A DNA stretch of 64,000 nucleotides from positions 3,479,501 through 3,543,500 of the forward strand of contig NZ_CP060139.1 in the NCBI RefSeq assembly GCF_014524565.1, in the 5' to 3' direction. Source of the stretch: Croceimicrobium hydrocarbonivorans. Its GTDB lineage: Bacteria; Bacteroidota; Bacteroidia; Flavobacteriales; Schleiferiaceae. Every line of letters begins with the position of its first letter. Position 1 is the stretch's first letter. Under the pieces are notes generated by a model, which was not told where the DNA came from, ran no database searches, and saw nothing but the letters and a program-made list of their open reading frames with translations. The position numbers and the translations under genes were made by a program. Below are positions 1 through 64,000 of this stretch, piece by piece.

Positions 1-1
1 T

Positions 2-886
2 ATGCTCTTCCGTCCCTTACGTCAGTTAGCGGATCGCTTTAATACTCTGCAAATGGGTATGGTAAGTAGTGAAAGGGTATTCAAAATATTGGACACCAAA
101 GATCGAATTGAGGATAAGGGCGAATTGGAATTATCGGAGGTAAAAGGCGAAATCGAATTTCGGAATGTCACCTTTGGTTATAAGGAGGGCGAGCCCATCA
201 TCAAAGATTTAAGCTTTAAAGCCGAGCCCGGTAAAATGCTGGCCATAGTAGGAGCAACCGGTGCTGGAAAATCAACCTTGATAAACCTGCTCGGGCGCTT
301 TTATGAAATCTGGTCTGGTGAAATTCTCTTAGATGGAGTAGATATCCGTAAGGTGAAATTGAGCAGCCTACGTGAGCATTTAGCCGTGGTACTGCAAGAT
401 GTTTTCCTCTTTAGTGATAGCATACGCAATAATATTACCCTCAATAAAGATATCTCACATGAAGAGGTTACGGCTGCTGCCGAATTCATTGGGGTAAGCG
501 ACTTTATTGAAACTTTACCTGATCAATATGACTACGATGTACAGGAGCGTGGCAATATGCTTTCGGTAGGTCAACGTCAGCTGCTTTCTTTTTTAAGGGC
601 TTATGTTTCAAATCCTTCCGTATTGATTTTGGATGAAGCTACCAGTTCCATTGATACCCAAAGTGAGAACCTGATTCAAAAAGCCATTGAAAAAATCACC
701 AAGGGAAGAACTTCAGTTGTGATTGCGCACCGTTTGGCAACTATTAAAGCCGCGGATAAGATTTTGGTGATGGATAAGGGAAGAGTAGTGGAAGAAGGCA
801 AGCATCAAGAATTGTTGGATAAAGGTGGATACTATGCTCGTCTGTATCAGATGCAGTTCAAATCGGAAGAAAATTCTCCTGCTTAA
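2..886 (+). CDS. ABC exporter ATPase half, 5'-truncated by window edge (MsbA-like)
   Basis: This is the C-terminal part of a fused transmembrane/ATPase ABC exporter; the membrane domain lies upstream of the window, so the first Met is internal. Visible are the end of the last membrane helix region (F.PLRQLADRF), then a complete nucleotide-binding domain: Walker A GATGAGKST (about residues 84-92), Q-loop LQDVFLF, signature LSVGQRQ (about 187-193), Walker B VLILDEAT (about 207-214) and switch His in VIAHRLAT. The signature is LSVGQ rather than LSGGQ, a common tolerated variant. The family exports lipids, lipid A or drugs from the inner membrane; the substrate cannot be told from the ATPase part. 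It is followed after 48 bp by a small membrane protein on the same strand. Confidence 0.93.
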   Translation: MLFRPLRQLADRFNTLQMGMVSSERVFKILDTKDRIEDKGELELSEVKGEIEFRNVTFGYKEGEPIIKDLSFKAEPGKMLAIVGATGAGKSTLINLLGRFYEIWSGEILLDGVDIRKVKLSSLREHLAVVLQDVFLFSDSIRNNITLNKDISHEEVTAAAEFIGVSDFIETLPDQYDYDVQERGNMLSVGQRQLLSFLRAYVSNPSVLILDEATSSIDTQSENLIQKAIEKITKGRTSVVIAHRLATIKAADKILVMDKGRVVEEGKHQELLDKGGYYARLYQMQFKSEENSPA

Positions 887-934
887 GTTTGCACTATCAA
901 TAGTTCAGATCGCAAATACAATTCGGATTTAAAC

Positions 935-1252
935 TTGGCCTTTTGGTTTCATGTTTTTATTACTCTTTTAGCCTGGATAGGGCCTTTTCTTTTTTCTTGG
1001 TATTTAATGATTAGCGCCTATGCAATCGTCCAAATCCAATTTTGGGTTTTTGGTCGATGCCTGCTCAATAAAAGTCACGGCTTAGAAGACCAGAATAATG
1101 CAACCTTCTATTCTGTCATTTTCGATATGCTGGGAATTCGGCATAATGCCGAGCGATTGAAAGGTCAGGTGCGGAAATGGATTTACCCTATGCTGGCTTT
1201 GTTTACGCTTTTATTACAATTGCTTTTCGGCTGGAAGCCCTTGCTATTTTAA
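935..1252 (+). CDS. small integral membrane protein, three predicted TM segments
   Basis: A 105-residue hydrophobic protein with two closely spaced membrane segments at the N-terminus (about residues 5-45) and one near the C-terminus (about 85-100), separated by a polar stretch. I do not recognise the family with certainty; the layout (an early His, then C-L-L after the second helix) faintly resembles DUF2784 proteins. The start is a TTG; no ATG is available in frame before it. It lies 48 bp behind the ABC exporter and could be co-transcribed. Its stop codon overlaps the stop of the convergent YeiH gene by 4 nt. Confidence 0.6.
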   Translation: MAFWFHVFITLLAWIGPFLFSWYLMISAYAIVQIQFWVFGRCLLNKSHGLEDQNNATFYSVIFDMLGIRHNAERLKGQVRKWIYPMLALFTLLLQLLFGWKPLLF

Positions 1253-2169
1253 ATATAGAGGATGGCAGTGAGGCTGCCGATACCTATAAAAAGCCAGAGT
1301 AATAAGCCCAGTAATAGTGCTCGCCAGCCCGCAGACTTGATCTTTTCGATAGAAATACCGGCCCCAACCAGGAAAAGGGTGGCGGTGAGGATACGACGGG
1401 CAATCATGCTGATACCACCACTTAATTCTTGTGGTAAGCCAACAAAAGTGTTTAAGAGCATTGCGGCTAAGAATAGCAAAATGAAATAAGGGAATTTTAT
1501 TTTCCCTCCTTTACGAAGGAAGAGGCTGGTAATTAAGGCCAAGGGAATGATCCAGAGCGCGCGTACTAATTTAATAGTGGTGGCAATTTCCAGAGCTTCT
1601 TCACCGTAAGCGGCAGCAGCTCCTACTACTGAACTGGTATCATGAATTGCAATTGCGGCCCAGGTACCAAAATCAACTTGACTAAGGTTTAACCATGTTC
1701 CAATGCTGGGAAAAATTAATAGAGCCACAGAGTTTAAGAGGAATACAGTGCCTAAAGCCATGCTGATATCCTTTTCCTCGGCCTTAAGAATGGGTGACAT
1801 CGCCGCAATGGCGCTACCGCCGCAAATAGCTGTACCACTGGATAAGAGATAACTACTGGTGAAATTGAGCTTGAGGGCTTTGCCTAAGATCCAACCTAAA
1901 AGCAAGGTGCTAGCAATGCTGAAAATGGTAAGTACTAAACCTTCACTGCTGCTGGCTAAGGCCTGATTGGCATTGATGCCAAAGCCTAAACCTACTACCG
2001 CCGATTTTAAGGACCAGTTTATAGCATCTTTATTTTTGGCTCCTAAAGGATTGGGGAATATTAACTGATACAGGAAGCCGAGTACCATGGCTAAGGGAGG
2101 TCCAATCCAAGGACTTAAACTCAAAATGAGTAGGATCAGGAATAAGGGAGTACCGATTTGTTTTTTCAA
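1249..2169 (-). CDS. YeiH/UPF0324 family membrane protein (putative sulfate exporter)
   Basis: About 306 residues with roughly ten hydrophobic segments. It contains the family's glycine-rich stretches, such as SAVVGLGFGINANQA and SSGTAICGGSAIAA, and the IHDTSSVVGAA motif, which are typical of the YeiH/Cons_hypoth698 family. Members are annotated as putative sulfate exporters, but their transport function is poorly established. The longest reading frame starts at a TTG at 2187, but that codon sits inside a -7 promoter box (2185-2192), so the transcript should begin downstream of it. The next in-frame start, TTG at 2169, gives MKKQIGTPLFLILL, a normal positively charged N-terminus before the first helix. 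No ATG exists in the first 30 codons. Confidence 0.85.
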   Translation of the reverse strand: MKKQIGTPLFLILLILSLSPWIGPPLAMVLGFLYQLIFPNPLGAKNKDAINWSLKSAVVGLGFGINANQALASSSEGLVLTIFSIASTLLLGWILGKALKLNFTSSYLLSSGTAICGGSAIAAMSPILKAEEKDISMALGTVFLLNSVALLIFPSIGTWLNLSQVDFGTWAAIAIHDTSSVVGAAAAYGEEALEIATTIKLVRALWIIPLALITSLFLRKGGKIKFPYFILLFLAAMLLNTFVGLPQELSGGISMIARRILTATLFLVGAGISIEKIKSAGWRALLLGLLLWLFIGIGSLTAILYI

Positions 2170-2184
2170 GGTGGAACTTTGAGG

Positions 2185-2192
2185 CAAAGGTA
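2185..2192 (-). promoter_or_regulatory. -7 promoter box (TACCTTTG) for the YeiH gene
   Basis: On the minus strand the sequence reads TACCTTTG, a perfect match to the Bacteroidota -7 consensus TAnnTTTG. It overlaps the most distal TTG start candidate of the YeiH gene and therefore argues for the internal TTG at 2169. No convincing -33 TTG at the usual spacing is visible. Confidence 0.5.
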
Positions 2193-2249
2193 AGTGCCTA
2201 AATGGAAAGCTATGGGTGACCTATATCTCGCTGTTTTTAGAGAACAGAA

Positions 2250-2891
2250 TTATAGCCTTTTGGAAACCCCCATGCGTAAAATCCCCATAATATCGGGACT
2301 GGCTGTAGAACCAATCAAGCCATCAATATCATCAGAAAAGGTAGTTCTAAAACCGATATTAAAATTTAGGGACCATTGAGGGTTAATTCGGACTTTCGCA
2401 CCACCACCAAGTTCTACCACCGGAAGGATAAGAAAACCATCTACACTGGGGAAATTAAAATTACCTGAAGTTTCTAAGGAGTTAGATTGGGCAATTATAC
2501 CCGTTAGGATTTGCATATAGGGGCGAAAAGGCTGGTATAAATTTGCCACATTATGACTATTATTCAAGTAAATGTTAAGGCCACCACTTGCTGAAAATTG
2601 GTTCATGGTACCTCGCATTATCGAGATATTCGTGGGATTTTCATCCGCGATATAATCAAGGTTAATCCACAAATAATCCAGTTTAACTGCAAATTCAAAT
2701 CGGGGATTGGCGAAGGGGAAATCATAGCCCAGTCCGAAGCCCAAAGCAATATCATCACTTACTACACTACCTCCAGAGGCTTCACCCTGAACCACCATGC
2801 CATTTAGGTTGTAATTAACCATGTTCTGGGCTTGCAATAGGTAGGTACTTAGACAAACTAAGCCAAGAATCTTTAAAAAGGTATTTTTCAT
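2250..2891 (-). CDS. outer-membrane beta-barrel-like protein, secreted
   Basis: 213 residues beginning MKNTFLKILGLVCLSTYLLQAQ, a clear signal peptide ending at AQ-N. The rest alternates hydrophobic and polar residues with many Gly and aromatic residues (VSDDIALGFGLGYDFPF, FEFAVKLDYLWINLDY, NFNIGFRTTF), as in small eight-stranded outer-membrane barrels. It ends in MGVSKRL without the classical terminal aromatic residue. A longer frame starts at 2921, but a -7 promoter box at 2919-2926 covers it, so ATG 2891 is preferred. The specific function is unknown. It is a single gene between YeiH and the SPFH protein. Confidence 0.7.
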   Translation of the reverse strand: MKNTFLKILGLVCLSTYLLQAQNMVNYNLNGMVVQGEASGGSVVSDDIALGFGLGYDFPFANPRFEFAVKLDYLWINLDYIADENPTNISIMRGTMNQFSASGGLNIYLNNSHNVANLYQPFRPYMQILTGIIAQSNSLETSGNFNFPSVDGFLILPVVELGGGAKVRINPQWSLNFNIGFRTTFSDDIDGLIGSTASPDIMGILRMGVSKRL

Positions 2892-2918
2892 CGAATCTGT
2901 GTTTATTCCCTCCTTTGA

Positions 2919-2926
2919 CAAATCTA
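2919..2926 (-). promoter_or_regulatory. -7 promoter box (TAGATTTG) for the beta-barrel gene
   Basis: TAGATTTG on the minus strand matches TAnnTTTG perfectly and lies 27 nt before ATG 2891. It fixes the start choice for the gene. No -33 TTG was found at 17-23 nt. Confidence 0.5.
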
Positions 2927-2959
2927 ATGCATTCGTCTTAGTCTTCCCCTTATATACTT

Positions 2960-3012
2960 ATGAAAAAAAATAAGAAAGGGGAATTTCCCCCACTACAGAA
3001 GAGATTCCCCAT
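2960..3012 (-). terminator. possible terminator downstream of the SPFH gene
   Basis: On the minus strand, GGGGAAT (3004-3010 on plus as ATTCCCC) pairs with ATTCCCC (2978-2984 on plus as GGGGAAT), followed by a run rich in T, including eight T's at about 2962-2970. The loop is long (about 19 nt) and an alternative small hairpin exists, so this is only a plausible terminator. Confidence 0.35.
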
Positions 3013-3070
3013 CTAAACTTTTAATCACTGATTATTGATCAGGCGGTGATGCTCTGATCGATAGCTTGTC

Positions 3071-3982
3071 TTATTCTGGTTTAATGTTTTGATTCATCTC
3101 CGCCACTTTATTCCCAACGGCAAAGGATGAAACTAAATCATTTAACATATTACTCGCAGCATTTGGACTATTTGGTAATAGGATTAAATTACTATTAGTT
3201 CCTTCACTCACGGCATGCAGCGTATCATAATGTTGGGTAATAACAATCAGAGCAGAAGCTTCCTGAGAATTAATTCCTACCTGATTTAAAACCTCTACGG
3301 ATTCTTCCAAACCTTTGGCAATTTCGCGACGTTGATCGGCAATACCTTGACCTTGTAAACGCTTGCTTTCTGCCTCCGCAGTAGCCTTAGCTACGATGCG
3401 AATTCTTTCCGCTTCACCTTCGTATTCGGCGGCTGTTTTCTGGCGTTCCGCGGCATTAATGCGGTTCATTGCACTTTTTACAGCATCATCTGGATCAATA
3501 TCGGTAACCAGAGCTTTAATAATTCCATAGCCATAGGTATTCATTGCTTCTTCCAATTCACGACGGATGGCAATGGCGATATCGTCTTTTTTCTCGAAAA
3601 CATCATCCAAACGAAGTTTGGGGACCTCGGCACGCACGGTATCAAATACATAACTGCGAATTTGCTCATGCGGATTATCCAATTTGTAGAAGGCATCATA
3701 AACTGCATCTTCTAAAACCACGAACTGCACCGATACTTTCATTTGCACGAAAACATCATCTTTAGTCTTGGTTTCTACAATTACATCAAGCTGTTGGATT
3801 CTTAAGCTCATGCGACCAGATACCCGATCGACCATTGGGATGAGAACATGTAAACCAGGTTTGCGAATTCCGATAAACTTTCCAAAACGTTCAACAATAG
3901 CTACTTGCTGTTGCTTCACAATGAATAGACCGAAGATTAGAAGAATCAGGCCGACAACGACCAAAATAATGTATTGAGCCAT
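3071..3982 (-). CDS. SPFH/band 7 (stomatin-like) membrane protein
   Basis: 303 residues: one N-terminal membrane helix (about 4-22), then a complete SPFH/band-7 domain (VAIVERFGKFIGIRKPGLHVLIP onward to about residue 190), then an Ala/Glu-rich coiled coil (AAERQKTAAEYEGEAERIRI) and a hydrophobic Gly/Ala-containing tail. This order is that of prokaryotic stomatins/paraslipins, which form ring-like oligomers in membrane microdomains and often modulate membrane proteases. The partner NfeD gene that often accompanies stomatins is not adjacent. It is transcribed alone. Confidence 0.9.
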   Translation of the reverse strand: MAQYIILVVVGLILLIFGLFIVKQQQVAIVERFGKFIGIRKPGLHVLIPMVDRVSGRMSLRIQQLDVIVETKTKDDVFVQMKVSVQFVVLEDAVYDAFYKLDNPHEQIRSYVFDTVRAEVPKLRLDDVFEKKDDIAIAIRRELEEAMNTYGYGIIKALVTDIDPDDAVKSAMNRINAAERQKTAAEYEGEAERIRIVAKATAEAESKRLQGQGIADQRREIAKGLEESVEVLNQVGINSQEASALIVITQHYDTLHAVSEGTNSNLILLPNSPNAASNMLNDLVSSFAVGNKVAEMNQNIKPE

Positions 3983-4054
3983 TTTTAAAATTTTAGCTCA
4001 AATTAGGAATTACCCGACTATCCCGGCTGTAAAGGAGCATTATTTTTTCAGGAA

Positions 4055-4711
4055 TTATCGCCAGAAATCAAAAGCATAGGAAAGCCCTAATCCTGTGGTG
4101 AATATCCAATCTTTCAAATTGGTGGTACCATTAAAGGCATCCCAATTATCACTGGTACCATATTTTAATGATGCCTGGGCTTCCACACTCCAATGCGAAT
4201 TCAAGAATATACGATAGCCCCCTTGAATCATATTACTGAAGGATAGGCCCCAATCACTGGAGTAATAGGGATTCTCCGTGGTAAATTCATTCGGGATTTG
4301 ATATTGGTTCTTGTTCATACTTATTCCCGCATACAAGGCCAGAAAAAAAGCATCTTGATATTTTTCCGGTACATAGTCCTTTAAGTCGCGATCAAAGTAA
4401 TAGCGGATACCGACCATTGGACTCAGAATAAAGGAGTAGGCCTGCAGCTCCGGTAAACTGCCTTCGCCAGTTTTAATGCGAGAATTCATGGCATTGATAT
4501 CCAAAATGCCACTGATCTGCCAACGTTCATCAAGAGGAATCCACTTATTATACACTGCGGCCAGGTGAATGCCCGGTTCACTTAGTAATTGTCCTTCGGC
4601 CGTTGTTTCACCTCTAAAAAAGGAAGCACCCGAATTTACTCCCAGACTGTAGTATTGCGCCTGTACTAGAACAGGCAGCCACAAAAAGCTCAGAAAAATC
4701 CATCTTCTCAT
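4055..4711 (-). CDS. secreted outer-membrane beta-barrel-like protein
   Basis: 218 residues with signal peptide MRRWIFLSFLWLPVLVQAQ. The mature part has many aromatic residues and predicted strand pairs (YSFILSPMVGIRYYFDRD, AFFLALYAGISMNKN, FSNMIQGGYRIFLNSHWSVEAQASLKYG) and ends in LGLSYAFDFWR, with an aromatic residue near the C-terminus as in outer-membrane barrels. I cannot assign a named family; it resembles generic Bacteroidota 'outer membrane beta-barrel protein' genes. It is divergent from the DnaJ-domain gene. Confidence 0.7.
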   Translation of the reverse strand: MRRWIFLSFLWLPVLVQAQYYSLGVNSGASFFRGETTAEGQLLSEPGIHLAAVYNKWIPLDERWQISGILDINAMNSRIKTGEGSLPELQAYSFILSPMVGIRYYFDRDLKDYVPEKYQDAFFLALYAGISMNKNQYQIPNEFTTENPYYSSDWGLSFSNMIQGGYRIFLNSHWSVEAQASLKYGTSDNWDAFNGTTNLKDWIFTTGLGLSYAFDFWR

Positions 4712-4776
4712 AGTACCTTATTTATACATTTAGCGTTCAAATTAGCCCCTTTAGTATTTCGAGAACCGCTATTTCC

Positions 4777-5700
4777 TTGGAGAATTATTTTAAGATTCTT
4801 GGTTTAAGTCCTGATGCCGATCTGCAGGAAGTGAAAAAAGCTTATCGCCGATTGGCGCTTAAGTACCACCCTGATTTGCAGAGTGGGAACGAAGAGCATT
4901 TCAAAAAGATAGTGGAAGCTTATGAAATGATTCGGTCGCATATTAAGTCACGATCGAGTAGACGGGAAATGAGCCCGGAGGAGCTATTGCGTTTTTATGA
5001 GTTATTGAAGGCTGCGGCAGAGGAAAAGGCAAAGCAAAAAGCCTTTGAAAGGGCGGCCAGAGTGCGAGCAAAGAAGATTGAAGATCAAAACAGAGCCTAT
5101 AGCCTCGCCGTTTATTCCCTAATTGGTATTGTGGTACTGGCCTTTTTCTCTTACAAGTCTTATTTCTGGATTATTGATTATGAAATTGATAGTAATCCGG
5201 CACAAACGATGGCGAAGGTGGTGGGAATCGAGAATCATCGCGTGGTATATCAGTTTGTAGTAGGGGATGAGGTATATGAGGAGCGCGCCTATGTAAAAGG
5301 CAGTGGCATTAAGATGTACGCAGCGAATGGTATGCCTCTAAAAATTGGTGATCAATTCGTATTGCGGTATCGTAAAGATGATCCCTACTTTCACGATTTA
5401 AATACTTATTCAGTGGCTAGCCATACTTTTAATCGCTATATCGATTTAGCGAGCGAGGCCATTCTTCAATATTCTTATAATAAAATGGAGGAGGAGCCGA
5501 ATCTTATTAAAAAGGTGGAGGCCCGTTGCATGGCCTATTTGATTTACCAGAAATTCGGAATTGAGGGCTTAGCTAGCTGCTACCATTTTGATACTCATCC
5601 CTTTGATCATTTCAAAGACAATAGCTTAAGCTGGTATTTCTTTTGGGATAAGGATGAAGTAAGGGAAATCCGCGAAGCTTGCCGGATTCCTCAGGCATGA
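4777..5700 (+). CDS. DnaJ-domain membrane protein
   Basis: 307 residues starting with a complete J domain (residues about 2-55) that carries the HPD tripeptide (ALKYHPDL) needed to stimulate DnaK ATPase. A basic, probably helical linker (about 60-105) leads to one membrane helix (SLAVYSLIGIVVLAFFSYKSYFWII, about 109-133). The C-terminal ~170 residues are of unknown fold and contain RMYAANG/KIGDQFVLRYRKDDP-like strands. There is no G/F or zinc-finger region, so it is not a DnaJ but a membrane-tethered J protein that probably recruits DnaK to a specific client. The start codon is TTG, because no ATG precedes the J domain. Confidence 0.8.
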   Translation: MENYFKILGLSPDADLQEVKKAYRRLALKYHPDLQSGNEEHFKKIVEAYEMIRSHIKSRSSRREMSPEELLRFYELLKAAAEEKAKQKAFERAARVRAKKIEDQNRAYSLAVYSLIGIVVLAFFSYKSYFWIIDYEIDSNPAQTMAKVVGIENHRVVYQFVVGDEVYEERAYVKGSGIKMYAANGMPLKIGDQFVLRYRKDDPYFHDLNTYSVASHTFNRYIDLASEAILQYSYNKMEEEPNLIKKVEARCMAYLIYQKFGIEGLASCYHFDTHPFDHFKDNSLSWYFFWDKDEVREIREACRIPQA

Positions 5701-5716
5701 GGCCCGAATAATTGGC

Positions 5717-5724
5717 TAATTTTG
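5717..5724 (+). promoter_or_regulatory. -7 promoter box (TAATTTTG) for hisS-hutH
   Basis: TAATTTTG is a perfect TAnnTTTG match, 15 nt before ATG 5740. The longer hisS frame (TTG 5722) would start inside this box, which supports ATG 5740. No -33 TTG at standard spacing is visible. Confidence 0.5.
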
Positions 5725-5739
5725 CGGCAAATTTTAGTT

Positions 5740-7128
5740 ATGGCCTCTAAAGCATCCAACCCTCGTGGTACCCGTGATCTTCTTCCAGAAGTGATGGTTC
5801 AGCGAGAGTATATCCTGGAAATTTTAAAGACTACCTTTCGGAAATACGGCTTTTTGCCTATCGAAACTCCTGCCCTGGAAAAGTTGGAAACCCTTACCGG
5901 TAAATATGGTGAGGAAGGAGATCGATTAATTTTCAAAGTTCTTCCAAGGGGAGATAAATTCGAGAAAGCCTTCCGTGAGGGTGATGCTCAGGAAGCACGT
6001 GAAAAATTGAATCATAATTTAGAAGAGGCCTTACGTTATGATTTAACGGTTCCCTTTGCTCGATTTGTGGTGCAAAATCACAATGCCTTGCACTTCCCAT
6101 TTAAACGTTATCAAATTCAGCCAGTTTGGCGCGCTGACCGTCCATCAAAAGGACGATACCGCGAATTTTATCAATGCGATGCCGATGTAGTTGGCTCTTC
6201 CTCGCTGTGGCAAGAAGTTGATTTTATCGGAATCTATAAGCAGGTCTTTTCAGATTTGGGATTGCCCATTCGGGTTAAGATGAACCACCGTAAGGTATTA
6301 CAGGGCTTAACCGAAAAGTTTGGCGTTGAAAATGACTTCCAGGCTTTTACCGTGGCTTTGGATAAGTTGGATAAGGTAGGTTTGGCAGGCGTTCAAAAAG
6401 AAATGAGCGAACGTGGCTTAGCCCAAGGGGCCTTGGATGCCTTGGCTTTCGTGGCTGGATTAAGCGGTAGCAATACCGAAGTATTGAGTCAATTGGAAGC
6501 TGAAATATCTGAAACCACCTCTGGCAAGGCAGGTTTAGAGGAAATCAGATTTGTGATTGATGCTTGTTCTGAGCTGGGGCAGGAAGATGTTTTGGATTTA
6601 GACTTTACTCTGGCTCGAGGCCTGGATTATTATACCGGTGCAATTTTCGAAGTGAAAGCGGTGGACCTTGAATTAGGCTCAATTGGCGGCGGTGGCCGTT
6701 ATGATGACCTTACCGGAATCTTCGGATTAAAAGATTTACCAGGAATCGGGATTTCCTTTGGATTGGATCGCATTCAATTAGCGCTGGAAGAAAAAGGCCT
6801 TTTTCCGGCTATGACCCATTCCGGAACCGATATGTTGATGGTGAACTTTGGTGATAAAGAAGCTCTCTTTGCCAATAAATTAGCTGCGCAGCTGCGGGAG
6901 CTAGGCCTGAAAACGGAGCTCTATCCGGATGCGGTGAAAATGAAAAAGCAGTTGGACTATGCCAATAAAAAAGGCATCCGCTATGTACTATTGATAGGTT
7001 CTCAAGAAATGGAAGAAGGCTTATTTACTCTTAAGGATATGCAAGAGGGAAGCCAGCGAAAACTTGGAGCCATCGAACTATTAGAAGCTTTTAATACCTC
7101 TCAAAATAACAAACATGCCAAGCACTAA
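5740..7128 (+). CDS. hisS: histidine--tRNA ligase
   Basis: 462 residues. This class II aminoacyl-tRNA synthetase charges tRNA-His. Visible are the start motif NPRGTRDLLPEV, motif 2 (QPVWRADRPSKGRYREFYQCDADVVG), the histidine-binding LARGLDYYTGAIFE loop, motif 3 with GGGRYDDL and GIGISFGLDRI, and a C-terminal anticodon-binding domain from about residue 360. The ATG at 5740 is chosen over TTG 5722 because of the promoter box and because it starts just before the conserved N-terminus. The last 14 nt overlap the start of hutH, implying co-transcription of histidine activation and histidine breakdown. Confidence 0.97.
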   Translation: MASKASNPRGTRDLLPEVMVQREYILEILKTTFRKYGFLPIETPALEKLETLTGKYGEEGDRLIFKVLPRGDKFEKAFREGDAQEAREKLNHNLEEALRYDLTVPFARFVVQNHNALHFPFKRYQIQPVWRADRPSKGRYREFYQCDADVVGSSSLWQEVDFIGIYKQVFSDLGLPIRVKMNHRKVLQGLTEKFGVENDFQAFTVALDKLDKVGLAGVQKEMSERGLAQGALDALAFVAGLSGSNTEVLSQLEAEISETTSGKAGLEEIRFVIDACSELGQEDVLDLDFTLARGLDYYTGAIFEVKAVDLELGSIGGGGRYDDLTGIFGLKDLPGIGISFGLDRIQLALEEKGLFPAMTHSGTDMLMVNFGDKEALFANKLAAQLRELGLKTELYPDAVKMKKQLDYANKKGIRYVLLIGSQEMEEGLFTLKDMQEGSQRKLGAIELLEAFNTSQNNKHAKH

Positions 7129-8632
7129 TTCAACTTTCAAAATCAGCGCGGCGCATTTAAGCCTCTCCGAACTTCATCGTTTATTTCATGCTTCACATGA
7201 TGTAGAATTAAGTGAGGAAGCACGACAAAAGGTAGAATATTGTAGAAATTACCTGGACCAGAAAATTGAAAGGGAAGAGAATCCGGTTTATGGCATTAAT
7301 ACCGGTTTTGGCTCACTTTGTAATGTGGCCATTGAGGGTAAAGATTTAAAAAGACTGCAACTGAACCTGGTTCGCTCTCATGCCTGTGGAAGTGGTGAGA
7401 GGATTGCACCCTCTTATGTGAAATTAATGCTCCTCCTAAAGGCTCGTGGCTTGTCTTATGGCCTTAGTGGTGTGAGCCCTTCTACCATTGAGCAATTGCT
7501 GTTTTTTTACAATAATGAAATCATTCCCGAAGTATTCGAACAAGGTTCATTGGGTGCTTCAGGCGATTTAGCTCCCTTAGCTCATTTAAGTCTGGCCTTA
7601 ATGGGGGAGGGAAGAGTACATTATCAAGGTGAATACCGCGACTCCTCAGAAGTTTTAGCTCGATTTGAAAGACCGGCAGTCGACCTGCGCTCCAAAGAAG
7701 GAATCGCCCTTTTAAATGGTACTCAGTTCATGCTGTCTTTAGGTATTATGGCGAGCTTCGAATTACGCAAGCTGGCCTATTTGGCCGATCGTATTGCAGC
7801 CTTGTCATTAGAGGCATTCGACGGTCGCCCAGAACCTTTTGATGATTTAATCCATGCCGCCCGTCCTCATAAAGGACAAAGAGATACCGCTGCTCAAATT
7901 CGTGCTGTATTAGAAGGCAGTGAGATGATTAGTCGGAAAAAGGTTCATGTGCAGGATCCTTATTCTTTCCGCTGCATCCCACAGGTACATGGAGCTAGTA
8001 AGGATGCCTTAGCCTATGCCGAACAGGTATTTGAAACGGAATTGAATTCTGTTACCGATAATCCTACCATTTTCCCTGATGAGGATAAAATCATCAGTGG
8101 TGGTAATTTCCACGGCCAAACATTAGCCTTGGCCCTTGATCATTTGGCTTTAGCTACGGCGGAATGGGCTAATATCTCCGAGCGTAGAACCTACTTATTG
8201 ATTTCCGGACAAAGAGATTTACCAGCATTTTTAGTGGCCAAACCCGGTTTGAATAGTGGTTTAATGATTGCTCAATACACAGCAGCCTCCGTGGTGAGTC
8301 AGAACAAGCAATTATGTACTCCAGCCTCTGCTGATAGCATTGTATCTTCTAATGGTCAAGAAGATCATGTAAGCATGGGAGCCAATGCGGCTACTAAACT
8401 GCAAAAGGTGGTAGACAATTTGAAAACTGTATTAGCGATAGAGTTGATGACGGCTTCTCAAGCTTTCTATTTCCGCCAAGAAAAAACCTCTGAGGAGCTG
8501 AGTGCATTGCTAAGTGCCTTCCGAGAGAAAGTACCCTTTATTGATGAGGATCGGATTTTACATCACGATATTCAAGCAGCCAGAAGTTTTATTGAAGAAT
8601 TTAAGGTAGAGTCTGAGCAGATTTACGCTTAG
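7115..8632 (+). CDS. hutH: histidine ammonia-lyase
   Basis: 505 residues, the usual length of histidase. It deaminates L-histidine to urocanate, the first step of the hut pathway. The Ala-Ser-Gly triad that cyclises into the MIO electrophile is at residues 148-150 (GSLGASGDLAPLAHL). Further family motifs are YGINTGFG, LLNGTQFM and NFHGQTLALALD. The start ATG lies inside the end of hisS (14-nt overlap), so it is very probably translated from the same message. hutI and hutG lie at 35.5-37.8 kb; urocanase (hutU) is not in the window. The stop overlaps the convergent T9SS gene by 4 nt. Confidence 0.96.
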   Translation: MPSTNSTFKISAAHLSLSELHRLFHASHDVELSEEARQKVEYCRNYLDQKIEREENPVYGINTGFGSLCNVAIEGKDLKRLQLNLVRSHACGSGERIAPSYVKLMLLLKARGLSYGLSGVSPSTIEQLLFFYNNEIIPEVFEQGSLGASGDLAPLAHLSLALMGEGRVHYQGEYRDSSEVLARFERPAVDLRSKEGIALLNGTQFMLSLGIMASFELRKLAYLADRIAALSLEAFDGRPEPFDDLIHAARPHKGQRDTAAQIRAVLEGSEMISRKKVHVQDPYSFRCIPQVHGASKDALAYAEQVFETELNSVTDNPTIFPDEDKIISGGNFHGQTLALALDHLALATAEWANISERRTYLLISGQRDLPAFLVAKPGLNSGLMIAQYTAASVVSQNKQLCTPASADSIVSSNGQEDHVSMGANAATKLQKVVDNLKTVLAIELMTASQAFYFRQEKTSEELSALLSAFREKVPFIDEDRILHHDIQAARSFIEEFKVESEQIYA

Positions 8633-11600
8633 CGAATTAAACTTACGAAGCCAGTAACCTTCTGATCCTCTTCTAGGAGGATATAGGTATAGACCCCGGA
8701 AGGTGCTTGCTGGCCATTGAAATTGCCATCCCAGAATTTCTGGTAAGGTTCATCAGTTTCGTATACTAATGAGCCCCAGCGATTGAAAATGCGGAGGTTT
8801 GCACCGGTTTCACAAGGATCACCATAAATCTCAAACTGATCATTTAAGCCATCTCCATTAGGAGTAAAGGCATTGGGTGCAAATACTTCATTGCGTACTT
8901 CACGAACATCCAAAGTGAATACTTCCGTGAAGGTTTTAGAGCAAAGGGTATCCACTACAGTGAGGAAAATTTCCTTGGAACCTGGGGTCTGATATCGAAT
9001 ACCGGGCGCACGACCTTCATAGTATTGACCTTCAGTTTCCCATTGATAGAGTAAATTACCACGATCATTATCTAAGGCAATATCTACTTCACCATTACTA
9101 CAGCTGCTGATACTGGCCTGAACAACCGGAGCTACAGAGCTATCAACAAAACTGATGGTTCGGTAAGTGGTATCACTACGCATACAAATGGTATCGTAAC
9201 CAATTAGCTCAATTTCATAGGTGCCAAAACTGGGGAAGATATGATGAGGATTAGGCTCATTTGAACTGGAGCCGTCGCCAAAATTCCATTGATAAGCGTC
9301 TGCGATGATGCTAAGGTTCTGGAATTTAGCTTCTAGATTTTGATCGCAGCCAGTGTAAGTTGTTAAGAAATCCGTAATGGGTTTACGCGCGGTACCATGC
9401 TCAATATTGATAATGGCGGTGTCCGTAATTTGGCAAACCGTATCGTAAGCAATAAGCTGGATGGTATAATTCCCTAATTCTTGATAAGTAACCGAAGGGT
9501 TCACAGCAGTTGAAGAATCCCCATTGCCAAAAATCCATTTGTAATTGGTGGCATTGCTCGAATTATTCAAAAGGTTTACAATCAAACCGTCGCAAAGACT
9601 ATCAACCGCAGTGGAGTAACTAATCTGCGCTTCGGCAGCAAGGATTTGATTAAAGCTGAATTTAAATACGGCCAAATTACAGCCTGGAGAACCAGAATTT
9701 TGAGAGTATGCTCCAGGAGTAGTAGGGAAGCTTTTGTTATTACAATTAGAGCATACGGCCTGATAAATGGTACCATCTTTACTAAACCGGCTGGTACCGC
9801 CATCCACGTGCTCATTATCTCTACCGCCCAAATAACTACCGTAAAGTAGGTTGCTGGCATTATGATCAAAAATCATAAAATAGAAATCACTGCCATCGGT
9901 ATTATTCTGGAAGGCATCTGCAGTTACAGGCAGGCCGTAGGTATCTCCATTTTGCTGAGCTGGGAAACCTACCGAATTGGAAACGCCATTCCAACCGGAG
10001 AAATAAATATTCAAGCATTCATCCACCATAAAGGCACTGGGAACCAAGTCTTGTTTGCTTTGCCCGCTACCAATCATGGTTTGCCATTTAAGATTGCTCA
10101 AGGAAGAGTCTAGTTTGGCCATAAACTGACGGGAACCAGCACTGGAATATACATTAGCACTAATAGGGAAGAATCCTTTGGTTTGACCAACGATATAAAC
10201 ATCCCCATTATAATCTATATCCAATAAAAAGGCTTGATCGTCAAGAGGAGTTCCAAAGAAGGTACTGGCAACCATATTACCGGTACCCGATTGGAATTTA
10301 GCCACAAAGCCTTCGTCCTCGCCAATATAATTGCTTTTATAGGCATTAGGAGTCGTTGGGAAATCAGATCCGGTGGTGGATCCACAGATGTAGATTACTT
10401 CATTAAATGTTTTAACGGAATAACCCGCATCAGCATTTACCCCCCCAACATAACGCCCCCATTGTAAGGTTCGTAAATCCGCGGAGAAAACCCCTAACAG
10501 GGCATCTTGCGAATTTTGACTGCGATCTTGAGCATTGGCACCAGTTAAAGGAACATCCATACTAAAGGTGCTACTTAAAACTACAATGCTTCCATCATTG
10601 GTCAGGACTACTTCACCACGATAGTGGTCGCCATAGTTCTTGTAAATATCTCTATTAAAGCCATCGTTTCCGGAACCTCCCCAGAAGGTGGAGCCTAATA
10701 AACTACTTCCGTCTTTACTGATTTTGGTGATGAAAATGTCGGTTCCGCGATTGTAATCATTAAAGGCAAAAGAACTTTGGAAAGTCCCTCCACCAAAGGT
10801 GCCCTGAAAAGTATTCGGAGTTACCGGGAAATCTGTGGAGCCAGTGTTCCCCAACACGATCAGATTTCCTTGATCATCGCTAATTAGAGAATGTACAATT
10901 TCAATATCGCGTCCTCCTAAATAAGTGGCGTAAAGCAATTGTCGGCCATCGGCAGAAAATTTACTGATAGTAACATCTACATTGAAAATACTGTCGCCTG
11001 CAAAGCTTGCCTGGAATACGCCATTGGTCGTAGGATAATTAGCTCCAAAATTTACACCGGCACCGTACATGGTACCATTGTCACCATAAGTGGCACTGTT
11101 TCCAAAATTGAGATCACCTGAGCCAGAAAAAGTGGCAAACTCTAGAACCGGATCAATAACCAATGGATAGCCTTTCTTATAGCCTTTAAGCTTAAAGCCA
11201 ACCGTATCATTGCGGAGCTCATAGCTTACCTGAACATCTACTCTTTCACCATTAATAATTTGATAACTGTAAGGAATGCGTTCGATTACTTCTCCAAAAG
11301 CAGTGCTTAAATGCAGGGCACCTTCTCGAATGCTAATGGCTTCCAAACCCTTATAAACGATTTTTAAATCTTTAGGATTTGCCTCGGCATCCAATTCCAA
11401 ATCGTATTTCAGAAATTGAGCTTGCTCGTAAAAATTAAGGTCGATACCTGGCAGGATGTCTTCCAATTGGTTTTCGGGATAGGAACCCAAGTTTTTCTGC
11501 CATTTAGAAGGATCGTTGCCCAGGATATAATTCCGAGGATAGGCTGATTCACCGCTGGGTTGCCATTGATTATTCTTTTTAGCGCCTATATATTCCGCTT

Positions 11601-11847
11601 CAAAGGCTAGAGCACGTTTAGGATGATGATTTCCAGTTTGGTGATGATGATCATGATGAGGGTCGCCTTCGTATAGCAGGAATTTGTAGCCCGAGGATTT
11701 GAAGAAAACCGCTCCTTGCTTGAGTTCCAGCTTGGCGCTGAAGTCTCCGGACCATTGTCCCCGGTTCTCCACAAAATGGGCTTGCGCCTGGAGATTTTGG
11801 GCATAACTTATCCCAACAAAAACTAAAATTGATAACAGTACCCTCAC
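8629..11847 (-). CDS. T9SS type B cargo protein with DUF7948, beta-propeller repeats and PKD domains
   Basis: 1072 residues, exported. Order: signal peptide (1-21), an N-terminal DUF7948-like domain beginning FVENRGQWSGDF (about 25-235) that includes a His-rich loop (HHDHHHQTGNHH), a long stretch of SBBP-type beta-propeller repeats (YATYLGGRDIE, GSTFWGGSGNDGF, YGSYLGGRDNEH; about 240-740), two PKD domains (YKWIFGNGDSS and YQWNFGDGSSS; about 745-920), and a gliding-motility-associated type B T9SS C-terminal domain (FAPNAFTPNGDGLNDQFEIY to the end). It should be secreted through the Sec and type IX systems to the cell surface. The start is GTG; no ATG is available. Its exact role (adhesion, matrix) is unknown. 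Confidence 0.9.
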   Translation of the reverse strand: MRVLLSILVFVGISYAQNLQAQAHFVENRGQWSGDFSAKLELKQGAVFFKSSGYKFLLYEGDPHHDHHHQTGNHHPKRALAFEAEYIGAKKNNQWQPSGESAYPRNYILGNDPSKWQKNLGSYPENQLEDILPGIDLNFYEQAQFLKYDLELDAEANPKDLKIVYKGLEAISIREGALHLSTAFGEVIERIPYSYQIINGERVDVQVSYELRNDTVGFKLKGYKKGYPLVIDPVLEFATFSGSGDLNFGNSATYGDNGTMYGAGVNFGANYPTTNGVFQASFAGDSIFNVDVTISKFSADGRQLLYATYLGGRDIEIVHSLISDDQGNLIVLGNTGSTDFPVTPNTFQGTFGGGTFQSSFAFNDYNRGTDIFITKISKDGSSLLGSTFWGGSGNDGFNRDIYKNYGDHYRGEVVLTNDGSIVVLSSTFSMDVPLTGANAQDRSQNSQDALLGVFSADLRTLQWGRYVGGVNADAGYSVKTFNEVIYICGSTTGSDFPTTPNAYKSNYIGEDEGFVAKFQSGTGNMVASTFFGTPLDDQAFLLDIDYNGDVYIVGQTKGFFPISANVYSSAGSRQFMAKLDSSLSNLKWQTMIGSGQSKQDLVPSAFMVDECLNIYFSGWNGVSNSVGFPAQQNGDTYGLPVTADAFQNNTDGSDFYFMIFDHNASNLLYGSYLGGRDNEHVDGGTSRFSKDGTIYQAVCSNCNNKSFPTTPGAYSQNSGSPGCNLAVFKFSFNQILAAEAQISYSTAVDSLCDGLIVNLLNNSSNATNYKWIFGNGDSSTAVNPSVTYQELGNYTIQLIAYDTVCQITDTAIINIEHGTARKPITDFLTTYTGCDQNLEAKFQNLSIIADAYQWNFGDGSSSNEPNPHHIFPSFGTYEIELIGYDTICMRSDTTYRTISFVDSSVAPVVQASISSCSNGEVDIALDNDRGNLLYQWETEGQYYEGRAPGIRYQTPGSKEIFLTVVDTLCSKTFTEVFTLDVREVRNEVFAPNAFTPNGDGLNDQFEIYGDPCETGANLRIFNRWGSLVYETDEPYQKFWDGNFNGQQAPSGVYTYILLEEDQKVTGFVSLIR

Positions 11848-11902
11848 AGTGGGTTTAAAAATAGAGAAATTTTTGTTTTTGAATAGCTTGAGAGGCAGTC
11901 AA

Positions 11903-13111
11903 TTATCCACCGTTCCCTTCGAATGATGGAACGTAGAGGGAAGCTTCGATAAAAACCGGCTTGCCAGAATGCTTGGTGGCGATTAAGAAATCTTTAGCTC
12001 CTTTCGCTTTCAGCTTGAGTTTGCGACTGATGAACTCCGGGGAATCTGGGAAATTTCGACTGATAACTTGTAAGGCTTTGGAGCGAAGGCTTTTAGCATA
12101 AGCCTTGTGAATATCTTTCAAAAGAAATATTCTTCCAGGGAATTTTTCGCTGAGTTCGGGGGAACTATAGAGATGAGAATTGGGGTCTAATTTTCCCAAC
12201 TTAAGATCTTGAGCCACTTGATCTTGAATACCCGCTTTTAGAATACTGCTATTGGGTAAGTAGAGATACTGATGAATTTCACTCAAGTTAATTGGGGCGA
12301 AGTTTCCCCATTCCGAGTCATATTCCTGTTGGCCTTCTGCAAGTAAATTAAAGCTGCGGATTTTCACTGCTGCCTTGCCTTCTGAAGCTAAGAGAAATCC
12401 TACTTCCTTACATTCATTGCGCTCCGAAAGTACCCATACCTCCCGGGTTTCTGGCAGTATTTGTAAATACTCAGGAATACTAATCATCGGACTCATCTTT
12501 ACATAAACCTGCTTGCTGTGCTTAAGTAGCTCCGATTTAATTTCCAGGATATTAGGTTGGTATTCTTCCGGTCTGTAGAGCGGCCGATGAGCAGAATCCC
12601 TGCGTGAAGGATCCAAATAAATAAGGTCAAACTGTTCCTTATTCTCTTTACTAAAGCTTTCTGCAGTTTCAGTATAAAAATGCAAGTCCTTTTGCACTAA
12701 TAAGCGCCGAAGGTTTTCTGAACTCAATTCGCATAATTCTTCATTGGGTTCCACAAAATGGCCCTGCTCGAATTTTTGCATTAGATAGAGGAAGTCAATT
12801 CCAAAGCCTCCACTAAGATCCGCCAGAACCTTGGCAGCCGGAAATAAATCAGCCTTGAGCTTAGCGATGGCCTCACTGCTGCTTTGCTCCAAATTGCTTT
12901 TAGGCGGAAATAACCTTAGAAGATCATCATAAGCCTCAGGCAGCTTTTTTCGGATAGCCTGACGTGAGGCGATTTGCTCAATTAATAGGCGCTTATCCTC
13001 GTCCTTGGCAAATTTGAATAGAAGGCTGCTGGTATCGGCTTTTAGATTTTCATGAATGAATTTCCGATTCGCTTCTTTCTCAATTAAGCTTTTAAGCCGG
13101 GAGGTCTTCAT
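11903..13111 (-). CDS. class I SAM-dependent methyltransferase with THUMP-like C-terminal domain
   Basis: About 402 residues. A Rossmann methyltransferase core is visible around VLADLSGGFGIDFLYLMQ (motif I) with a catalytic-loop candidate LIYLDPSRRD, a DPSR motif like those of nucleic-acid methyltransferases. The C-terminal part (KDIHKAYAKSLRSKALQVISRNFPDSP) matches the THUMP-like domain often annotated in Bacteroidota. The substrate is probably RNA, but this is inferred only from the fold. The frame extends to 13144 inside the upstream AI-2E gene; ATG 13111 (MKTSRLKSL) gives a 20-nt overlap and is preferred, with ATG 13123 as an alternative. It is the last gene of the tsaD operon. Confidence 0.8.
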   Translation of the reverse strand: MKTSRLKSLIEKEANRKFIHENLKADTSSLLFKFAKDEDKRLLIEQIASRQAIRKKLPEAYDDLLRLFPPKSNLEQSSSEAIAKLKADLFPAAKVLADLSGGFGIDFLYLMQKFEQGHFVEPNEELCELSSENLRRLLVQKDLHFYTETAESFSKENKEQFDLIYLDPSRRDSAHRPLYRPEEYQPNILEIKSELLKHSKQVYVKMSPMISIPEYLQILPETREVWVLSERNECKEVGFLLASEGKAAVKIRSFNLLAEGQQEYDSEWGNFAPINLSEIHQYLYLPNSSILKAGIQDQVAQDLKLGKLDPNSHLYSSPELSEKFPGRIFLLKDIHKAYAKSLRSKALQVISRNFPDSPEFISRKLKLKAKGAKDFLIATKHSGKPVFIEASLYVPSFEGNGG

Positions 13112-14219
13112 CGTTAAGGTCATTCTGCGTAAGCCAACGAACAAACTTCACCTGCGGGAAGAACTCAGCCGCTAAGAGACGGATTACGCTGTAAACGGGC
13201 ACCGCCACAATCATTCCTGAAATCCCAGCAATAGAGGCCGCAAATGAAATCACCAAAAAGATCTCCAGTGGATGGGCTCGTATCGAGGTAGAAAATACAA
13301 TTGGTTGCGTGATGAAATTATCAATCAATTGCACCACCGCAAATATGCTCAGGATGATAACAAAAGCTGAACCCAGTTCTAAATTGGTATTGCTGATGGT
13401 TTGCGCCAGTCCTAGTAAAAGTCCAAAGGCTAATCCTATAATAGGACCTAAATAAGGGATCACATTAATGAGACCCGCAAAGAATCCAATTACAATGGTA
13501 TTATGGAATCCCGCAATTTTCAGTCCTACCGAAACCAAGGTCGTAATGATGGTGATTTGCAAAAGCAGACCGGCAAAATAGCGGGTCAAATTATTGCGTA
13601 AACGCGGGGTTACTTTGTGGACGCGATCGTCGTATTTATCCGGAATCAGCGCAAGCACAATATTCCGAAAGAGGAATTTCTCTCTTAAAAAGAAGAAGGT
13701 GATAAATAAGATACTGAAGATAGCAAAAGCGGTATTCCCTAAGCTTCCGATTAAATTCGTGAAAGTGTCGCTCACCTTATCAAAGCTCAGCGCTTCAACC
13801 ACTTTTGATCCAATGCGACTGCTCTCAATACTGTTAACCGAATTACTGGTATCCATACCCAAGGAGGACTGAATACTGATAATCTCGTTCTGAATTTCTT
13901 GATACAGCGATTCGTAATCCACATTGGCCAATACGCTAAGTTCATGCATTAAGGCCGGAATAAAAATGGAAAAGAGCACTCCCACCAAGGTCATCATAAT
14001 AATCAGGGTAAGGGCGGCCGCCAAACTCCGGTTGATCTTCAGCTTGGGCCATCGTTGACCACTTAAGGCATCCACCAATGGTTTTCCAATAATGGAGATT
14101 ACCGCCGAAACCAATACATAGGTGAGGGTATAGCGCACTTGCCATACCATGTATCCCGACCATACAATTAAGGCCAGATAAAATACACTGAGTAATACTT
14201 GGCGGGTAACCTTATTCAT
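13092..14219 (-). CDS. AI-2E family (PerM-like) transporter
   Basis: 375 residues with about eight membrane segments, beginning with two N-terminal helices followed by a soluble helical domain (about 95-150) and C-terminal helices containing GLINVIPYLGPIIGLAFGLLLG, the signature of the AI-2E exporter family. Family members include TqsA (AI-2 export) and sodium/proton antiporter-like proteins, so the substrate is unknown. It overlaps the DUF4159 gene by 4 nt upstream and the methyltransferase gene downstream, which marks it as part of one operon. Confidence 0.88.
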   Translation of the reverse strand: MNKVTRQVLLSVFYLALIVWSGYMVWQVRYTLTYVLVSAVISIIGKPLVDALSGQRWPKLKINRSLAAALTLIIMMTLVGVLFSIFIPALMHELSVLANVDYESLYQEIQNEIISIQSSLGMDTSNSVNSIESSRIGSKVVEALSFDKVSDTFTNLIGSLGNTAFAIFSILFITFFFLREKFLFRNIVLALIPDKYDDRVHKVTPRLRNNLTRYFAGLLLQITIITTLVSVGLKIAGFHNTIVIGFFAGLINVIPYLGPIIGLAFGLLLGLAQTISNTNLELGSAFVIILSIFAVVQLIDNFITQPIVFSTSIRAHPLEIFLVISFAASIAGISGMIVAVPVYSVIRLLAAEFFPQVKFVRWLTQNDLNDEDLPA

Positions 14220-14875
14220 AAAAAGGATCCATTAAATGCATAGTGAATCAAGTTGGCACCCATTTGTAAAGCTTTAAGACGGACATCCTCAGGATCATGG
14301 TGTACTTCTGGATCTTCCCAGCCATCACTTAAATCACATTCGTAGGTGTAAACCAAGGCTAATCGACCATCGATAAATAAGCCCCAGGCTTCGGGTGCCT
14401 GACCATCGTGTTCGTGGATTTTAGGTAAACCCTCTTGGAAATTGAAAGGACCTTTAAAAATCGGATGATCGGCACTTAGTAGTTGTAATTTTCCTTCACC
14501 AAAAATGCGGTTTAGCTCAGGGCGGATGAACTCATCCATACCATAATTATCGTCAATATGTACAAAGCCTCCCGCCTCTAAATAACGTTTAAGATTATCG
14601 GCTTCCTGTTTGTCGAAAATGATATTTCCGTGCCCGGTGAGATGTAAAAAGGGATATTCGAAAATTTCGGAGGAGCCCATTTCAACCGTGGCATAATCGG
14701 GATTAAGGCTGCTGCCGATCTGGCTGTTGCAGAACTCACTAAGATTGCTCAGTGCGCTGGGATTTGCATACCAATCGCCTCCTCCGCGGTATTTTACCAG
14801 AGCCAGTTTTTCCGTTTGGCCCGAGACCATTTGGAAAGAAATTGCAAGAAGAAGAGTCAACAGATATTTCGGCAT
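14216..14875 (-). CDS. DUF4159 domain secreted protein
   Basis: 219 residues with signal peptide MPKYLLTLLLAISFQMVSGQ. The remainder matches the DUF4159 family: LVKYRGGGDWYANPSAL near the N-terminus, PFLHLTGHGNIIF, LKRYLEAGGFVHIDDNYG and a final LGANLIHYAFNG-like block. DUF4159 resembles a glutamine-amidotransferase-like Rossmann fold and is found next to membrane and BatA-type genes in Bacteroidota; its activity is unknown. A perfect -7 box lies 4 nt before the ATG, so it may have its own leaderless transcript inside the tsaD-rsmE operon. Confidence 0.85.
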   Translation of the reverse strand: MPKYLLTLLLAISFQMVSGQTEKLALVKYRGGGDWYANPSALSNLSEFCNSQIGSSLNPDYATVEMGSSEIFEYPFLHLTGHGNIIFDKQEADNLKRYLEAGGFVHIDDNYGMDEFIRPELNRIFGEGKLQLLSADHPIFKGPFNFQEGLPKIHEHDGQAPEAWGLFIDGRLALVYTYECDLSDGWEDPEVHHDPEDVRLKALQMGANLIHYAFNGSFL

Positions 14876-14879
14876 AAAG

Positions 14880-14887
14880 CAAAAGTA
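14880..14887 (-). promoter_or_regulatory. -7 promoter box (TACTTTTG), leaderless spacing to DUF4159 gene
   Basis: Minus-strand TACTTTTG matches TAnnTTTG, with only 4 nt between the box and the ATG at 14875. Transcription should start at or next to the A of ATG. Confidence 0.5.
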
Positions 14888-14892
14888 ATTTT

Positions 14893-15594
14893 TTATTCGG
14901 GCCGCTGGGCCTCATATTGAGCGATGGCCGCTATTTGTACTGCCGCTGTTTCGGTGCGCAAGACCTCCGGACCCAGGTCTAAATGTTTAAAACCTTGTTT
15001 TTCGGCCCAGGCCACTTCTTTAGCACTAAAATCACCTTCCGGACCAATTAAAATCAATTGAGGCTCATGGAACTTAATCGCCCTTAGAGCAATGCGTTCC
15101 GAATTGTTTAAGGAAGCAATGTAACGCTGTTCCGGCAAGTTAAGCTCATCCAATTTCTTCAGCTCAGTTAATTCGCTAAGCTCCGGCATAAAGCCTTTGT
15201 GACTTTGCTTAAAAGCGGCTTCCATGATGCGCAAACCGCGATCTCTTTTGTAAACCTTTCGTTCGGAATGCTCGCAAAGCAGGGGAATGATTCTTTGAAC
15301 GCCCAGTTCTACCGCCTTTTCAATAAACCACTCAAAACGATCATTGCTTTTGGTAGGGGCAATGCCAATTTGCAGCAACGGAGCCTTTTGTCTTCGTCTT
15401 TCATCTAAGACTTTGAATTGCAGGCTTTTCTTGGCGATATTCTCAATTTCAGCTTCATATACAATGCCATCGCCATAGCTAATGGAAATACGGTCCCCCG
15501 AGTTTAAGCGTAAAACCCGACTGGCATGATGACTGTCGCTTTCATTTAAAAATCCTTCACTGGCATTGCCTTCTCTCGCTAAAAAGTGATTCAT
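14893..15594 (-). CDS. rsmE: 16S rRNA (uracil1498-N3)-methyltransferase
   Basis: 233 residues, SPOUT-class methyltransferase that modifies U1498 of 16S rRNA. It has the N-terminal PUA-like domain (HHASRVLRLNSGDRI) and the C-terminal SAM-binding trefoil knot with LIGPEGDFSAKEVAWA and LGPEVLRTETAAV, both diagnostic for RsmE. The gene overlaps tsaD by 4 nt and is followed after 17 nt by the DUF4159 gene. Confidence 0.95.
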   Translation of the reverse strand: MNHFLAREGNASEGFLNESDSHHASRVLRLNSGDRISISYGDGIVYEAEIENIAKKSLQFKVLDERRRQKAPLLQIGIAPTKSNDRFEWFIEKAVELGVQRIIPLLCEHSERKVYKRDRGLRIMEAAFKQSHKGFMPELSELTELKKLDELNLPEQRYIASLNNSERIALRAIKFHEPQLILIGPEGDFSAKEVAWAEKQGFKHLDLGPEVLRTETAAVQIAAIAQYEAQRPE

Positions 15595-16610
15595 GCTTCT
15601 AAAGGTTTTCGAGCTGCAGCCACCACACTGAGGTCTGCAAAGTTTTGCTTCTGATATTGATAATAGCCACTAATGGCAATCATGGCGCCATTGTCGGTAG
15701 TATATTCAAAGGAGGGAAGGAAGAGCTCCCAGTTTAAACTGGACTTTCGTTCTTCCAAAGCGTCTCTTAATCCTGAGTTGGCAGATACACCTCCCGCTAT
15801 GGCGATACGATTAATCCCGTATTGCTGCGAGGCCAATTCGAGCTTATCCATTAATATACCCACAATACTATTTTGGATGCTAGCGCAAAGGTCATTTAGG
15901 TTTTCCTTGATAAAATCCGGATTCTCCTTCATTTGCTTTTGCAAGAAATAGAGAATGCTGGTCTTTAAACCACTAAAACTAAACTGTAATTCAGGCATGC
16001 GTGGTTTGGCAAATTCAAAGGCCCCGGGATTCCCCAATTTTGCCCTCCGATCAATTTCTGGTCCGGCCGGATAAGGCAAGCCCATTATTTTTCCTGCTTT
16101 GTCAAAAGCTTCTCCCGCGGCATCATCTATGGTACTGCCCAAAAGTTTCATGTCATAAGGTGAATTTACCTGAACAATTTGGGTATGTCCACCGCTTACA
16201 GTTAGGCATAAGAATGGAAATTCGGGATTAGCCTGACGTGGATCCTCAATGAGATGGGCCAAAATATGGGCCTGCATATGGTTTACCTCAATTAAAGGAA
16301 TATCCAAAGCCAGGCTTAAGGATTTAGCAAAACTGGTACCTACAAGGAGTGAACCTAAGAGGCCTGGGCCAGAGGTAAAAGCCACTGCAGATAGCTCATT
16401 TAGAGTAATCCCCGCTTTTTTTAAAGCCGCATCTAAGGTTGGCACAATATTTTGTTGATGAGCACGCGAAGCTAATTCTGGAACAACACCACCATATTCC
16501 GCATGTATTTTTTGATTGGCAGTTACATTTGCAAGAATTTTGCGATTTTGGACAATGGCGATAGAAGTATCATCGCAGCTGCTTTCAATTCCCAGTATTG
16601 TAATATCCAT
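15591..16610 (-). CDS. tsaD: tRNA threonylcarbamoyladenosine (t6A37) synthesis transferase subunit
   Basis: 339 residues. TsaD transfers the threonylcarbamoyl group to A37 of ANN-decoding tRNAs, working with TsaB/TsaE/TsaC. Visible: N-terminal ILGIESSCDDTSIAI (nucleotide/phosphate 1), the metal-binding VNHMQAHILAHL, VSGGHTQIV, and IAGGVSANSGLR near the C-terminus, all features of the Kae1/TsaD ASKHA fold. Length and motifs are complete. It heads the operon with rsmE and is divergent from tamB, an arrangement common in Flavobacteriia. Confidence 0.97.
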   Translation of the reverse strand: MDITILGIESSCDDTSIAIVQNRKILANVTANQKIHAEYGGVVPELASRAHQQNIVPTLDAALKKAGITLNELSAVAFTSGPGLLGSLLVGTSFAKSLSLALDIPLIEVNHMQAHILAHLIEDPRQANPEFPFLCLTVSGGHTQIVQVNSPYDMKLLGSTIDDAAGEAFDKAGKIMGLPYPAGPEIDRRAKLGNPGAFEFAKPRMPELQFSFSGLKTSILYFLQKQMKENPDFIKENLNDLCASIQNSIVGILMDKLELASQQYGINRIAIAGGVSANSGLRDALEERKSSLNWELFLPSFEYTTDNGAMIAISGYYQYQKQNFADLSVVAAARKPLEA

Positions 16611-16614
16611 AGTA

Positions 16615-16622
16615 CAAAGTTA
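16615..16622 (-). promoter_or_regulatory. -7 promoter box (TAACTTTG), leaderless spacing to tsaD
   Basis: Minus-strand TAACTTTG, a perfect TAnnTTTG match, 4 nt before the tsaD ATG. The message is predicted to begin at or within a base or two of the start codon. Confidence 0.5.
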
Positions 16623-16657
16623 CGATCAGAAGACTGCTTAAAATAATCGTACGCCTA

Positions 16658-19600
16658 TTGCTGGTGATTGTTATCCTGCTTTTAATGCTGGCCGGAGTTT
16701 TCATGATTCCATCCGTGCAAGTTAGAGCGGCCCAAAAGGGGGCGTCTTGGTTTAATGAGAAGTTCTCCCAATCCCTTAGTATAGAGCGTTTTCAGTATCA
16801 TTTTCCGAATGAAATTAGTTTGGAAAAAGTGCTGCTTCCAGACCATAAAGGTGATACTCTTTTTTATGTGGGTAGCCTCGAATTAAGTTTCAAAGCTTAT
16901 GCTCAATTAAGCAGCAGCTTGTATCTCAATCATGTTGAATTGAGTGATGCCTATTGCTATTTAATCACTCAAGAAGGGGATACTGCCAGTAATTTAAATG
17001 TCTTTCTAAGTTCACTATCCAGCGATGCTCCCAAAGATCCCAATCGATCTTTTAACTTGAAAATCGCCGACATCGATTTGGAAAATGGACGTTTTTATTT
17101 GGCAAATCGCAATGAACCCGACCGAATTCAGTTTCATTGGCGCCATGCGAATACTAATCTTAATTCCTTCCTCCTCGCGGGTAAAGATGTGAGTGCCACC
17201 ATCGAAAGCATTCAATTTGATGATGGAAAGGAGTTCTCCGTACAAAATGGAAAGGGACAGTTTTTATATGGGCCTAAAGGTTTGGTGGTTAATGATTTGG
17301 AATTAACTACTGGAAGAGGCCATTTAGCAGGGGAATTAACTTTTATTACTAGCTCAGCGACCAACTACTCGAGCTTTGTTGACTCTGTGCACATGCTAGG
17401 GGCTATTGAATATGCTGCGGTAGCGGCAGAAGATATTCGCTATTTCAGCGATGCCTATCCGCAATTTCCTACCGCATTGGTTAAAGGACGATTTGATGGT
17501 ACCGTAAATGATTTGTACTTGGAGGACCTGGAAATTGAAGCTCTAAGCCATTTAGAGGCTAGAGGAGATTTGCATTTAAGCAAAACCACTTCTGGCGTCG
17601 ATCTTCATTTGGAAACGCAAAAGCTATTCCTTCAGGGTAAAGCAGAAGAAGCCAAGCAGATTATCGGAATGTTTCAAGATAGCTTGCCGGAAATCATTGA
17701 TCGTTTGGGCTTAATTCAATGGCAGGGAGCCTATAACGGCGGTGTTTATGATTTTGTTACCCAAAGTTCCTTTAAGTCGGATTTAGCCGATATGGAACTT
17801 GATATTCAGATCGGCAATTTGCGTAATCCCAAGGCATTGGTTTATAAAGGACGCGTGGATGCCAGCAAGATTAATATTGCGTCCCTTACCGGAAATTACG
17901 GCGACTTTAAAACTGCGGAACTGGATTTGGAGCTAGACGGAAAAGGCTTTGATCCGCTAACCATGCGCAGCAAGGTAAAAGGAGCCATTCATCATTTCTA
18001 TTATAATGGTTATCGCTACGAAGGCATGGCGGTAAACGGTCAAATTGCTGAAAGTAATTTCAAAGGCCAGTTCCGAATTAAGGATCCAAACCTTAGTTTC
18101 TTATTTGATGGCATTGCCAGCTTTGGAACCGATTCTTCCGAATATGATTTTACCGCTCAGGTAGATTCCGCAAATCTCTACGCCCTTCATTTGGTGAAGG
18201 ATAGCTTGGCTCAGTATAAAGGGGCGATGGATATTGATGTATTGATTCTCGATCAAGATCACTGGGCAGGAACAGTAGATTTATTTGACCTCAAATACCG
18301 CAATTCCAATCAGACTTATGATTTAATGGATGTGGCTATTGAGGCCAGTGGTTTGCAAGAGGAGAAACAGCTTCGGGTGCGATCCGATATATTGGAGGCC
18401 AATCTGGAAGGTCAGTACACCTATCTGGGGATGTCCCGCATTTTTAGCCATCATTTTAAGAAATACTTAGTTCCTGAACGCTATCGGGATACCCTCCAAT
18501 CACCTGTAAACTTCACCTACGATCTCACCTTTAAAAACTCATCGGCTCTAAGCCAGGCCTTAATTCCCGAGCTATTAATTGAACCGGGAACCCATGTACA
18601 AGGAGAGTACCGCGATGGAGAGAATCTCTTGCGAATGAACCTCAATTCTGAAGGTATTCGATATGGAGCCAACCTCTTTCAAAACTTGGATTTACAGTGG
18701 TTATCTGGAGCGGCCGATTTATTGAACCTTACCTTGGAGCGCTATCAGTACGGGGAGGGAAGGCATATTGATAGTGTTCAATTCGTGAATGTTTTTGCAG
18801 GGGATAGTATGAACTACAGCCTGGATATGATCCTAAGGGATAGCATTGATAGCTATGGTAGTTTTGAAGGCCTTATTGCCATTTTAGATAGTAATGCCTA
18901 TCGCATGCAATTTGATCGGGGCGATATGCTTTTCGGTAATCGCAGTTTTAAACTGGACACAGGTTCAGTGATGCGAGTGGATAGCTCGGGATTCTCTATC
19001 GATTGGTTAAAAATTAGTGGTCCTTCTTTGGCTCTGACTGCTGCAGGTTATATCAGTAAAGATCCTAATCAAATTCTACGTTTAAATGTGAAGGGCCTCG
19101 ATCTGGATTTCCTGAATTATTTCCAGGAAGGACGAAAAGCCTATATCCAGGGAAATTTGGAAGGTAATATCATAGCCACTGAGCTATTGACCAATGCACG
19201 CTTTGAAGCTGATATCGAAGTAGATAGTCTGCGATTAAATCAGGTGCACATGGGGCGCTTAGACCTGCATAGTGATTACAGCTATGATGATAGCAAGATT
19301 AATATTGATGCCCTTTTAAAGCATGGTGAATTGGAAAAGTTCAATGCCAATGGATTTTATGATAGTCAAGGTATTGGTAATATTGATCTGATTTTCAAAT
19401 TCAATCGCTTCTACCTTGCGGCCTTGGATCCCTTTGCGGCCCCTGTGGCGGAAAATTTACGTGGTCTAGCAACTGGAACTGTTACCATGAAAGGACCGGC
19501 TCGAAAGCCTGATATCAAAGGAGAGTTCTTACTTCCTAAAGCTGGCTTAACCATTTCTTTCCTTCAAACGGATTACACTTTGGAGGGGCAACCTAAATTG

Positions 19601-21046
19601 CTTTTGGATAATGAAAGTATTCGTTTCCCGAACCTCAAATTGATGGATGCCAATTATAATGTGGGCTACCTCAATGGTGAAGTACGCCACCGTGCTTTCA
19701 AAGACTTTTACATTGATTTAAATATTGATGCTCGGCAATTGCTAGTACTCAATACCGGTCCCGATCGTGAAGATGCTTACTATGGTACAGCTTTAGCCTC
19801 TGGGAATTTAAAAGTGCAGGGCCCTCCATCCAGAGTTAAGGTATATGCTGATGTTCGCAGTGAGCGTGGTACCCAATTTAATATCCCTATTGGCGGAGCT
19901 ACGGAGGTGAAACAAAGTGGCTTTGTAAACTTTATTGCGCCTGAAGATTCGGAGGGGGGGGTAAAGATTTTAAATACCCAATTTGCATTGGATGAAGGGG
20001 TTTCCCTGGATTTTGATATGGATATTACGCCCAGTGCCCAGGTGAGCATCATATTAAATGAGAGTACGGGTAACCAATTAGATGGTAAGGGTAGTGGCCT
20101 CATTAAGATGAAGTTGGAGCCCAACCGAGATTTAGAGCTCTTCGGTACCTATACGGTAGATGAAGGAGAGTATAAATTCAATATTGATGGCTTGTTTGCC
20201 AAAAACTTTGAGGTGCAGCGTGGAGGTACCGTGGTTTGGAATGGTGACCCCTATGCAGCTCGTTTGGACCTTACTGCCATTTACCGCACTAAAGCCAATC
20301 CTGGAATCTTAACAGGGGAGAGCAATGGTATCAGTACAGCAGTTGATATTTACCTCTTTATAAAAGGGGAGCTAACCAATCCGGAAATCAATTTTGCAAT
20401 CGAACTACCCCGAGCTACATCTTCTACCCAAGCGGTAATGGCGAATCGTTTAACCACTGATCAGGCAATTAATCAGCAGGTATTCAGTTTATTGGCCTTC
20501 AATAGCTTTACGCCGCCCAGTAATTTTGTGGATGGTACCCGAAATGCTATCAATCAGTGGGATTTAATTGCGGGTCAAGCCGCGGCCTTCTTAAACCGCT
20601 TTACCGGAGATTATGAATTAAGCTTATCCTATCAACCGGCCAGTCAAGGGCAAACAGCCACTACCGCTGGTAATAGTCAGGAGGAACTGGAAGTAGGTGT
20701 ATCCAAGAATTTCTTCGAAGATCGTCTAATTGTAAACTCTTCGGTGGAAGTACCCCTAAATGAGAACAATAATAGCATTGCTGGCGACTTCGAATTAATA
20801 TACAAGCTTACAGAAGATGGTAAGGTGAGAGCCAAGGCTTTTAACCGTTCGGTGGATAATAACCTTAACTTCAATATTGGCCAGCAACAGCTTTATCAGC
20901 AAGGATTAGGTCTCTCCTTTAAAATCGATTTCAATACATATAAGGAATTGTGGCAAAGGGCTTTACGCAGTGCTAAGCGAGAAGACAAACCTGAGGTTTT
21001 AGAGGAAGATCCCGAACTGATGGGGCCTCAGACTATTAAGCCTTAG
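16658..21046 (+). CDS. tamB: TamB-like translocation/assembly module protein (DUF490)
   Basis: 1462 residues: an N-terminal membrane anchor (LLLVIVILLLMLAGVFMI), a very long region of repeating beta-strands without Cys-rich or catalytic motifs (AsmA/TamB-like beta-taco), and the conserved C-terminal TamB domain (about 1000-1440, with GEYKFNIDGLFAKNFEVQRGGTV-like strands and LIAGQAAAFLNRFTG). TamB-type proteins span the periplasm and move phospholipids or help insert outer-membrane proteins. The only listed start is TTG 16658, but codons just upstream in frame encode RRLLKIIVR, the positive flank expected before the helix, so the true start may be a rarer codon such as CTG 16634; no ATG or GTG exists there. 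No tamA homologue is adjacent. Confidence 0.88.
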   Translation: MLVIVILLLMLAGVFMIPSVQVRAAQKGASWFNEKFSQSLSIERFQYHFPNEISLEKVLLPDHKGDTLFYVGSLELSFKAYAQLSSSLYLNHVELSDAYCYLITQEGDTASNLNVFLSSLSSDAPKDPNRSFNLKIADIDLENGRFYLANRNEPDRIQFHWRHANTNLNSFLLAGKDVSATIESIQFDDGKEFSVQNGKGQFLYGPKGLVVNDLELTTGRGHLAGELTFITSSATNYSSFVDSVHMLGAIEYAAVAAEDIRYFSDAYPQFPTALVKGRFDGTVNDLYLEDLEIEALSHLEARGDLHLSKTTSGVDLHLETQKLFLQGKAEEAKQIIGMFQDSLPEIIDRLGLIQWQGAYNGGVYDFVTQSSFKSDLADMELDIQIGNLRNPKALVYKGRVDASKINIASLTGNYGDFKTAELDLELDGKGFDPLTMRSKVKGAIHHFYYNGYRYEGMAVNGQIAESNFKGQFRIKDPNLSFLFDGIASFGTDSSEYDFTAQVDSANLYALHLVKDSLAQYKGAMDIDVLILDQDHWAGTVDLFDLKYRNSNQTYDLMDVAIEASGLQEEKQLRVRSDILEANLEGQYTYLGMSRIFSHHFKKYLVPERYRDTLQSPVNFTYDLTFKNSSALSQALIPELLIEPGTHVQGEYRDGENLLRMNLNSEGIRYGANLFQNLDLQWLSGAADLLNLTLERYQYGEGRHIDSVQFVNVFAGDSMNYSLDMILRDSIDSYGSFEGLIAILDSNAYRMQFDRGDMLFGNRSFKLDTGSVMRVDSSGFSIDWLKISGPSLALTAAGYISKDPNQILRLNVKGLDLDFLNYFQEGRKAYIQGNLEGNIIATELLTNARFEADIEVDSLRLNQVHMGRLDLHSDYSYDDSKINIDALLKHGELEKFNANGFYDSQGIGNIDLIFKFNRFYLAALDPFAAPVAENLRGLATGTVTMKGPARKPDIKGEFLLPKAGLTISFLQTDYTLEGQPKLLLDNESIRFPNLKLMDANYNVGYLNGEVRHRAFKDFYIDLNIDARQLLVLNTGPDREDAYYGTALASGNLKVQGPPSRVKVYADVRSERGTQFNIPIGGATEVKQSGFVNFIAPEDSEGGVKILNTQFALDEGVSLDFDMDITPSAQVSIILNESTGNQLDGKGSGLIKMKLEPNRDLELFGTYTVDEGEYKFNIDGLFAKNFEVQRGGTVVWNGDPYAARLDLTAIYRTKANPGILTGESNGISTAVDIYLFIKGELTNPEINFAIELPRATSSTQAVMANRLTTDQAINQQVFSLLAFNSFTPPSNFVDGTRNAINQWDLIAGQAAAFLNRFTGDYELSLSYQPASQGQTATTAGNSQEELEVGVSKNFFEDRLIVNSSVEVPLNENNNSIAGDFELIYKLTEDGKVRAKAFNRSVDNNLNFNIGQQQLYQQGLGLSFKIDFNTYKELWQRALRSAKREDKPEVLEEDPELMGPQTIKP

Positions 21047-22008
21047 GCACGATAGGAGTTCTCTCTTTCTATTTTCAATTCGCGGCTTTTGCGATCCAAG
21101 CTAAAATGAAGGCCTTCACCCGCGATTAAGGTTTTGGGAAATACAGACTGCGCTTCAGCCAATAGACCATGGAAGTCTTTATAGCGCACCGAAAAATGAC
21201 CTATTAATAATTGTTCGGCTTTGCAGATTTCGGCAATTTCTGCCGCTTGGGCAGCAGTACTGTGATTGGTTTGTAAGGCTCGATCCTTCTCACTGCTCAG
21301 GAAAGTAGCCTCATGATACAACAGATCTACTCCTTTGAAATAGCGATGTAAATGCTTCACCGGTAAGGTGTCGGTGCAATAAGCATAGCTCATAGGAGCA
21401 GCGCTGGCTTCTGTAAGCTCTTCATTGGGGATACGATTTCCATTGGCATCAATCCAATCACTACCGGCTTTAATCCTGCGTATTTCGGCAACAGGAATAT
21501 CATACTTCTCCAATTCTTCCTTGAGCATTTTTCGCGGTAACGGCTTTTCCTGAAAAAGAAAACCAAAGCAAGTAATGCCATGCCTGAGCGGAAAGGAGTG
21601 GACTTCGAGGTGTTTATTTTCGAAGATGCAGGTTTTGCGATCGGGATCCAAAGTATGAAAAAGCAAAGGGTAGATAATCTTCGATTCAGTGAGATCGAGT
21701 TGATGCCGAACTAGCTCCTCTAATTTCTTGGGCCCGTATATATGCAAGGCTGCATGCCGATCTAATAATTGCATGGTGGTAAGCAGTGGAATGAGGCCAT
21801 AGAAGTGATCGCCATGCAAATGACTGATCAAAATATGCTTAATACGCCCAAAGCCTATGCGATGTTGACGGAGTTTAACCTGGGTTCCTTCGCCGCAATC
21901 AATCAGGAAAAACTCATTGCCGATGCCTAAGAACTGTGCCGTTGGGCTGCGATTACTTAGGGGAATGGCCGATGAGGCTCCCAATATGCTGAGGCTGAGG
22001 TGCTCCAT
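21043..22008 (-). CDS. rnz: ribonuclease Z (tRNA 3'-processing endonuclease)
   Basis: 321 residues, metallo-beta-lactamase fold. It removes 3' trailers from tRNA precursors. The zinc-binding motif HLHGDH is in ILISHLHGDHFYGLIPLL (about residue 60), with the N-terminal LGASSAIPLSNRSPTAQ and the later TNHSTAAQAAEIA and GHFSVRY blocks typical of short bacterial RNase Z. It starts directly after the pyrB stop codon (adjacent, no gap) and is probably in the pyrR-pyrB message. Its stop overlaps that of tamB by 4 nt. Confidence 0.95.
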   Translation of the reverse strand: MEHLSLSILGASSAIPLSNRSPTAQFLGIGNEFFLIDCGEGTQVKLRQHRIGFGRIKHILISHLHGDHFYGLIPLLTTMQLLDRHAALHIYGPKKLEELVRHQLDLTESKIIYPLLFHTLDPDRKTCIFENKHLEVHSFPLRHGITCFGFLFQEKPLPRKMLKEELEKYDIPVAEIRRIKAGSDWIDANGNRIPNEELTEASAAPMSYAYCTDTLPVKHLHRYFKGVDLLYHEATFLSSEKDRALQTNHSTAAQAAEIAEICKAEQLLIGHFSVRYKDFHGLLAEAQSVFPKTLIAGEGLHFSLDRKSRELKIERENSYRA

Positions 22009-22950
22009 TTAAGCGCTAAAACTGATTTTCTTCTTAGCGGCGAGTAAGTACAGTACAGCCATGCGAATAGCCACACCGTTTTCCACCTGATTTAAGATGA
22101 TGCTTTGATCACTATCTGCCACTTCAGTGCTAATTTCTACACCACGGTTAATGGGGCCAGGGTGCATAATCACAATCTTATGCTGAAGATCGTCGAGCAG
22201 AGCTTTATCAATCCCGTAGCGTTGGGTGTATTCACGAATACTGGGGAAGTATTTTAAATCTTGGCGTTCGTGTTGTACCCGCAACATATTGGCTACATCA
22301 CACCATTCCAAGCTTTTTCTAAGGTCGTGGCTTACTCGAACTCCCAAGGAATGAATATGCTTAGGAATAAGCGTGCTGGGGCCGCAAACTTCTACTTCGG
22401 CGCCCATTTTTTGGAGGCAGAGAATATTGGATAGGGCCACACGTGAGTGGAGAATATCACCTACAATGGCAATCTTCTTTCCTGCAAGGTCGCCCAGCCT
22501 CTCACGAATAGAGAAAGAATCGAGCAGAGCCTGGGTGGGATGCTCATGGGCACCATCTCCGGCATTCACAATAATACTATCTACATGCTGGCTTAGGAAG
22601 TAGGCCGCTCCGGGTTTAGGATGGCGCATAACTACCATATCCACCTTCATGCTGAGGATATTGTTTACCGTATCAATAAGAGTTTCGCCTTTAGAAACAG
22701 AGGAGGAGGCTGCGGAGAAGTTTACCACATCCGCCGAAAGGCGTTTTTCGGCCAATTCGAAAGAAAGGCGCGTGCGGGTGCTGTTTTCGAAAAAGAGGTT
22801 GGCTACCGTAATATCCCTTAAGGACGGTACTTTCTTAATCGGTCGGTTGATCACTTCTTTGAATTGAGCTGCGGTTTGGAAGATCAGCTCGATGTCTTCG
22901 CTTTGGAGGTACTTAATCCCCAAAAGGTGATTCACCGTTAATTCACTCAT
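22009..22950 (-). CDS. pyrB: aspartate carbamoyltransferase, catalytic chain
   Basis: About 313 residues. It condenses carbamoyl phosphate with aspartate in pyrimidine synthesis. The carbamoyl-phosphate motif FFENSTRTRLSFE and the HPTQALLD motif are intact, as are the aspartate-domain residues around IMHPGPINRGVEI. No pyrI regulatory chain is present, so it is likely the class C type regulated through the adjacent pyrR. ATG 22950 (MSELTVNHLLG) is preferred to 22959; it overlaps the end of pyrR by 8 nt. Confidence 0.95.
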   Translation of the reverse strand: MSELTVNHLLGIKYLQSEDIELIFQTAAQFKEVINRPIKKVPSLRDITVANLFFENSTRTRLSFELAEKRLSADVVNFSAASSSVSKGETLIDTVNNILSMKVDMVVMRHPKPGAAYFLSQHVDSIIVNAGDGAHEHPTQALLDSFSIRERLGDLAGKKIAIVGDILHSRVALSNILCLQKMGAEVEVCGPSTLIPKHIHSLGVRVSHDLRKSLEWCDVANMLRVQHERQDLKYFPSIREYTQRYGIDKALLDDLQHKIVIMHPGPINRGVEISTEVADSDQSIILNQVENGVAIRMAVLYLLAAKKKISFSA

Positions 22951-23491
22951 GTTCTCCAATTTCTAAATAAACGGCATCTTCACCTGCCTTAAGGTGTGCC
23001 CAGTCTACCGAAACACGGTCGCCGGCCAGGCTATCTACCTGCCGACCTACATAATCGGGTTGAATGGGCAATTCGCGGCTAAAACGCCGATCGATTAAAA
23101 CCAATAATTCTATTTCAGCCGGACGACCAAAGGATTGGATGGCATCCATCGCAGAGCGAACACTACGTCCGGTGTACAATACATCATCGATAAATACCAC
23201 TTTCTTTCCTTCTAGAAGCACATCGATTTTAGTCATGCTCGGTTGTAAGGGACTGTTCCGACGGCGAAAGTCATCGCGGAAGAAGGTGATATCCAGGGTT
23301 CCATGCGCCACTTTATCCACACCATTGGCTTCGAGGATTTCCACCAATTTGTGCATCACATGAATACCTCGGCTCTGTAAACCAATTAAAACGGTGTTTT
23401 CGAAATTACCATGATTTTCAATTAGCTGCTGGGCTAATCGATGGAGAGCAATATGAATGCTACGGGCGCTAAGGAGTTTCTTTTTCTTCAT
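22943..23491 (-). CDS. pyrR: bifunctional pyr operon regulator / uracil phosphoribosyltransferase
   Basis: 182 residues with the PRPP-binding motif VVFIDDVLYTGRSVRSA and the N-terminal IALHRLAQQLIENH helix of PyrR. In Firmicutes PyrR binds pyr mRNA and causes attenuation; it also makes UMP from uracil. I see no PyrR-binding loop or attenuator in the short leader here, so in this organism the enzymatic role or an unknown regulation may apply. It is first in the pyrR-pyrB-rnz operon. Confidence 0.93.
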   Translation of the reverse strand: MKKKKLLSARSIHIALHRLAQQLIENHGNFENTVLIGLQSRGIHVMHKLVEILEANGVDKVAHGTLDITFFRDDFRRRNSPLQPSMTKIDVLLEGKKVVFIDDVLYTGRSVRSAMDAIQSFGRPAEIELLVLIDRRFSRELPIQPDYVGRQVDSLAGDRVSVDWAHLKAGEDAVYLEIGEHE

Positions 23492-23504
23492 GCTCTTGAT
23501 GCTT

Positions 23505-23512
23505 CAAAAGTA
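23505..23512 (-). promoter_or_regulatory. -7 promoter box (TACTTTTG) for pyrR-pyrB-rnz
   Basis: Minus-strand TACTTTTG, a perfect TAnnTTTG match 13 nt before the pyrR ATG. The predicted leader is under 10 nt, too short to hold an attenuator. Confidence 0.5.
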
Positions 23513-23529
23513 CTAATTATGGCTCAAGC

Positions 23530-24876
23530 TTAGTCGAAAACTTTCGTCCAGTCGATACCATCAAAATTTCCGGAGCTCATTAAAACAATAATCTCGTGTT
23601 TCTCTTTTTGCTCCTGAATTAAGGTCTCAAGTTCAGCGCTATTCATTATCACCTTAACCTTTTCACTGGCAAAGGCTTTTTGCACGGCTTCAATGCTCAA
23701 GGCCGGCAATTTTTTATGGGCTAACACTTCAGGGTTAAAGTATACAATAGCGGTATCGGCCGGGTCCATGCTATTGGCATATTGCTGCATGAATTCCAAA
23801 TTGAGGCTGCTAAAGGTGTGTAGTTCCAGAACAGCTAAAAAGCGACTGTCACCAAAGGTTTCGCGACAGGCCTGCACACTGGCTTTCACTTTAGATGGGG
23901 CATGAGCAAAATCGCGGAAAACCTTGAGATTGTCCGTTTCAATCAAGGGTTCCATTCGCTTGGAAGCACCTTCAAACTCAACAATTGCTTCGTAGAATTC
24001 TTCATCGGTGATTCCCATTTGACTGCAAACCCAGCGTGCTCCTTCTAAATTATTCATGTTATGGGCACCAAAGACTTGAAGCGGTAAATCACCTTCTATA
24101 GTCTCCAGAATAAATTGCTGGTCTTCCACTCTATAGGCCGGAGTTTGGTAGGGGAATTTTTTCAGCTCCTGGGTAGCGGATTCCACCAAATTTTTTACTT
24201 CCGAATCATCGGCATTGTAAATAATCTGACCCCCCGGCTCAATGTATTCGAAGAGTAACTCGAATTGATGTCGGTATTCTTCAAATTTTGGGAAGACATT
24301 ATAATGATCCCAGGCAATGCCGGAAAGCAGAGCAATATTGGGACGGTAATGCACAAATTTAGGACGAGGATCTAAAGGGGAGGAGAGGTATTCATCGCCT
24401 TCAATCACCATAAATTCATTGTGATCAGTGAGGCGCACCATGGTGTGGAAACCTTCCAATTGAGCCCCCACCATATAATCGCAATCGCGACCATGAAAGT
24501 TGAGTACATGTAAAATCATGGAGGTGATGGTGGTTTTACCATGGCTACCGGTAATCACCACCCGGGTTTTATCCTTGCTGCTTTCGTAGAGATATTCAGG
24601 ATAGGATAGCACTTTCAAGCCCAGATCCAGGGCCTTTAATAATTCGGGATTGTCCTTGCGGGCATGCATCCCTACCACTACCATATCTATATCACTATGA
24701 ATGCGATTGGCATCCCAACCCATGGATTCAGGGAGAATACCGGTATCGGCTAATCTACTGCGAGAAGGCTCAAATATTTCATCGTCGCTACCACTCAGAT
24801 CATGGCCTTGTTGATGCAGGGCCAGAGCAAGATTGTGCATGGCGCTTCCGCCGATGGCAATAAGGTGAATTTTCAT
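23530..24876 (-). CDS. mpl: UDP-N-acetylmuramate:L-Ala-gamma-D-Glu-meso-DAP ligase (cell-wall recycling)
   Basis: 448 residues, Mur-ligase family. It reattaches recycled tripeptide to UDP-MurNAc. N-terminal Rossmann segment IHLIAIGGSAMHNLALAL, the ATP-binding loop GSHGKTTITSMI, and the Mpl-type AWDHYNVFPKFEEY and RDFAHAPSKVKAS motifs distinguish it from MurC. The start at 24876 (MKIHLIAIGG) is supported by a -7 box that covers the more upstream start candidate. It is a single gene between pyrR and the MbnP pair. Confidence 0.93.
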   Translation of the reverse strand: MKIHLIAIGGSAMHNLALALHQQGHDLSGSDDEIFEPSRSRLADTGILPESMGWDANRIHSDIDMVVVGMHARKDNPELLKALDLGLKVLSYPEYLYESSKDKTRVVITGSHGKTTITSMILHVLNFHGRDCDYMVGAQLEGFHTMVRLTDHNEFMVIEGDEYLSSPLDPRPKFVHYRPNIALLSGIAWDHYNVFPKFEEYRHQFELLFEYIEPGGQIIYNADDSEVKNLVESATQELKKFPYQTPAYRVEDQQFILETIEGDLPLQVFGAHNMNNLEGARWVCSQMGITDEEFYEAIVEFEGASKRMEPLIETDNLKVFRDFAHAPSKVKASVQACRETFGDSRFLAVLELHTFSSLNLEFMQQYANSMDPADTAIVYFNPEVLAHKKLPALSIEAVQKAFASEKVKVIMNSAELETLIQEQKEKHEIIVLMSSGNFDGIDWTKVFD

Positions 24877-24891
24877 GGCTGTGCTTTGTAG

Positions 24892-24899
24892 CAAAGCTA
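24892..24899 (-). promoter_or_regulatory. -7 promoter box (TAGCTTTG) for mpl
   Basis: Minus-strand TAGCTTTG matches TAnnTTTG and lies 15 nt before ATG 24876. Confidence 0.5.
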
Positions 24900-24914
24900 A
24901 GCCCTAGCTGGCAA

Positions 24915-25703
24915 TTACGGAATTTCTATACGGGCAGTTTCCGCCAAGTTATCCATAAACTTTTTAGCAATATGGAAGTCACCGGGAACGGTGGCACTAC
25001 CCATTTCGCTATGGGTTTGCGGTTCATTGCGAAGGTCAATTCCTTCACCGGCAGAAAAGAGCTCATCAAAAACAACCTGTAAATTGATGGCCTGAACATT
25101 ACCGTCTTTCAATACCAGATTGATCGGATAAGTCACCACCTTATAAAGACTATCTAAACCAGGGTGATAGGCATTGAGTACATCACTGGTATCGCCATTT
25201 AATTGCCCGGTATAATCAGAGCGACCTTCCAAAATCGCAAAGCGATATTTCAGCATGGTCCAATACATCTGATTGTAAGAAGAAAGAGGATGATCTTGAG
25301 GGAAACTCTCCGGATCCTTATCATTTTGTTCGGGGTCTAAGCCAAATCCCAAACGAAGGGAGGTGTAGGTGCCAGGTTTAACTCGGGCTGAAAAAGCACC
25401 GGTATTGCTATTCCCCACATCAGCTAATAGGATGTCTTCCATTTCTGTTTCAGAGCTTGCTGAAACCAAGGTAATATGGCTTAAATAAAGCTTGAATTTT
25501 TTCAGGTTGAAGTCATATCCAGTGGACATGCGCAGGGTATCACCAATATGATATTTGGTAGATCCACCGTCACTCAAAACAATTTCCGTTTGGAAATTAA
25601 CCGTGGCGGCAGGAGTGGTTTTTCCATCCTCATCGTCCTTGCAATTTGTAATAATAAAGGCAAGAACCAGCAGAGTGAGAATGGTCTTAATACTTGTTTT
25701 CAT
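24915..25703 (-). CDS. MbnP-family lipoprotein, second of a tandem pair
   Basis: 262 residues with a lipoprotein signal ending in FIITNC (Cys about 21). The mature protein fits the MbnP family: FNLKKFKLYLSHITLVSA, then VKPGTYTSLRLGFGLD with 'PEQNDKDPESFPQDHPL', and a MYWTMLKYRFAILEG block. MbnP proteins are surface or periplasmic copper-linked proteins usually paired with the dihaem MbnH; no MbnH is present here. It follows the upstream MbnP-like gene after 2 bp, so the two are co-transcribed. A copper role is inference from the family name only. Confidence 0.75.
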   Translation of the reverse strand: MKTSIKTILTLLVLAFIITNCKDDEDGKTTPAATVNFQTEIVLSDGGSTKYHIGDTLRMSTGYDFNLKKFKLYLSHITLVSASSETEMEDILLADVGNSNTGAFSARVKPGTYTSLRLGFGLDPEQNDKDPESFPQDHPLSSYNQMYWTMLKYRFAILEGRSDYTGQLNGDTSDVLNAYHPGLDSLYKVVTYPINLVLKDGNVQAINLQVVFDELFSAGEGIDLRNEPQTHSEMGSATVPGDFHIAKKFMDNLAETARIEIP

Positions 25704-25705
25704 AA

Positions 25706-26452
25706 TTAAAAGATTCCTATGCTCAGGCTATCGGCCATGGCTTTGGCGATAGTGAAGTCTTGGGTATTAGTGGGATCACTTTCCACTTCAGTTACCAGAC
25801 TCATAGGAAGCTTGTCTAATAATGGCTTAAGATCGGCCAAAAGGAAGACCCGTACTTTTTGCAAATTGTCGATGCTGAAGCTACGGTTTTCACTACGGGC
25901 TGTGTCTGAGAGGAGGTAAGAGCCCAAGGTGTACTCAACCGGAATAAAAACAGAATCGGTTAGGGGTAGAGCTGGATCGAAAATGCGGCCTTTAATTTTG
26001 AAGTAGTTTACCCCAAAGCCATCGCGACGAACCCATCTGGGATCTACCGAAAGAATTTCCGGCAAATCATCTACCGCCGCGGCCGAATCGGAACCGGCAA
26101 TAGTTTGAAAATAACCATAATATCCACCAGCAGGTAAATTTCCTTCTATCTGTTGGGGCTTATAGTTGCTCAGCATAAAATAATTGGCCGCAGTATCAAT
26201 AGTTTCTTCCAGATTGAAATCGTAGAAACTGATATCGCCTAAAAACAATTCAACAGTATCCAGCATGAAATTGACACCTACAGAATTGGCATAGGCTGAA
26301 TCAAAGTTGAAGGCACGCTCTCCATAATAAGGAACAAAGTTCCATTCGAGGTTGTCTCCAGGAGGAGCGGGATTGTCTTCAATTAAACTATCTTCTTTAC
26401 AGGCGCTAAAGGCCAAAATTAGAATGCCGAAGAATAAATATTTGTGATTCAT
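25706..26452 (-). CDS. divergent MbnP-like lipoprotein, first of a tandem pair
   Basis: About 248 residues, starting MNHKYLFFGILILAFSACKED with lipobox FSAC. The body follows the same plan as the next gene (LDTVELFLGDISFYDFN; LPAGGYYGYFQTIAG) but is diverged and lacks the family's WTW-like central block. ATG 26452 is chosen over 26458 and the longer frame to 26506, because a weak -7 box (CAACTTTG on the minus strand, 26460-26467) would put the transcript start near 26456. It probably arose by duplication of the neighbouring gene. Confidence 0.6.
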   Translation of the reverse strand: MNHKYLFFGILILAFSACKEDSLIEDNPAPPGDNLEWNFVPYYGERAFNFDSAYANSVGVNFMLDTVELFLGDISFYDFNLEETIDTAANYFMLSNYKPQQIEGNLPAGGYYGYFQTIAGSDSAAAVDDLPEILSVDPRWVRRDGFGVNYFKIKGRIFDPALPLTDSVFIPVEYTLGSYLLSDTARSENRSFSIDNLQKVRVFLLADLKPLLDKLPMSLVTEVESDPTNTQDFTIAKAMADSLSIGIF

Positions 26453-26532
26453 GCTCATACAAAGTTGTAAAGGAAAACTGGGTTTGTCTGTAATGCAAGT
26501 CGCCAAGTTAATTATAAAACGAATGAGAGCCT

Positions 26533-27309
26533 TTAAACGTTGGAAAGTTCTGAGTCTTCCTCTATCTTTTTCATAGTGTTAAACTCGTCACTCTGCTCAA
26601 TACTGTCCATAATTTGCTCCAAAATGGCGGCCGAATCTTTTTCGTAATCGATATCTAATGGCTCTTTAAAGCGGATACTTAGATTAACGCCCTTCTTCTT
26701 CATAAAGAGACCTTTCTTGTCGAAAGCACGACGGAAACCATCTACCACCACCGGGATAACGATGGGTTTAGTTTCTTTAATAATATGAGCCGTTCCTTTT
26801 CTGCCTCCTACAAAGGGGGTGGTGGTTCCCTGAGGGAAGGTGATTACCCAACCATTTTCCATGGCGGTATAAATCTTTTTAATGTCGCGGGGATCTACAC
26901 CACGATCAATGGTTTTTCCAGCTTCGCGCCAAGTACGTTTTATCGATACCGAACCAACATAGGCGAAAAGCTTGGGTAAGATACCGGCCGACATGGTTTC
27001 TAAGGCCGCTACGAAATAGATGTTGATCTTAGGATTTAATACGAAGAAGGGGAAGTTAATTCGATCATACACACCCCATTTGGCGCAGCAAAAAACTTGG
27101 TACATGCCGGTTACATCCGCAAAATAGGTTTGATGATTACTTACAAAAAGCACATTTTTTTTGCGAAGACCTTTTAAAACCTTGGTGCCACTTACCTGAG
27201 TTTTATTGGCCACATTAAATCGATAGTAGGCAATAAGTCCGAAAGCGAAGATTAATATTCGCTTGATGATCAAGGAGTTTCCGAAGGGATCCCTAAAGCG
27301 TATTTTCAT
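26533..27309 (-). CDS. 1-acyl-sn-glycerol-3-phosphate acyltransferase-like protein
   Basis: 258 residues, PlsC family. The first catalytic motif appears as SNHQTYFADV, with one residue more between His and Asp than the textbook HX4D; the same form is common in Bacteroidota homologues. Later motifs include ITFPQGTTTPF (in place of the FPEGTRS motif, with Q for E) and PIVIPVVVDGF. It likely acylates lysophosphatidic acid or a related lipid at the inner membrane. Transcribed singly from a good -7 box. Confidence 0.85.
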   Translation of the reverse strand: MKIRFRDPFGNSLIIKRILIFAFGLIAYYRFNVANKTQVSGTKVLKGLRKKNVLFVSNHQTYFADVTGMYQVFCCAKWGVYDRINFPFFVLNPKINIYFVAALETMSAGILPKLFAYVGSVSIKRTWREAGKTIDRGVDPRDIKKIYTAMENGWVITFPQGTTTPFVGGRKGTAHIIKETKPIVIPVVVDGFRRAFDKKGLFMKKKGVNLSIRFKEPLDIDYEKDSAAILEQIMDSIEQSDEFNTMKKIEEDSELSNV

Positions 27310-27329
27310 GGGCCTGTTTGTGGTGCAGG

Positions 27330-27337
27330 CAAATATA
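27330..27337 (-). promoter_or_regulatory. -7 promoter box (TATATTTG) for the acyltransferase gene
   Basis: Minus-strand TATATTTG, a perfect TAnnTTTG match 20 nt before ATG 27309. Confidence 0.45.
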
Positions 27338-27344
27338 AGTGATT

Positions 27345-27989
27345 CTACAGGCTTACTTTTTCTCGAAGGAATAGCTGTCGGATTTCGGATATCATCATGG
27401 CGGTAGCGCCCCAGATTAGCAAACCGTCCATCATAAAGGCTGGACTTTTGATTTTGAAGCCATTAGACATTTTAATCGGGCGTATGCTAATCGCATCTTC
27501 CGCTAAAAAGCGATCCAGAGCAATTCGATGGATGGCGGCTACTTCCTTTTCCTCCGGAATCATTTTTAAAGGACCATCGGCCCAAGCCAAAAAAGGATGA
27601 ACCATGAAATTACTGGGGGGAATGTAAAGCGGACTTAATTCGCCCCAAATCGAATATTCATCGGGTGAAACCCCAATTTCTTCCAGGGTTTCCCTTTGAG
27701 CGGTAAACTGAAAATTGGGATCCTCAGCTTCCAAACTTCCACCAGGAAAGGAAACCTGACCACTATGGGTGCCGGGATACTCGGTCCTTGATGTCAGGAT
27801 TAACTGTGCCTCATCGTCTACATTTTCGAAGAGAGCTAATACCCCCGCCTGGCGCACCTTGGAGAGGTCCAAGTTGAGATCGGCTAAGGAACCACGGCCC
27901 ATGGGAGCTAATAGTTTTTGCGCTTCTTCTCCCGGAAGGGACTTGGACTGCGCCTGTTCCAAGACTTTTTTAAACTTGCTAAATTCCAT
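27345..27989 (-). CDS. NUDIX hydrolase of the CoA-pyrophosphatase type
   Basis: 214 residues. The region HSGQVSFPGGSLEAEDPNF followed by RETLEEIGV is the UPF0035/NudL-type NUDIX box, preceded by LILTSRTEYPGTHSG. These enzymes cleave CoA and related dinucleotides. The longer frame begins at 28007, which lies inside the -7 box (28005-28012), so ATG 27989 (MEFSKFKKVLEQ) is the start. It is divergent from oxyR; both promoters are in a 70-bp spacer, which might allow shared control. Confidence 0.85.
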   Translation of the reverse strand: MEFSKFKKVLEQAQSKSLPGEEAQKLLAPMGRGSLADLNLDLSKVRQAGVLALFENVDDEAQLILTSRTEYPGTHSGQVSFPGGSLEAEDPNFQFTAQRETLEEIGVSPDEYSIWGELSPLYIPPSNFMVHPFLAWADGPLKMIPEEKEVAAIHRIALDRFLAEDAISIRPIKMSNGFKIKSPAFMMDGLLIWGATAMMISEIRQLFLREKVSL

Positions 27990-28004
27990 CTTGTTAAGGA
28001 TGTA

Positions 28005-28012
28005 CAAATTTA
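28005..28012 (-). promoter_or_regulatory. -7 promoter box (TAAATTTG) for the NUDIX gene
   Basis: Minus-strand TAAATTTG matches TAnnTTTG and lies 15 nt before ATG 27989. Confidence 0.45.
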
Positions 28013-28047
28013 AATAAGCGGTGCAACATTAAATAGGCGTTTATTAT

Positions 28048-28055
28048 TAATTTTG
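28048..28055 (+). promoter_or_regulatory. -7 promoter box (TAATTTTG) for oxyR
   Basis: TAATTTTG matches TAnnTTTG, 21 nt before ATG 28077. The divergent NUDIX box lies 36 bp away. An OxyR operator cannot be picked out by eye. Confidence 0.45.
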
Positions 28056-28076
28056 AACTATTCTTAAGAATTAGTT

Positions 28077-29018
28077 ATGACACTTACTCAACTCACTTAC
28101 CTCATAGCCGTAGATAATCATCGGCACTTCGCGCGAGCGGCAGAAGCTTGCTTTGTAACGCAACCTACTCTTTCCATGCAAATTCAGAAGCTGGAAGAGG
28201 AACTAGGCGTTTTGCTTTTCGACCGTAGTAAGCATCCGGTGCGCCCTACTACCATTGGCGAAAAACTGATTGCTCAGGCGCGTACGATTTTGCATGAAGC
28301 GGAGCGAATGAATCAAATACTGCAGGAATCTAAAAATGTACTGGAAGGACCCTTTAAATTGGGAGTAATTCCAACCGTAACCCCTTCTTTGGTGCCTCGA
28401 TTCTTGAGTAAATTCACCGCTAAATTCCCTAAGATTCAGCTGCATGTAATGGAGCTTACCACGGAAATGATCGTTGAAAAATTGCAGCGCGATGAATTGG
28501 ATGCCGGAATTTTAGCCACTCCTTTAAAGGAACGCTCCATTATCGAAAAGCCTCTGTACTATGAGCCCTTTATGGCATATATTCCTAAAGAACATCGTTT
28601 GGGAAAAGAAGCTTTTGTAACCAATTCGGAATTGGATATTGATGACATCTTGCTTCTTAATGAGGGCCATTGCTTCCGTAATTCGGTGATTAACCTCTGT
28701 AATACCAATCCAACTTTTGGGGGTAAGAATATCGACCTCGAAAGTGGAAACTTTGATATTTTGGTGAAGCTCTCGAAAAAGGGCTATGGTATGACCCTAG
28801 TGCCTTATCTCTATGCAATTGATTTACCCAAGGAAGAACAACCTCAGGTGAAACCGATTGCTGATCCAAAGCCCACGCGTGAAATTAGCCTGGTTTATTC
28901 TCGGGCGGAACTGAAAATCAAGGTGATTGAGGAATTGGCTCGTATCATTAAAAGTTCGGTTCCGGAGAAATTGTTAGAATCCAGTGAAGCGGTATTAAGT
29001 CCGGTACAAACGGTTTAA
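28077..29018 (+). CDS. oxyR: OxyR-type hydrogen-peroxide sensing LysR regulator
   Basis: 313 residues. N-terminal LysR helix-turn-helix (LTQLTYLIAVDNHRHFARAAEACFVTQPTLS context) followed by the substrate-binding-like domain. The two redox cysteines fall at residues 199 and 208 (EGHCFRNSVINLC), the same positions and 9-residue spacing as Cys199/Cys208 of Escherichia coli OxyR, so peroxide sensing by disulfide formation is well supported. It probably controls peroxide-defence genes; the cyclophilin and Lon-domain genes follow on the same strand, 31 bp away. Confidence 0.93.
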   Translation: MTLTQLTYLIAVDNHRHFARAAEACFVTQPTLSMQIQKLEEELGVLLFDRSKHPVRPTTIGEKLIAQARTILHEAERMNQILQESKNVLEGPFKLGVIPTVTPSLVPRFLSKFTAKFPKIQLHVMELTTEMIVEKLQRDELDAGILATPLKERSIIEKPLYYEPFMAYIPKEHRLGKEAFVTNSELDIDDILLLNEGHCFRNSVINLCNTNPTFGGKNIDLESGNFDILVKLSKKGYGMTLVPYLYAIDLPKEEQPQVKPIADPKPTREISLVYSRAELKIKVIEELARIIKSSVPEKLLESSEAVLSPVQTV

Positions 29019-29049
29019 ACAAAATAGGACCATTGCTCGTTAAGCAATC

Positions 29050-29643
29050 ATGGAAAAATTTCCCTTATTTCCTTTAAACCTCTTTATGCTGCCTGGGGAT
29101 TATACCCAGCTCTACATTTTTGAAGAACGCTATAAGCAGTTAATCAACGAAAGTTGGGAGCAAGACAGCAGCTTTGGCTTGCCCTTTTCCAATAAATTAA
29201 ATGCCCGCAATTACGGTACTGCCGTTAAGGTGCATGAAATTGTGAAAAGGCATGCCAATGGTGAAATGGAGATTGTGATTCGGGCCGTAGGTAATTTTAG
29301 ATTAGACAAATTCCACTATCAAAAGGAAGGTAAACTCTATCCTTGTGGCGAAGTGGAGTTTTTTACCCCAGACGGAAAAGCCAAAGCTTCAGAAGGTTTG
29401 CTAGCCCGTTTTAAGGAGCATCTCTTACAGAGCAATAATCTCGATGCCGAACTTCTGGCCCTGGAGAGTCCCAGCATTTTTGAAATTGCCGGAGTCCTCA
29501 ATCTTAGCGATATCCAGAAAATGGAGTTTGTAGGAATTCGAGGTCTGGCGAAAATGGAGGACTATCTATTCAATTACCTTCGCTATCTGGAACTTTTACA
29601 GGAACAGGAAGCCCATGTCTATCAAAACTTTTATCTCAATTAG
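29050..29643 (+). CDS. Lon-protease substrate-binding (LON) domain protein
   Basis: 197 residues consisting only of a LON N-terminal domain: FPLFPLNLFMLPGDYTQLYIFEERYKQLI, GTAVKVHEIVKRHANGEMEIVIRAVG, then the helical part. There is no ATPase or protease domain. Stand-alone LON domains are widespread and their role is unclear (possibly substrate recruitment). It is 31 bp downstream of oxyR and overlaps the next gene by 29 nt, indicating a shared message. Confidence 0.85.
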   Translation: MEKFPLFPLNLFMLPGDYTQLYIFEERYKQLINESWEQDSSFGLPFSNKLNARNYGTAVKVHEIVKRHANGEMEIVIRAVGNFRLDKFHYQKEGKLYPCGEVEFFTPDGKAKASEGLLARFKEHLLQSNNLDAELLALESPSIFEIAGVLNLSDIQKMEFVGIRGLAKMEDYLFNYLRYLELLQEQEAHVYQNFYLN

Positions 29644-30409
29644 TGTACTGAGCTTTTTAGCTCTTTCTTGTCAAAATTCGGATTCATCGCAAGCAGCGGA
29701 TCTTCAATCGTCTAGCTCTGAAAAAGCAGAGTCGGTAAAAATGGAGAAGGCTAAGTCTGGGGCGTATCCAACCTGGGAGTCGGATAGCGCAGCCCAGGCC
29801 TATCTGGAGCTTTATGGAGCTGAGAACCCGGAACGAAAAATTCGGATTAAAACCGACTTTGGAGACATCGACATCGAGCTTTACAGCAATACTCCGGTGC
29901 ATCGGGCTAATATGATTTACCTAATTAAGGAACATCAATATTTTAATGGCACTTGGTTTCATCGCGTAAGCAAGGATCATGTTATTCAAGCTGGGAATAA
30001 TGATGAGTACAGCTTAAAAAAGCGCCGCGATAAAATTGGCAAATACGAATTGCCGGCAGAGGCCTTGGGAAGCAATTACCATTCGTATGGAGCGGTAGCC
30101 ATGGCAAGGTCCTATTCCAATAATCCGGAAAAGAAATCTGATCCTTTTGAGTTTTACATCAATTTGGGAAAGACCTACAGTGAGGCCCAATTAAAATTGA
30201 TGGAGGAAGAGTACGATATCTCTTTAAATGCAGAGCAAGTACAATTGTATTCAAGCGTAGGAGGCAGTCCCCATTTGGATCAAGAGCATACGGTAATTGG
30301 TCGGGTGCTAAAGGGAATGGATGTGGTAGAAGAGATCGCTAAAGTGGAGACTGATCAAGGCGAATGGCCATTAAAAAATATACCCATCCAAATTATTTTA
30401 AACAAATAG
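29615..30409 (+). CDS. cyclophilin-type peptidyl-prolyl isomerase lipoprotein
   Basis: 264 residues with lipoprotein signal FISISVLSFLALSCQNS (Cys about 19), a Ser-rich linker, then a cyclophilin domain from about residue 80 (FGDIDIELYSNTPVHRANMIYLIKEHQYFNGTWFHRV; GAVAMAR; HTVIGRVLKGMDVVEEI). It should catalyse prolyl cis-trans isomerisation in folding of envelope proteins. The domain contains insertions (KKRRDKIG region) relative to minimal cyclophilins. The start lies inside the preceding LON gene. Confidence 0.88.
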   Translation: MSIKTFISISVLSFLALSCQNSDSSQAADLQSSSSEKAESVKMEKAKSGAYPTWESDSAAQAYLELYGAENPERKIRIKTDFGDIDIELYSNTPVHRANMIYLIKEHQYFNGTWFHRVSKDHVIQAGNNDEYSLKKRRDKIGKYELPAEALGSNYHSYGAVAMARSYSNNPEKKSDPFEFYINLGKTYSEAQLKLMEEEYDISLNAEQVQLYSSVGGSPHLDQEHTVIGRVLKGMDVVEEIAKVETDQGEWPLKNIPIQIILNK

Positions 30410-30420
30410 CTCCCAGTAAG

Positions 30421-30450
30421 TTGGCTCTGTCAAGTTTATTTATATATTCG
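30421..30450 (+). promoter_or_regulatory. two-box promoter: TTG - 19 nt - TATATTCG
   Basis: A -33 TTG (30421-30423) is followed after exactly 19 nt by TATATTCG (30443-30450), which differs from TAnnTTTG by one base. This is one of only two places in the window where I find both boxes at ideal spacing. Transcription would start about 30455. Confidence 0.6.
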
Positions 30451-30454
30451 TTTT

Positions 30455-30608
30455 CATAATAATGGCGAAACAATCTCATAGCAATAAAGACATGTACCGC
30501 ACTTGGAATAATTTCCAAGCGGGGCGTCTTTATGGGATCTGATAGAGCTAATCTAATAGGAACTGAAAAGCCTCCGCGAGAGTAATCTAGCGGGGGCTTT
30601 TTCTTTTA
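30455..30608 (+). ncRNA. candidate structured small RNA (about 150 nt) with own promoter and terminator
   Basis: Between the promoter and a strong terminator lies one compact hairpin (30484-30533): ATAAAGAC pairs perfectly with GTCTTTAT (8 bp), then CCGC with GCGG (4 bp), then TTGGAA with TTCCAA (6 bp) around a TAAT loop, giving 18 pairs with small internal loops. The unit is self-contained between the cyclophilin gene and an unknown gene at 30637. A 26-codon reading frame runs through the same hairpin, so the unit could be a small RNA, a coding leader, or both. I cannot assign it to a named RNA family. Confidence 0.5.
30462..30542 (+). CDS. possible 26-residue small protein (overlaps structured RNA)
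   Basis: ATG at 30462, about 7 nt after the predicted transcription start, opens a 26-codon frame ending in TGA at 30542. The peptide begins MAKQSHSNKDMYRTW and ends NNFQAGRLYGI: basic and aromatic, without a membrane segment. It is the first ATG on the predicted transcript. The central part of the frame is constrained by the RNA hairpin, so coding is uncertain; I know of no family. Confidence 0.35.
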   Translation: MAKQSHSNKDMYRTWNNFQAGRLYGI

Positions 30609-30610
30609 TA
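30566..30610 (+). terminator. strong intrinsic terminator ending the small transcript
   Basis: AAAAGCCTCCGC (30566-30577) pairs with GCGGGGGCTTTT (30590-30601), 12 bp with one G-T wobble and a 12-nt loop, followed by TTTTTCTTTT. It should end transcription from the promoter at 30421 before the gene at 30637, or act as an attenuator for that gene. Confidence 0.75.
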
Positions 30611-30636
30611 TCTATTAACACCAAATTGGAAAAGCC

Positions 30637-31011
30637 ATGAGTGCATTTATCAGTTTATTGGAAAAGCAGAAAAAGAGAGAATTACAACATCAATTCGATC
30701 TTCCTTCAAAAGCCAAAAACACCGAGTGGCTAACATTGCAGGAAGTAGAAGGGCAGGCTCAAAAGCTCTACGATCGAATTGTGGCTCTTTTACCTAATAA
30801 CATCAGCTTGGTGCGTCAAGAGGTGCAATTGCAAACCTATAAGACTCCCAATCCAGCGGCCCGTATGCAAATACGTGCCAATATAAGTGCGAGTAATCAC
30901 CGCAGCTATGTACTCAAAATCCACTGCCATGAGCTTAATCCAAAAGGTAATATGACTAAGGTAGCGCGGGCCGAATACCATTATAAGGAGACCCGCCGCT
31001 CTATGCCATAG
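30637..31011 (+). CDS. hypothetical protein, 124 residues
   Basis: I do not recognise this protein. It begins with a helical, basic segment (SAFISLLEKQKKRELQHQF), is soluble, lacks Cys pairs or a signal peptide, and has an alternating strand-like middle (QVQLQTYKTP; RMQIRANISAS; YVLKIHCHELN). Its composition is like that of the surrounding core genes. It lies 27 bp behind the terminator of the small-RNA unit, so read-through or attenuation there could control it. Confidence 0.55.
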   Translation: MSAFISLLEKQKKRELQHQFDLPSKAKNTEWLTLQEVEGQAQKLYDRIVALLPNNISLVRQEVQLQTYKTPNPAARMQIRANISASNHRSYVLKIHCHELNPKGNMTKVARAEYHYKETRRSMP

Positions 31012-31031
31012 GGGAATTCTGTGTCAATCCT

Positions 31032-31039
31032 TATATTCG
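31032..31039 (+). promoter_or_regulatory. possible -7 box (TATATTCG) for the S41 peptidase gene
   Basis: TATATTCG, one mismatch from TAnnTTTG and identical to the box of the small-RNA promoter, lies 47 nt before ATG 31087. No -33 TTG is at the right distance. Confidence 0.3.
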
Positions 31040-31086
31040 TGGCTTACCGATGAAAACCCTAATCCGGTTTTAATAGCACACGATTT

Positions 31087-34000
31087 ATGAAGAAACTGGC
31101 ACTTACCTTTTTGGGTTTGGGACTTTCCATTGTCCTTCCGGCCCAAAGCTTTGTTCGTCATGCCCGGCTTTCGCCTGATGGAAAGTCACTGGCATTTAGT
31201 TATCAAGGAGATATTTGGTACTGGCCTCAGCAAGAGGGAAAGCCCTATCGCTTAACCTTGCATGAGGCTTATGATGGTCCTTTGGAGTTTAATGCAGAGG
31301 GTTCGCAAATTGCTTTCAATTCCAATCGATTTGGCAATAGCGACATCTTTACCTTAGACTTAAAAGGGGGATATCCCGAACGTAAAACTTACCATGCTGC
31401 CGGGGATAATCTTAGTGACTGGCATCCGGAACTGGGCATTTTGTTTAGCTCGGAGCGGGCTTATGTTACGGTAGAATGGGATTCGGAATTGCATCGCATC
31501 GACCCTAATAATGCCACCCCACAGCGTTTTATGGATGCCTTAGGTACGCATGCCGTGGCTTCTCCCGATGGAAGGTATATTGCCTTTATGCGTGGTTCTT
31601 GCCGAGCCAGTCGCGAGAATTATTCCGGTCCCGCCGATCAGGAAATTTGGCTCTATGATACCAAAGATCAGAGCTATAAAGCTTTGACGGAAAATACTGT
31701 TAATGACATCTATCCGCAGTGGAAAGACAATAAAACCTTGGTCTTTTTAAGTGCTAAGGAAGGACGCTACAATTTGAAGGAGCTTTCTTTGGAAGGCAGC
31801 GAAAAGTGGCTGACCAATTTCAGTAAAGAAGGCATTCACGATTTTGATATTGCCGCCGGAAAGGTGCTCTATGCCCGCAAAGACCGCTGGTATCTGGCAA
31901 GTCTTGCTAAAATGTCCGAAGTAAAAACTCTGGACATCGACCTGCGCGCCGATTACCGTTTTTATCCGGTAGAGCAGGAGACCATGCGTAATCGTATTGG
32001 AAATTACAGCCTCTCACCTGATGGGAAGAACGTTATTCTCGAATCCCATGGTGAAGTGTTTATCGGTACCCTCGATGATGAAAAGTCGCGCACTCAAAAC
32101 CTTAGTGAGCATCCTTTCTACGATCGCGAGGCTCTTTTCTTAAATGATAGTACCGTGATCTTTAGCTCGGATCGCGAAGGAAATCAATACCGATTCTATC
32201 AGGCTACTTCTACCGATCCTAAAAAGCATGATCTCTTTGAAAGCCTGCGTCATAAAACCAGTCTATACTTCCAAAATAAAGGGGATTTGCGCGATGCTCT
32301 GCTTTCTCCCGATGGCAAGAAACTGGCCTTTATCGAGGGCGGTACCAAATTGCAGGTGGCTGAAGTAAAAGAAGATGGCAGCCTTGGAACTATTACTACT
32401 TTATTGGATGCCTGGCATCGTGCCAATGGATTGGCTTGGAGCCCGGATAGTCGTTATCTGGCCTACAATAGTGATGATCTCAATTTCAATACTGAGGTAT
32501 ACATTCAAGCGGTAGATGGCAAGTCTGAGCCGGTGAATATCAGCATGCACCCTGGTAATGATTACAGCCCAAGTTGGAGCAAGGATGGCTCTAAACTGGC
32601 CTTTATCTCCGATCGCAATAATGACAATGCCGATGTTTGGTTCGTTTGGCTGAAGCGTGAAGATTGGTTGAAATCTGAAGAAGAGCGTGAAGAAGGCTAC
32701 TATTTTAATGAGGAGCCTGAAGAGGAAAAGAAAGAAGAAGATAAAGAGGAAGACAAGGATAAAAAGAAGGACAAGAAAGAGGAGGTAAAAGCCCTGGAAA
32801 TTGACTTTGAGAATATCTATGATCGCCTGGAACAGGTAACTTCTTACAGCGGTAATGAATCGCAGGTCTTAGTATCGGATGATGGCGAAACCCTCTACTT
32901 CACCCGCTATAGCGTAAGTAGCGAAGGCTCTGATCTCTACCAAATTAAGTTTGATGGCAGTGATCTTACTCAACTCACTAAAGGTGGAATGAACCCCAAT
33001 AATATCCAGTGGGACAAAGATCATAAGGGAATTTACTTCCTAAGTAGAGGCAGCTTAAAACATCTGAATCTAGGCAATAAGAAAACCACTTCTTACAGCT
33101 ATGTAGAAAAGATGACCCTCGATAAAGGGGCAGAGCGCCAACAGGTTTATCAGGAGGCCTTTCGCTTAATTCGGGATCAATTCTATGATCCGAATTACCA
33201 TGGTCAGAACTGGGAGAAGTTGAGCGAATATTATCAGGATTGGGCTTTGAAAGCATCTACCGATAATGATTTCACCTTCGTGTACAACCTGATGCTCGGC
33301 CGCTTAAATGCCAGTCATATGGGCTTGTATATGTTTGGTGGCGAAGAGGACCTCCAGAGAGAATCCACCGGCCGTTTGGGAATCGAAGTGAAAATGGAAT
33401 CCAAAGGAGCACGAGTAACGCGCTTAGTGGCCAATACACCCGCCGACCGTTCCAAAAACAATCTGAAAGTAGGGGATCTTATCACCCATATTAATGGGGA
33501 AGAATTAAACGAAGCTCGAAACTTCTATTCCTATTGGACCGCCACTGTGGGGGAACCCATTTTGGTGCAATTAGAGCGCAATGGCGAAAGTCAGGAGATT
33601 GTTATTCGTCCGGCTCGCAGCATTAATGCCCAATTGTATGAAGAGTGGGTAGAAAGCCGCAAGGCCTTGGTAGAAAAGTATTCCAATGGTCGTTTAGGCT
33701 ATATCCACATTCGCGGCATGGATAAGCCCAGCTTTGAGCGCTTCGAACGCGAATTAATGGCCTCCGGCTATGGCAAGGAAGGTATCGTAATCGATGTGCG
33801 CTTTAATGGCGGCGGCTGGACTACCGACTATCTGATGGCCGTGCTCAATGTGCGTCAGCATGCCTATACCATTCCGCGTGGCGCTGCTGCCAGCTTAGAT
33901 GAGAATAAGAAGTTTAGCGAGTACTATCCTTATAGTGAGCGCTTGCCTTTAGCCGCTTGGACTAAACCTTCGGTTGCCCTCTGTAATGAGAGCTCCTATT

Positions 34001-34299
34001 CCAATGCGGAAATCTTTAGTCACGCTTACAAAACGCTTAATCATGGTACTTTGGTAGGAAAGCCTACATTTGGCGCCGTAATTTCAACCGGAGGCGCAAG
34101 CTTACTCAATGGAGCCTTTATCCGTTTACCCTTCCGAGCTTGGTATGTAAAGAGTACCGGCGAGAATATGGAAAATGGCCCGGCCGTTCCGGATGTAATT
34201 GTAGAAAACCCACCTGCTAGTCGCGCTGCAAACCAAGATGCTCAGCTCCAAAAAGCGGTGGAAATACTTTTAGAACAAATCGATAATCCAAATAAATAA
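31087..34299 (+). CDS. secreted tricorn-like protease (PD40 propeller, PDZ, S41 peptidase)
   Basis: 1070 residues with signal peptide MKKLALTFLGLGLSIVLPAQS. Order: WD40/PD40-type beta-propeller repeats (ARLSPDGKSLAFSYQGDIW; LAWSPDSRYLAYNSDD), a highly charged Glu/Lys linker at about 541-568, tricorn-type helical core, a PDZ domain (LGIEVKMESKGARVTRLVANTPADRS), and an S41 serine-peptidase domain with GIVIDVRFNGGG and the nucleophile region ESSYSNAEIFSHA. It resembles the tricorn protease that trims peptides, here exported to the periplasm. The C1 peptidase gene follows after 2 bp, so the two peptidases form one operon. Confidence 0.92.
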   Translation: MKKLALTFLGLGLSIVLPAQSFVRHARLSPDGKSLAFSYQGDIWYWPQQEGKPYRLTLHEAYDGPLEFNAEGSQIAFNSNRFGNSDIFTLDLKGGYPERKTYHAAGDNLSDWHPELGILFSSERAYVTVEWDSELHRIDPNNATPQRFMDALGTHAVASPDGRYIAFMRGSCRASRENYSGPADQEIWLYDTKDQSYKALTENTVNDIYPQWKDNKTLVFLSAKEGRYNLKELSLEGSEKWLTNFSKEGIHDFDIAAGKVLYARKDRWYLASLAKMSEVKTLDIDLRADYRFYPVEQETMRNRIGNYSLSPDGKNVILESHGEVFIGTLDDEKSRTQNLSEHPFYDREALFLNDSTVIFSSDREGNQYRFYQATSTDPKKHDLFESLRHKTSLYFQNKGDLRDALLSPDGKKLAFIEGGTKLQVAEVKEDGSLGTITTLLDAWHRANGLAWSPDSRYLAYNSDDLNFNTEVYIQAVDGKSEPVNISMHPGNDYSPSWSKDGSKLAFISDRNNDNADVWFVWLKREDWLKSEEEREEGYYFNEEPEEEKKEEDKEEDKDKKKDKKEEVKALEIDFENIYDRLEQVTSYSGNESQVLVSDDGETLYFTRYSVSSEGSDLYQIKFDGSDLTQLTKGGMNPNNIQWDKDHKGIYFLSRGSLKHLNLGNKKTTSYSYVEKMTLDKGAERQQVYQEAFRLIRDQFYDPNYHGQNWEKLSEYYQDWALKASTDNDFTFVYNLMLGRLNASHMGLYMFGGEEDLQRESTGRLGIEVKMESKGARVTRLVANTPADRSKNNLKVGDLITHINGEELNEARNFYSYWTATVGEPILVQLERNGESQEIVIRPARSINAQLYEEWVESRKALVEKYSNGRLGYIHIRGMDKPSFERFERELMASGYGKEGIVIDVRFNGGGWTTDYLMAVLNVRQHAYTIPRGAAASLDENKKFSEYYPYSERLPLAAWTKPSVALCNESSYSNAEIFSHAYKTLNHGTLVGKPTFGAVISTGGASLLNGAFIRLPFRAWYVKSTGENMENGPAVPDVIVENPPASRAANQDAQLQKAVEILLEQIDNPNK

Positions 34300-34301
34300 A
34301 G

Positions 34302-35483
34302 ATGAAGTACAGAGCTCTATTTATAGGCGCTCTCCTGGCTGGTAGTGCATCAGCTCAGGTAGACCTGATCAATAAGGTAAAAGATAATGGCGCAGATACC
34401 GCCGGATTTAACTTTACTACCGTGGTGGATTTAGAAGCCACTCCTGTAAAGAATCAAGGTCGTAGCGGAACTTGCTGGTCCTATGCCACTACCGGATTTG
34501 TAGAGAGCGAAATGCTCCGTATGGGTAAAAAGCCGGTAGATATTTCTGAAATGTTTACCGTGCGTAATGTCTATTTTGATAAAGCTGAGAAATACGTTCG
34601 TTTGCACGGATACCTCAATTTTGCCCAGGGTGGTGCTTTACCCGATGTGATGTACGTGATCCGCAAATACGGAGCGGTTCCACAAGAAGTGTATGAAGGT
34701 TTAGATTATGGAACCGACATCAACAACCACGGCGAATTGGAAGGCGTCTTAAAGTCGATGCTGGATGAGGTAATCAAAAACAAGAACGGTAGCCTTACCC
34801 CAGTTTGGCGCGAGGCCGTAAATGCTACTTTGGATGCCTATTTGGGTGAATATCCAGAGAGCTTCGAGTACGAAGGAAAGACCTACACTCCACGCAGCTT
34901 TGCTGATGAGTATTTAGGTATTAATCCGGATGACTATGTGCAGTTAACCTCCTTCACGCATAATCCCTTCTACGAAGAAGTAATGATTCAAGTGCCCGAT
35001 AACTGGGCTTGGGGCAAAGCTTATAATGTGCCTTTAGAGGATATGATGGGTGCATTGGACGTAGCTCTTAACGAAGGTTATACCGTTGCTTGGGCTACCG
35101 ACGTAAGCGAAAAAGGTTTCTCTATTCGCAATGGAGTAGCCATCGTTCCCGCCACAGATTATGCGGATATGAGCAAAGAGGAGCGTGCTGCGATGTTCGA
35201 AAGCCCAAAACCTGAAAAGGAAATCACTCAGGAAAACCGTCAGGAGGCCTATGATAATTACGAGACCACCGATGATCACGGTATGTTGATTACCGGAATC
35301 GTAAAAGATCAGGAAGGCAATATCTACTATATCGTTAAGAATAGCTGGGGCGAGAAGTTAACCAACGACTTCCGCAATGGTTACCTCAATGCTTCTGAAG
35401 CATTTGTGGCCTACAAAACTATTGGCATCATGATGCATAAAGATGCACTGCCAAAATCATTGCGCAAAAAGCTAGGACTCTAA
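34302..35483 (+). CDS. C1-family cysteine aminopeptidase (bleomycin hydrolase/PepC-like)
   Basis: 393 residues with a short signal-like N-terminus (KYRALFIGALLAGSASAQ), so probably exported. The papain-fold catalytic residues are visible: Cys in NQGRSGTCWSYATTG, His in TTDDHGMLITGI and Asn in YIVKNSWGEKL. The family (bleomycin hydrolase, PepC) removes N-terminal residues from peptides, a logical partner to the tricorn-like protease encoded directly upstream. A strong terminator follows. Confidence 0.92.
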   Translation: MKYRALFIGALLAGSASAQVDLINKVKDNGADTAGFNFTTVVDLEATPVKNQGRSGTCWSYATTGFVESEMLRMGKKPVDISEMFTVRNVYFDKAEKYVRLHGYLNFAQGGALPDVMYVIRKYGAVPQEVYEGLDYGTDINNHGELEGVLKSMLDEVIKNKNGSLTPVWREAVNATLDAYLGEYPESFEYEGKTYTPRSFADEYLGINPDDYVQLTSFTHNPFYEEVMIQVPDNWAWGKAYNVPLEDMMGALDVALNEGYTVAWATDVSEKGFSIRNGVAIVPATDYADMSKEERAAMFESPKPEKEITQENRQEAYDNYETTDDHGMLITGIVKDQEGNIYYIVKNSWGEKLTNDFRNGYLNASEAFVAYKTIGIMMHKDALPKSLRKKLGL

Positions 35484-35501
35484 TCCATAGCTTAAGAATA
35501 C

Positions 35502-35541
35502 AAAAGGCCTTGTTTTTCGGAACAGGGCCTTTTTTTGTTTT
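35502..35541 (+). terminator. strong intrinsic terminator after the peptidase operon
   Basis: AAAAGGCCTTGTT (35502-35514) pairs with AACAGGGCCTTTT (35521-35533), 13 bp with one wobble and loop TTTCGG, followed by a T-run. The opposite strand also ends in TTTT, so it may serve the convergent hutI-hutG operon too. Confidence 0.85.
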
Positions 35542-36566
35542 TAGGCTTCCGCCTGATGCGACTTAATAAAATCGGTGATTAAATAGACCATGGCTTTAGC
35601 GCTGAGCTCTGCTTCGGTGGCATTGGTCGCTAAGGCCGGTGCTCCTTCTGCTAAGTGGAAGTAGTAGGGACTGGCCAAGGCAGCGGCGGTCTTCACCAAG
35701 GTACGTGCCTGGCGCATGGTAAATCCGCTCGCATTAAGGGCGCTTACCGGAAAACCAGTGATGCTGTCCATATCCAATTCCAAACCAATGGGGCCAGGAC
35801 CTAACCAGCGTAAGGCATCCTTAAACAAACGATCGCGCTCCTCCGTGCTAAAGGTTAAAAGCTCATCGTAGGTGAGGTAATACAAATCAGCAGAAGCTCT
35901 GAATTTCTCCAGGATGTCTTGATTGTTGTAGGATTCATGCATGCCAAAAACCGCATAACGACCCAAATAACCTTCTTCGCGGGCATAGCTAAAGCCATTA
36001 CCACTATGGCGACCTTCCAAGGCACGGTAATCGGCATGAGGATCAATATTTAAAACATCGATATCCGATTTGCGGGCTTGGGAAATCCCCTTAATAATGC
36101 CGTAAGAGTTATTATGTCCACCGCCAATCACAATGGGAATTTTCCCGGCTTTGGCAATGGCTTCCATTAGAGCTGAAACACTTTCATCAATTTGAGCGGT
36201 AACCTCGCGCAAGCGCTGTAAATCGGCCGCTCTATTTTGATCCAGATTACGCACTTCATCCATCAACTCTTTGAAGTCCAAAACCGGACCTAAAGCAATA
36301 TTGGAAGCATCCAGAAATCGATTGACTTGAATATTGCAAAGGGGAGAGAGCAGGTATTGGAAGGTTTGTGCACAGCCGGGCTTTCCTAAATTGGCGCGCA
36401 CACCAATATCTTCCATAATCCCGACAATCACATAGCGGAAATCTTTGGAGTTCAGATCTTCCAGCTTGCTGATGAGCTGTACCGCTTCACCAAATTTCTT
36501 TTCACCATGGCGGGGAAAAGTATGGTCTCTGAGTTGGTGGCTATCTAAAAATCGTAAATGCTTCAT
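35541..36566 (-). CDS. hutG: formimidoylglutamase (arginase/ureohydrolase family)
   Basis: 341 residues. Hydrolyses N-formimino-L-glutamate to glutamate and formamide, the last step of this hut branch. Manganese-binding motifs of the ureohydrolase fold are visible: GGGHNNSYG, NIDPHADYR and LELDMDSITG. Assignment to HutG rather than arginase/agmatinase rests on the 4-nt overlap with hutI upstream. Confidence 0.9.
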   Translation of the reverse strand: MKHLRFLDSHQLRDHTFPRHGEKKFGEAVQLISKLEDLNSKDFRYVIVGIMEDIGVRANLGKPGCAQTFQYLLSPLCNIQVNRFLDASNIALGPVLDFKELMDEVRNLDQNRAADLQRLREVTAQIDESVSALMEAIAKAGKIPIVIGGGHNNSYGIIKGISQARKSDIDVLNIDPHADYRALEGRHSGNGFSYAREEGYLGRYAVFGMHESYNNQDILEKFRASADLYYLTYDELLTFSTEERDRLFKDALRWLGPGPIGLELDMDSITGFPVSALNASGFTMRQARTLVKTAAALASPYYFHLAEGAPALATNATEAELSAKAMVYLITDFIKSHQAEA

Positions 36567-37801
36567 AATTTCTTTTCGCCTTTAAGGTAGAGGTCCATAA
36601 TTAAATTATGCCCAAAATGATAGGGGATGGAAGCCAAACTAAATCCAGGAGGAAGGGTAATAAAGTTAGCCCATTTACCGCGTTCCAGACTACCAATTTC
36701 ATCACTCATTTCAATGGCAGCGGCACCATTCAGGGTAGCAGCAACCAAAGCTTCTTCGGTACTTAGCTTCATTTGGGTGCAGGCCAGGCTCATCATTAAA
36801 GCCATATTGCCTCCAGGCGCAGAGCCAGGATTAAAGTCCGTTGCCAAGGCTAAAATTCCTCCCTCATCAATTATGGCGCGACCCGGAGCATAGGGAATAT
36901 CCAAAAAGAGGCTACAACCCGGCAAGGCAGTTGCAATGGTTTGGCTATCGGCCAGGTAGCTGATTTCCTTAGGGCTCATAACTTCCAAATGATCCAAAGA
37001 AAGGGCGCCCATATCCACCATGGCTTCTATGGCGCCTAAGCTATTGAATTGGTTTACATGCACCTTGGCACTTAAACCATAAGCCTTGGCTGCTTCTAAA
37101 ATTCGTAGACTTTGATCGAGATTGAAATAGCCTTCTTCACAGAAAACATCCACATAATCGGCCAGGGATTTCTCAGCTATAGCCGGTAACATTTCATCAA
37201 TTACCAAATTCACATAGCCTTCTTGATTGCCTTTAAATTTTTCTGGAATGGCATGCGCACCCAGAAAGGTACTCTTGATATCCAGGCCTGACTTTTCCTT
37301 TAACTGACGGACAATGCGCAGCATTTTAAGCTCGCTTTCGGTACTTAGGCCATAGCCACTTTTAATTTCCAAAGCGCCGGTGCCCATGCGCATCAAATCC
37401 TGCAAGCGATGGTAAGCTCCATGCAAAAGCGCTTCTTCAGGCGCTTCGGCTAATTTGCGGGCCGAGTTTAAGATTCCACCTCCGGCGGCGGCAATCTCTG
37501 CATAGGATTTACCGGAAAGGCGCATGGCAAATTCATCTTCGCGATTAGCGGCGTAAACTAAGTGGGTATGACTATCCACAAAGGCAGGTAATACCAATTT
37601 ACCTTGTAGGTCTACCGACTCATCATAGCGTTCGCAGCCCGGACATTTTCCGCTGCCCAGATCAATGATTTTTCCGTTTTCCACCAACATCCAGCCCTTT
37701 TCGAGAATGGGTATTTCCGACATTTCAGCGCCGCGCTTGTACAAACGACCCTGATCTTCAACTTGAATGATTTGGGAGCTATTATGATAGAGGATGGTCA
37801 T
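36563..37801 (-). CDS. hutI: imidazolonepropionase
   Basis: About 412 residues, amidohydrolase family. Converts imidazolone-5-propionate to N-formimino-glutamate. Visible: PAFVDSHTHLVYAANREDEF (metal HxH), GTGALEIKSGYGL, THVNQFNSL-type KVHVNQFN, and LATDFNPGSAP near the end. The long frame starts at 37879, but it would overlap the divergent gene and precede a -7-like box; ATG 37801 (MTILYHNSSQI) is the natural start. It forms an operon with hutG. Confidence 0.93.
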   Translation of the reverse strand: MTILYHNSSQIIQVEDQGRLYKRGAEMSEIPILEKGWMLVENGKIIDLGSGKCPGCERYDESVDLQGKLVLPAFVDSHTHLVYAANREDEFAMRLSGKSYAEIAAAGGGILNSARKLAEAPEEALLHGAYHRLQDLMRMGTGALEIKSGYGLSTESELKMLRIVRQLKEKSGLDIKSTFLGAHAIPEKFKGNQEGYVNLVIDEMLPAIAEKSLADYVDVFCEEGYFNLDQSLRILEAAKAYGLSAKVHVNQFNSLGAIEAMVDMGALSLDHLEVMSPKEISYLADSQTIATALPGCSLFLDIPYAPGRAIIDEGGILALATDFNPGSAPGGNMALMMSLACTQMKLSTEEALVAATLNGAAAIEMSDEIGSLERGKWANFITLPPGFSLASIPYHFGHNLIMDLYLKGEKKL

Positions 37802-37817
37802 GCTAAAAATTTGCTTG

Positions 37818-37825
37818 CGAAGATA
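37818..37825 (-). promoter_or_regulatory. possible -7 box (TATCTTCG) for hutI-hutG
   Basis: Minus-strand TATCTTCG, one mismatch from TAnnTTTG, 16 nt before ATG 37801. Supports the shorter hutI start. Confidence 0.35.
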
Positions 37826-37889
37826 CCAAAGCCTAAGCGGAGCTCTCAAGGCTAGGGTGCATTTTGTAAATTGCCACAAAATAAAGCCC

Positions 37890-39974
37890 TTGAAGAACTA
37901 TACCCTACTCTGTTTTTTTATTGGACTTGGGGTTCTGGTTGGCTGCAGGCCTGATATTCAGCCGGCAGACTGGGAGGTAGATGCCCTGGTTCCCATTTTA
38001 AAAACGCGGGTAGATATTCGCGATTTAACCGATTTAGATTCCACCTTGCAAAGCAGTGCCGATGGACAGCTGCAAATTGTCTTGCGTGAGAACCTGGCCA
38101 GCTTAAAGCCCGGCGAAATTGCGCCTCCTTTTAATGAGGAGTTTGAGAATACCGCCAAATTGCAGAACATCACTCTGGGTGCTCGCACTATTCAAAACCG
38201 AATTTCCTTAGGGCAAATCGCCATGCAAATGGGCCTTCAAGGGGCACTCTTGGTAGCCGCAAATGGAACTCAACAGAATATTCCTCCAATCTCCAATGTA
38301 GGCCCCAGCAATTTTAATATTGATGCTACGGATTATTTCCAAAGCATGATCTTGCGAAACGGCTGGTTAGTCCTTCGGATCCAAAATAATTTCCCCATTG
38401 ATATTACCAATTTGCAGTATGGTATCCAGAATGTAAATGCTGGTTCTTATATCGTGCAAAACACCTTAGCTAGCTTACCCAGTGGGGCGGTGCATTACGA
38501 CTCCATTCAATTGATTAACAACTTCTTGATTGAAGGAAATCTTCAAGCATCTTTAATCAATCTGGATTCGCCCGGTAGTGGCAGTGGCACCGTTTTAGTC
38601 GATACTTCCGATGCTTTGGATTTACAGGTTACCTTGGATAAACTGGATCCGGTTTCGGCCACGGCCGTTTTCCCGGCTCAGGATTTATTTAATGAAACCG
38701 GAGAGGCCTTTATTTATCCGCCTTCAGCTTTATTGACCTCTGTGCATGTCTCGGAAGGAGATATTTATATGGATGCCTATAGCACCATCAACGACAGTAT
38801 CAACCTCTCCTATATCTTACCCGGCGCTACCAATAATGGCAGTATCCTTCAGTTTTTAAGGGTGATTCCCGCCGCAGCCAATGGGCAGGTGGTAAATGAA
38901 TACGTGGAAATTCCGGTTCGTAACTATACCCTCGACCTTCAAGGAATGCCCAATTCGACTAATATTCACAATACCTTCTACACCACCTTTATTGGCAGTA
39001 TAGATAGCACCGGTCGCATTATTAGTCTCTCCTTACAAGACAGTGTCTATGTAAAAACCGGAATCAAAAATCTGATTGCCGATCGTGGTTATGGTTTCTT
39101 GGGATACGATACCATTATTGGCGATGATCAGGTGGAATTGGAATCGGTTTCTGAATTCTTCTCGGGTAGTATCGAATTAGATGATGTGCAATTACAGCTA
39201 GAGGTCGAAAACTATATTGGTGCCCCCTTCAATTTTAAGATTCTGGATTTAAGCTCCCGCAATGATGATCAAACGCGCAGCTTGACCTGGAATCAACTAG
39301 CCTATAATTTTAATCTGGATCGAGCTACCGAGCCTAGCCCTGGCGCGCAACCCGTCCCTGGCAGACTGACCATTAATTTGGATAAGAACAACAGTAATAT
39401 TCAAGATCTGGTCGAGATCTTTCCTAGCCATATGGCCTTTGCCATGGAGGCCTATATGAATGGCTCTACACCCAGCCCCATCTTTGATCAGTTCTTAAAT
39501 ACCAATTATGGAATCGAAGCCAATTTACAGGCGGTAATTCCTTTGCATTTAAGCTTGAATGATATTGCCCTCCAGGATACCATGGATTTCGAATACATCT
39601 CCGTAGATAAGGACTGGCGTATGAAAGGCGGTGATTTGATTTTGAAGGCGGAGAACTCTTTCCCCTTTCAGGCGAATGTAGATATCGTACTCTTTAATAA
39701 TGGCGGTATTCCTATCGATACCCTTTTTAGTTCGGATGCCGTTGCAGCGGCCGATGTGGATGCAAATCAACGTAGTGTAGGACCTAAATCCAGCACCGTG
39801 AAATACAGTATTCAGGGTTCTAAGCTTGTTTCTTTACAGAAAACCCACTTCATGATTTTTAAAACCAGCTTCAATACCGATCCGCAAAGCGGAATGGTTA
39901 AGATATATTCAGATAATTATCTGGATTTACAATTGATAGCTGACTTCCGCTTATCTACTGACAAAGGAGGATGA
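37890..39974 (+). CDS. large secreted lipoprotein of unknown function
   Basis: About 694 residues when started at TTG 37890, which gives MKNYTLLCFFIGLGVLVGC, a clean lipoprotein signal with lipobox LVGC. The longer frame from 37794 has no signal peptide and overlaps hutI, so it is rejected. The mature part is rich in Asn, Ser, Thr and Ile with repeated strand-like segments and 'LDSTGRIISLSLQDSVYVKTG'-type stretches; no enzymatic motif is visible. It overlaps the following beta-barrel gene by 4 nt, which suggests an outer-membrane pair acting together. Confidence 0.7.
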   Translation: MKNYTLLCFFIGLGVLVGCRPDIQPADWEVDALVPILKTRVDIRDLTDLDSTLQSSADGQLQIVLRENLASLKPGEIAPPFNEEFENTAKLQNITLGARTIQNRISLGQIAMQMGLQGALLVAANGTQQNIPPISNVGPSNFNIDATDYFQSMILRNGWLVLRIQNNFPIDITNLQYGIQNVNAGSYIVQNTLASLPSGAVHYDSIQLINNFLIEGNLQASLINLDSPGSGSGTVLVDTSDALDLQVTLDKLDPVSATAVFPAQDLFNETGEAFIYPPSALLTSVHVSEGDIYMDAYSTINDSINLSYILPGATNNGSILQFLRVIPAAANGQVVNEYVEIPVRNYTLDLQGMPNSTNIHNTFYTTFIGSIDSTGRIISLSLQDSVYVKTGIKNLIADRGYGFLGYDTIIGDDQVELESVSEFFSGSIELDDVQLQLEVENYIGAPFNFKILDLSSRNDDQTRSLTWNQLAYNFNLDRATEPSPGAQPVPGRLTINLDKNNSNIQDLVEIFPSHMAFAMEAYMNGSTPSPIFDQFLNTNYGIEANLQAVIPLHLSLNDIALQDTMDFEYISVDKDWRMKGGDLILKAENSFPFQANVDIVLFNNGGIPIDTLFSSDAVAAADVDANQRSVGPKSSTVKYSIQGSKLVSLQKTHFMIFKTSFNTDPQSGMVKIYSDNYLDLQLIADFRLSTDKGG

Positions 39975-41230
39975 AAAAGAGTTTAATTCTATTGCTTCTG
40001 GGCCTGGCCTTTACCCTGCAGGCGCAAACCGATACCAGCCAGAAGGACCTAAACATTCAAATTCCAGCCCGCTTTAAATACCTGCAAAGGCCCTATTTGG
40101 AAATGAGCACCATTCAGGGGGGAGCCAGTAAGCAGTGGTCTACCACTCAAATGCTGGAGTTTTTCTATGGTGATTTTGTGGATGATGCCGAAAAGGCCGA
40201 AATGATGTCGGCCGCATCTAGCGAAGGCCTCAGTTTGGGCTCCATTCAAAGTTGGGATTTTCGCCTGGCCTTCGAAAGGGAAAAAACGGAGCCTCGTAAG
40301 GGACCTTATTTGGATATGCCTCAGAATGCCATCTTCATCTATAATCGCTCCTACAATAGTCTGAAAATGAGTCCGGATATGCTGCGACTCTTTTTATATG
40401 GAAATCGAGCTACCGCAGGAGAGGCCCAAGATATCAGTGATTTTAATTATCAATCTTGGTTTTACTCTGGCATCGGTTATCAATACAGTTTTTTAATCGA
40501 TACCCTTCCGGTTTCGATAGGCTTATCGCTGGTATCGATGCATACTTTAGATGACCACAGTACCGGGCAGGCTAGCTTAACAACCGCGCCGGATGGTTCT
40601 AATATCGACTTTGCCGGAGCTTATCATTTTGGACAGAGTGGAGCTACCACCGCCTATTCCATTAATGGTTGGGGCTTGGCTTTAAACCTAGAAACTCACG
40701 AGCGCTTTGGCAATCATGAATTTAGTTTGGCGGCCTATGATTTAGGTGCGGTTAATATGCCACGATGGCTGCAGATTGATCGCGATTCTAGTTTTAGCTT
40801 CGAGGGTATCAATTTGGGGAACCTTTTTGATCTATCAGAAGGTTCCTTCAACAACTTAATCGATTCCCTTTCCGATGGAGTGGTAGGAGGCGGTAGAGCT
40901 GCCAAATGGAAAATGTTGCCCTTTAGATTGCAATTCAAGTATCGCTATCATTTCCAAAAGCAATTCGCTTATGCGGATATTGAGTATTTACATTTACCCA
41001 ATTGGTTCCCCAGAGCCGCAGTAGGCTATGGCTATCGCTGGAAGAAGTTTAAGGCCAATACCGGCCTGGCCTATGGCGGATTTAATGGTCTTTCCTGGGA
41101 TTTAGGTTTAGACTGGAAAATCACCAAACATTGGCAAATGCAGGGTGGGCTCAGCAATTTATTTGGACTGGCCATACCGGGCTGGTCGGGAGGAACGATT
41201 GGTAATTATAGATTACGCTATACTTTTTAA
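39971..41230 (+). CDS. outer-membrane beta-barrel protein (DUF5723-like)
   Basis: 419 residues with signal peptide MKKSLILLLLGLAFTLQAQ. The mature protein alternates strands and ends in GNYRLRYTF, with a terminal Phe typical of outer-membrane barrels. Segments such as DMPQNAIFIYNRSYNSL and YSFLIDTLPVSIGLSLVS are reminiscent of DUF5723-type barrels of Bacteroidota; the family assignment is tentative. It overlaps the lipoprotein gene before it (4 nt) and the solute-binding lipoprotein gene after it (1 nt). Confidence 0.7.
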   Translation: MKKSLILLLLGLAFTLQAQTDTSQKDLNIQIPARFKYLQRPYLEMSTIQGGASKQWSTTQMLEFFYGDFVDDAEKAEMMSAASSEGLSLGSIQSWDFRLAFEREKTEPRKGPYLDMPQNAIFIYNRSYNSLKMSPDMLRLFLYGNRATAGEAQDISDFNYQSWFYSGIGYQYSFLIDTLPVSIGLSLVSMHTLDDHSTGQASLTTAPDGSNIDFAGAYHFGQSGATTAYSINGWGLALNLETHERFGNHEFSLAAYDLGAVNMPRWLQIDRDSSFSFEGINLGNLFDLSEGSFNNLIDSLSDGVVGGGRAAKWKMLPFRLQFKYRYHFQKQFAYADIEYLHLPNWFPRAAVGYGYRWKKFKANTGLAYGGFNGLSWDLGLDWKITKHWQMQGGLSNLFGLAIPGWSGGTIGNYRLRYTF

Positions 41231-42846
41231 TGCGGAAGGCATCAATCATACTTTTAGGCCTTATTCTGGGCGCATGCAGTGGACCGCCCAAGCGTGATTT
41301 AAACACCGTTTTCCGTTATAATGAAGCAGCGGGAATCAGCAGTTTGGATCCGGCCTTTGCCAGGAATCAAGCTAATATTTGGGCTTGCCATCAGCTCTTC
41401 AATGGTCTGGTGCGCATGGACGATCAATTGCAAGTTCAGGCCGATTTAGCCGAATCCTGGGAAGTCTTGGACAGTGGTCGCTTGTATCGTTTTCAGCTCC
41501 GCCCCAATGTCTATTTTCATTCCAATGCTTGCTTTGGGGAGGATAGCACCCGAGAGCTTAAAGCCTCCGATGTATTGTATTCCCTCAACCGTTTGCGCGA
41601 TCCGCAATTAGCGGCGCCTGGTTCCTGGGTATTGAATTTAGTGGATTCAATAAAGGTAAATGGCGACTATCAAATCGAAATTCATCTGCAAAAGCCCTTT
41701 GCACCTTTCTTAGGAATTCTAAGCATGAAGTATTGCTCCGTGGTACCAAAGGAAGCCATTGCCTATTATGGATCAGAGTTTAGTCAGCATCCGGTAGGAA
41801 CCGGCCCTTTTTATTTTAAGATTTGGCTGGAAAATGAAAAGCTGGTTCTGAGAAAGAACAAGGCCTATTATCAGAAGGATGAAGATGGAAATTCTTTGCC
41901 CTATTTGGAAGCAGTAGCGGTAGACTTTATCAGCGATAAGCAAAGTGCCTTTTTGGAGTTTCTAAAGGGCAATTTGGATTTCCTCTCCGGTTTGGATGCT
42001 TCCTATAAAGATGAGTTATTGAGTCCAGAAGGTGAATTGCGCTCCAAATATCAGGAGGGCTTTAGCCTATATCGTCAGCCTTATCTCAATACGGAGTATT
42101 TAGCCTTTTTAATGGACCCCAAAGCGGGCTTGCCAGAAACGCAGTACTGGCAAATCAAAGAATTGCGACAGGCTTTAAATTACTGTTTCGATCGTCGTAA
42201 GATGATGCGCTTCCTTCGCAATAATGTGGGCACTGCCGCCGAGCAAGGGATGATTCCCAAAGGTTTGCCGGCCTATGATTCTAGCGCTAATTATGGTTAT
42301 AGCTATCAACCGGAAAAGGTAGATTCCTTATTGGCTGCGGCGGGTTTTCCGGGAGGCAAAGGCTTACCCGAATTGCGATTGCAAACCAATAGCTCCTATT
42401 TGGATTTATGTGAATACCTGCAAGGGGAGGCGGCCAAAAGAGGAATTCGAATTAAAGTGGAGCTAAATCCGCCCAGTACCTTAAGGCAGGCTATGGCCAC
42501 TGGCAAGAGTCCATTTTTTCGCGCCAGTTGGATTGCCGACTATCCTGATGCGGAAAACTATCTCTCGCTTTTTTACAGTCCTAATCAGGCACCTAATGGA
42601 CCAAATTACAGTCGTTATAGCAGCGTGGCTTTCGATTCATTATACGAAGCCGCCTCGCGCACTGCCAATGATAGCTTGCGCATAAAGCTCTATCAGCAAA
42701 TGGACTCGCTGGTGATGGCGGACGCGCCTGTTATTCCACTTTATTACGATCAGGTATTACGCTTTTACCCCAATAGCATTGAAGGTTTGGGAGGCAATGC
42801 CCTCAACCTATTAGACTTGACCCGAGTGCGAAAAGGGGCGCAGTAA
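41230..42846 (+). CDS. family 5 extracellular solute-binding lipoprotein (peptide-type), orphan
   Basis: 538 residues with lipobox ILGACSG. The SBP_bac_5 fold is shown by YRFQLRPNVYFHSN, LKASDVLYSLNRLRDP, PVGTGPFYFKIW and LRQALNYCFDRRKMMRF. Such proteins deliver oligopeptides or nickel to an ABC permease, but no permease or ATPase gene is in the neighbourhood. It may therefore work with a distant transporter or have a different role. It sits in a run of same-strand genes overlapping by 1-4 nt. Confidence 0.88.
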   Translation: MRKASIILLGLILGACSGPPKRDLNTVFRYNEAAGISSLDPAFARNQANIWACHQLFNGLVRMDDQLQVQADLAESWEVLDSGRLYRFQLRPNVYFHSNACFGEDSTRELKASDVLYSLNRLRDPQLAAPGSWVLNLVDSIKVNGDYQIEIHLQKPFAPFLGILSMKYCSVVPKEAIAYYGSEFSQHPVGTGPFYFKIWLENEKLVLRKNKAYYQKDEDGNSLPYLEAVAVDFISDKQSAFLEFLKGNLDFLSGLDASYKDELLSPEGELRSKYQEGFSLYRQPYLNTEYLAFLMDPKAGLPETQYWQIKELRQALNYCFDRRKMMRFLRNNVGTAAEQGMIPKGLPAYDSSANYGYSYQPEKVDSLLAAAGFPGGKGLPELRLQTNSSYLDLCEYLQGEAAKRGIRIKVELNPPSTLRQAMATGKSPFFRASWIADYPDAENYLSLFYSPNQAPNGPNYSRYSSVAFDSLYEAASRTANDSLRIKLYQQMDSLVMADAPVIPLYYDQVLRFYPNSIEGLGGNALNLLDLTRVRKGAQ

Positions 42847-42857
42847 TATTTCCATCC

Positions 42858-43517
42858 ATGAAGAAGAATTGGAGATATTGGTTGAGCTTTCTTTGGCCCC
42901 TGCGTAAAAGCTATCCCTCTAAAATTAGCGGTCGACTGGAGCTAAACTATATTGATGGGCAGGTGATGCTCGATTCTCCGGAAGCGAATTACTCCTTTGG
43001 TTCTTTGCAGGAAATTCTCGAGCGTGGATTGGAGCATATCGATTTAACATCAGTCCAAACGGTATTGCTTTTAGGTTTAGGAGGAGGAAGCATAGTAGAA
43101 TCCCTGCGGGCAAAATTTGATTTTCAAGGCGAGATAGAAGCAGTGGAAATCGATCCGGTGGCCATTGCTATTGCTTGCCGCGAATTTGGCATTTGTGAGG
43201 ATGCCAACCTTAAGATTCATCAGGCGGATGCCCTGGCCTTTATGCAGCAAAACTCAAAGACCTTCGATTTGGTGATTTGCGATCTTTTTATCGATCGGCA
43301 TATACCCGTTCAATTTCTAAGCGCTAACTGGGCTCAACTACTTTTAAAAGGACTTAGCCCTCAAGGCCAAATTTTAATTAATCTGGGCATCCAATTAAAA
43401 CCGGAAGCAGCGGAATATGAATTTTACCATGCCCTGCAAGCAGCCGGCGATTTGCATTGGACGCGAATGGAGAAGGTGAAGGAAACCAATACTTTAATTA
43501 TCGGTAAGAAGCAATAA
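42858..43517 (+). CDS. spermidine-synthase-like methyltransferase-fold protein
   Basis: 219 residues, 11 bp after the solute-binding gene. The Rossmann nucleotide-binding loop is LLLGLGGGSIVESL with the acidic EAVEIDPVAIAIA, and a CDLFIDRHIPVQFLS segment matches spermine/spermidine-synthase-like proteins. It lacks the N-terminal tetramerisation domain and the full polyamine-synthase motif set, so it may not make polyamines. Confidence 0.8.
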   Translation: MKKNWRYWLSFLWPLRKSYPSKISGRLELNYIDGQVMLDSPEANYSFGSLQEILERGLEHIDLTSVQTVLLLGLGGGSIVESLRAKFDFQGEIEAVEIDPVAIAIACREFGICEDANLKIHQADALAFMQQNSKTFDLVICDLFIDRHIPVQFLSANWAQLLLKGLSPQGQILINLGIQLKPEAAEYEFYHALQAAGDLHWTRMEKVKETNTLIIGKKQ

Positions 43518-43527
43518 AAAGATCATT

Positions 43528-44136
43528 ATGATAATCTGGGGAATTCGCAAGCATAGTATTTATTCTGACATAGATCACAGCATTCAATGTCCACATTGTT
43601 CTGATAAGGAAGAAGGGGTAGAGCTTGAAGTGAGCAGGAAACATTTGCGCATCTTTTGGATTCCTACTCTTGCTTTTAGAAAGAAGCTCAGCCTAAGATG
43701 CTTGAATTGTGGAAGCAAGATTAAAGTTCAAAGTCTGAGAGATTCGGAACAAGTGCGCTTAATTAATTTAAAAGGGAGACATCGGGCCCCCTTATGGCAG
43801 TTCAGTGGCTTATTTGTTGTGGCGATTTTCATCGCGATAATGATACCGGTGATTCAAAATTCAAATGCCGCCGATTTGGAAAAAATCAAGCATCCGGAAA
43901 TGGGTTATTACCTGCGCTATCGAGTGCCAGGTGGTGGCTATTCCAGTTATTAAATTGAATCGGTGTCGAAGGATACGGTGCTGCTGCGCCCCTTAGAATT
44001 AAGTTCTCGAAAAATGACCAGGCTCTATCAAATTGAGAAGCCCGAAAATCACTCAGACAGCTTGATTTATTGGTCTAAAAGCGATTTGCTGCAGGAGTAT
44101 ACTAATGGCAGTATTTATGGTATTCGTGCCGATTAA
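43528..44136 (+). pseudogene. zinc-ribbon membrane protein gene interrupted by an in-frame TAA
   Basis: The frame opens at ATG 43528 and runs 141 codons to TAA 43951-43953, then continues in the same frame, without another stop, for 60 more codons to TAA 44134-44136. The first part has a two-CXXC zinc ribbon (CPHC at about 21-24, CLNC at about 58-61) and one membrane helix (about 91-110). The second part (IESVSKDTVLLRPLE... SLLIYWSKSDL-like, ending IYGIRAD) has normal codon use and reads as a natural continuation. One base change (TAA from AAA, Lys) would restore a 202-residue protein. Either a recent nonsense mutation, a read-through gene, or a sequencing error. Confidence 0.7.
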
Positions 44137-45575
44137 GCCGCTTCTTTAGGCGCTACCAAACAACGAATCTTATAACCTACACCCGCTACAATTAAGGTCA
44201 TAATAGGGCTGAGGTAATTGAAGACCGCATAAGGTGCATAGGCGGCGGTATCTACTCCTAAAACGCCACTTTGATAGGCACCACAGGTATTCCAGGGAAT
44301 AAGTACCGAGGTTACGGTGCCACTGTCTTCTAGGGTACGACTGAGGTTTTCGGGCGCTAAGCCTTGCTTTTTGTAGGCATCGGCATACATACGACCGGGG
44401 ATTACAATGGCCAGGTATTGATCGCTGGCCGTAAAATTCACCACAAAGCTGGTCGCGAAGGTGGTGGCAATTAAGGAGAATACCCCTTTGGCCAGGCGTA
44501 ATAAGGCTGCCGATAAACTCTGTAGAAAACCACAGGCCTCCATGGCGCCCCCAAAGATCATAGCGGCAATAATCAACCAAACGGTATTAAGCATACCCGC
44601 CATGCCCGATGAATTTAGGAGCTCTACCAAAATGGAATGTTGGGCAGGAATGCTCACATCTACTGTTAAAGCATTCATTAGAATTTTATAGATCTCCTTT
44701 GCGCTATTGGAATCGGCCAAGGACACCAGTAAATCGTATTGAAATATTAATGCAGCTAGCAAGCCGGCCAAAGCACCAATTAAGATAGCGGGGAGGGCCG
44801 GCATTTTACGCACAATCAAAAAGATCACTAAGGCTGGCACTAGAAAGAGCCAGGGACTCAAATTAAAGGTTTGCTCCAGTTCCAATAAAAGGGGATCAAT
44901 TTCGGCAATGCTACCCTGTCCATCTTGCATAAAACCCATAATAGCAAAGGCAATCAGGGCAATGACGAAGGATGGAATGGTGGTGTACAGCATGTACTTG
45001 ATATGGGTAAAGAGATCAGTACCGGCCATGGCAGGTGCCAAATTGGTCGTATCGGAAAGGGGCGAGAGCTTATCGCCAAAATAGGCACCGGAAACTACCG
45101 CCCCGGCTACCATGGCTTCGTTCATACCCAGGGCCTGACCAATACCAATAAGGGCAATACCCACCGTAGCACTGGTTCCCCAACTACTGCCAGTGGCCAA
45201 GGAGATTAAGGCACAGATAATGGCGGTGGCGGGAAGGAAAATTCCGGGACTCAGAATCTTTAAGCCGTAATAAATCATGGCGGGAATAACTCCACTAATC
45301 ATCCAGGCGCCAGCGAGGGAACCGATCAACAAGAGGATAATTAGGGCTCCGGTGGTAGATTTTATCGAATGGGCAATGCCTTCAATAAGATCATCGAAAC
45401 TGGTGCCTCGTAAAATTCCGATCAAGCCGGCTACGGCGCCACTGAGGATCAGGATCATTTGGTTGGATCCGTCCAATGCAGAATCGCCAAAAACACCCAG
45501 CACATTTATAGCCAGTAAACTGATAAGAAAGAGAATGGGGATGAGGGCGAGACCGAGAGGCGCTTTTTGATCCAT
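44133..45575 (-). CDS. nhaC: Na+/H+ antiporter of the NhaC family
   Basis: 480 residues with about twelve membrane segments. NhaC/ArsB-type signatures are visible: ALISLATGSSWGTSATVGIALIGIG, VVSGAYFGDKLSPLSDTTNLAPA and DSGTVTSVLIPWNTCGAYQSGVLG. It exchanges sodium (or lactate/malate with sodium in MleN-type relatives) for protons at the inner membrane. It is a single gene, downstream of a terminator for the maf operon. Confidence 0.93.
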   Translation of the reverse strand: MDQKAPLGLALIPILFLISLLAINVLGVFGDSALDGSNQMILILSGAVAGLIGILRGTSFDDLIEGIAHSIKSTTGALIILLLIGSLAGAWMISGVIPAMIYYGLKILSPGIFLPATAIICALISLATGSSWGTSATVGIALIGIGQALGMNEAMVAGAVVSGAYFGDKLSPLSDTTNLAPAMAGTDLFTHIKYMLYTTIPSFVIALIAFAIMGFMQDGQGSIAEIDPLLLELEQTFNLSPWLFLVPALVIFLIVRKMPALPAILIGALAGLLAALIFQYDLLVSLADSNSAKEIYKILMNALTVDVSIPAQHSILVELLNSSGMAGMLNTVWLIIAAMIFGGAMEACGFLQSLSAALLRLAKGVFSLIATTFATSFVVNFTASDQYLAIVIPGRMYADAYKKQGLAPENLSRTLEDSGTVTSVLIPWNTCGAYQSGVLGVDTAAYAPYAVFNYLSPIMTLIVAGVGYKIRCLVAPKEAA

Positions 45576-45602
45576 AGTGCGTATTAAGGCCGGCCATAAT
45601 AC

Positions 45603-45633
45603 GAAAAAAGCGGCATTCTTAGGGCCGCGCTTT
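45603..45633 (-). terminator. probable terminator of the DUF2520-kdsC-ubiA-maf operon
   Basis: On the minus strand GCGGC pairs with GCCGC, extended by AAA/TTT across a two-base bulge, and is followed by six T's. The stem overlaps the last codons of maf. Confidence 0.5.
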
Positions 45634-46200
45634 CAGGTAGTTTACGATTCGATGGCTAGGTAAGCCCATAACCGTAAAAAAGGAACCTTCAATGGCTTCG
45701 ATGGCGGCCAGGCCAATCCACTCCTGAATACCATAGGCACCGGCCTTATCATAGGGCTTATAGGTATCTACATAGTATTCCATTTCCGCTTGATCCATCG
45801 CGCGGAAGCGCACTTTGCAGACATCGGAAAACACCGTTTTTCCTTCGGGGGCAATGCAGCACACTCCGGTAATAACTTCATGCTCACCGCCGGAGAGGGC
45901 GGCTAACATGGCCAGGGCTTCTTCGCGATTGGCCGCTTTTTCCAGCGACTTTCCCTTATTCCAAACCACGGTGTCAGAGCAAATCAATATTTCGTGAGCT
46001 TGCCTTTCGGCGGATAGGAAATCAGCTTTGGCTTCGGCTAAAAACTCAGCGATCGCTCCGGCCTTAAGTTCAGCGGGATATACTTCATCTAAATCCGCTT
46101 TGCATTGACGGAAATTAAGTCCCAGGTCCTTTAGTAATTGCGCCCTGCGTGGCGATTGCGATCCCAGTAAAATGGGACTTTCCTGCCATTTTAAGGCCAT
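45619..46200 (-). CDS. maf: Maf family nucleoside triphosphate pyrophosphatase
   Basis: 193 residues. The diagnostic LGSQSPRRAQLLKDLGL, the catalytic CSDTVVW and the KPYDKAGAYGIQEW motif are intact. Maf enzymes hydrolyse dTTP/UTP or modified nucleotides and affect septum formation. It overlaps ubiA by 10 nt and is last in the operon. Confidence 0.95.
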   Translation of the reverse strand: MALKWQESPILLGSQSPRRAQLLKDLGLNFRQCKADLDEVYPAELKAGAIAEFLAEAKADFLSAERQAHEILICSDTVVWNKGKSLEKAANREEALAMLAALSGGEHEVITGVCCIAPEGKTVFSDVCKVRFRAMDQAEMEYYVDTYKPYDKAGAYGIQEWIGLAAIEAIEGSFFTVMGLPSHRIVNYLKARP

Positions 46201-47123
46201 TGATACAAAAGTGATAGGGTGAAGACAGGCATGCTAAGGATGCCCAAAAGCATCACAATTTTTGTGAAGCTACTAATGCGATGAAAGTCGGCTGCAGAAC
46301 TGGCACGCATCAGGCGAAAGCCTACAAAAGCTAAAGGCAATGCTACAGCCAGCAAAACATAGAGGGCAGAGCTAATATTTCCGCCCATGCTCAATAAATC
46401 TTGAGCGTACCAAATAATAGGGGCTAAGGCCACGGCAATAAGTAAGATAAGCAGGGCCTTGAGTCCACGCTCTGGCATAATGATGGCCAGAGTTTGGTAG
46501 CCAGCCATGGTATCGCCCTTGCGGTCTTCCATATCTTTTACGATTTCTCGAATCAGCGTAAGCCAAAAGGCAAAAGCCGAATAATACAGTAATACCTGAA
46601 AGCCTTGTTTTACCATTTCGGCATTTTCCTCGGTTCCCGCCGGCAGGAGATCGAAAATGGCCACTAAAAATACCGGCATGGCGCTGAGCAGCGATACCAA
46701 TACATTGCCAATTAAGGGTCTTCTTTTTAGATTGGTAGCATAGAGGTAGAGCAGGATGGAAGCAAGAGGAGCAACCAACCAAAGGCCTTCTAATTCTACT
46801 TGTTGGGCCAGAAAATAGGCCGAAACAGCCGCTAAGATCACGGTGGCAAAATAGAGATACCAGGCCCGGTCTTCGCTAATTCCTCGGCCAATGGTAATGC
46901 GTTTGGGCTTGTTGGCCGCATCGGTTTCCAAATCGAAAAGATCGTTAATGATATAACCACCGGCCGCTAATAATACTGAGCAGAGAACCCCCAAAGCATA
47001 ATACCAATGATCCAAGGCATGGGGCATATAAAGGGCTTCAGTAAAGCTAAGGCGGATGAGGTATTGAATAAATACGATCATCAGCAAATTGGGCCAACGT
47101 ATAAGTCGAAGAATTTTTACCAT
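46191..47123 (-). CDS. UbiA-family prenyltransferase (geranylgeranylglycerol-phosphate transferase-like)
   Basis: 310 residues with about nine membrane helices. The two aspartate-rich motifs of UbiA enzymes are NDLFDLETDAANKP and KDMEDRKGD. In Bacteroidota this neighbour of maf and kdsC is usually annotated as geranylgeranylglycerol-phosphate geranylgeranyltransferase; the true acceptor is not certain. It overlaps kdsC by 7 nt. Confidence 0.88.
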   Translation of the reverse strand: MVKILRLIRWPNLLMIVFIQYLIRLSFTEALYMPHALDHWYYALGVLCSVLLAAGGYIINDLFDLETDAANKPKRITIGRGISEDRAWYLYFATVILAAVSAYFLAQQVELEGLWLVAPLASILLYLYATNLKRRPLIGNVLVSLLSAMPVFLVAIFDLLPAGTEENAEMVKQGFQVLLYYSAFAFWLTLIREIVKDMEDRKGDTMAGYQTLAIIMPERGLKALLILLIAVALAPIIWYAQDLLSMGGNISSALYVLLAVALPLAFVGFRLMRASSAADFHRISSFTKIVMLLGILSMPVFTLSLLYQWP

Positions 47124-47650
47124 CTAAAATCGTCTTCCAGCATCCAGTTATCCTGCACCTTGAGGCATTGTTCAATCACATCGCGAGCACAGCCTTCGCC
47201 GCCTAAATGGGGCGAAACATAATCTACCAATTGGCGAACTTCGGGCACTCCATTATGGGGGCAGCAAGCCACACCGGCCTCCTTGAGAACGGGAATATCA
47301 GGAATATCGTCACCCATATAAAGGATGTTCTCCGGCTGCAGACCTTCATGCTCATAGACCGCTAAAAAGTCGTTCCAAGCTTCCAATTTATGGGGGATGC
47401 TCATGTAAATATCGGTCAGGCCTAAGCCTTGAAGTCGGGTTTTAATGCCTGCGCAGGAGCCACCGGAAATAAGGCCCACTTTATAACCCTTGCGTATGGC
47501 CAGCTGTATGGCATAACTGTCTTTGCTATTGAGGTTGCGGATGGGTCTACCATCTTGACCAATGGCCAGATTTCCGCTATTCAGAACGCCATCCATATCA
47601 AAAATAAAGGCCTTGATAGGGTGGAGGAGTTCCTTATAATTCTTTTTCAT
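47117..47650 (-). CDS. KdsC-type HAD phosphatase (KDO-8-phosphate phosphatase)
   Basis: 177 residues, C0-type HAD fold: FIFDMDGVLNSG (nucleophile Asp), SGGSC, and YMGDDIPDIPVLKEAGV. KdsC removes phosphate from KDO-8-P for lipid A core synthesis. The size and absence of a cap fit KdsC/YrbI. It overlaps DUF2520 by 17 nt. Confidence 0.9.
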   Translation of the reverse strand: MKKNYKELLHPIKAFIFDMDGVLNSGNLAIGQDGRPIRNLNSKDSYAIQLAIRKGYKVGLISGGSCAGIKTRLQGLGLTDIYMSIPHKLEAWNDFLAVYEHEGLQPENILYMGDDIPDIPVLKEAGVACCPHNGVPEVRQLVDYVSPHLGGEGCARDVIEQCLKVQDNWMLEDDFRW

Positions 47651-48377
47651 TGCTCTGTTGAATGAGGGTACTTAGCTTTTGATAAAGGTCTGCAAGTTCA
47701 GGATTTTCCAAGAGTTCCTGATGGGCTTTTATGGTATTGAGATCACCACGCACGGCCGGGCCGGTTTGATTCAAAATAGGGTCGGCAGCACTGAGGCCTT
47801 TCACCTGTTGGCTTAGTAAAGGCTTGAGAATCTCAAAATCAATATCCGCTTTTTGAAGCACTTGCCAGGCCCAATGGTAGAGGTAATTGCTGAAATTATG
47901 ACTAATCACTGCGGCCAGATGTAATTGCTTGCGCTTTTTACTGTCGATCTCATAATAGGAAAGATCTAAAGACTGCGCCCAGCTCTTTAATTGATTGAGT
48001 ATTGATTCGGAAGAGGCTTCCAGGCAAAAGGGAATGCTTTGGATATCTACCTCACTTTCGGCCTGAAGACTCATTAAGGGGTAGAAAATGCCACGATTAG
48101 GATGGCGAATATCCAGGTCTTCCAGAGGTACCGTTCCCGAACTATGGGCTAAAATGCCTTTTTGGGCCGGTATACATTTGGTGAGCTCCGCAATATTTCG
48201 ATCGGCAATACAGATTAAACAGAGGTCGGAATCATCACCTAATTCACTGAGCTTTTTTTGGGATGCTGATTTGGGATTTCGCGCATAAACACTCACATCC
48301 AGACCCATATCAGCGAAGGCTTTGGACAAGAATGTGCCTACCTTACCATTTCCAATGATAGCGATTTTGTGAATCAT
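47634..48377 (-). CDS. Rossmann/DUF2520 domain protein
   Basis: 247 residues. N-terminal NAD(P)-binding motif IAIIGNGKVGTFLSKAFADMG, then DUF2520 C-terminal helices (AAVISHNFSNYLYHWAWQVL and LSAADPILNQTGPAVRGDL). This combination is the F420-dependent NADP oxidoreductase/pantoate-like group of unknown substrate. First gene of the operon DUF2520-kdsC-ubiA-maf, with a leaderless-type promoter. Confidence 0.85.
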   Translation of the reverse strand: MIHKIAIIGNGKVGTFLSKAFADMGLDVSVYARNPKSASQKKLSELGDDSDLCLICIADRNIAELTKCIPAQKGILAHSSGTVPLEDLDIRHPNRGIFYPLMSLQAESEVDIQSIPFCLEASSESILNQLKSWAQSLDLSYYEIDSKKRKQLHLAAVISHNFSNYLYHWAWQVLQKADIDFEILKPLLSQQVKGLSAADPILNQTGPAVRGDLNTIKAHQELLENPELADLYQKLSTLIQQSNEKEL

Positions 48378-48381
48378 AGCT

Positions 48382-48389
48382 CAAAAGTA
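48382..48389 (-). promoter_or_regulatory. -7 promoter box (TACTTTTG), leaderless spacing to DUF2520 gene
   Basis: Minus-strand TACTTTTG, perfect TAnnTTTG, with 4 nt between the box and the ATG at 48377. Confidence 0.5.
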
Positions 48390-48457
48390 CGCATTGGACG
48401 GGGCTCTTCCTCACGCTTAAAAATAATCCTATCTTCACGATCCCTAACCCTGCCTAA

Positions 48458-50398
48458 ATGAAGTTATTAGAACGTACCGGATTTCTATTGGTCCTGATGC
48501 TGCTTTCTGTCAGCTCTTTAAATGCCGCTCACCTTATTGGTGGCGAAATCACCTATAGTTGTCAGGGTAATAATCTTTATACCGTTTCCTTGCGGGTTTA
48601 CCGCGATTGTGCCGGTGGTGGTGCTGCCTTTGATGGCAATGCCAATGTGGCCATTTACGATATTAATAATCAGCTGATTCGCACCTTATCCATTCCCCGT
48701 GGTCAGATTATTTCTTTGAATAATAGTCTTTCCAGTGACCCTTGTGTATCGGTGCCTGCTAACCTTTGTGTTGAGTATGCCGATTATATAGATACGGTTA
48801 CTTTGCCGCCGGTAGTTGGAGGCTATACTATTGTACATCAGCGTTGTTGCCGCAATGCTATTATTGGAAATGTGAATAATCCCGGAAGTTTTGGGAATAC
48901 CTATTCCGTGCGTATCCCCAGTATGGATACCACTTGTAATAGTGCCCCGCATATTGTGAGTCCGCCCGATAATGTGCTCTGCCTAAACCGTCCGGCGACC
49001 ATCAATTTACAAGTTACTGAAGCCGATGGCGATTCGATTAGCTATGATCTTTGCCAAATTTTCGCCGGAGGTGGAAATGCCGGTGGTGGTGGCGGTAATT
49101 GCTTTTCGGTAATTCCCAATCCGCCTTGTCCACCGCCTTTTACGCCCTTAACCTTTGCGGCGCCTCAAACCTTTTCCAATCCTATTCCGGCCTCTACCAA
49201 TTTCACCATTAATCCGCGTACCGGACAACTTCGCGGTACAGCCAATCAAATTGGAGTATATGTAGCCGGTATTTGTATTACCGAATGGCGTGATGGGCAG
49301 ATCATGAGTACGGTACGCCTCGATTATCAATTTGCGGTAACCCAGTGTACGCAGAACATTGTAAGCGATATGCGTACGCCTTTGGAAGACCCTACCATTT
49401 TATGTGATGGACTTACAGTTCAGTTTGAAAGTGAAACCAATAATGCCAATGGCTTGCTCTGGAATTTTGGAGATCTTAATACCAATAGCGATACCAGCAG
49501 ATTAGCCAATCCTACCTATACCTATCCGGCTCCCGGAACCTATTATGTACGCTTAATTGCCAATCCAGGGGAAACCTGTAGCGATACCACCTTTGCCCCC
49601 TTTAAGGTTACCGCTCCGGTGCAGGGCGATTTTCTGTGGGATGGGGTGCCTTGTTATGAAGTACAGGGTATACAGTTTGAAGCGATAGGCACCAATATTC
49701 GCCCCAATACCCGCTACGAATGGGAGTTTGGCGCTGATGCTTTAATTCCGACTGTTACCGGCCGTAGTGCCTTTGGTATTAGCTGGATGCAACCAGGGCC
49801 TAAGCCGGTTAAGCTCACCTTGTATTGGGATAGTTGCTCGCAGGAAATTGTAGATACCATCGACATTGTGCGCGGAAATGTATTTACCGATGCCGGTCCG
49901 GATACTGCCATTCAGCGGGGTTCAGAATTGCGCTTGCATGCCAATTACGGCGCCGATTATTACTGGTATGCCAGCAGTCCGATTGAAATCGATAATCCTT
50001 TTTCTCGCAATCCAACTTTCCGTTTCAGGGAGCGCGATGATACGGTGATGGTGTATTTGATTTTAACCGATCAATACGGATGTAAGGGTAAAGATTCGCT
50101 TTGGGTTTATATCAGTGATGATTTGGATGCCGCCGTCTATAATATCATTACCCCCAATGGAGATGGAGTGAATGACTTTTTCGACATCAGCTATATCAAC
50201 CCTTCCGGGAATTGTGGACTTTATATTATGAATCGCTGGGGCGCCGAAGTGTATCGGGATAATGCCTATAGTAATGATTGGTTTGGTACCGATCAGGATG
50301 GTAATCCCTTACCGGATGGCACCTATTACTATGTGGTGCAATGCGGAGTGGAAGTGCGTTCCACCGGACCCATCACCATCAATCGCTTTTACGACTAG
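48458..50398 (+). CDS. T9SS type B cargo protein with PKD domain
   Basis: 646 residues with signal peptide (MKLLERTGFLLVLMLLSVSSLNA). The N-terminal region (HLIGGEITYSCQGNNLYTVSLRVYRDC) is a conserved Bacteroidota gliding/adhesion-type module, rich in Cys pairs; a PKD domain follows (LLWNFGDLNTNSDT to YYVRLIAN, about 325-380) and a second Ig-like stretch. The C-terminus from about residue 560 (NIITPNGDGVNDFFDISY, FNRWG-like IMNRWGAEVY, DGTYYYVV) is the gliding-motility-associated T9SS type B sorting domain. It is expected to be exported and anchored at the surface. Confidence 0.9.
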   Translation: MKLLERTGFLLVLMLLSVSSLNAAHLIGGEITYSCQGNNLYTVSLRVYRDCAGGGAAFDGNANVAIYDINNQLIRTLSIPRGQIISLNNSLSSDPCVSVPANLCVEYADYIDTVTLPPVVGGYTIVHQRCCRNAIIGNVNNPGSFGNTYSVRIPSMDTTCNSAPHIVSPPDNVLCLNRPATINLQVTEADGDSISYDLCQIFAGGGNAGGGGGNCFSVIPNPPCPPPFTPLTFAAPQTFSNPIPASTNFTINPRTGQLRGTANQIGVYVAGICITEWRDGQIMSTVRLDYQFAVTQCTQNIVSDMRTPLEDPTILCDGLTVQFESETNNANGLLWNFGDLNTNSDTSRLANPTYTYPAPGTYYVRLIANPGETCSDTTFAPFKVTAPVQGDFLWDGVPCYEVQGIQFEAIGTNIRPNTRYEWEFGADALIPTVTGRSAFGISWMQPGPKPVKLTLYWDSCSQEIVDTIDIVRGNVFTDAGPDTAIQRGSELRLHANYGADYYWYASSPIEIDNPFSRNPTFRFRERDDTVMVYLILTDQYGCKGKDSLWVYISDDLDAAVYNIITPNGDGVNDFFDISYINPSGNCGLYIMNRWGAEVYRDNAYSNDWFGTDQDGNPLPDGTYYYVVQCGVEVRSTGPITINRFYD

Positions 50399-52809
50399 GA
50401 TCGTTTTACACGTTGCCAAACGGCGATAAAGCTGCCAATTACCATTAAGATAGATCCTATCCAAAGGATATTGATCATAGGGAAAACGATGGCCTTTTGA
50501 ACGATATAAGGCTTTTCAATTGGATCCACTTTGGTCCAGGCGCGAATCTGAATTTCGTTCTTATCTGGATCTACATCCTCAAAGCGAAATTTGAAGCCTT
50601 GCATTGCTAATACCGTATCGCGGAATTCCTTAAAATCGTTTTCCACCACAAAGGCAGGTTGAATGGGGAATTCAGTGCCCATTGGGTTGATTAACCTCAG
50701 GTGTGCCGTAAGCTTGCCGGCTAATATTTCCTGGCGTTCTTCATTACCTACGAAATTGGCCAAGGTACTGTCGAGCACCACAAAATGACCTTCGTAAATG
50801 GCAGTGTCACCCTGACCTAAACTTACTTCTGCTTCATTGCCAAAACCATCGGGGCTGGCCACTTCCAATTCGGAGGAATAGGTGATATGGGTATAAATGT
50901 CATAATTCCAATAATGCTTGGTATCCGGATTGGGATTGGGCCCCATTTGATCACTAAACTGTAGGAAGGGTCTCAATTGGAAGAGTGGCTCGCTATCCCC
51001 GGGATTATTAAAGTAGGATACTTTGTAAAACTGTTTTTGGCCTTCCATTTCCACGCCTTCGTAAACGCCGGTGTATGGACCCAGTTTTAAACTGTCGCCT
51101 TGCAACATTTGAATATTCTCATTAGCCGCTTGATTCTCGGTGAAAACCTGACTGCGACTAATCACCTGCTTGCGTCCATTGGAAATAAGGGCACCTACCA
51201 ATATGAGGGCGAAACCGATATGAGCTACCGAACTACCAGCAAAGCTCCAATTAGCTTTTCCGGAAATGAGCCAATACCAAAGGTTGGAGAATACCGCGAA
51301 AATTCCGCTGTAGAGTAAAGCTAAATAGAGGGGCTCCGACCAGAGATAATAAACCTGTGCGGTATAGGAAGCCAGAGCAATGCTGAGGATTAAAGAAATG
51401 CTAATGCCGCGCCAAAATACCTTGCTGGCGGTTTTACCATAGCGCAGGAATTGACCAATGGCCATTAAGATGGCGATCACCAAAGCAAAGGGCAATTGCC
51501 AGCTGTGGTAATGAGCAATAGGATCTAAATGGGGCGCCTTGTTTTCGCTGAGGATGGGGATTAAACCTTCGGGGCCAATCAGTTTATTGATCACTGGCAG
51601 CGAGGTGCTAAAGATGATTTGAAAGGCCGAGATAAAGAGAATCAGGCTACCAATAAACATCCAGAACTCACGGGAGCTCAGATCATCATCGCTCTTGCTT
51701 TTAGGGATCTTTTTATAGCGCCAAAGGAAAAGACCCAAGGCCAAGACACTGAAAAAGAGGAGGTAGATTAATAGCTGACCACTTAAGCCTAAATCCACAA
51801 AGGAGTGCACGGAGGAATCGCCTAATATTCCGCTTCGGGTAAGGAAGGTAGAATAGAGAATAAGGATAAAGCTGAGTAGGCTCATGATAAAGGCTGCACT
51901 GAGGCCCGCGCGCTTATTGCGGTAAATCAATAATAGGTGGGCTGCACCGGCCATTACTATCCAGGGCACCAAGGATGAATTTTCTACCGGGTCCCAGGCC
52001 CAGAATCCGCCAAAACTTAAAGCTTCGTAAGCCCAAGCACCTCCCATTAAAATACCCAATCCTAAAATGCCCACACTAAAGAAAGCCCAGGGCAGGGCAG
52101 GTTTTACCCAGGATTTAAAATCGCCTTTAATTAAGGCCGCCATTGCTAATGCAAAGGGAACCAGGGTAGAGGCAAAGCCCAAGAAAAGGGTAGGTGGATG
52201 TATGGTCATCCAATAGTTTTGGAGCAAGGGATTTAATCCGGTACCATCCATAAAGGCTGGAAAGCGCTCCAGGTAATTCGCTAATTGCGTCCAGGGTAGA
52301 CCGATATTTTCGGCGGTTTCCCGCATCAATACAAAAGGACTGCTGCCAATTTTTAAGCCTAAGGGGTAAACGCCTAAAACCATGGAAGCGATAAAAGCCT
52401 GCACGGCTGAGAAGACCATCATGCTGTGGTTTTCCCAATCCTTGGCCTTAAACATCAGGATGAGACCTAAAACGGCATTCCAAAAGAGCCACAGAATAAA
52501 GCTGCCTTCCTGACCTTCCCAAAAAGCACTAAAAACAAAGCGAGGCTCCAAGTTTAGGGAGGAGTGCTTCCAAACGTAGTCGTATTCGAAATAATGGTTG
52601 AGCAATAAGTAGAAGAGGCTTAGAACAATGCCAAGGGTGGCAAGGCTATGCAATCCAAAGGAATAACGGGCAATTTTGCGGTAGCCGGCATTTTGGGTGC
52701 GGTCATTAAGGTAGTAGGCCACCATCGCCACCAAGGCACTTACAAAAGCCGTACTAACAGAAAGGCGGCCGATAAAGCCGGGGAGGAGGTGTTCGCCAAT
52801 GTATTCCAT
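50395..52809 (-). CDS. ccmF: cytochrome c maturation haem lyase CcmF-like protein
   Basis: 804 residues with many membrane helices. The tryptophan-rich WWD signature is GGFWAWDPVENSSLVPW, with SIHPPTLFLGF-type MTIHPPTLFLG and HSFVDLGL segments typical of CcmF/CcsA-family enzymes. It attaches haem to apocytochromes c in the periplasm, receiving haem from CcmE, which is encoded immediately upstream. Last gene of the ccm operon; its stop overlaps the convergent T9SS gene by 4 nt. Confidence 0.93.
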   Translation of the reverse strand: MEYIGEHLLPGFIGRLSVSTAFVSALVAMVAYYLNDRTQNAGYRKIARYSFGLHSLATLGIVLSLFYLLLNHYFEYDYVWKHSSLNLEPRFVFSAFWEGQEGSFILWLFWNAVLGLILMFKAKDWENHSMMVFSAVQAFIASMVLGVYPLGLKIGSSPFVLMRETAENIGLPWTQLANYLERFPAFMDGTGLNPLLQNYWMTIHPPTLFLGFASTLVPFALAMAALIKGDFKSWVKPALPWAFFSVGILGLGILMGGAWAYEALSFGGFWAWDPVENSSLVPWIVMAGAAHLLLIYRNKRAGLSAAFIMSLLSFILILYSTFLTRSGILGDSSVHSFVDLGLSGQLLIYLLFFSVLALGLFLWRYKKIPKSKSDDDLSSREFWMFIGSLILFISAFQIIFSTSLPVINKLIGPEGLIPILSENKAPHLDPIAHYHSWQLPFALVIAILMAIGQFLRYGKTASKVFWRGISISLILSIALASYTAQVYYLWSEPLYLALLYSGIFAVFSNLWYWLISGKANWSFAGSSVAHIGFALILVGALISNGRKQVISRSQVFTENQAANENIQMLQGDSLKLGPYTGVYEGVEMEGQKQFYKVSYFNNPGDSEPLFQLRPFLQFSDQMGPNPNPDTKHYWNYDIYTHITYSSELEVASPDGFGNEAEVSLGQGDTAIYEGHFVVLDSTLANFVGNEERQEILAGKLTAHLRLINPMGTEFPIQPAFVVENDFKEFRDTVLAMQGFKFRFEDVDPDKNEIQIRAWTKVDPIEKPYIVQKAIVFPMINILWIGSILMVIGSFIAVWQRVKRS

Positions 52810-52817
52810 CCAAAAGC

Positions 52818-53219
52818 TTAATTCACGTAGCTGTTTTGATTACCAGCCATTTCATTCTTTTCATTGTACTTGCTGGGGCACTTCATCAGAATTTCTTCGG
52901 CGATAAAAGCGCTGTCGGTAGCGAAACCTTTCATGGTAATTTCTTCACTACGCTCAAAATCCTGAGGCTTGGGCTGATGGTAGATCACTTTTTGCTTGGA
53001 GCCATTTTTATCTACCGCTCCAAAGCTGAAGCGATTGGCCTGCGCATCGTAATTCATGGCCGCCTCCTTATCCAAATAGCCAATTACCGTGTATTTGGTA
53101 CCGGGATTTCTTTCGGCCTGCTCAAAGTTTACATAGGTAGAAGCATCACCCAGGCTCACCATAATGGCGCCCATGGCTACGGCAATAATTATGATGAGCG
53201 CAATATGCGTACGTTTCAT
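52818..53219 (-). CDS. ccmE: CcmE-type haem chaperone, CXXXY variant
   Basis: 133 residues with an N-terminal membrane anchor (HIALIIIIAVAMGAIMVSL) and the OB-fold CcmE domain. The haem-binding residue is Cys114 in MKCPSKY (Tyr118), i.e. the CXXXY motif seen in Bacteroidota and some delta-proteobacterial/archaeal systems, not the HXXXY of Escherichia coli. It overlaps ccmD by 4 nt and lies 8 bp upstream of ccmF. Confidence 0.9.
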   Translation of the reverse strand: MKRTHIALIIIIAVAMGAIMVSLGDASTYVNFEQAERNPGTKYTVIGYLDKEAAMNYDAQANRFSFGAVDKNGSKQKVIYHQPKPQDFERSEEITMKGFATDSAFIAEEILMKCPSKYNEKNEMAGNQNSYVN

Positions 53220-53422
53220 AAGGACTTTTTCAGTTTGTTGACTTTACGGTCGAGGTGAACTAAATAGAAAACCACTCCCAGGAAAATGATCGACATAATA
53301 GCAACGACCACATAGATTTTTCCGTTGGAGCGAAAGAACTCGGCCATTTCCGGTTTTGCATTTTGCGCCTGTAGGAAGAAGGGCAAAAGAAAGACTGCCA
53401 GAAGATTAATTTTCTTGCGCAT
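53216..53422 (-). CDS. ccmD: CcmD-family small membrane protein
   Basis: 68 residues with an N-terminal signal-like segment (LLAVFLLPFFLQAQ) and one membrane helix (YVVVAIMSIIFLGVVFYLVHL) followed by a Lys-rich tail, the usual Bacteroidota CcmD layout. It helps CcmC and CcmE pass haem. It overlaps ccmC by 17 nt upstream and ccmE by 4 nt downstream. Confidence 0.85.
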   Translation of the reverse strand: MRKKINLLAVFLLPFFLQAQNAKPEMAEFFRSNGKIYVVVAIMSIIFLGVVFYLVHLDRKVNKLKKSL

Positions 53423-54083
53423 ATTTCAATTTTTGGATGCGAATACTAAGGGAGCTAATCCAAAGTCCCATGAGCATCCAGCCTACAACGGCCGGATAAA
53501 AGACCCTTCGCATATTATCGTCTAAATCGTATTCATTAAAACCGGGATTGCCGCCCATACCCGGGTGCAGACTGTCGGTAATGCGAGGAAGTATGCCAAT
53601 AAAGACAATCATCATCACAAAGGCGAAAATATTGTAGACCCCCGCCAGGCGACTGCGTTTATGCGGATCTTCCACGGAATTACGCAGAATGAAATAGGCT
53701 AAATAAGTTAGGATGGTCACCGCGGTACCTTGCAATTTGGGATCATTGGTCCAAAAGGCACCCCAGGTAAAACGAGCCCAAACCATGCCGGTTGTAAGGC
53801 CTAATAGGGCAAGCAGAAATGCGGTCCGCGCGAATTGCTCCGCATAGATATCCCATTTAAGATTTCCCCTTAAGGTTTTAATGCTGTAAATAAGGCTGAG
53901 CAAGAGCATCAGAATCATGGAAAACCACATGGGAACGTGGAAATACAAAACCCGAATGGTTTCATTGAGCACATCTAAAGCCGGAACCGGACCGAGTAGT
54001 CCTTGAATAATGGAATAGAGCACTAATGCTACGCCAATCGCTTTCCACCAAATGCCTTTCATAGCCGATTTTAATCGCGCCAA
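53406..54083 (-). CDS. ccmC: CcmC-type haem exporter/cytochrome c assembly protein
   Basis: 225 residues with six membrane helices. The Trp-rich motif is WGAFWTNDPKLQGTAV, a variant of WGTWWVWDARLTS, and conserved His-containing loops (YFHVPMWFSM) are present. It loads haem onto CcmE. Overlaps ccmB by 13 nt. Confidence 0.92.
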   Translation of the reverse strand: MARLKSAMKGIWWKAIGVALVLYSIIQGLLGPVPALDVLNETIRVLYFHVPMWFSMILMLLLSLIYSIKTLRGNLKWDIYAEQFARTAFLLALLGLTTGMVWARFTWGAFWTNDPKLQGTAVTILTYLAYFILRNSVEDPHKRSRLAGVYNIFAFVMMIVFIGILPRITDSLHPGMGGNPGFNEYDLDDNMRRVFYPAVVGWMLMGLWISSLSIRIQKLKYAQEN

Positions 54084-54724
54084 AGGTAGGGAAATAAGAG
54101 GAAGGCCAAGAGGAGCGAGACCAATGCCAGTAAGGCGATAACTAGAATCAATCGGGCATTTATTTCCCAGTCAAATCCGGTTAAACTGCGCTCACTTAAA
54201 TGGCTTAAAGTGAGGATTTGAGGGTAGAGCAGGGGGATGCTCAGAATGGCGGGTAGAGCCGGATTATTTCCCGCTTTGGCCGATATGCCTGCCACTAAAG
54301 TGAGGATGGCGCTAAAACCTAAAGCGGACAAGCTCAAAATCGTAATAAAGGCCCAGGGATCTTCGATGGGAAAGCCGGCAAAGAAGCCAAAAACAGCGGT
54401 GGTGCAAAGGGCTAATATCCAGAGGTAGATAAAGTTATAGGCGATTTTCCCGAGGATAAGATGCTCCGGTTTTAGCCAGCCATAATAAAGTAGAAAGCGT
54501 TGATCGGCCTCATAGCTAAAACTGCGGTAGGCGGCTTGTACGGCAGCAAAGAGAAAGATGACCCAGAAAAAGGCATTCCAGCTTTGTACGGATAATTGCT
54601 CCTTAAAAACCAGATTGCTGAGGTAAACGGTAGAAAGCACATAGATCAAGAGGGAAAAATAGGAGCGGCGCTCCGACCATTCCAGTTTAAAATTGAGGAC
54701 TACAATCTTGCTAATGCTTTTCAT
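54071..54724 (-). CDS. ccmB: CcmB haem exporter membrane subunit
   Basis: 217 residues with about six membrane helices (RRSYFSLLIYVLSTVYLSNLVF; GNNPALPAILSIPLLYPQ), typical of CcmB. It is the permease partner of the ATPase CcmA, which is not in this cluster. The long frame from 54772 is rejected because a perfect -7 box (54731-54738) lies 6 nt before ATG 54724 (MKSISKIVVLNFK). Confidence 0.9.
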   Translation of the reverse strand: MKSISKIVVLNFKLEWSERRSYFSLLIYVLSTVYLSNLVFKEQLSVQSWNAFFWVIFLFAAVQAAYRSFSYEADQRFLLYYGWLKPEHLILGKIAYNFIYLWILALCTTAVFGFFAGFPIEDPWAFITILSLSALGFSAILTLVAGISAKAGNNPALPAILSIPLLYPQILTLSHLSERSLTGFDWEINARLILVIALLALVSLLLAFLLFPYLWRD

Positions 54725-54730
54725 GAAGGG

Positions 54731-54738
54731 CAAAGGTA
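54731..54738 (-). promoter_or_regulatory. -7 promoter box (TACCTTTG), near-leaderless, for the ccm operon
   Basis: Minus-strand TACCTTTG, perfect TAnnTTTG, 6 nt before the ccmB ATG at 54724. Confidence 0.5.
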
Positions 54739-54772
54739 AGGTGCTAAGGCTTGCCTTCAGTGCTACTTCCAC

Positions 54773-55810
54773 TTAGTCCATACTGAATTGCTGGAACTCA
54801 GTATTCCAAATATGCTCAATGAAGCCCCTTTTATCATCATCAAAGGCAGCTATCGAATCCGTGTGGAATTTGCGAATGAGCTTATTGGAAGCTGAAATTA
54901 AGCGGATACAGGATTGCTCATTTCCTGCCGCATCGCAACAGTCGGCCGAAATCCTGGCGAATTCCTGACAGTGATAATCACTCACTTTAAATAGTACACT
55001 TTCCCAATTTATATCTGCGCAGCCCGTAGTAGCATAAGAGTAGAAATAGGGATAGCCATGCTTTAGCAATTTGGGCTCAGGGAATTTTTCGAAAGCTTCT
55101 ACATGATGGTATTGGCCCAATAGGGTATCGTAGAGGTAAAGATCAGCCCAAATTGAATTTTGAATTTGCCAAATAAGCAGGTCTGGATAGTGGTCCTGAT
55201 TGATATCTTCTATGGAAAGCTGGTGAAGGATTCCATCAATGGAAAGCATTAGGCGGTCTTTCTGGTTTTTTTGAATGCGGAGGTATTCCTGCTTATCCTT
55301 TTTAAGGAAGGAAAGCTGAAAGGAATCCTCCCTAATAACATAGCTACTATCCCATAAGACTTCTATTTGGGGAAGGACGATTTTAAAACTATCATATCGA
55401 AAAACCCTTGCGGCCTCGGGCTTTTGGGAAGTGGGCTTTTTATAATCACGCGATATACCTGGGTGCTGATAAAAGCTTCCATAAAAGCGAATGGTCTGCT
55501 GGGAATTATGGAGGGAATCCGGCAAAAGATTTTGTGCAGAGACCGCTTCAATAAAAAGGCAATCCTCTGCCTGGATTTCTTCACCTTTAGTTTTGGGAAA
55601 CTTCGATACTTCCAGCCAATTGGCACAGGCGCAGGCCCAAAAGATATAGCTAAGATCCAGACTGTCTTTTTCTTCTTCCAATTGATAGCTGTAGTCCAGA
55701 ATTGTTATAGGACCTTCTTCCGCATATTTCAAGATATACCAGCCCATTCCTCCGCATAAAAGCAGTAGAATCACCAGAATTGAAAAGATGCGTTTTCGGC
55801 TGAGGGCCAT
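54773..55810 (-). CDS. hypothetical membrane-anchored protein
   Basis: 345 residues, family not recognised. One N-terminal membrane helix (IFSILVILLLLCGGMGWYIL) leads to a periplasmic part with several Cys (FWACACANW; ISADCCDAAGNEQSC) and a calcium-type loop EDINQDHYPDLLIW (DxNxDxxxDL, as in FG-GAP/EF-like sites). It is next to but separate from the ccm operon (the ccmB promoter lies between them). Function unknown. Confidence 0.6.
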   Translation of the reverse strand: MALSRKRIFSILVILLLLCGGMGWYILKYAEEGPITILDYSYQLEEEKDSLDLSYIFWACACANWLEVSKFPKTKGEEIQAEDCLFIEAVSAQNLLPDSLHNSQQTIRFYGSFYQHPGISRDYKKPTSQKPEAARVFRYDSFKIVLPQIEVLWDSSYVIREDSFQLSFLKKDKQEYLRIQKNQKDRLMLSIDGILHQLSIEDINQDHYPDLLIWQIQNSIWADLYLYDTLLGQYHHVEAFEKFPEPKLLKHGYPYFYSYATTGCADINWESVLFKVSDYHCQEFARISADCCDAAGNEQSCIRLISASNKLIRKFHTDSIAAFDDDKRGFIEHIWNTEFQQFSMD

Positions 55811-55815
55811 GAATT

Positions 55816-56169
55816 CTAAGCTTTGGCTTTACTTTGATTTTCCTTCAGGCGAAAGCGGATAATATCTGCTATTAAATCCAAGGGTAGTTCTTGATCCAAA
55901 GGAAATTGCACCGAACCTTTCCCTTGTTTGTAGGAGGATAGCTCTTTTTCGAAAGCGGCATGTCCACTGGGGGTAGCGTATAGACCAATATGCTTTTTAA
56001 AGGCGGAAAAATAAATAAGTGGCTTGCCAAAGGTTTTGTAGGCGGGCATGCCATAGGCGATTTTTTCCTCGGCCTGTGCTGCCTCTTTTAAGATCAAATT
56101 GCGGATTTGATGCAGCCGCTCCTGCACCTCGGCGGGAAAAGCGGCAATGTATTCTTCCACTGCATTCAT
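55816..56169 (-). CDS. DUF1801 (YdhG-like) protein
   Basis: 117 residues, complete DUF1801 fold: FPAEVQERLHQIRNLI, KIAYGMPAYKTFGKPLIYFSAFKKHIGLY and FPLDQELPLDLIADIIRFRLKEN. The family is structurally a small alpha/beta protein of unknown biochemical role. It is 27 bp downstream of the PIG-L gene and may be co-transcribed. Confidence 0.88.
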   Translation of the reverse strand: MNAVEEYIAAFPAEVQERLHQIRNLILKEAAQAEEKIAYGMPAYKTFGKPLIYFSAFKKHIGLYATPSGHAAFEKELSSYKQGKGSVQFPLDQELPLDLIADIIRFRLKENQSKAKA

Positions 56170-56196
56170 AGGCCTAATTTAGGGGAAGGCCCGGAT

Positions 56197-57084
56197 TTAG
56201 GATTCAATCACCCGGAAATATTCGTGGTGAAAGATTTTGAAATATTCCTCGGCCTTAAAGTCTTCGTAATAGGGAAGGAATTTGCGCAGGTTACGCTTCA
56301 CATTCTCTGGATAGGCGCGTAAATAGGCCATTTTGCTTTGGGCTTGGGCCTGAATATCGATTTGCACATTGGGGGCAGGCATGCCTTCTATGCCGTACAT
56401 TTCATTGGCAATCTCACTGGGATTGGGATAGCCGTATTTTTCCATTTTCGCTTTAAGCCAGGTATCCACGATTTCACGTTCCATATGATCGGTAAAAACG
56501 GATTGGTAGATGCGCTGGCAATCTAATTTTCCAGCCTGAAAGAGATCGAGCACCAATTGACTGATATAAATATGTTCCGGATGTCCATAGCCACCTTTTA
56601 CATTGTCTAAGGTGAAAATGGCGCTGGGCTTAAATTCATTTACCTTTTGGATCAGGGCTGCAGTGATTTTCTCCTGGTAAAATTGTGGGGCGATTTCCGC
56701 ATAGGGAATAGGCAGATAGGGGTTTTGCATAGTATCTAATCCCTTGCGGTAGATTCCATCGTCCACAATGGGCAGATTGCCAGCACAGATAATGGAAGCG
56801 GCATTTTCCTTTTTCCCGGGCATTAAATGGATTTGAAAACTCATTTGCTGGATGGTCCAGCCGGCAGCGGTGAGCTTGGCGATGGTTCCCGACATGGCGC
56901 AATCATCGTCGTCGTGGGCCATAATAATAAGGGCCTTTTTATGGCTTTCTTGGGCCAGAAATTGATCTTCGGGGAATTGCTCGGTTGCGGCAAAGTTTTG
57001 CAGTTCTTCGAGACTGGGCTTGTGAGAGCAAGCGCTAAATAGGAGGGCTAGGCTAAGCAAGCCTAAGGATTGGATGTTTGACAT
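56197..57084 (-). CDS. PIG-L family deacetylase-like lipoprotein with altered motif
   Basis: 295 residues with lipobox LFSAC. The zinc-binding region, usually HPDDE, reads HDDDD (IIMAHDDDDCAMSGTIAKL, His57 to Asp61), while the second His motif GYGHPEHIYIS is kept. PIG-L enzymes deacetylate N-acetylglucosaminyl compounds; the altered motif (Pro to Asp and Glu to Asp) suggests a different substrate or metal site. Family call is firm; activity is not. Confidence 0.85.
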   Translation of the reverse strand: MSNIQSLGLLSLALLFSACSHKPSLEELQNFAATEQFPEDQFLAQESHKKALIIMAHDDDDCAMSGTIAKLTAAGWTIQQMSFQIHLMPGKKENAASIICAGNLPIVDDGIYRKGLDTMQNPYLPIPYAEIAPQFYQEKITAALIQKVNEFKPSAIFTLDNVKGGYGHPEHIYISQLVLDLFQAGKLDCQRIYQSVFTDHMEREIVDTWLKAKMEKYGYPNPSEIANEMYGIEGMPAPNVQIDIQAQAQSKMAYLRAYPENVKRNLRKFLPYYEDFKAEEYFKIFHHEYFRVIES

Positions 57085-57140
57085 TAGCGAGGTTTAGTAA
57101 AATCAATAACGACTTAAAGCTCAAATCGATATGAAGGTCC

Positions 57141-57169
57141 AAAAAAAAAGCCTCTGAAGAGAGGCTTTT
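57141..57169 (-). terminator. strong terminator after the glutathione peroxidase gene
   Basis: On the minus strand AAAAGCCTCT pairs with AGAGGCTTTT around CTTC, followed by a run of nine T's. It lies 23 nt after the stop of the minus-strand peroxidase gene. Confidence 0.8.
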
Positions 57170-57191
57170 GAATTTTGTTTGGAATCGAAAT

Positions 57192-57800
57192 TTATTTACC
57201 CATGGCGAAGGCCACAATTTCTTCATCCAGGGGATTGGTGCGACTGCCATGATGGGCAATCCACTTTCCATTTTCGTCAATTAAAAATTTATTGAAGTTC
57301 CAGCTCACCTTGGCATCATCCACCCCATTTAAATCTTTGTCGGTAAGCCAATGGTAGATGGGTGCTTGCTCATCGCCTTTCACATCTATCTTATCCATCA
57401 TGGGGAAGCTCACACCATAGTTCTTCTGGCAAAAACTGGCGATCTCCTCATTGGTGCCCGGCTCTTGCTTGCCAAACTGATTGCAAGGGAATCCAATAAT
57501 GGTGAATTTCTCGCCGCCATGCTTTTCGTATAAGGCTTGTAGATCTTCGTATTGCGGGGTGAAACCACATTTACTGGCGGTATTTACAATCAATACTCTT
57601 TTCCCTTCTAATTGGGAAAAACTGAATTGCTCACCATTGAGATCGGTTACGGTAAAATCATAGAAGGAGGGACTTTCAGCTTCTACTTTATTGCTAGCCT
57701 CATTGAATGCCAGTTTTTCACTTTTTAGAGCCGTTTCGCTATTCTGATTACAGCTGGCCAATAGGCCGAGAGCGAGAAAGGACAGGAGAATGCGTTTCAT
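57192..57800 (-). CDS. glutathione peroxidase-family lipoprotein (cysteine form)
   Basis: 202 residues, lipoprotein signal LLASC. The thioredoxin-fold catalytic Cys is in NTASKCGFTPQYEDL, with GFPCNQFGKQEPG and WNFNKFLI motifs; it is the Cys, not selenocysteine, form. It should reduce peroxides using thioredoxin-like donors in the periplasm. A single gene with its own terminator. Confidence 0.95.
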   Translation of the reverse strand: MKRILLSFLALGLLASCNQNSETALKSEKLAFNEASNKVEAESPSFYDFTVTDLNGEQFSFSQLEGKRVLIVNTASKCGFTPQYEDLQALYEKHGGEKFTIIGFPCNQFGKQEPGTNEEIASFCQKNYGVSFPMMDKIDVKGDEQAPIYHWLTDKDLNGVDDAKVSWNFNKFLIDENGKWIAHHGSRTNPLDEEIVAFAMGK

Positions 57801-58002
57801 GGAAATGTGTTTTGGGAAATAACGAGCTAAAGGTAGGAAAGGTTCGGGATCTAGAGAGAGGTATGGAGTAGTTGGTAGCTGGTAGTTTGGGCTAGCTCAA
57901 TAGTGTAAAATACTTTTAAGTGAATAATGGCTAGTCCCTTTGTGAATCATCTGAGGTTTTTTTGAGAAAAGATGGGATTGGGGGTAAGGCTTAAGGGAAA
58001 AT
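57801..58002. other. gene-free stretch at the island boundary
   Basis: Together with the leader that follows, this is a 334-bp stretch without a gene. No RNA, terminator or operator could be recognised; a short imperfect repeat (GTTGGTAGCTGGTAG) occurs near 57870. Composition becomes AT-rich from here on. Confidence 0.5.
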
Positions 58003-58092
58003 TAATTTTATTTTTAGAGAGTGATAGACCTGAATTTAATCGCAATTGAATCTTCTGTTTTTCCTCAGGCTGGATGTTGTTGTTGGATTTGG
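58003..58092 (+). repeat. shared leader element, copy A (before the ATPase gene)
   Basis: About 90 bp that aligns with copies B (60119-60211) and C (62995-63086). The core CCTGAATTTAATCGCAAT at 58029-58046 is identical in all three, followed by a C/T-rich stretch and a GGAT-TTG-TTGTTGG segment. It begins 106 nt before ATG 58135. The upstream 22-bp array seen in B and C is missing here. Copy A is the most diverged. Confidence 0.75.
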
Positions 58093-58134
58093 GATGGTGT
58101 ATATGTAAGATGTACTTCAAGCAAAAAGTAAGAA

Positions 58135-59703
58135 ATGAATGATCAAATAAATAGAGCTATACTTCAACTTCATAAACGTGCTGAAAAGTATACGGATGAA
58201 GAGCTCGTTGAAACCTTTGTTGACGTGGGGCCCCTATTTACTCTTTTACAGAACTCGGATCATCAAATTCTGTATGGACGACGAGGTACAGGTAAGACTC
58301 ACGTTTTAAGCTATTTAAAGAGGATACAAACCAACAAGGGAGACTGTTCCGTTTACCTAGATTTAAGAACAATAGGTTCAACAGGAGGGCTTTATTCAGA
58401 CACTTCTATACCTCTAGCAGAAAGAGCAACTAGACTACTGGTTGATGTGCTCTCAAGTATTCATGATCAGATTCTAGACTTTACATTGTTAAACGATGAA
58501 AATATTGACCTATCTAAAATCGGCCCACCTTTAGAAAGTTTAGCAGATGCTTTTACTGAAGTAAAGATTGAAGGTCCTATTGAAACTGAAGAAACTACAA
58601 CTACCTCAGGTACAGAAAAATCTGGTTTAACAATAGGTGTTAGCCAAACAGGGGTATTAGCTAACATGAATTCCCAAGACGAACAAACGAAAGGCAAAAC
58701 GCAAAGAAAGGCGACATCTGGATTAGAAAAGCATAGAATTCATTTTCCTGCAATACAGCATCATTTTAAAAGTGTTATTGAAAATCTAAATGGTAAAAAA
58801 CTATGGATAATTGCTGATGAATGGGCTGAAATACCATTAGATCTCCAGCCGTTTCTAGGAGATCTTTTAAGGCGTTCGTTATTTCCGTTGTTTGGAGCGT
58901 CTGTTAAAATTGGAGCCATCGAACATAGGTCAAATTTTAAAATCTCAAAAGAAGGTTCAGAGTATATTGGGATTGAAATAGGTGCTGATGTTTCTAGTGT
59001 AAATATGGACGAGTATATGGTCTTTGATAATGATGACAATTTGGCTACAGAGTTTTTCGAAAGATTGATTTTCAAACATATAAATCCTCACTTACCAGAA
59101 GCGATTAAATTTAATTCATCATCCCAATTATTAAACGCAGCATTTACACAGAAAGGGGCTTTCACTGAATTTGTAAGAGCAACCGAAGGAGTTCCAAGGG
59201 ATGCTATCAACATCCTTTCACAAGCTGCACTTAAAGCAAGGAATGAAAAAATTTCATTGGTAAACCTAAGGGCAGCTGCAAGAGTGTGGTATACTAGGGA
59301 TAAAGAAAAATCAGTTAGTTCAAAAGAAAACGCACTGACACTTCTTCGTTGGATAATCGATGAAGTATTGGGTAATAGAAACGCACGAGCCTTTTTACTT
59401 CAAACTGACGTAAAGAATTCATTGATTGATTTTCTATACGATTCAAGGGTTATTCATCTTATCAAACAGAGCATAGCTGGTCAAGATAAACCGGGGATTC
59501 GCTATAATGTGTACAGTATTGATTATGGATGCTATGTGGATCTAATAAATACTAACAGAGCTCCAAAAGGTCTATTTCAAGCTGAAACTGATGAGGGTAT
59601 TGAGTTTATTCAAGTCCCCATGAATGATTATAGAGCAATCAGACGGGCTATTCTTGATTTAGAAGAATTCAAAAAAAGCACGAAAACACAACAACTTATC
59701 TAA
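58135..59703 (+). CDS. orphan AAA+ ATPase (ORC/CDC6-like)
   Basis: 522 residues, no signal or membrane segment. Walker A is YGRRGTGKTH (residues 47-56) and Walker B is LWIIADEW (223-230). The segment VYLDLRTIGSTGGLYSDTS with AERATRLLVDVLSSIHDQ matches what is annotated as ORC-CDC6 family AAA ATPase in other bacteria. A low-complexity insert rich in Thr/Ser/Glu (about 148-195) separates the two motifs, and a helical C-terminal half may hold a winged helix. No partner nuclease is adjacent in an operon. Lower GC than core genes. Possibly defence-related, which is inference from the island context. Confidence 0.7.
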   Translation: MNDQINRAILQLHKRAEKYTDEELVETFVDVGPLFTLLQNSDHQILYGRRGTGKTHVLSYLKRIQTNKGDCSVYLDLRTIGSTGGLYSDTSIPLAERATRLLVDVLSSIHDQILDFTLLNDENIDLSKIGPPLESLADAFTEVKIEGPIETEETTTTSGTEKSGLTIGVSQTGVLANMNSQDEQTKGKTQRKATSGLEKHRIHFPAIQHHFKSVIENLNGKKLWIIADEWAEIPLDLQPFLGDLLRRSLFPLFGASVKIGAIEHRSNFKISKEGSEYIGIEIGADVSSVNMDEYMVFDNDDNLATEFFERLIFKHINPHLPEAIKFNSSSQLLNAAFTQKGAFTEFVRATEGVPRDAINILSQAALKARNEKISLVNLRAAARVWYTRDKEKSVSSKENALTLLRWIIDEVLGNRNARAFLLQTDVKNSLIDFLYDSRVIHLIKQSIAGQDKPGIRYNVYSIDYGCYVDLINTNRAPKGLFQAETDEGIEFIQVPMNDYRAIRRAILDLEEFKKSTKTQQLI

Positions 59704-59717
59704 TACATAACTTCCCG

Positions 59718-59732
59718 TATATGCAGCATATA
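59718..59732. other. 15-bp perfect dyad just after the ATPase gene
   Basis: TATATGC-A-GCATATA, two 7-bp arms around one base, 15 nt past the ATPase stop. Too tight to form a terminator hairpin; more like a protein-binding dyad or a recombination remnant. Confidence 0.35.
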
Positions 59733-59838
59733 TAGAATGTTTTTAATGCTGTAAAAAACTCGAAGCCATGCCTGCGCCTATCACATTAAAATCAAAAGCC
59801 CCCTTAGCCCAGAAATGAAGCGGAAGTTCTTTTTTGAC

Positions 59839-59948
59839 TATGCTGATCTTCGCTCCCAAACATGCTGATGTTTCGACTCAAACATGCTGATGTTTGCCTT
59901 CATTCATGCGGATGTTTGGATAAAGACATAAGCATGTTTTTAATGAAT
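59839..59948. repeat. five 22-bp periodic units, copy B
   Basis: Exactly five consecutive 22-bp units (59839, 59861, 59883, 59905, 59927), each starting with a variant of CATGCTGATGTTT followed by 9 variable bases. Unit junctions make palindromes, the best being CAAACATGCTGATGTTTG at 59879-59896 (7-bp arms, GCTG centre). The period is not a multiple of three, so this is not a coding repeat. Confidence 0.85.
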
Positions 59949-60118
59949 GTCTCGAATCTAGGCTTTTGCTTGTCTGGAAGAGGCGGGGAAGCTTGTTTTA
60001 GGCGGCTTCCAAGCTGGAGATGGATGGCCAATATTCATTTATTGAATGCAGCAAGGAACTGGTGATTGAGGGCCTCGGTCAGGCTTATTAGAATTAAGCT
60101 GGGAAAGAAATGGGATTA

Positions 60119-60211
60119 ATTGTAATTTTAGGGGAGCTAAAACCTGAATTTAATCGCAATCTAGAATCTGCTTTTTTCTTAGATAGGATCTTGTTGTTGC
60201 TCAGTATGGGT
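60119..60211 (+). repeat. shared leader element, copy B (before the nuclease-like gene)
   Basis: Contains the identical 18-nt core at 60143-60160, 97 nt before ATG 60240, preceded by TAATTTTAGGGGAGCTAAAA, which is also in copy C. Its 3' end merges into the two-box promoter at 60191-60220. Confidence 0.8.
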
Positions 60212-60220
60212 TTAATTTTG
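60191..60220 (+). promoter_or_regulatory. two-box promoter: TTG - 19 nt - TAATTTTG
   Basis: TTG at 60191-60193 and a perfect TAATTTTG at 60213-60220, exactly 19 nt apart, the ideal Bacteroidota arrangement. The transcript would start about 60225 with a ~15-nt leader to ATG 60240. The TTG lies inside the shared leader element. Confidence 0.7.
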
Positions 60221-60239
60221 ATAAGTTAAGTGCAACCAA

Positions 60240-61202
60240 ATGAAATTATATCAAGACTTATCCCTTGTAACAGACAGTGCATACAATCTTGCAAGTATTA
60301 TAAACGATGGAAAATATGACAATATTCTGTATTATGAATTTCATGAAAAAGTTGAGGCTACAAAAATCATTAACTGCTTAGAAGGATTAGAATCATTTAC
60401 TGCGAGATCAATTAATTATTATAAAATATTCAATTCTTACGGCATTGTTGATGAGTTCCCCGCAATTATTCATATAGCTGTGAAATTAGCAGACGAGTGG
60501 TTTATAGCTAGTGATTGTGGTTCTAACTATTATCTTGGTTACGGGCCAAGTGGAATCTTGAAATTAAGAGAAGCCTGTGCTAAAAAAAATGTAATGGGCA
60601 TTGTTTCAGAATGCGATTTTGATAAATGGTTGACTTACAAATTTGGGAAAGGGAAGAAATACTCAGAAAACCTCAATAATAATAAAGACCTAATTCAGTT
60701 TCAAAAGCTTATTAAGTCCCTTCAACATCTTACTGCTGAGATGCAAAGAAAACCTAGTGAGTATCAAAATCTTCAAGAAGAGAATCTCCGTGATAAAATG
60801 CTAACGCCTTTGAATGTTGTCTTTAAAGGACGTATCAATGCTGAAGCAAAAAATAATAAGGGTAAAACAGACATATTACTTAGAACGAAAGACGGTCTAA
60901 ATGAATATATTTTTGAATTAAAAGTATGGGGTGGAATTCGGACTCTAAAGAAGGCTATTGATCAATTGCAAGGTTATTTGAGTTGGCATAATAAATATTC
61001 AGGAATTGTGATGTTTTGCTACAATTCAGATTTCACATCAGTTTTAAATAAGTCAGAACAGTTCTTGAAGGACAATTATAGCTTCGAAAAAAGAGGAAAA
61101 CTTATCGAAAATGAATTTCGCTTTCGGCTTGTACATCCAACAGATAGATCCAAAACGATTGAATTACATTTGATATTTATAAATCTTAAAACGACCAAGT
61201 AA
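60240..61202 (+). CDS. protein with C-terminal PD-(D/E)XK nuclease-like domain
   Basis: 320 residues, soluble. The C-terminal third carries the core of a PD-(D/E)XK nuclease: Asp211 in KGKTDILLRT, then Glu226-X-Lys228 in YIFELKVW, and a following helix with AIDQLQGYLSWH (Gln242/244), as in Mrr/restriction-type folds; an upstream Glu in LQEENLRDKM could complete the site. The N-terminal ~170 residues are unrecognised. AT-rich, lone gene under the shared leader. A role in DNA cleavage, possibly anti-phage, is inferred from the motif and context only. Confidence 0.65.
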   Translation: MKLYQDLSLVTDSAYNLASIINDGKYDNILYYEFHEKVEATKIINCLEGLESFTARSINYYKIFNSYGIVDEFPAIIHIAVKLADEWFIASDCGSNYYLGYGPSGILKLREACAKKNVMGIVSECDFDKWLTYKFGKGKKYSENLNNNKDLIQFQKLIKSLQHLTAEMQRKPSEYQNLQEENLRDKMLTPLNVVFKGRINAEAKNNKGKTDILLRTKDGLNEYIFELKVWGGIRTLKKAIDQLQGYLSWHNKYSGIVMFCYNSDFTSVLNKSEQFLKDNYSFEKRGKLIENEFRFRLVHPTDRSKTIELHLIFINLKTTK

Positions 61203-61355
61203 TAAAGGTGGAAGTTACAAAGCACATAGCTTATAGCTACTAAATTGATACCACCAAGCATGCCTTCCGATAAGATAGACATTCGCTTCTTTGCCCACCT
61301 TGGTTTCTATGGACCTGCCTTCGCTTCAAAGTATATCAGAAGCCAGGAATGTACT

Positions 61356-61363
61356 TAACTTTG
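61356..61363 (+). promoter_or_regulatory. -7 promoter box (TAACTTTG) for the small lipoprotein gene
   Basis: Perfect TAnnTTTG match, 56 nt before ATG 61420. No -33 TTG at standard spacing. The rest of the 217-bp spacer 61203-61419 shows nothing recognisable. Confidence 0.4.
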
Positions 61364-61419
61364 ATAAGCAAGTTTAACCGTTATAAGCCATTTGCAAACC
61401 CTTGTCCTCAACTCGAAAA

Positions 61420-61842
61420 ATGAAATTCCTGACCATCATCCTATTGCTTCTTACTTGTAAATGGGTCGACATACAGCCCACAGACCTCGAAGTTAAATAC
61501 GTCGAAGGCGCAATGATGGGCGATTTTGAAAAACTGGAATTTACCGGCATTTGTGGTGGGACGGAAGCAATTGAAGCTCATTTTGACCAAATCCAGTATT
61601 GCAAGAAACTCGACCAGCTAAAACTAAAAGGTAGGATTACAAGCAATTATGGTGAAGCCTATCCCTACATGAGCTTTGTTACAGGAAAGGAACATCGGAA
61701 CAAAATATTTCGCAATTCTGAAATTTTGACTTCCGATTCCACCGGAACTTTTGATTTAAGCATCGACTATAAAAAGGGAGATGAGCTTTTCATTTATGGA
61801 GTGGGAACCTATATTTTGAGGACCAGAATAATGGAAAAATAA
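61420..61842 (+). CDS. small hypothetical lipoprotein
   Basis: 140 residues beginning MKFLTIILLLLTCKW, with a short lipoprotein signal (LLTC). ATG 61420 is preferred to TTG-type upstream codons of the longer frame. The mature part has a few strand-like segments (LKLKGRITSNYGEAYPYMSF; TFDLSIDYKKGDELFIYG) and resembles small carboxypeptidase-regulatory-like or transthyretin-like folds only vaguely. Unknown function. Not preceded by the shared leader. Confidence 0.5.
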   Translation: MKFLTIILLLLTCKWVDIQPTDLEVKYVEGAMMGDFEKLEFTGICGGTEAIEAHFDQIQYCKKLDQLKLKGRITSNYGEAYPYMSFVTGKEHRNKIFRNSEILTSDSTGTFDLSIDYKKGDELFIYGVGTYILRTRIMEK

Positions 61843-61991
61843 AAGCGGACTTCGCACCTTCAGTGAGTTTATGGATCTCCTCATTTCAAGTTAAGATGTT
61901 TGAAAGATGTAAATTGGAATACCCTATCCAAAAAGGTAATAGTAAGTACTCCGGCTTAGACATTAAACACTAACTGCTTTAGCTAATTGAC

Positions 61992-62435
61992 ATGAATCCT
62001 AAACTCAAAATAGTCTTTGGAGTACTATTGATCGCTGGCCTTTCCTCATTCATTAGATCAGAATCAAAGCCAATTCCTGAAAGGGAAAGGTTTTATACCA
62101 ACGAATTACAGAATGGCGATTCATTAGTAATAATTAGTTCTTTTTCGGGATGTTTTTCTGAAAGCGGTTTTACACTTGAAATTTTCATGGAATCAGATCA
62201 GATTCACCTTTCCTATCAGGAAGGTGGCAAGTCTGAACTAATAAGCAAAACGCTTCCGCTTACCTTTAAAAAGGAACTTTCTGATTTTGAGTTAAGGACA
62301 GTTCCAAATATGGCCTATGGCATAGGAACTAGCTGTAAGATGATCTTCAAATTTAATAATGAACGATTCGATACCATCAGGGAGTGCCCTCAAGAGAAAT
62401 ACTATTACAGGCTTCTAGAAAGAATAAAAAACTAG
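61992..62435 (+). CDS. small hypothetical exported protein
   Basis: 147 residues with signal-like MNPKLKIVFGVLLIAGLSSFIRSES. It has three Cys residues (SGCFSES, GTSCKMIF, IRECPQEK) and strand-like segments; no family recognised. It lies 149 bp behind the other small exported protein, and may form a pair with it. No shared leader upstream. Confidence 0.5.
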   Translation: MNPKLKIVFGVLLIAGLSSFIRSESKPIPERERFYTNELQNGDSLVIISSFSGCFSESGFTLEIFMESDQIHLSYQEGGKSELISKTLPLTFKKELSDFELRTVPNMAYGIGTSCKMIFKFNNERFDTIRECPQEKYYYRLLERIKN

Positions 62436-62699
62436 TTAGGAGGCTAGGCTTTTGGAGGGTGAATGGACTAGCTGAAAGCGGGGCTTACGGAGAGCAACCA
62501 GGCTTGGCTTTGGTGGGCGAAAAGCTGCTTCGAATTGGAAATCAGCACAGCTAAACCGCCACAATCCTTATCGGTAGCTATTCACCTTGTAGCTAAAAAA
62601 GTCCCTTGGACTCTAAAAGCGCGTTAACCTATATTGGCATCTAGATCTAAATTCCCCGCCTTTTTATCAATAAGATCAGGATCATAAATCCCTAAGCGA
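62436..62699. other. spacer before repeat copy C, no gene
   Basis: Part of a 679-bp stretch without a gene (62436-63114). No RNA gene, terminator or protein remnant could be recognised in these 264 bp. Confidence 0.5.
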
Positions 62700-62736
62700 C
62701 CTTACCAAGAAAAAGAAGCGGAGGTTCTTTTTTGAC

Positions 62737-62846
62737 TATGCTGATCTTCGCTCCCAAATATGCTGATGATTTGACTCAAACATGCTGATGGTTGCCTTCA
62801 TTCATGCTGATGTTTGGATTAAAACATAAGTATGTTTTTAATGAAT
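62737..62846. repeat. five 22-bp periodic units, copy C
   Basis: Units start at 62737, 62759, 62781, 62803 and 62825; same number, order and variable 9-mers as copy B with a handful of substitutions (for example CATGCTGATGGTT in unit 3). The matched order shows the whole array was copied as one block. Confidence 0.85.
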
Positions 62847-62994
62847 GTCTCGATTCTAGGCTTTTGCTTAGCCGGAGATGGATGGCCAATATTCATTTAT
62901 TGAATGCAGCAAGGAACTGGCGATTGAAGGCCTCGGTTTGGCTTTATAAGGATATTTTGCTTTTTGAGGCCGTGGAATGTGATGGGATAAAAAT

Positions 62995-63086
62995 GTAATT
63001 TTAGGGGAGCTAAAACCTGAATTTAATCGCAATCTAGAAGCTGCATTTTTCTGAGCTGGATCTTAGTATTGCTGAGCTTGGGTTTT
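62995..63086 (+). repeat. shared leader element, copy C (before the DUF5984-like gene)
   Basis: Identical 18-nt core at 63016-63033, 99 nt before ATG 63115, with the same flanks as copy B (TAATTTTAGGGGAGCTAAAA before it; GGATCTT-GTATTGCTGAGC-type sequence after). The -7 box of copy B is not conserved here. Confidence 0.8.
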
Positions 63087-63114
63087 GGCGTGTAATCCAT
63101 GGTCCTCAGTAGAA

Positions 63115-63924
63115 ATGATAAACTTCAAATTAAAAGATACAAAAAGCTATAAGCCAGTGGGGTCATCTACCGGCTTAAGCATGAGTTGGTATTGGCTTAC
63201 TGAGGGTGATTTGTGGATTGATTTAGGAGATTCAAGCTTGTATGAATATTCGCCTAAGGCACAAGAGTATTTCGGGGGCTTGAAATCTCAATACAATGAA
63301 TATCAAATCATTCGATTTATTGAAGATTTCACCGCATTGTTTGAAGTTATTAGTGAATCAATTCCCAATGATATTTATCGGTTAGCAGAGAACTCCGCGA
63401 AATTCCTACAGGATGCTCAAAAATGGTTGGATTTAAATGATGCTGAGGAAGACCAGCAAGATGATTTCTATTTTGAGAAATATGACAAATTAATTTCTTG
63501 GATAAATAGGAGGAGTTTGGATTCCGGTCATTTAGTTGGAGGTCCTAAGCTCTCATTCTTTAGAAATAAAGACAAAATAAGAGTCACTTGGCAAGCAGAT
63601 TATAAGCTTGAAAATGGAATTGACCTGTGGACGGCTGGAGAGGGGAGCATCGAATTTTCTTATTCGGAATTTATAAATGATGTTAAAGATTTTGGAGATA
63701 GATTCTTTAAACAAATGCAAGAACAGGTCGACTTAGCAGTTGAAAAGGAATGGAATGGCATTCAGATCGATAAGCAAAGATTGTTGGCTGAGCATAGTGA
63801 AAGAGAAATTGATTTTTGGAAACAGTTCAAGCTATTAAAAGGAAAGTCACCATCAGAAACAAAGTGGGAACTTATACGAGAACTGAAATCTCAAATGGAT
63901 GAGGAAATAAAAAGGAAAGCCTAA
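63115..63924 (+). CDS. DUF5984-like hypothetical protein
   Basis: 269 residues, soluble and acidic. The N-terminus MINFKLKDTKSYKPVG followed by SMSWYWLTEGDLWIDLGDSSLYEYS resembles the DUF5984 family (SWF/Y-LT-G-W pattern), and the middle contains a helical stretch and a YKLENGIDLWTAGEGSIEFSY block. Function unknown for the family. The longer frame from TTG 63085 is rejected in favour of ATG 63115, which keeps the same distance to the shared leader as in the nuclease-like gene. AT-rich, lone gene. The last 76 bp of the window after it show nothing recognisable. Confidence 0.6.
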   Translation: MINFKLKDTKSYKPVGSSTGLSMSWYWLTEGDLWIDLGDSSLYEYSPKAQEYFGGLKSQYNEYQIIRFIEDFTALFEVISESIPNDIYRLAENSAKFLQDAQKWLDLNDAEEDQQDDFYFEKYDKLISWINRRSLDSGHLVGGPKLSFFRNKDKIRVTWQADYKLENGIDLWTAGEGSIEFSYSEFINDVKDFGDRFFKQMQEQVDLAVEKEWNGIQIDKQRLLAEHSEREIDFWKQFKLLKGKSPSETKWELIRELKSQMDEEIKRKA

Positions 63925-64000
63925 TAAAGTCTTGTTCCTTGAGTAGATAAAGTCAAAAGCAAAACAAATTGCTTCGAATCAACCTAGACTCAATTCCTAG

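Follow-up and report, generated by a model that had tools for sequence, protein, structure and literature searches.

The three leaders in the window (the whole 64,000-nt stretch of the Croceimicrobium hydrocarbonivorans genome analyzed here) are probably orphan attI-type platforms of an integron-like system, persisting in a species in which no intact recombinase was detected. We give this reading a probability of roughly 0.86; it is drawn from sequence alone, and no recombination has been observed. In the proposed mechanism, a cassette would consist of a gene and a terminal attC hairpin, and a tyrosine recombinase would join it behind a leader, between ..AACAAG and TT... The 3′ end of the leader would be the crossover site, with the remainder being conserved resident DNA that probably bears a promoter. 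A resident segment, here called R, would resume beyond the inserted cassettes, and duplication of R plus leader would yield several platforms in one locus; the route of this multiplication is inferred. Because no intact recombinase was found in this species or in its sister species, we read the window locus as a set of decaying platforms with relic attC sites.

The 18-nt core ACCTGAATTTAATCGCAAT occurs exactly at positions 58028, 60142, and 63015 of the window (+ strand). In 100 dinucleotide shuffles of the window, the mean number of matches with three or fewer mismatches was 0.03, and no shuffle reached three matches. The stretch common to the window copies is ~65–110 nt. An initial annotation, made from the letters of the window, had described an identical core and leader ahead of three unrelated genes, a core-to-ATG spacing of 106, 97, and 99 nt, and a lower GC content at these genes. 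Each description holds: the same distances were measured, the three genes have no Pfam family in common and no blastp similarity to each other at E ≤ 0.01, and GC drops there from ~0.45 to 0.35–0.40. The annotation overlooked a distant fourth copy and a ~300 bp block ahead of copies 2 and 3 (59787–60086 versus 62685–62944, 87% identical). The fourth copy has one mismatch and is separated from the others by 3.2 Mb in contig coordinates, or by ~0.8 Mb if the contig (4.04 Mb) forms a circle.

The left edge of the variable locus is a conserved gene, glutathione-peroxidase-like as judged by eye (57192..57800, − strand); all features that follow are on the + strand. The left flank up to leader 1 is 92% identical to the sister species over 2730 nt. 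Leader 1 (57998..58134), recognized by its core, a profile score of 76.9 bits, and an ortholog in the sister species, precedes a putative cassette gene for a 522-aa ORC-CDC6-like ATPase (58135..59703; PF24389, E 8.7e-15), and the matching position in the sister species holds an unrelated gene. Repeat comparison places the first copy of R, comprising repeats D1 and D3, at 59787..60086; together with leader 2 (60109..60239; core, 83.5 bits) it matches the sister species at 82%. The putative cassette gene behind leader 2 encodes a 320-aa PD-(D/E)XK-like nuclease (60240..61202; PDDEXK_9 at E 1.6e-4, below the cut-off) that falls in the PADLOC candidate defence family PDC-S54 (E 1.5e-42); a search of viral contigs with this nuclease confirmed no relative there. 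A likely decayed attC (61203..61407; 5′ arm 61217–61237, 3′ arm 61376–61407) separates it from a gene for a lipoprotein-like protein of 140 aa (61420..61842), which lies in a segment 94.9% identical in the sister species. The next predicted cassette gene (61992..62435, 147 aa) is also common to both species, and behind this pair is the 3′ part of a further decayed attC (62494..62565). The second copy of R (62641..62944; repeat comparison 62685–62944) has its first ~40 nt, by eye, in the sister species as well. It is followed by leader 3 (62982..63114; core, 80 bits) and a putative cassette gene for a 269-aa DUF5984 protein (63115..63924; PF19446, E 1.6e-67). Among seven genus genomes, a search with the neighbouring gene (295 aa, 56197–57084) reached E ≤ 1e-40 in those of the window's species and its sister alone, so no empty site of the window locus is visible.

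According to the initial annotation, the cassette idea would fail if the leader existed in these three places only, or always ahead of the same genes. Neither is the case. In a search of the genome and its relatives, strong leader copies numbered 13, spread over three genomes, namely the window's own (G000) and two of six genus-mates. Each copy stands ahead of a different first gene, and the 13 first genes show no mutual similarity (blastp, E ≤ 0.01). Whole leaders of ~65–240 nt, in families of several types, are repeated and dispersed. At the orthologous site in G000 and the sister species (G001), flanks are syntenic and the leaders match while most of the genes differ; this, together with the attC sites that follow leaders, bears out the proposal of cassettes inserted behind a common site. 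In the genus-mate G003, a single integron-like recombinase accompanies six leaders, which are spread over five loci. Weak R2 matches in G002 (n = 2) and at G000:2292420 were dropped as lying inside reading frames, and one in G022 as overlapping a gene start; a match at G006:C38 was taken by eye to be due to chance.

Several leader types end in the same motif, roughly GGATAAAAACAAG^TTG, with the crossover consensus A-A-C-A-A-G^T-T-R. Across seven genomes it has 23 matches versus three for the reversed pattern; several of the 23 look coding. At locus B, homology between the G000 and G001 leaders stops 0–13 nt past the motif. As the genes behind this end terminate in folded attC sites in the same orientation, the motif is, on sequence grounds, an integron-type insertion point at the best-resolved loci. 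In the window, by eye, only leader 2 retains the TT (crossover at 60225^60226, ATAAG^TTAAGTGCAA); the crossover dinucleotide is altered in the other two leaders, with decay near 58109/58110 in leader 1 and near 63099 in leader 3. The motif was abandoned as a class-wide search tool: its extended form showed no clear excess in 295 genomes (18 matches versus 13 summed control matches), and two of five exact matches in a collection scan fell outside Bacteroidota.

To describe the attC sites we built a model from 25 sites in the arrays of three genus-mates (G003, G004, and G005), retaining 25 of the 34 listed sites after near-duplicates were excluded by hand. In the model 94.8% of cells are paired, and covariation is 0.669 versus 0.166 when shuffled; some of this pairing is a product of the scanner, which picked sites for their complementary arms. 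Across 342 kb from the window's species and its sister, the model recovered 15 sites at E < 1e-3, every one of them on the cassette strand. It placed eight attC sites in L152 at the window species' own locus B, and found attC sites behind five of the six G003 leaders. The cassette/R junctions lie only a few nt from the ends of attC sites. The integron criterion of an attC (an AAC...GTT palindrome with a folded stem at the cassette 3′ end) is met in related loci and in other loci of the same genome. No attC reached E < 1e-3 behind leader b in L082, the second locus C leader, G000's fourth leader, or either of two G001 leaders orthologous to those of the window; the locus of this G001 pair has one at E 0.18.

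As far as these comparisons indicate, the window itself holds only decayed attC relics. The search that gave the 15 sites returned nothing significant there (best match E 1.2). The putative site at 61203..61407 scores 9.3 bits (E 0.2 over 7 kb), less than a likely chance match of 11.6 bits on the opposite strand; its arms match array attCs in L211 weakly (E 0.046 and 0.013; 3′ arm E 0.008), and a 238 kb control gave no such arm matches. The fragment at 62494..62565 is 82–86% identical to the locus B attCs (E 1e-12), which have no match at E ≤ 0.02 in window positions 1–57000. Among 51 attC sites, the folded stem is more stable on the bottom strand in 37, on the top strand in 13, and equal in one. 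Stem mismatches favour bottom-strand folding, A·C mismatches being G·T wobbles on the other strand; recombination as a single strand has not been shown. A classical attC inside the leader was also considered and dropped, as no palindrome was seen.

In G003, G004, G005, and G006, a recombinase gene lies directly upstream of an insertion-type site in the same reading direction. The G006 contig ends at this site; in the other three genomes attC arrays begin 0.5–3.3 kb behind the recombinase, giving the order recombinase–site–array. All four enzymes score above the cut-off of NF040815 (recombinase/integron integrase), and none in the seven genus genomes exceeds that of TIGR02249. By sequence they are integron-like tyrosine recombinases; that they carry out the joining reaction is inferred. 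The alignment to IntI4 (2a3v) falls into two pieces, with chain residues 182–245 unmatched against query residues 277–297. Both motifs were found in 33 of 34 recombinases, and in these the KGxKDR-to-HxLRH spacing is 64–69 residues, versus 107, counted by eye, in 2a3v. The I2 domain is held to be essential for integrons. The criterion of an IntI with the integron-specific insert (I2/patch) is not met, and that of a recombinase-linked attI is met in the genus-mates by position, not by recombination. The system, to judge from its components and without recombination data, acts like an integron yet fails the strict IntI test.

Within 90 kb of recombinase loci, the leader model scores highest at two sites, one just behind the G005 recombinase (E 0.0029) and one behind a recombinase remnant surviving in G001 (E 0.00044). 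It recognizes the recombinase-side site at two of the five genus loci, where the scores are low and come mostly from the 3′ end, and at none of 30 class recombinase loci. At most 144 of 295 class genomes carry related recombinases; this is an upper bound, given that some matches start near profile position 100 and miss the N-terminal region. Among the 30 class loci with the highest scores, 14 have an attC within 1.5 kb (E < 0.005), always on the same strand as the recombinase and 3′ of it (14/14), and 16 have none by these limits. The initial suggestion that an integrase acts in trans or lies beyond the window is compatible with G003, where the recombinase lies away from the leaders. Recombinase profile searches found no such enzyme in the own genome, where leaders occur only unlinked to one. 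Action in trans on dispersed leaders remains an inference.

As the own genome yielded no such recombinase, true integron cassettes might instead have entered at chance (attG-like) sites through a foreign integrase, rather than through a system belonging to the lineage. In the available portion of PMC8618304, off-target insertion is among the origins proposed for CALINs (clusters of attC sites without an integron integrase). We regard this as rather unlikely, because the leaders belong to families conserved over long stretches, unlike chance sites, and the genus-mates have both a recombinase and closely similar attC sites.

It is also quite improbable that the leader is merely a conserved promoter or operator of an accessory regulon, with genes swapped by homologous recombination via leader and R arms. 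Leader conservation does span 65–130 nt, longer than crossover alone would require, the species share homologous R+leader blocks, and leader 2 contains, by eye, a TTG-N19-TAATTTTG-like stretch, which we take to resemble the Bacteroidota promoter consensus. However, such a role leaves unexplained the attC sites behind leaders and ending at R, the one short end common to different leader types, and the occurrence of this kind of end immediately downstream of a recombinase gene. The leaders may have a promoter/operator role, itself inferred, in addition to serving as platforms.

Simple segmental duplication of a promoter-bearing block within one locus, the alternative named in the initial annotation, is very improbable as the full account. 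Part of it stands: an R block plus leader was duplicated inside the locus, copies 2 and 3 being homologous over ~400 bp (stretches of 192 nt and 91 nt, each at 87%, and one of 65 nt at 94%), and tandem leader pairs also occur at loci B and C. It is largely refuted by copies far off in the genome and in other species and by the 13 unrelated first genes; its likely part is platform multiplication. The odds of these alternatives overlap, as a promoter/operator role and duplication can act beside the main account. A structured RNA (riboswitch or ncRNA) or a transposon end is scarcely credible despite the conserved leader length and position before start codons, given that Rfam matches none of the leaders (E ≤ 1), a 12-leader consensus fold with no pairs (six leaders gave six pairs, none with compensatory changes), and no inverted partner end seen by eye beside the motif matches; the RNA reading was dropped on the Rfam and folding results.

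Compared with a chromosomal integron (intI–attI–array), the putative platform system shares tandem genes in one direction, many ending in a long imperfect AAC...GTT palindrome, an insertion-type site adjoining a tyrosine recombinase, and a favoured bottom-strand fold. It differs in that the recombinase lacks about 43 residues that IntI4 has and carries 90–110 residues ahead of its first matched domain, in having several dispersed attI-like platforms per genome, and in a strand bias that rests on A·C mismatches, whereas an excerpt of PMC7790495 describes strand choice in integrons via extrahelical bases. The Treponema-type integron, as far as the accessible text of PMC3607928 goes, differs in its IntI insert and in its bacteria. 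Locus B, with attC cassettes and no such recombinase found in the genome, meets the CALIN criterion (at least two nearby attC, no integrase) by our own attC model rather than IntegronFinder's; the window locus has relics only. Unlike CALINs, the clusters here start with a conserved attI-like leader. Sites termed attG and delta-attI cassettes (PMC12901181, in part) likewise involve insertion away from the integrase-linked attI and attI pieces in arrays, but here whole leaders are repeated and dispersed.

Integrons are listed for Bacteroidota in the available part of PMC8618304, and intI genes for the Bacteroidetes/Chlorobi group in that of PMC2426708. According to the portion available of a 2022 survey (PMC9024848), Bacteroidetes proper had at first yielded just In0 and later a single complete integron, in Salinibacter ruber. 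Among the literature matches listed, which did not cover preprints, none concerned dispersed attI platforms or an insert-less integron.

Tentatively, and at somewhat less than even odds, these observations could represent a widespread second kind of integron without I2, having an Xer-like recombinase with its own N-terminal extension that captures cassettes as single strands, a strand mark made by G·T wobble pairs in place of extrahelical bases, and many scattered platforms per enzyme that outlive the enzyme and display exchangeable, often defence-like genes. In the genomes compared here, the recombinase that precedes attC arrays has no such insert. If the system recombines, integrons may be missed here by screens that require the insert, and it would become possible to test directly how single-strand cassette capture arose.

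The initial annotation had claimed that three window leaders carry an identical core, and this repeat is real, lying far above chance level. A search of the genome and its relatives for the core and leader also bore out the idea of cassettes behind a common site, with 13 strong copies in three genomes and no similarity among their first genes (no pair at E<=0.01). The core occurs four times in the organism's own genome (4.04 Mb, one contig); the fourth copy has one mismatch, lies 3.2 Mb distant in contig coordinates, and stands 5' of another set of small genes. Three more places in this genome match with three mismatches (reversed control, one) and look like chance matches. With at most one mismatch, the core was not found in 98 relatives. 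A sequence model from six leaders detected diverged copies in the genus-mate G003 and a third in the sister species G001. A model from twelve leaders scored the 13 strong copies at 66.6–94.1 bits (four in the own genome, three in G001, six in G003), and no other match in the 39 genomes searched scored above 22.2 bits; 12 of the 13 copies had themselves trained the model. One window gene matches the candidate defence family PDC-S54.

The window locus is also present in G001, with 92–97% identity in the left flank and 90% in the right. Leaders 1 and 2 are both there and one gene pair is held in common (95% identical), while the other genes differ. Two further leader loci, B and C, likewise have conserved flanks (pieces 86–94% identical) around a mostly different interior. 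Locus B has the same order in both species: flank, leader, genes, resident DNA (R), leader, genes, R, flank. In four alignments, leader homology between the species at this locus stops 0, 0, 1, and 13 nt past AACAAGTTG. Immediately 5' of the locus B leader are ~133-nt tandem repeats, 85–89% identical (L151 and L152 joined, 18324-18944; own genome ~718323-718943). Within R, the D1 portion in the window (59787-59978) bears repeated ATGCTGATGTTT palindromes, and related sequences are scattered over the own genome (C1 3321106, 3074547, and 3679123) and over those of genus-mates. By eye, the region behind two leaders of locus C in the own genome (L121 4068-9797) encodes a caspase-like protein, a large PHP/ATPase-like one, and several small TIR-like ones, and these genes resemble defence genes. 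By eye, the accessory region behind a leader in G001 contains an IS3-like transposase pair (L086 11022-12169, contig C21).

Locus B of G001 contains three palindromes of 120–121 nt (AACA...ACCG^TT) 3' of genes, each terminating within a few nucleotides of the start of the next cassette or of R; one palindrome in the own locus C terminates 4 nt inside R. Dense arrays of such attC-type sites were found by scanner in the genus-mates G003, G004, and G005, and in G003 attC sites lie behind five of six leaders, the nearest 462–819 nt past the core. One G003 array carries the same 282-aa gene twice, nearly identical (L209 7527-8375 and 10610-11458). Aligning 25 array sites gave 16 pairs with 94.8% of cells paired and a covariation of 0.669, versus 0.166 shuffled and at most 0.084 when slid; neither pairs with double changes nor pair types rose above shuffles (206 and 477 of 500). 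Because the aligned sites had been chosen for complementary arms, hits in non-training genomes weigh more than these statistics. The own genome and G001 contributed no attC to model training, and the model found 15 sites at E<1e-3 in 342 kb of the two, all on the cassette strand (L152 eight, L120 three, L156 two, L121 and L086 one each); one of the two in L156 stands before a recombinase remnant.

The attC stems are also strand-biased. The 25 aligned stems contain 41 A.C mismatches versus three G.T, A.C mismatches being G.T wobbles when read on the complementary strand, and one stem position is A.C in 23 of 25. Fold stability favoured the bottom strand in 37 of 51 sites and the top in 13, with one equal. 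The p values for this bias are too small, since the sites are related to each other.

Within the window, the attC model gave only weak scores (best 13.6 bits, E 1.2), and direct comparison picked out one clear relic and one likely one. The clear relic, at 62494-62565, has 82–86% identity (E 1e-12) to attCs from locus B in the own genome. The likely one, at 61203-61407, has two arms weakly similar to array attCs (E 0.046 and 0.013; also E 0.008); its better copy in G001 reaches E 1.6e-13 to the own locus B and 17.6 bits (E 0.18) by the model. No attC similarity was found in the first 57 kb of the window. Similarity past the window in L034 (E 2e-6) and 3' of the fourth leader (E 0.001) may mark further relics.

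A tyrosine recombinase of 366–382 aa is encoded in the genus-mates G003, G004, G005, and G006, in each case followed immediately 3' by an insertion-type site, identified by eye, in the same reading direction. The nearest attC is ~0.5 kb away in G003, ~3.3 kb in G004, and ~0.7 kb in G005; the G006 contig ends there. All four proteins pass NF040815 (site-specific tyrosine recombinase/integron integrase), and none of the four reaches the stricter TIGR02249 cut-off. The IntI4 alignment is split in two by a stretch that the recombinase lacks, whereas those with XerC-like and XerA structures run through without a break. Motif spacing is 64–69 in 33 of 34 recombinases. At E<=1e-70 the recombinase profile has matches in 144 of 295 genomes of the class, an upper bound for the family because some matches span only the part common to Xer proteins, and it has none in the own genome. 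Among the 30 best recombinase loci of the class, 14 have an attC (E<0.005) within 1.5 kb, all 14 on the recombinase strand and 3' of it. A disrupted remnant of the recombinase persists in G001, accompanied by an attI-like site, with accessory genes and an attC 3' of it. The first genes 3' of this remnant (L156 10526-12405, contig C69) are, by eye, an ATPase and HNH-like pair reminiscent of Septu; an attC follows them.

The motif at the leader end, GGATANNAACAAGTTG, occurs 23 times with at most one mismatch in seven genus genomes, versus three for the reversed pattern; some of these matches look coding. By eye, leaders of three or more types (A, B, and C) terminate in it, and these occur in tandem and in a single orientation with a different gene 3' of each copy. 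It is imperfect within the window, its crossover letters being intact, by eye, in leader 2 only. It was further seen in apparently intergenic stretches of one Galbibacter and one Flavobacterium genome (L167 84-106, L170 3550-3572).

The most economical reading is that of an integron-like system with dispersed attI-like leaders. The recombinase would insert cassettes at its own linked attI and, in trans, at the dispersed leaders; the window's lineage would then have lost it. The upstream part of the leader is not clearly common to recombinase-linked sites: within the genus the leader model matched two of five such sites, each with a low score, and among 30 class loci it matched none. Descent of the leaders from attI copies is therefore likely but not proven, and independent capture sites turned into platforms remain possible. 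As for the integron-like system itself, attC, linked site, and arrays are all present in relatives as in integrons, but the IntI insert, tested on the recombinase, is not; the system is therefore described here as a variant that works as integrons do but falls outside the canonical family.
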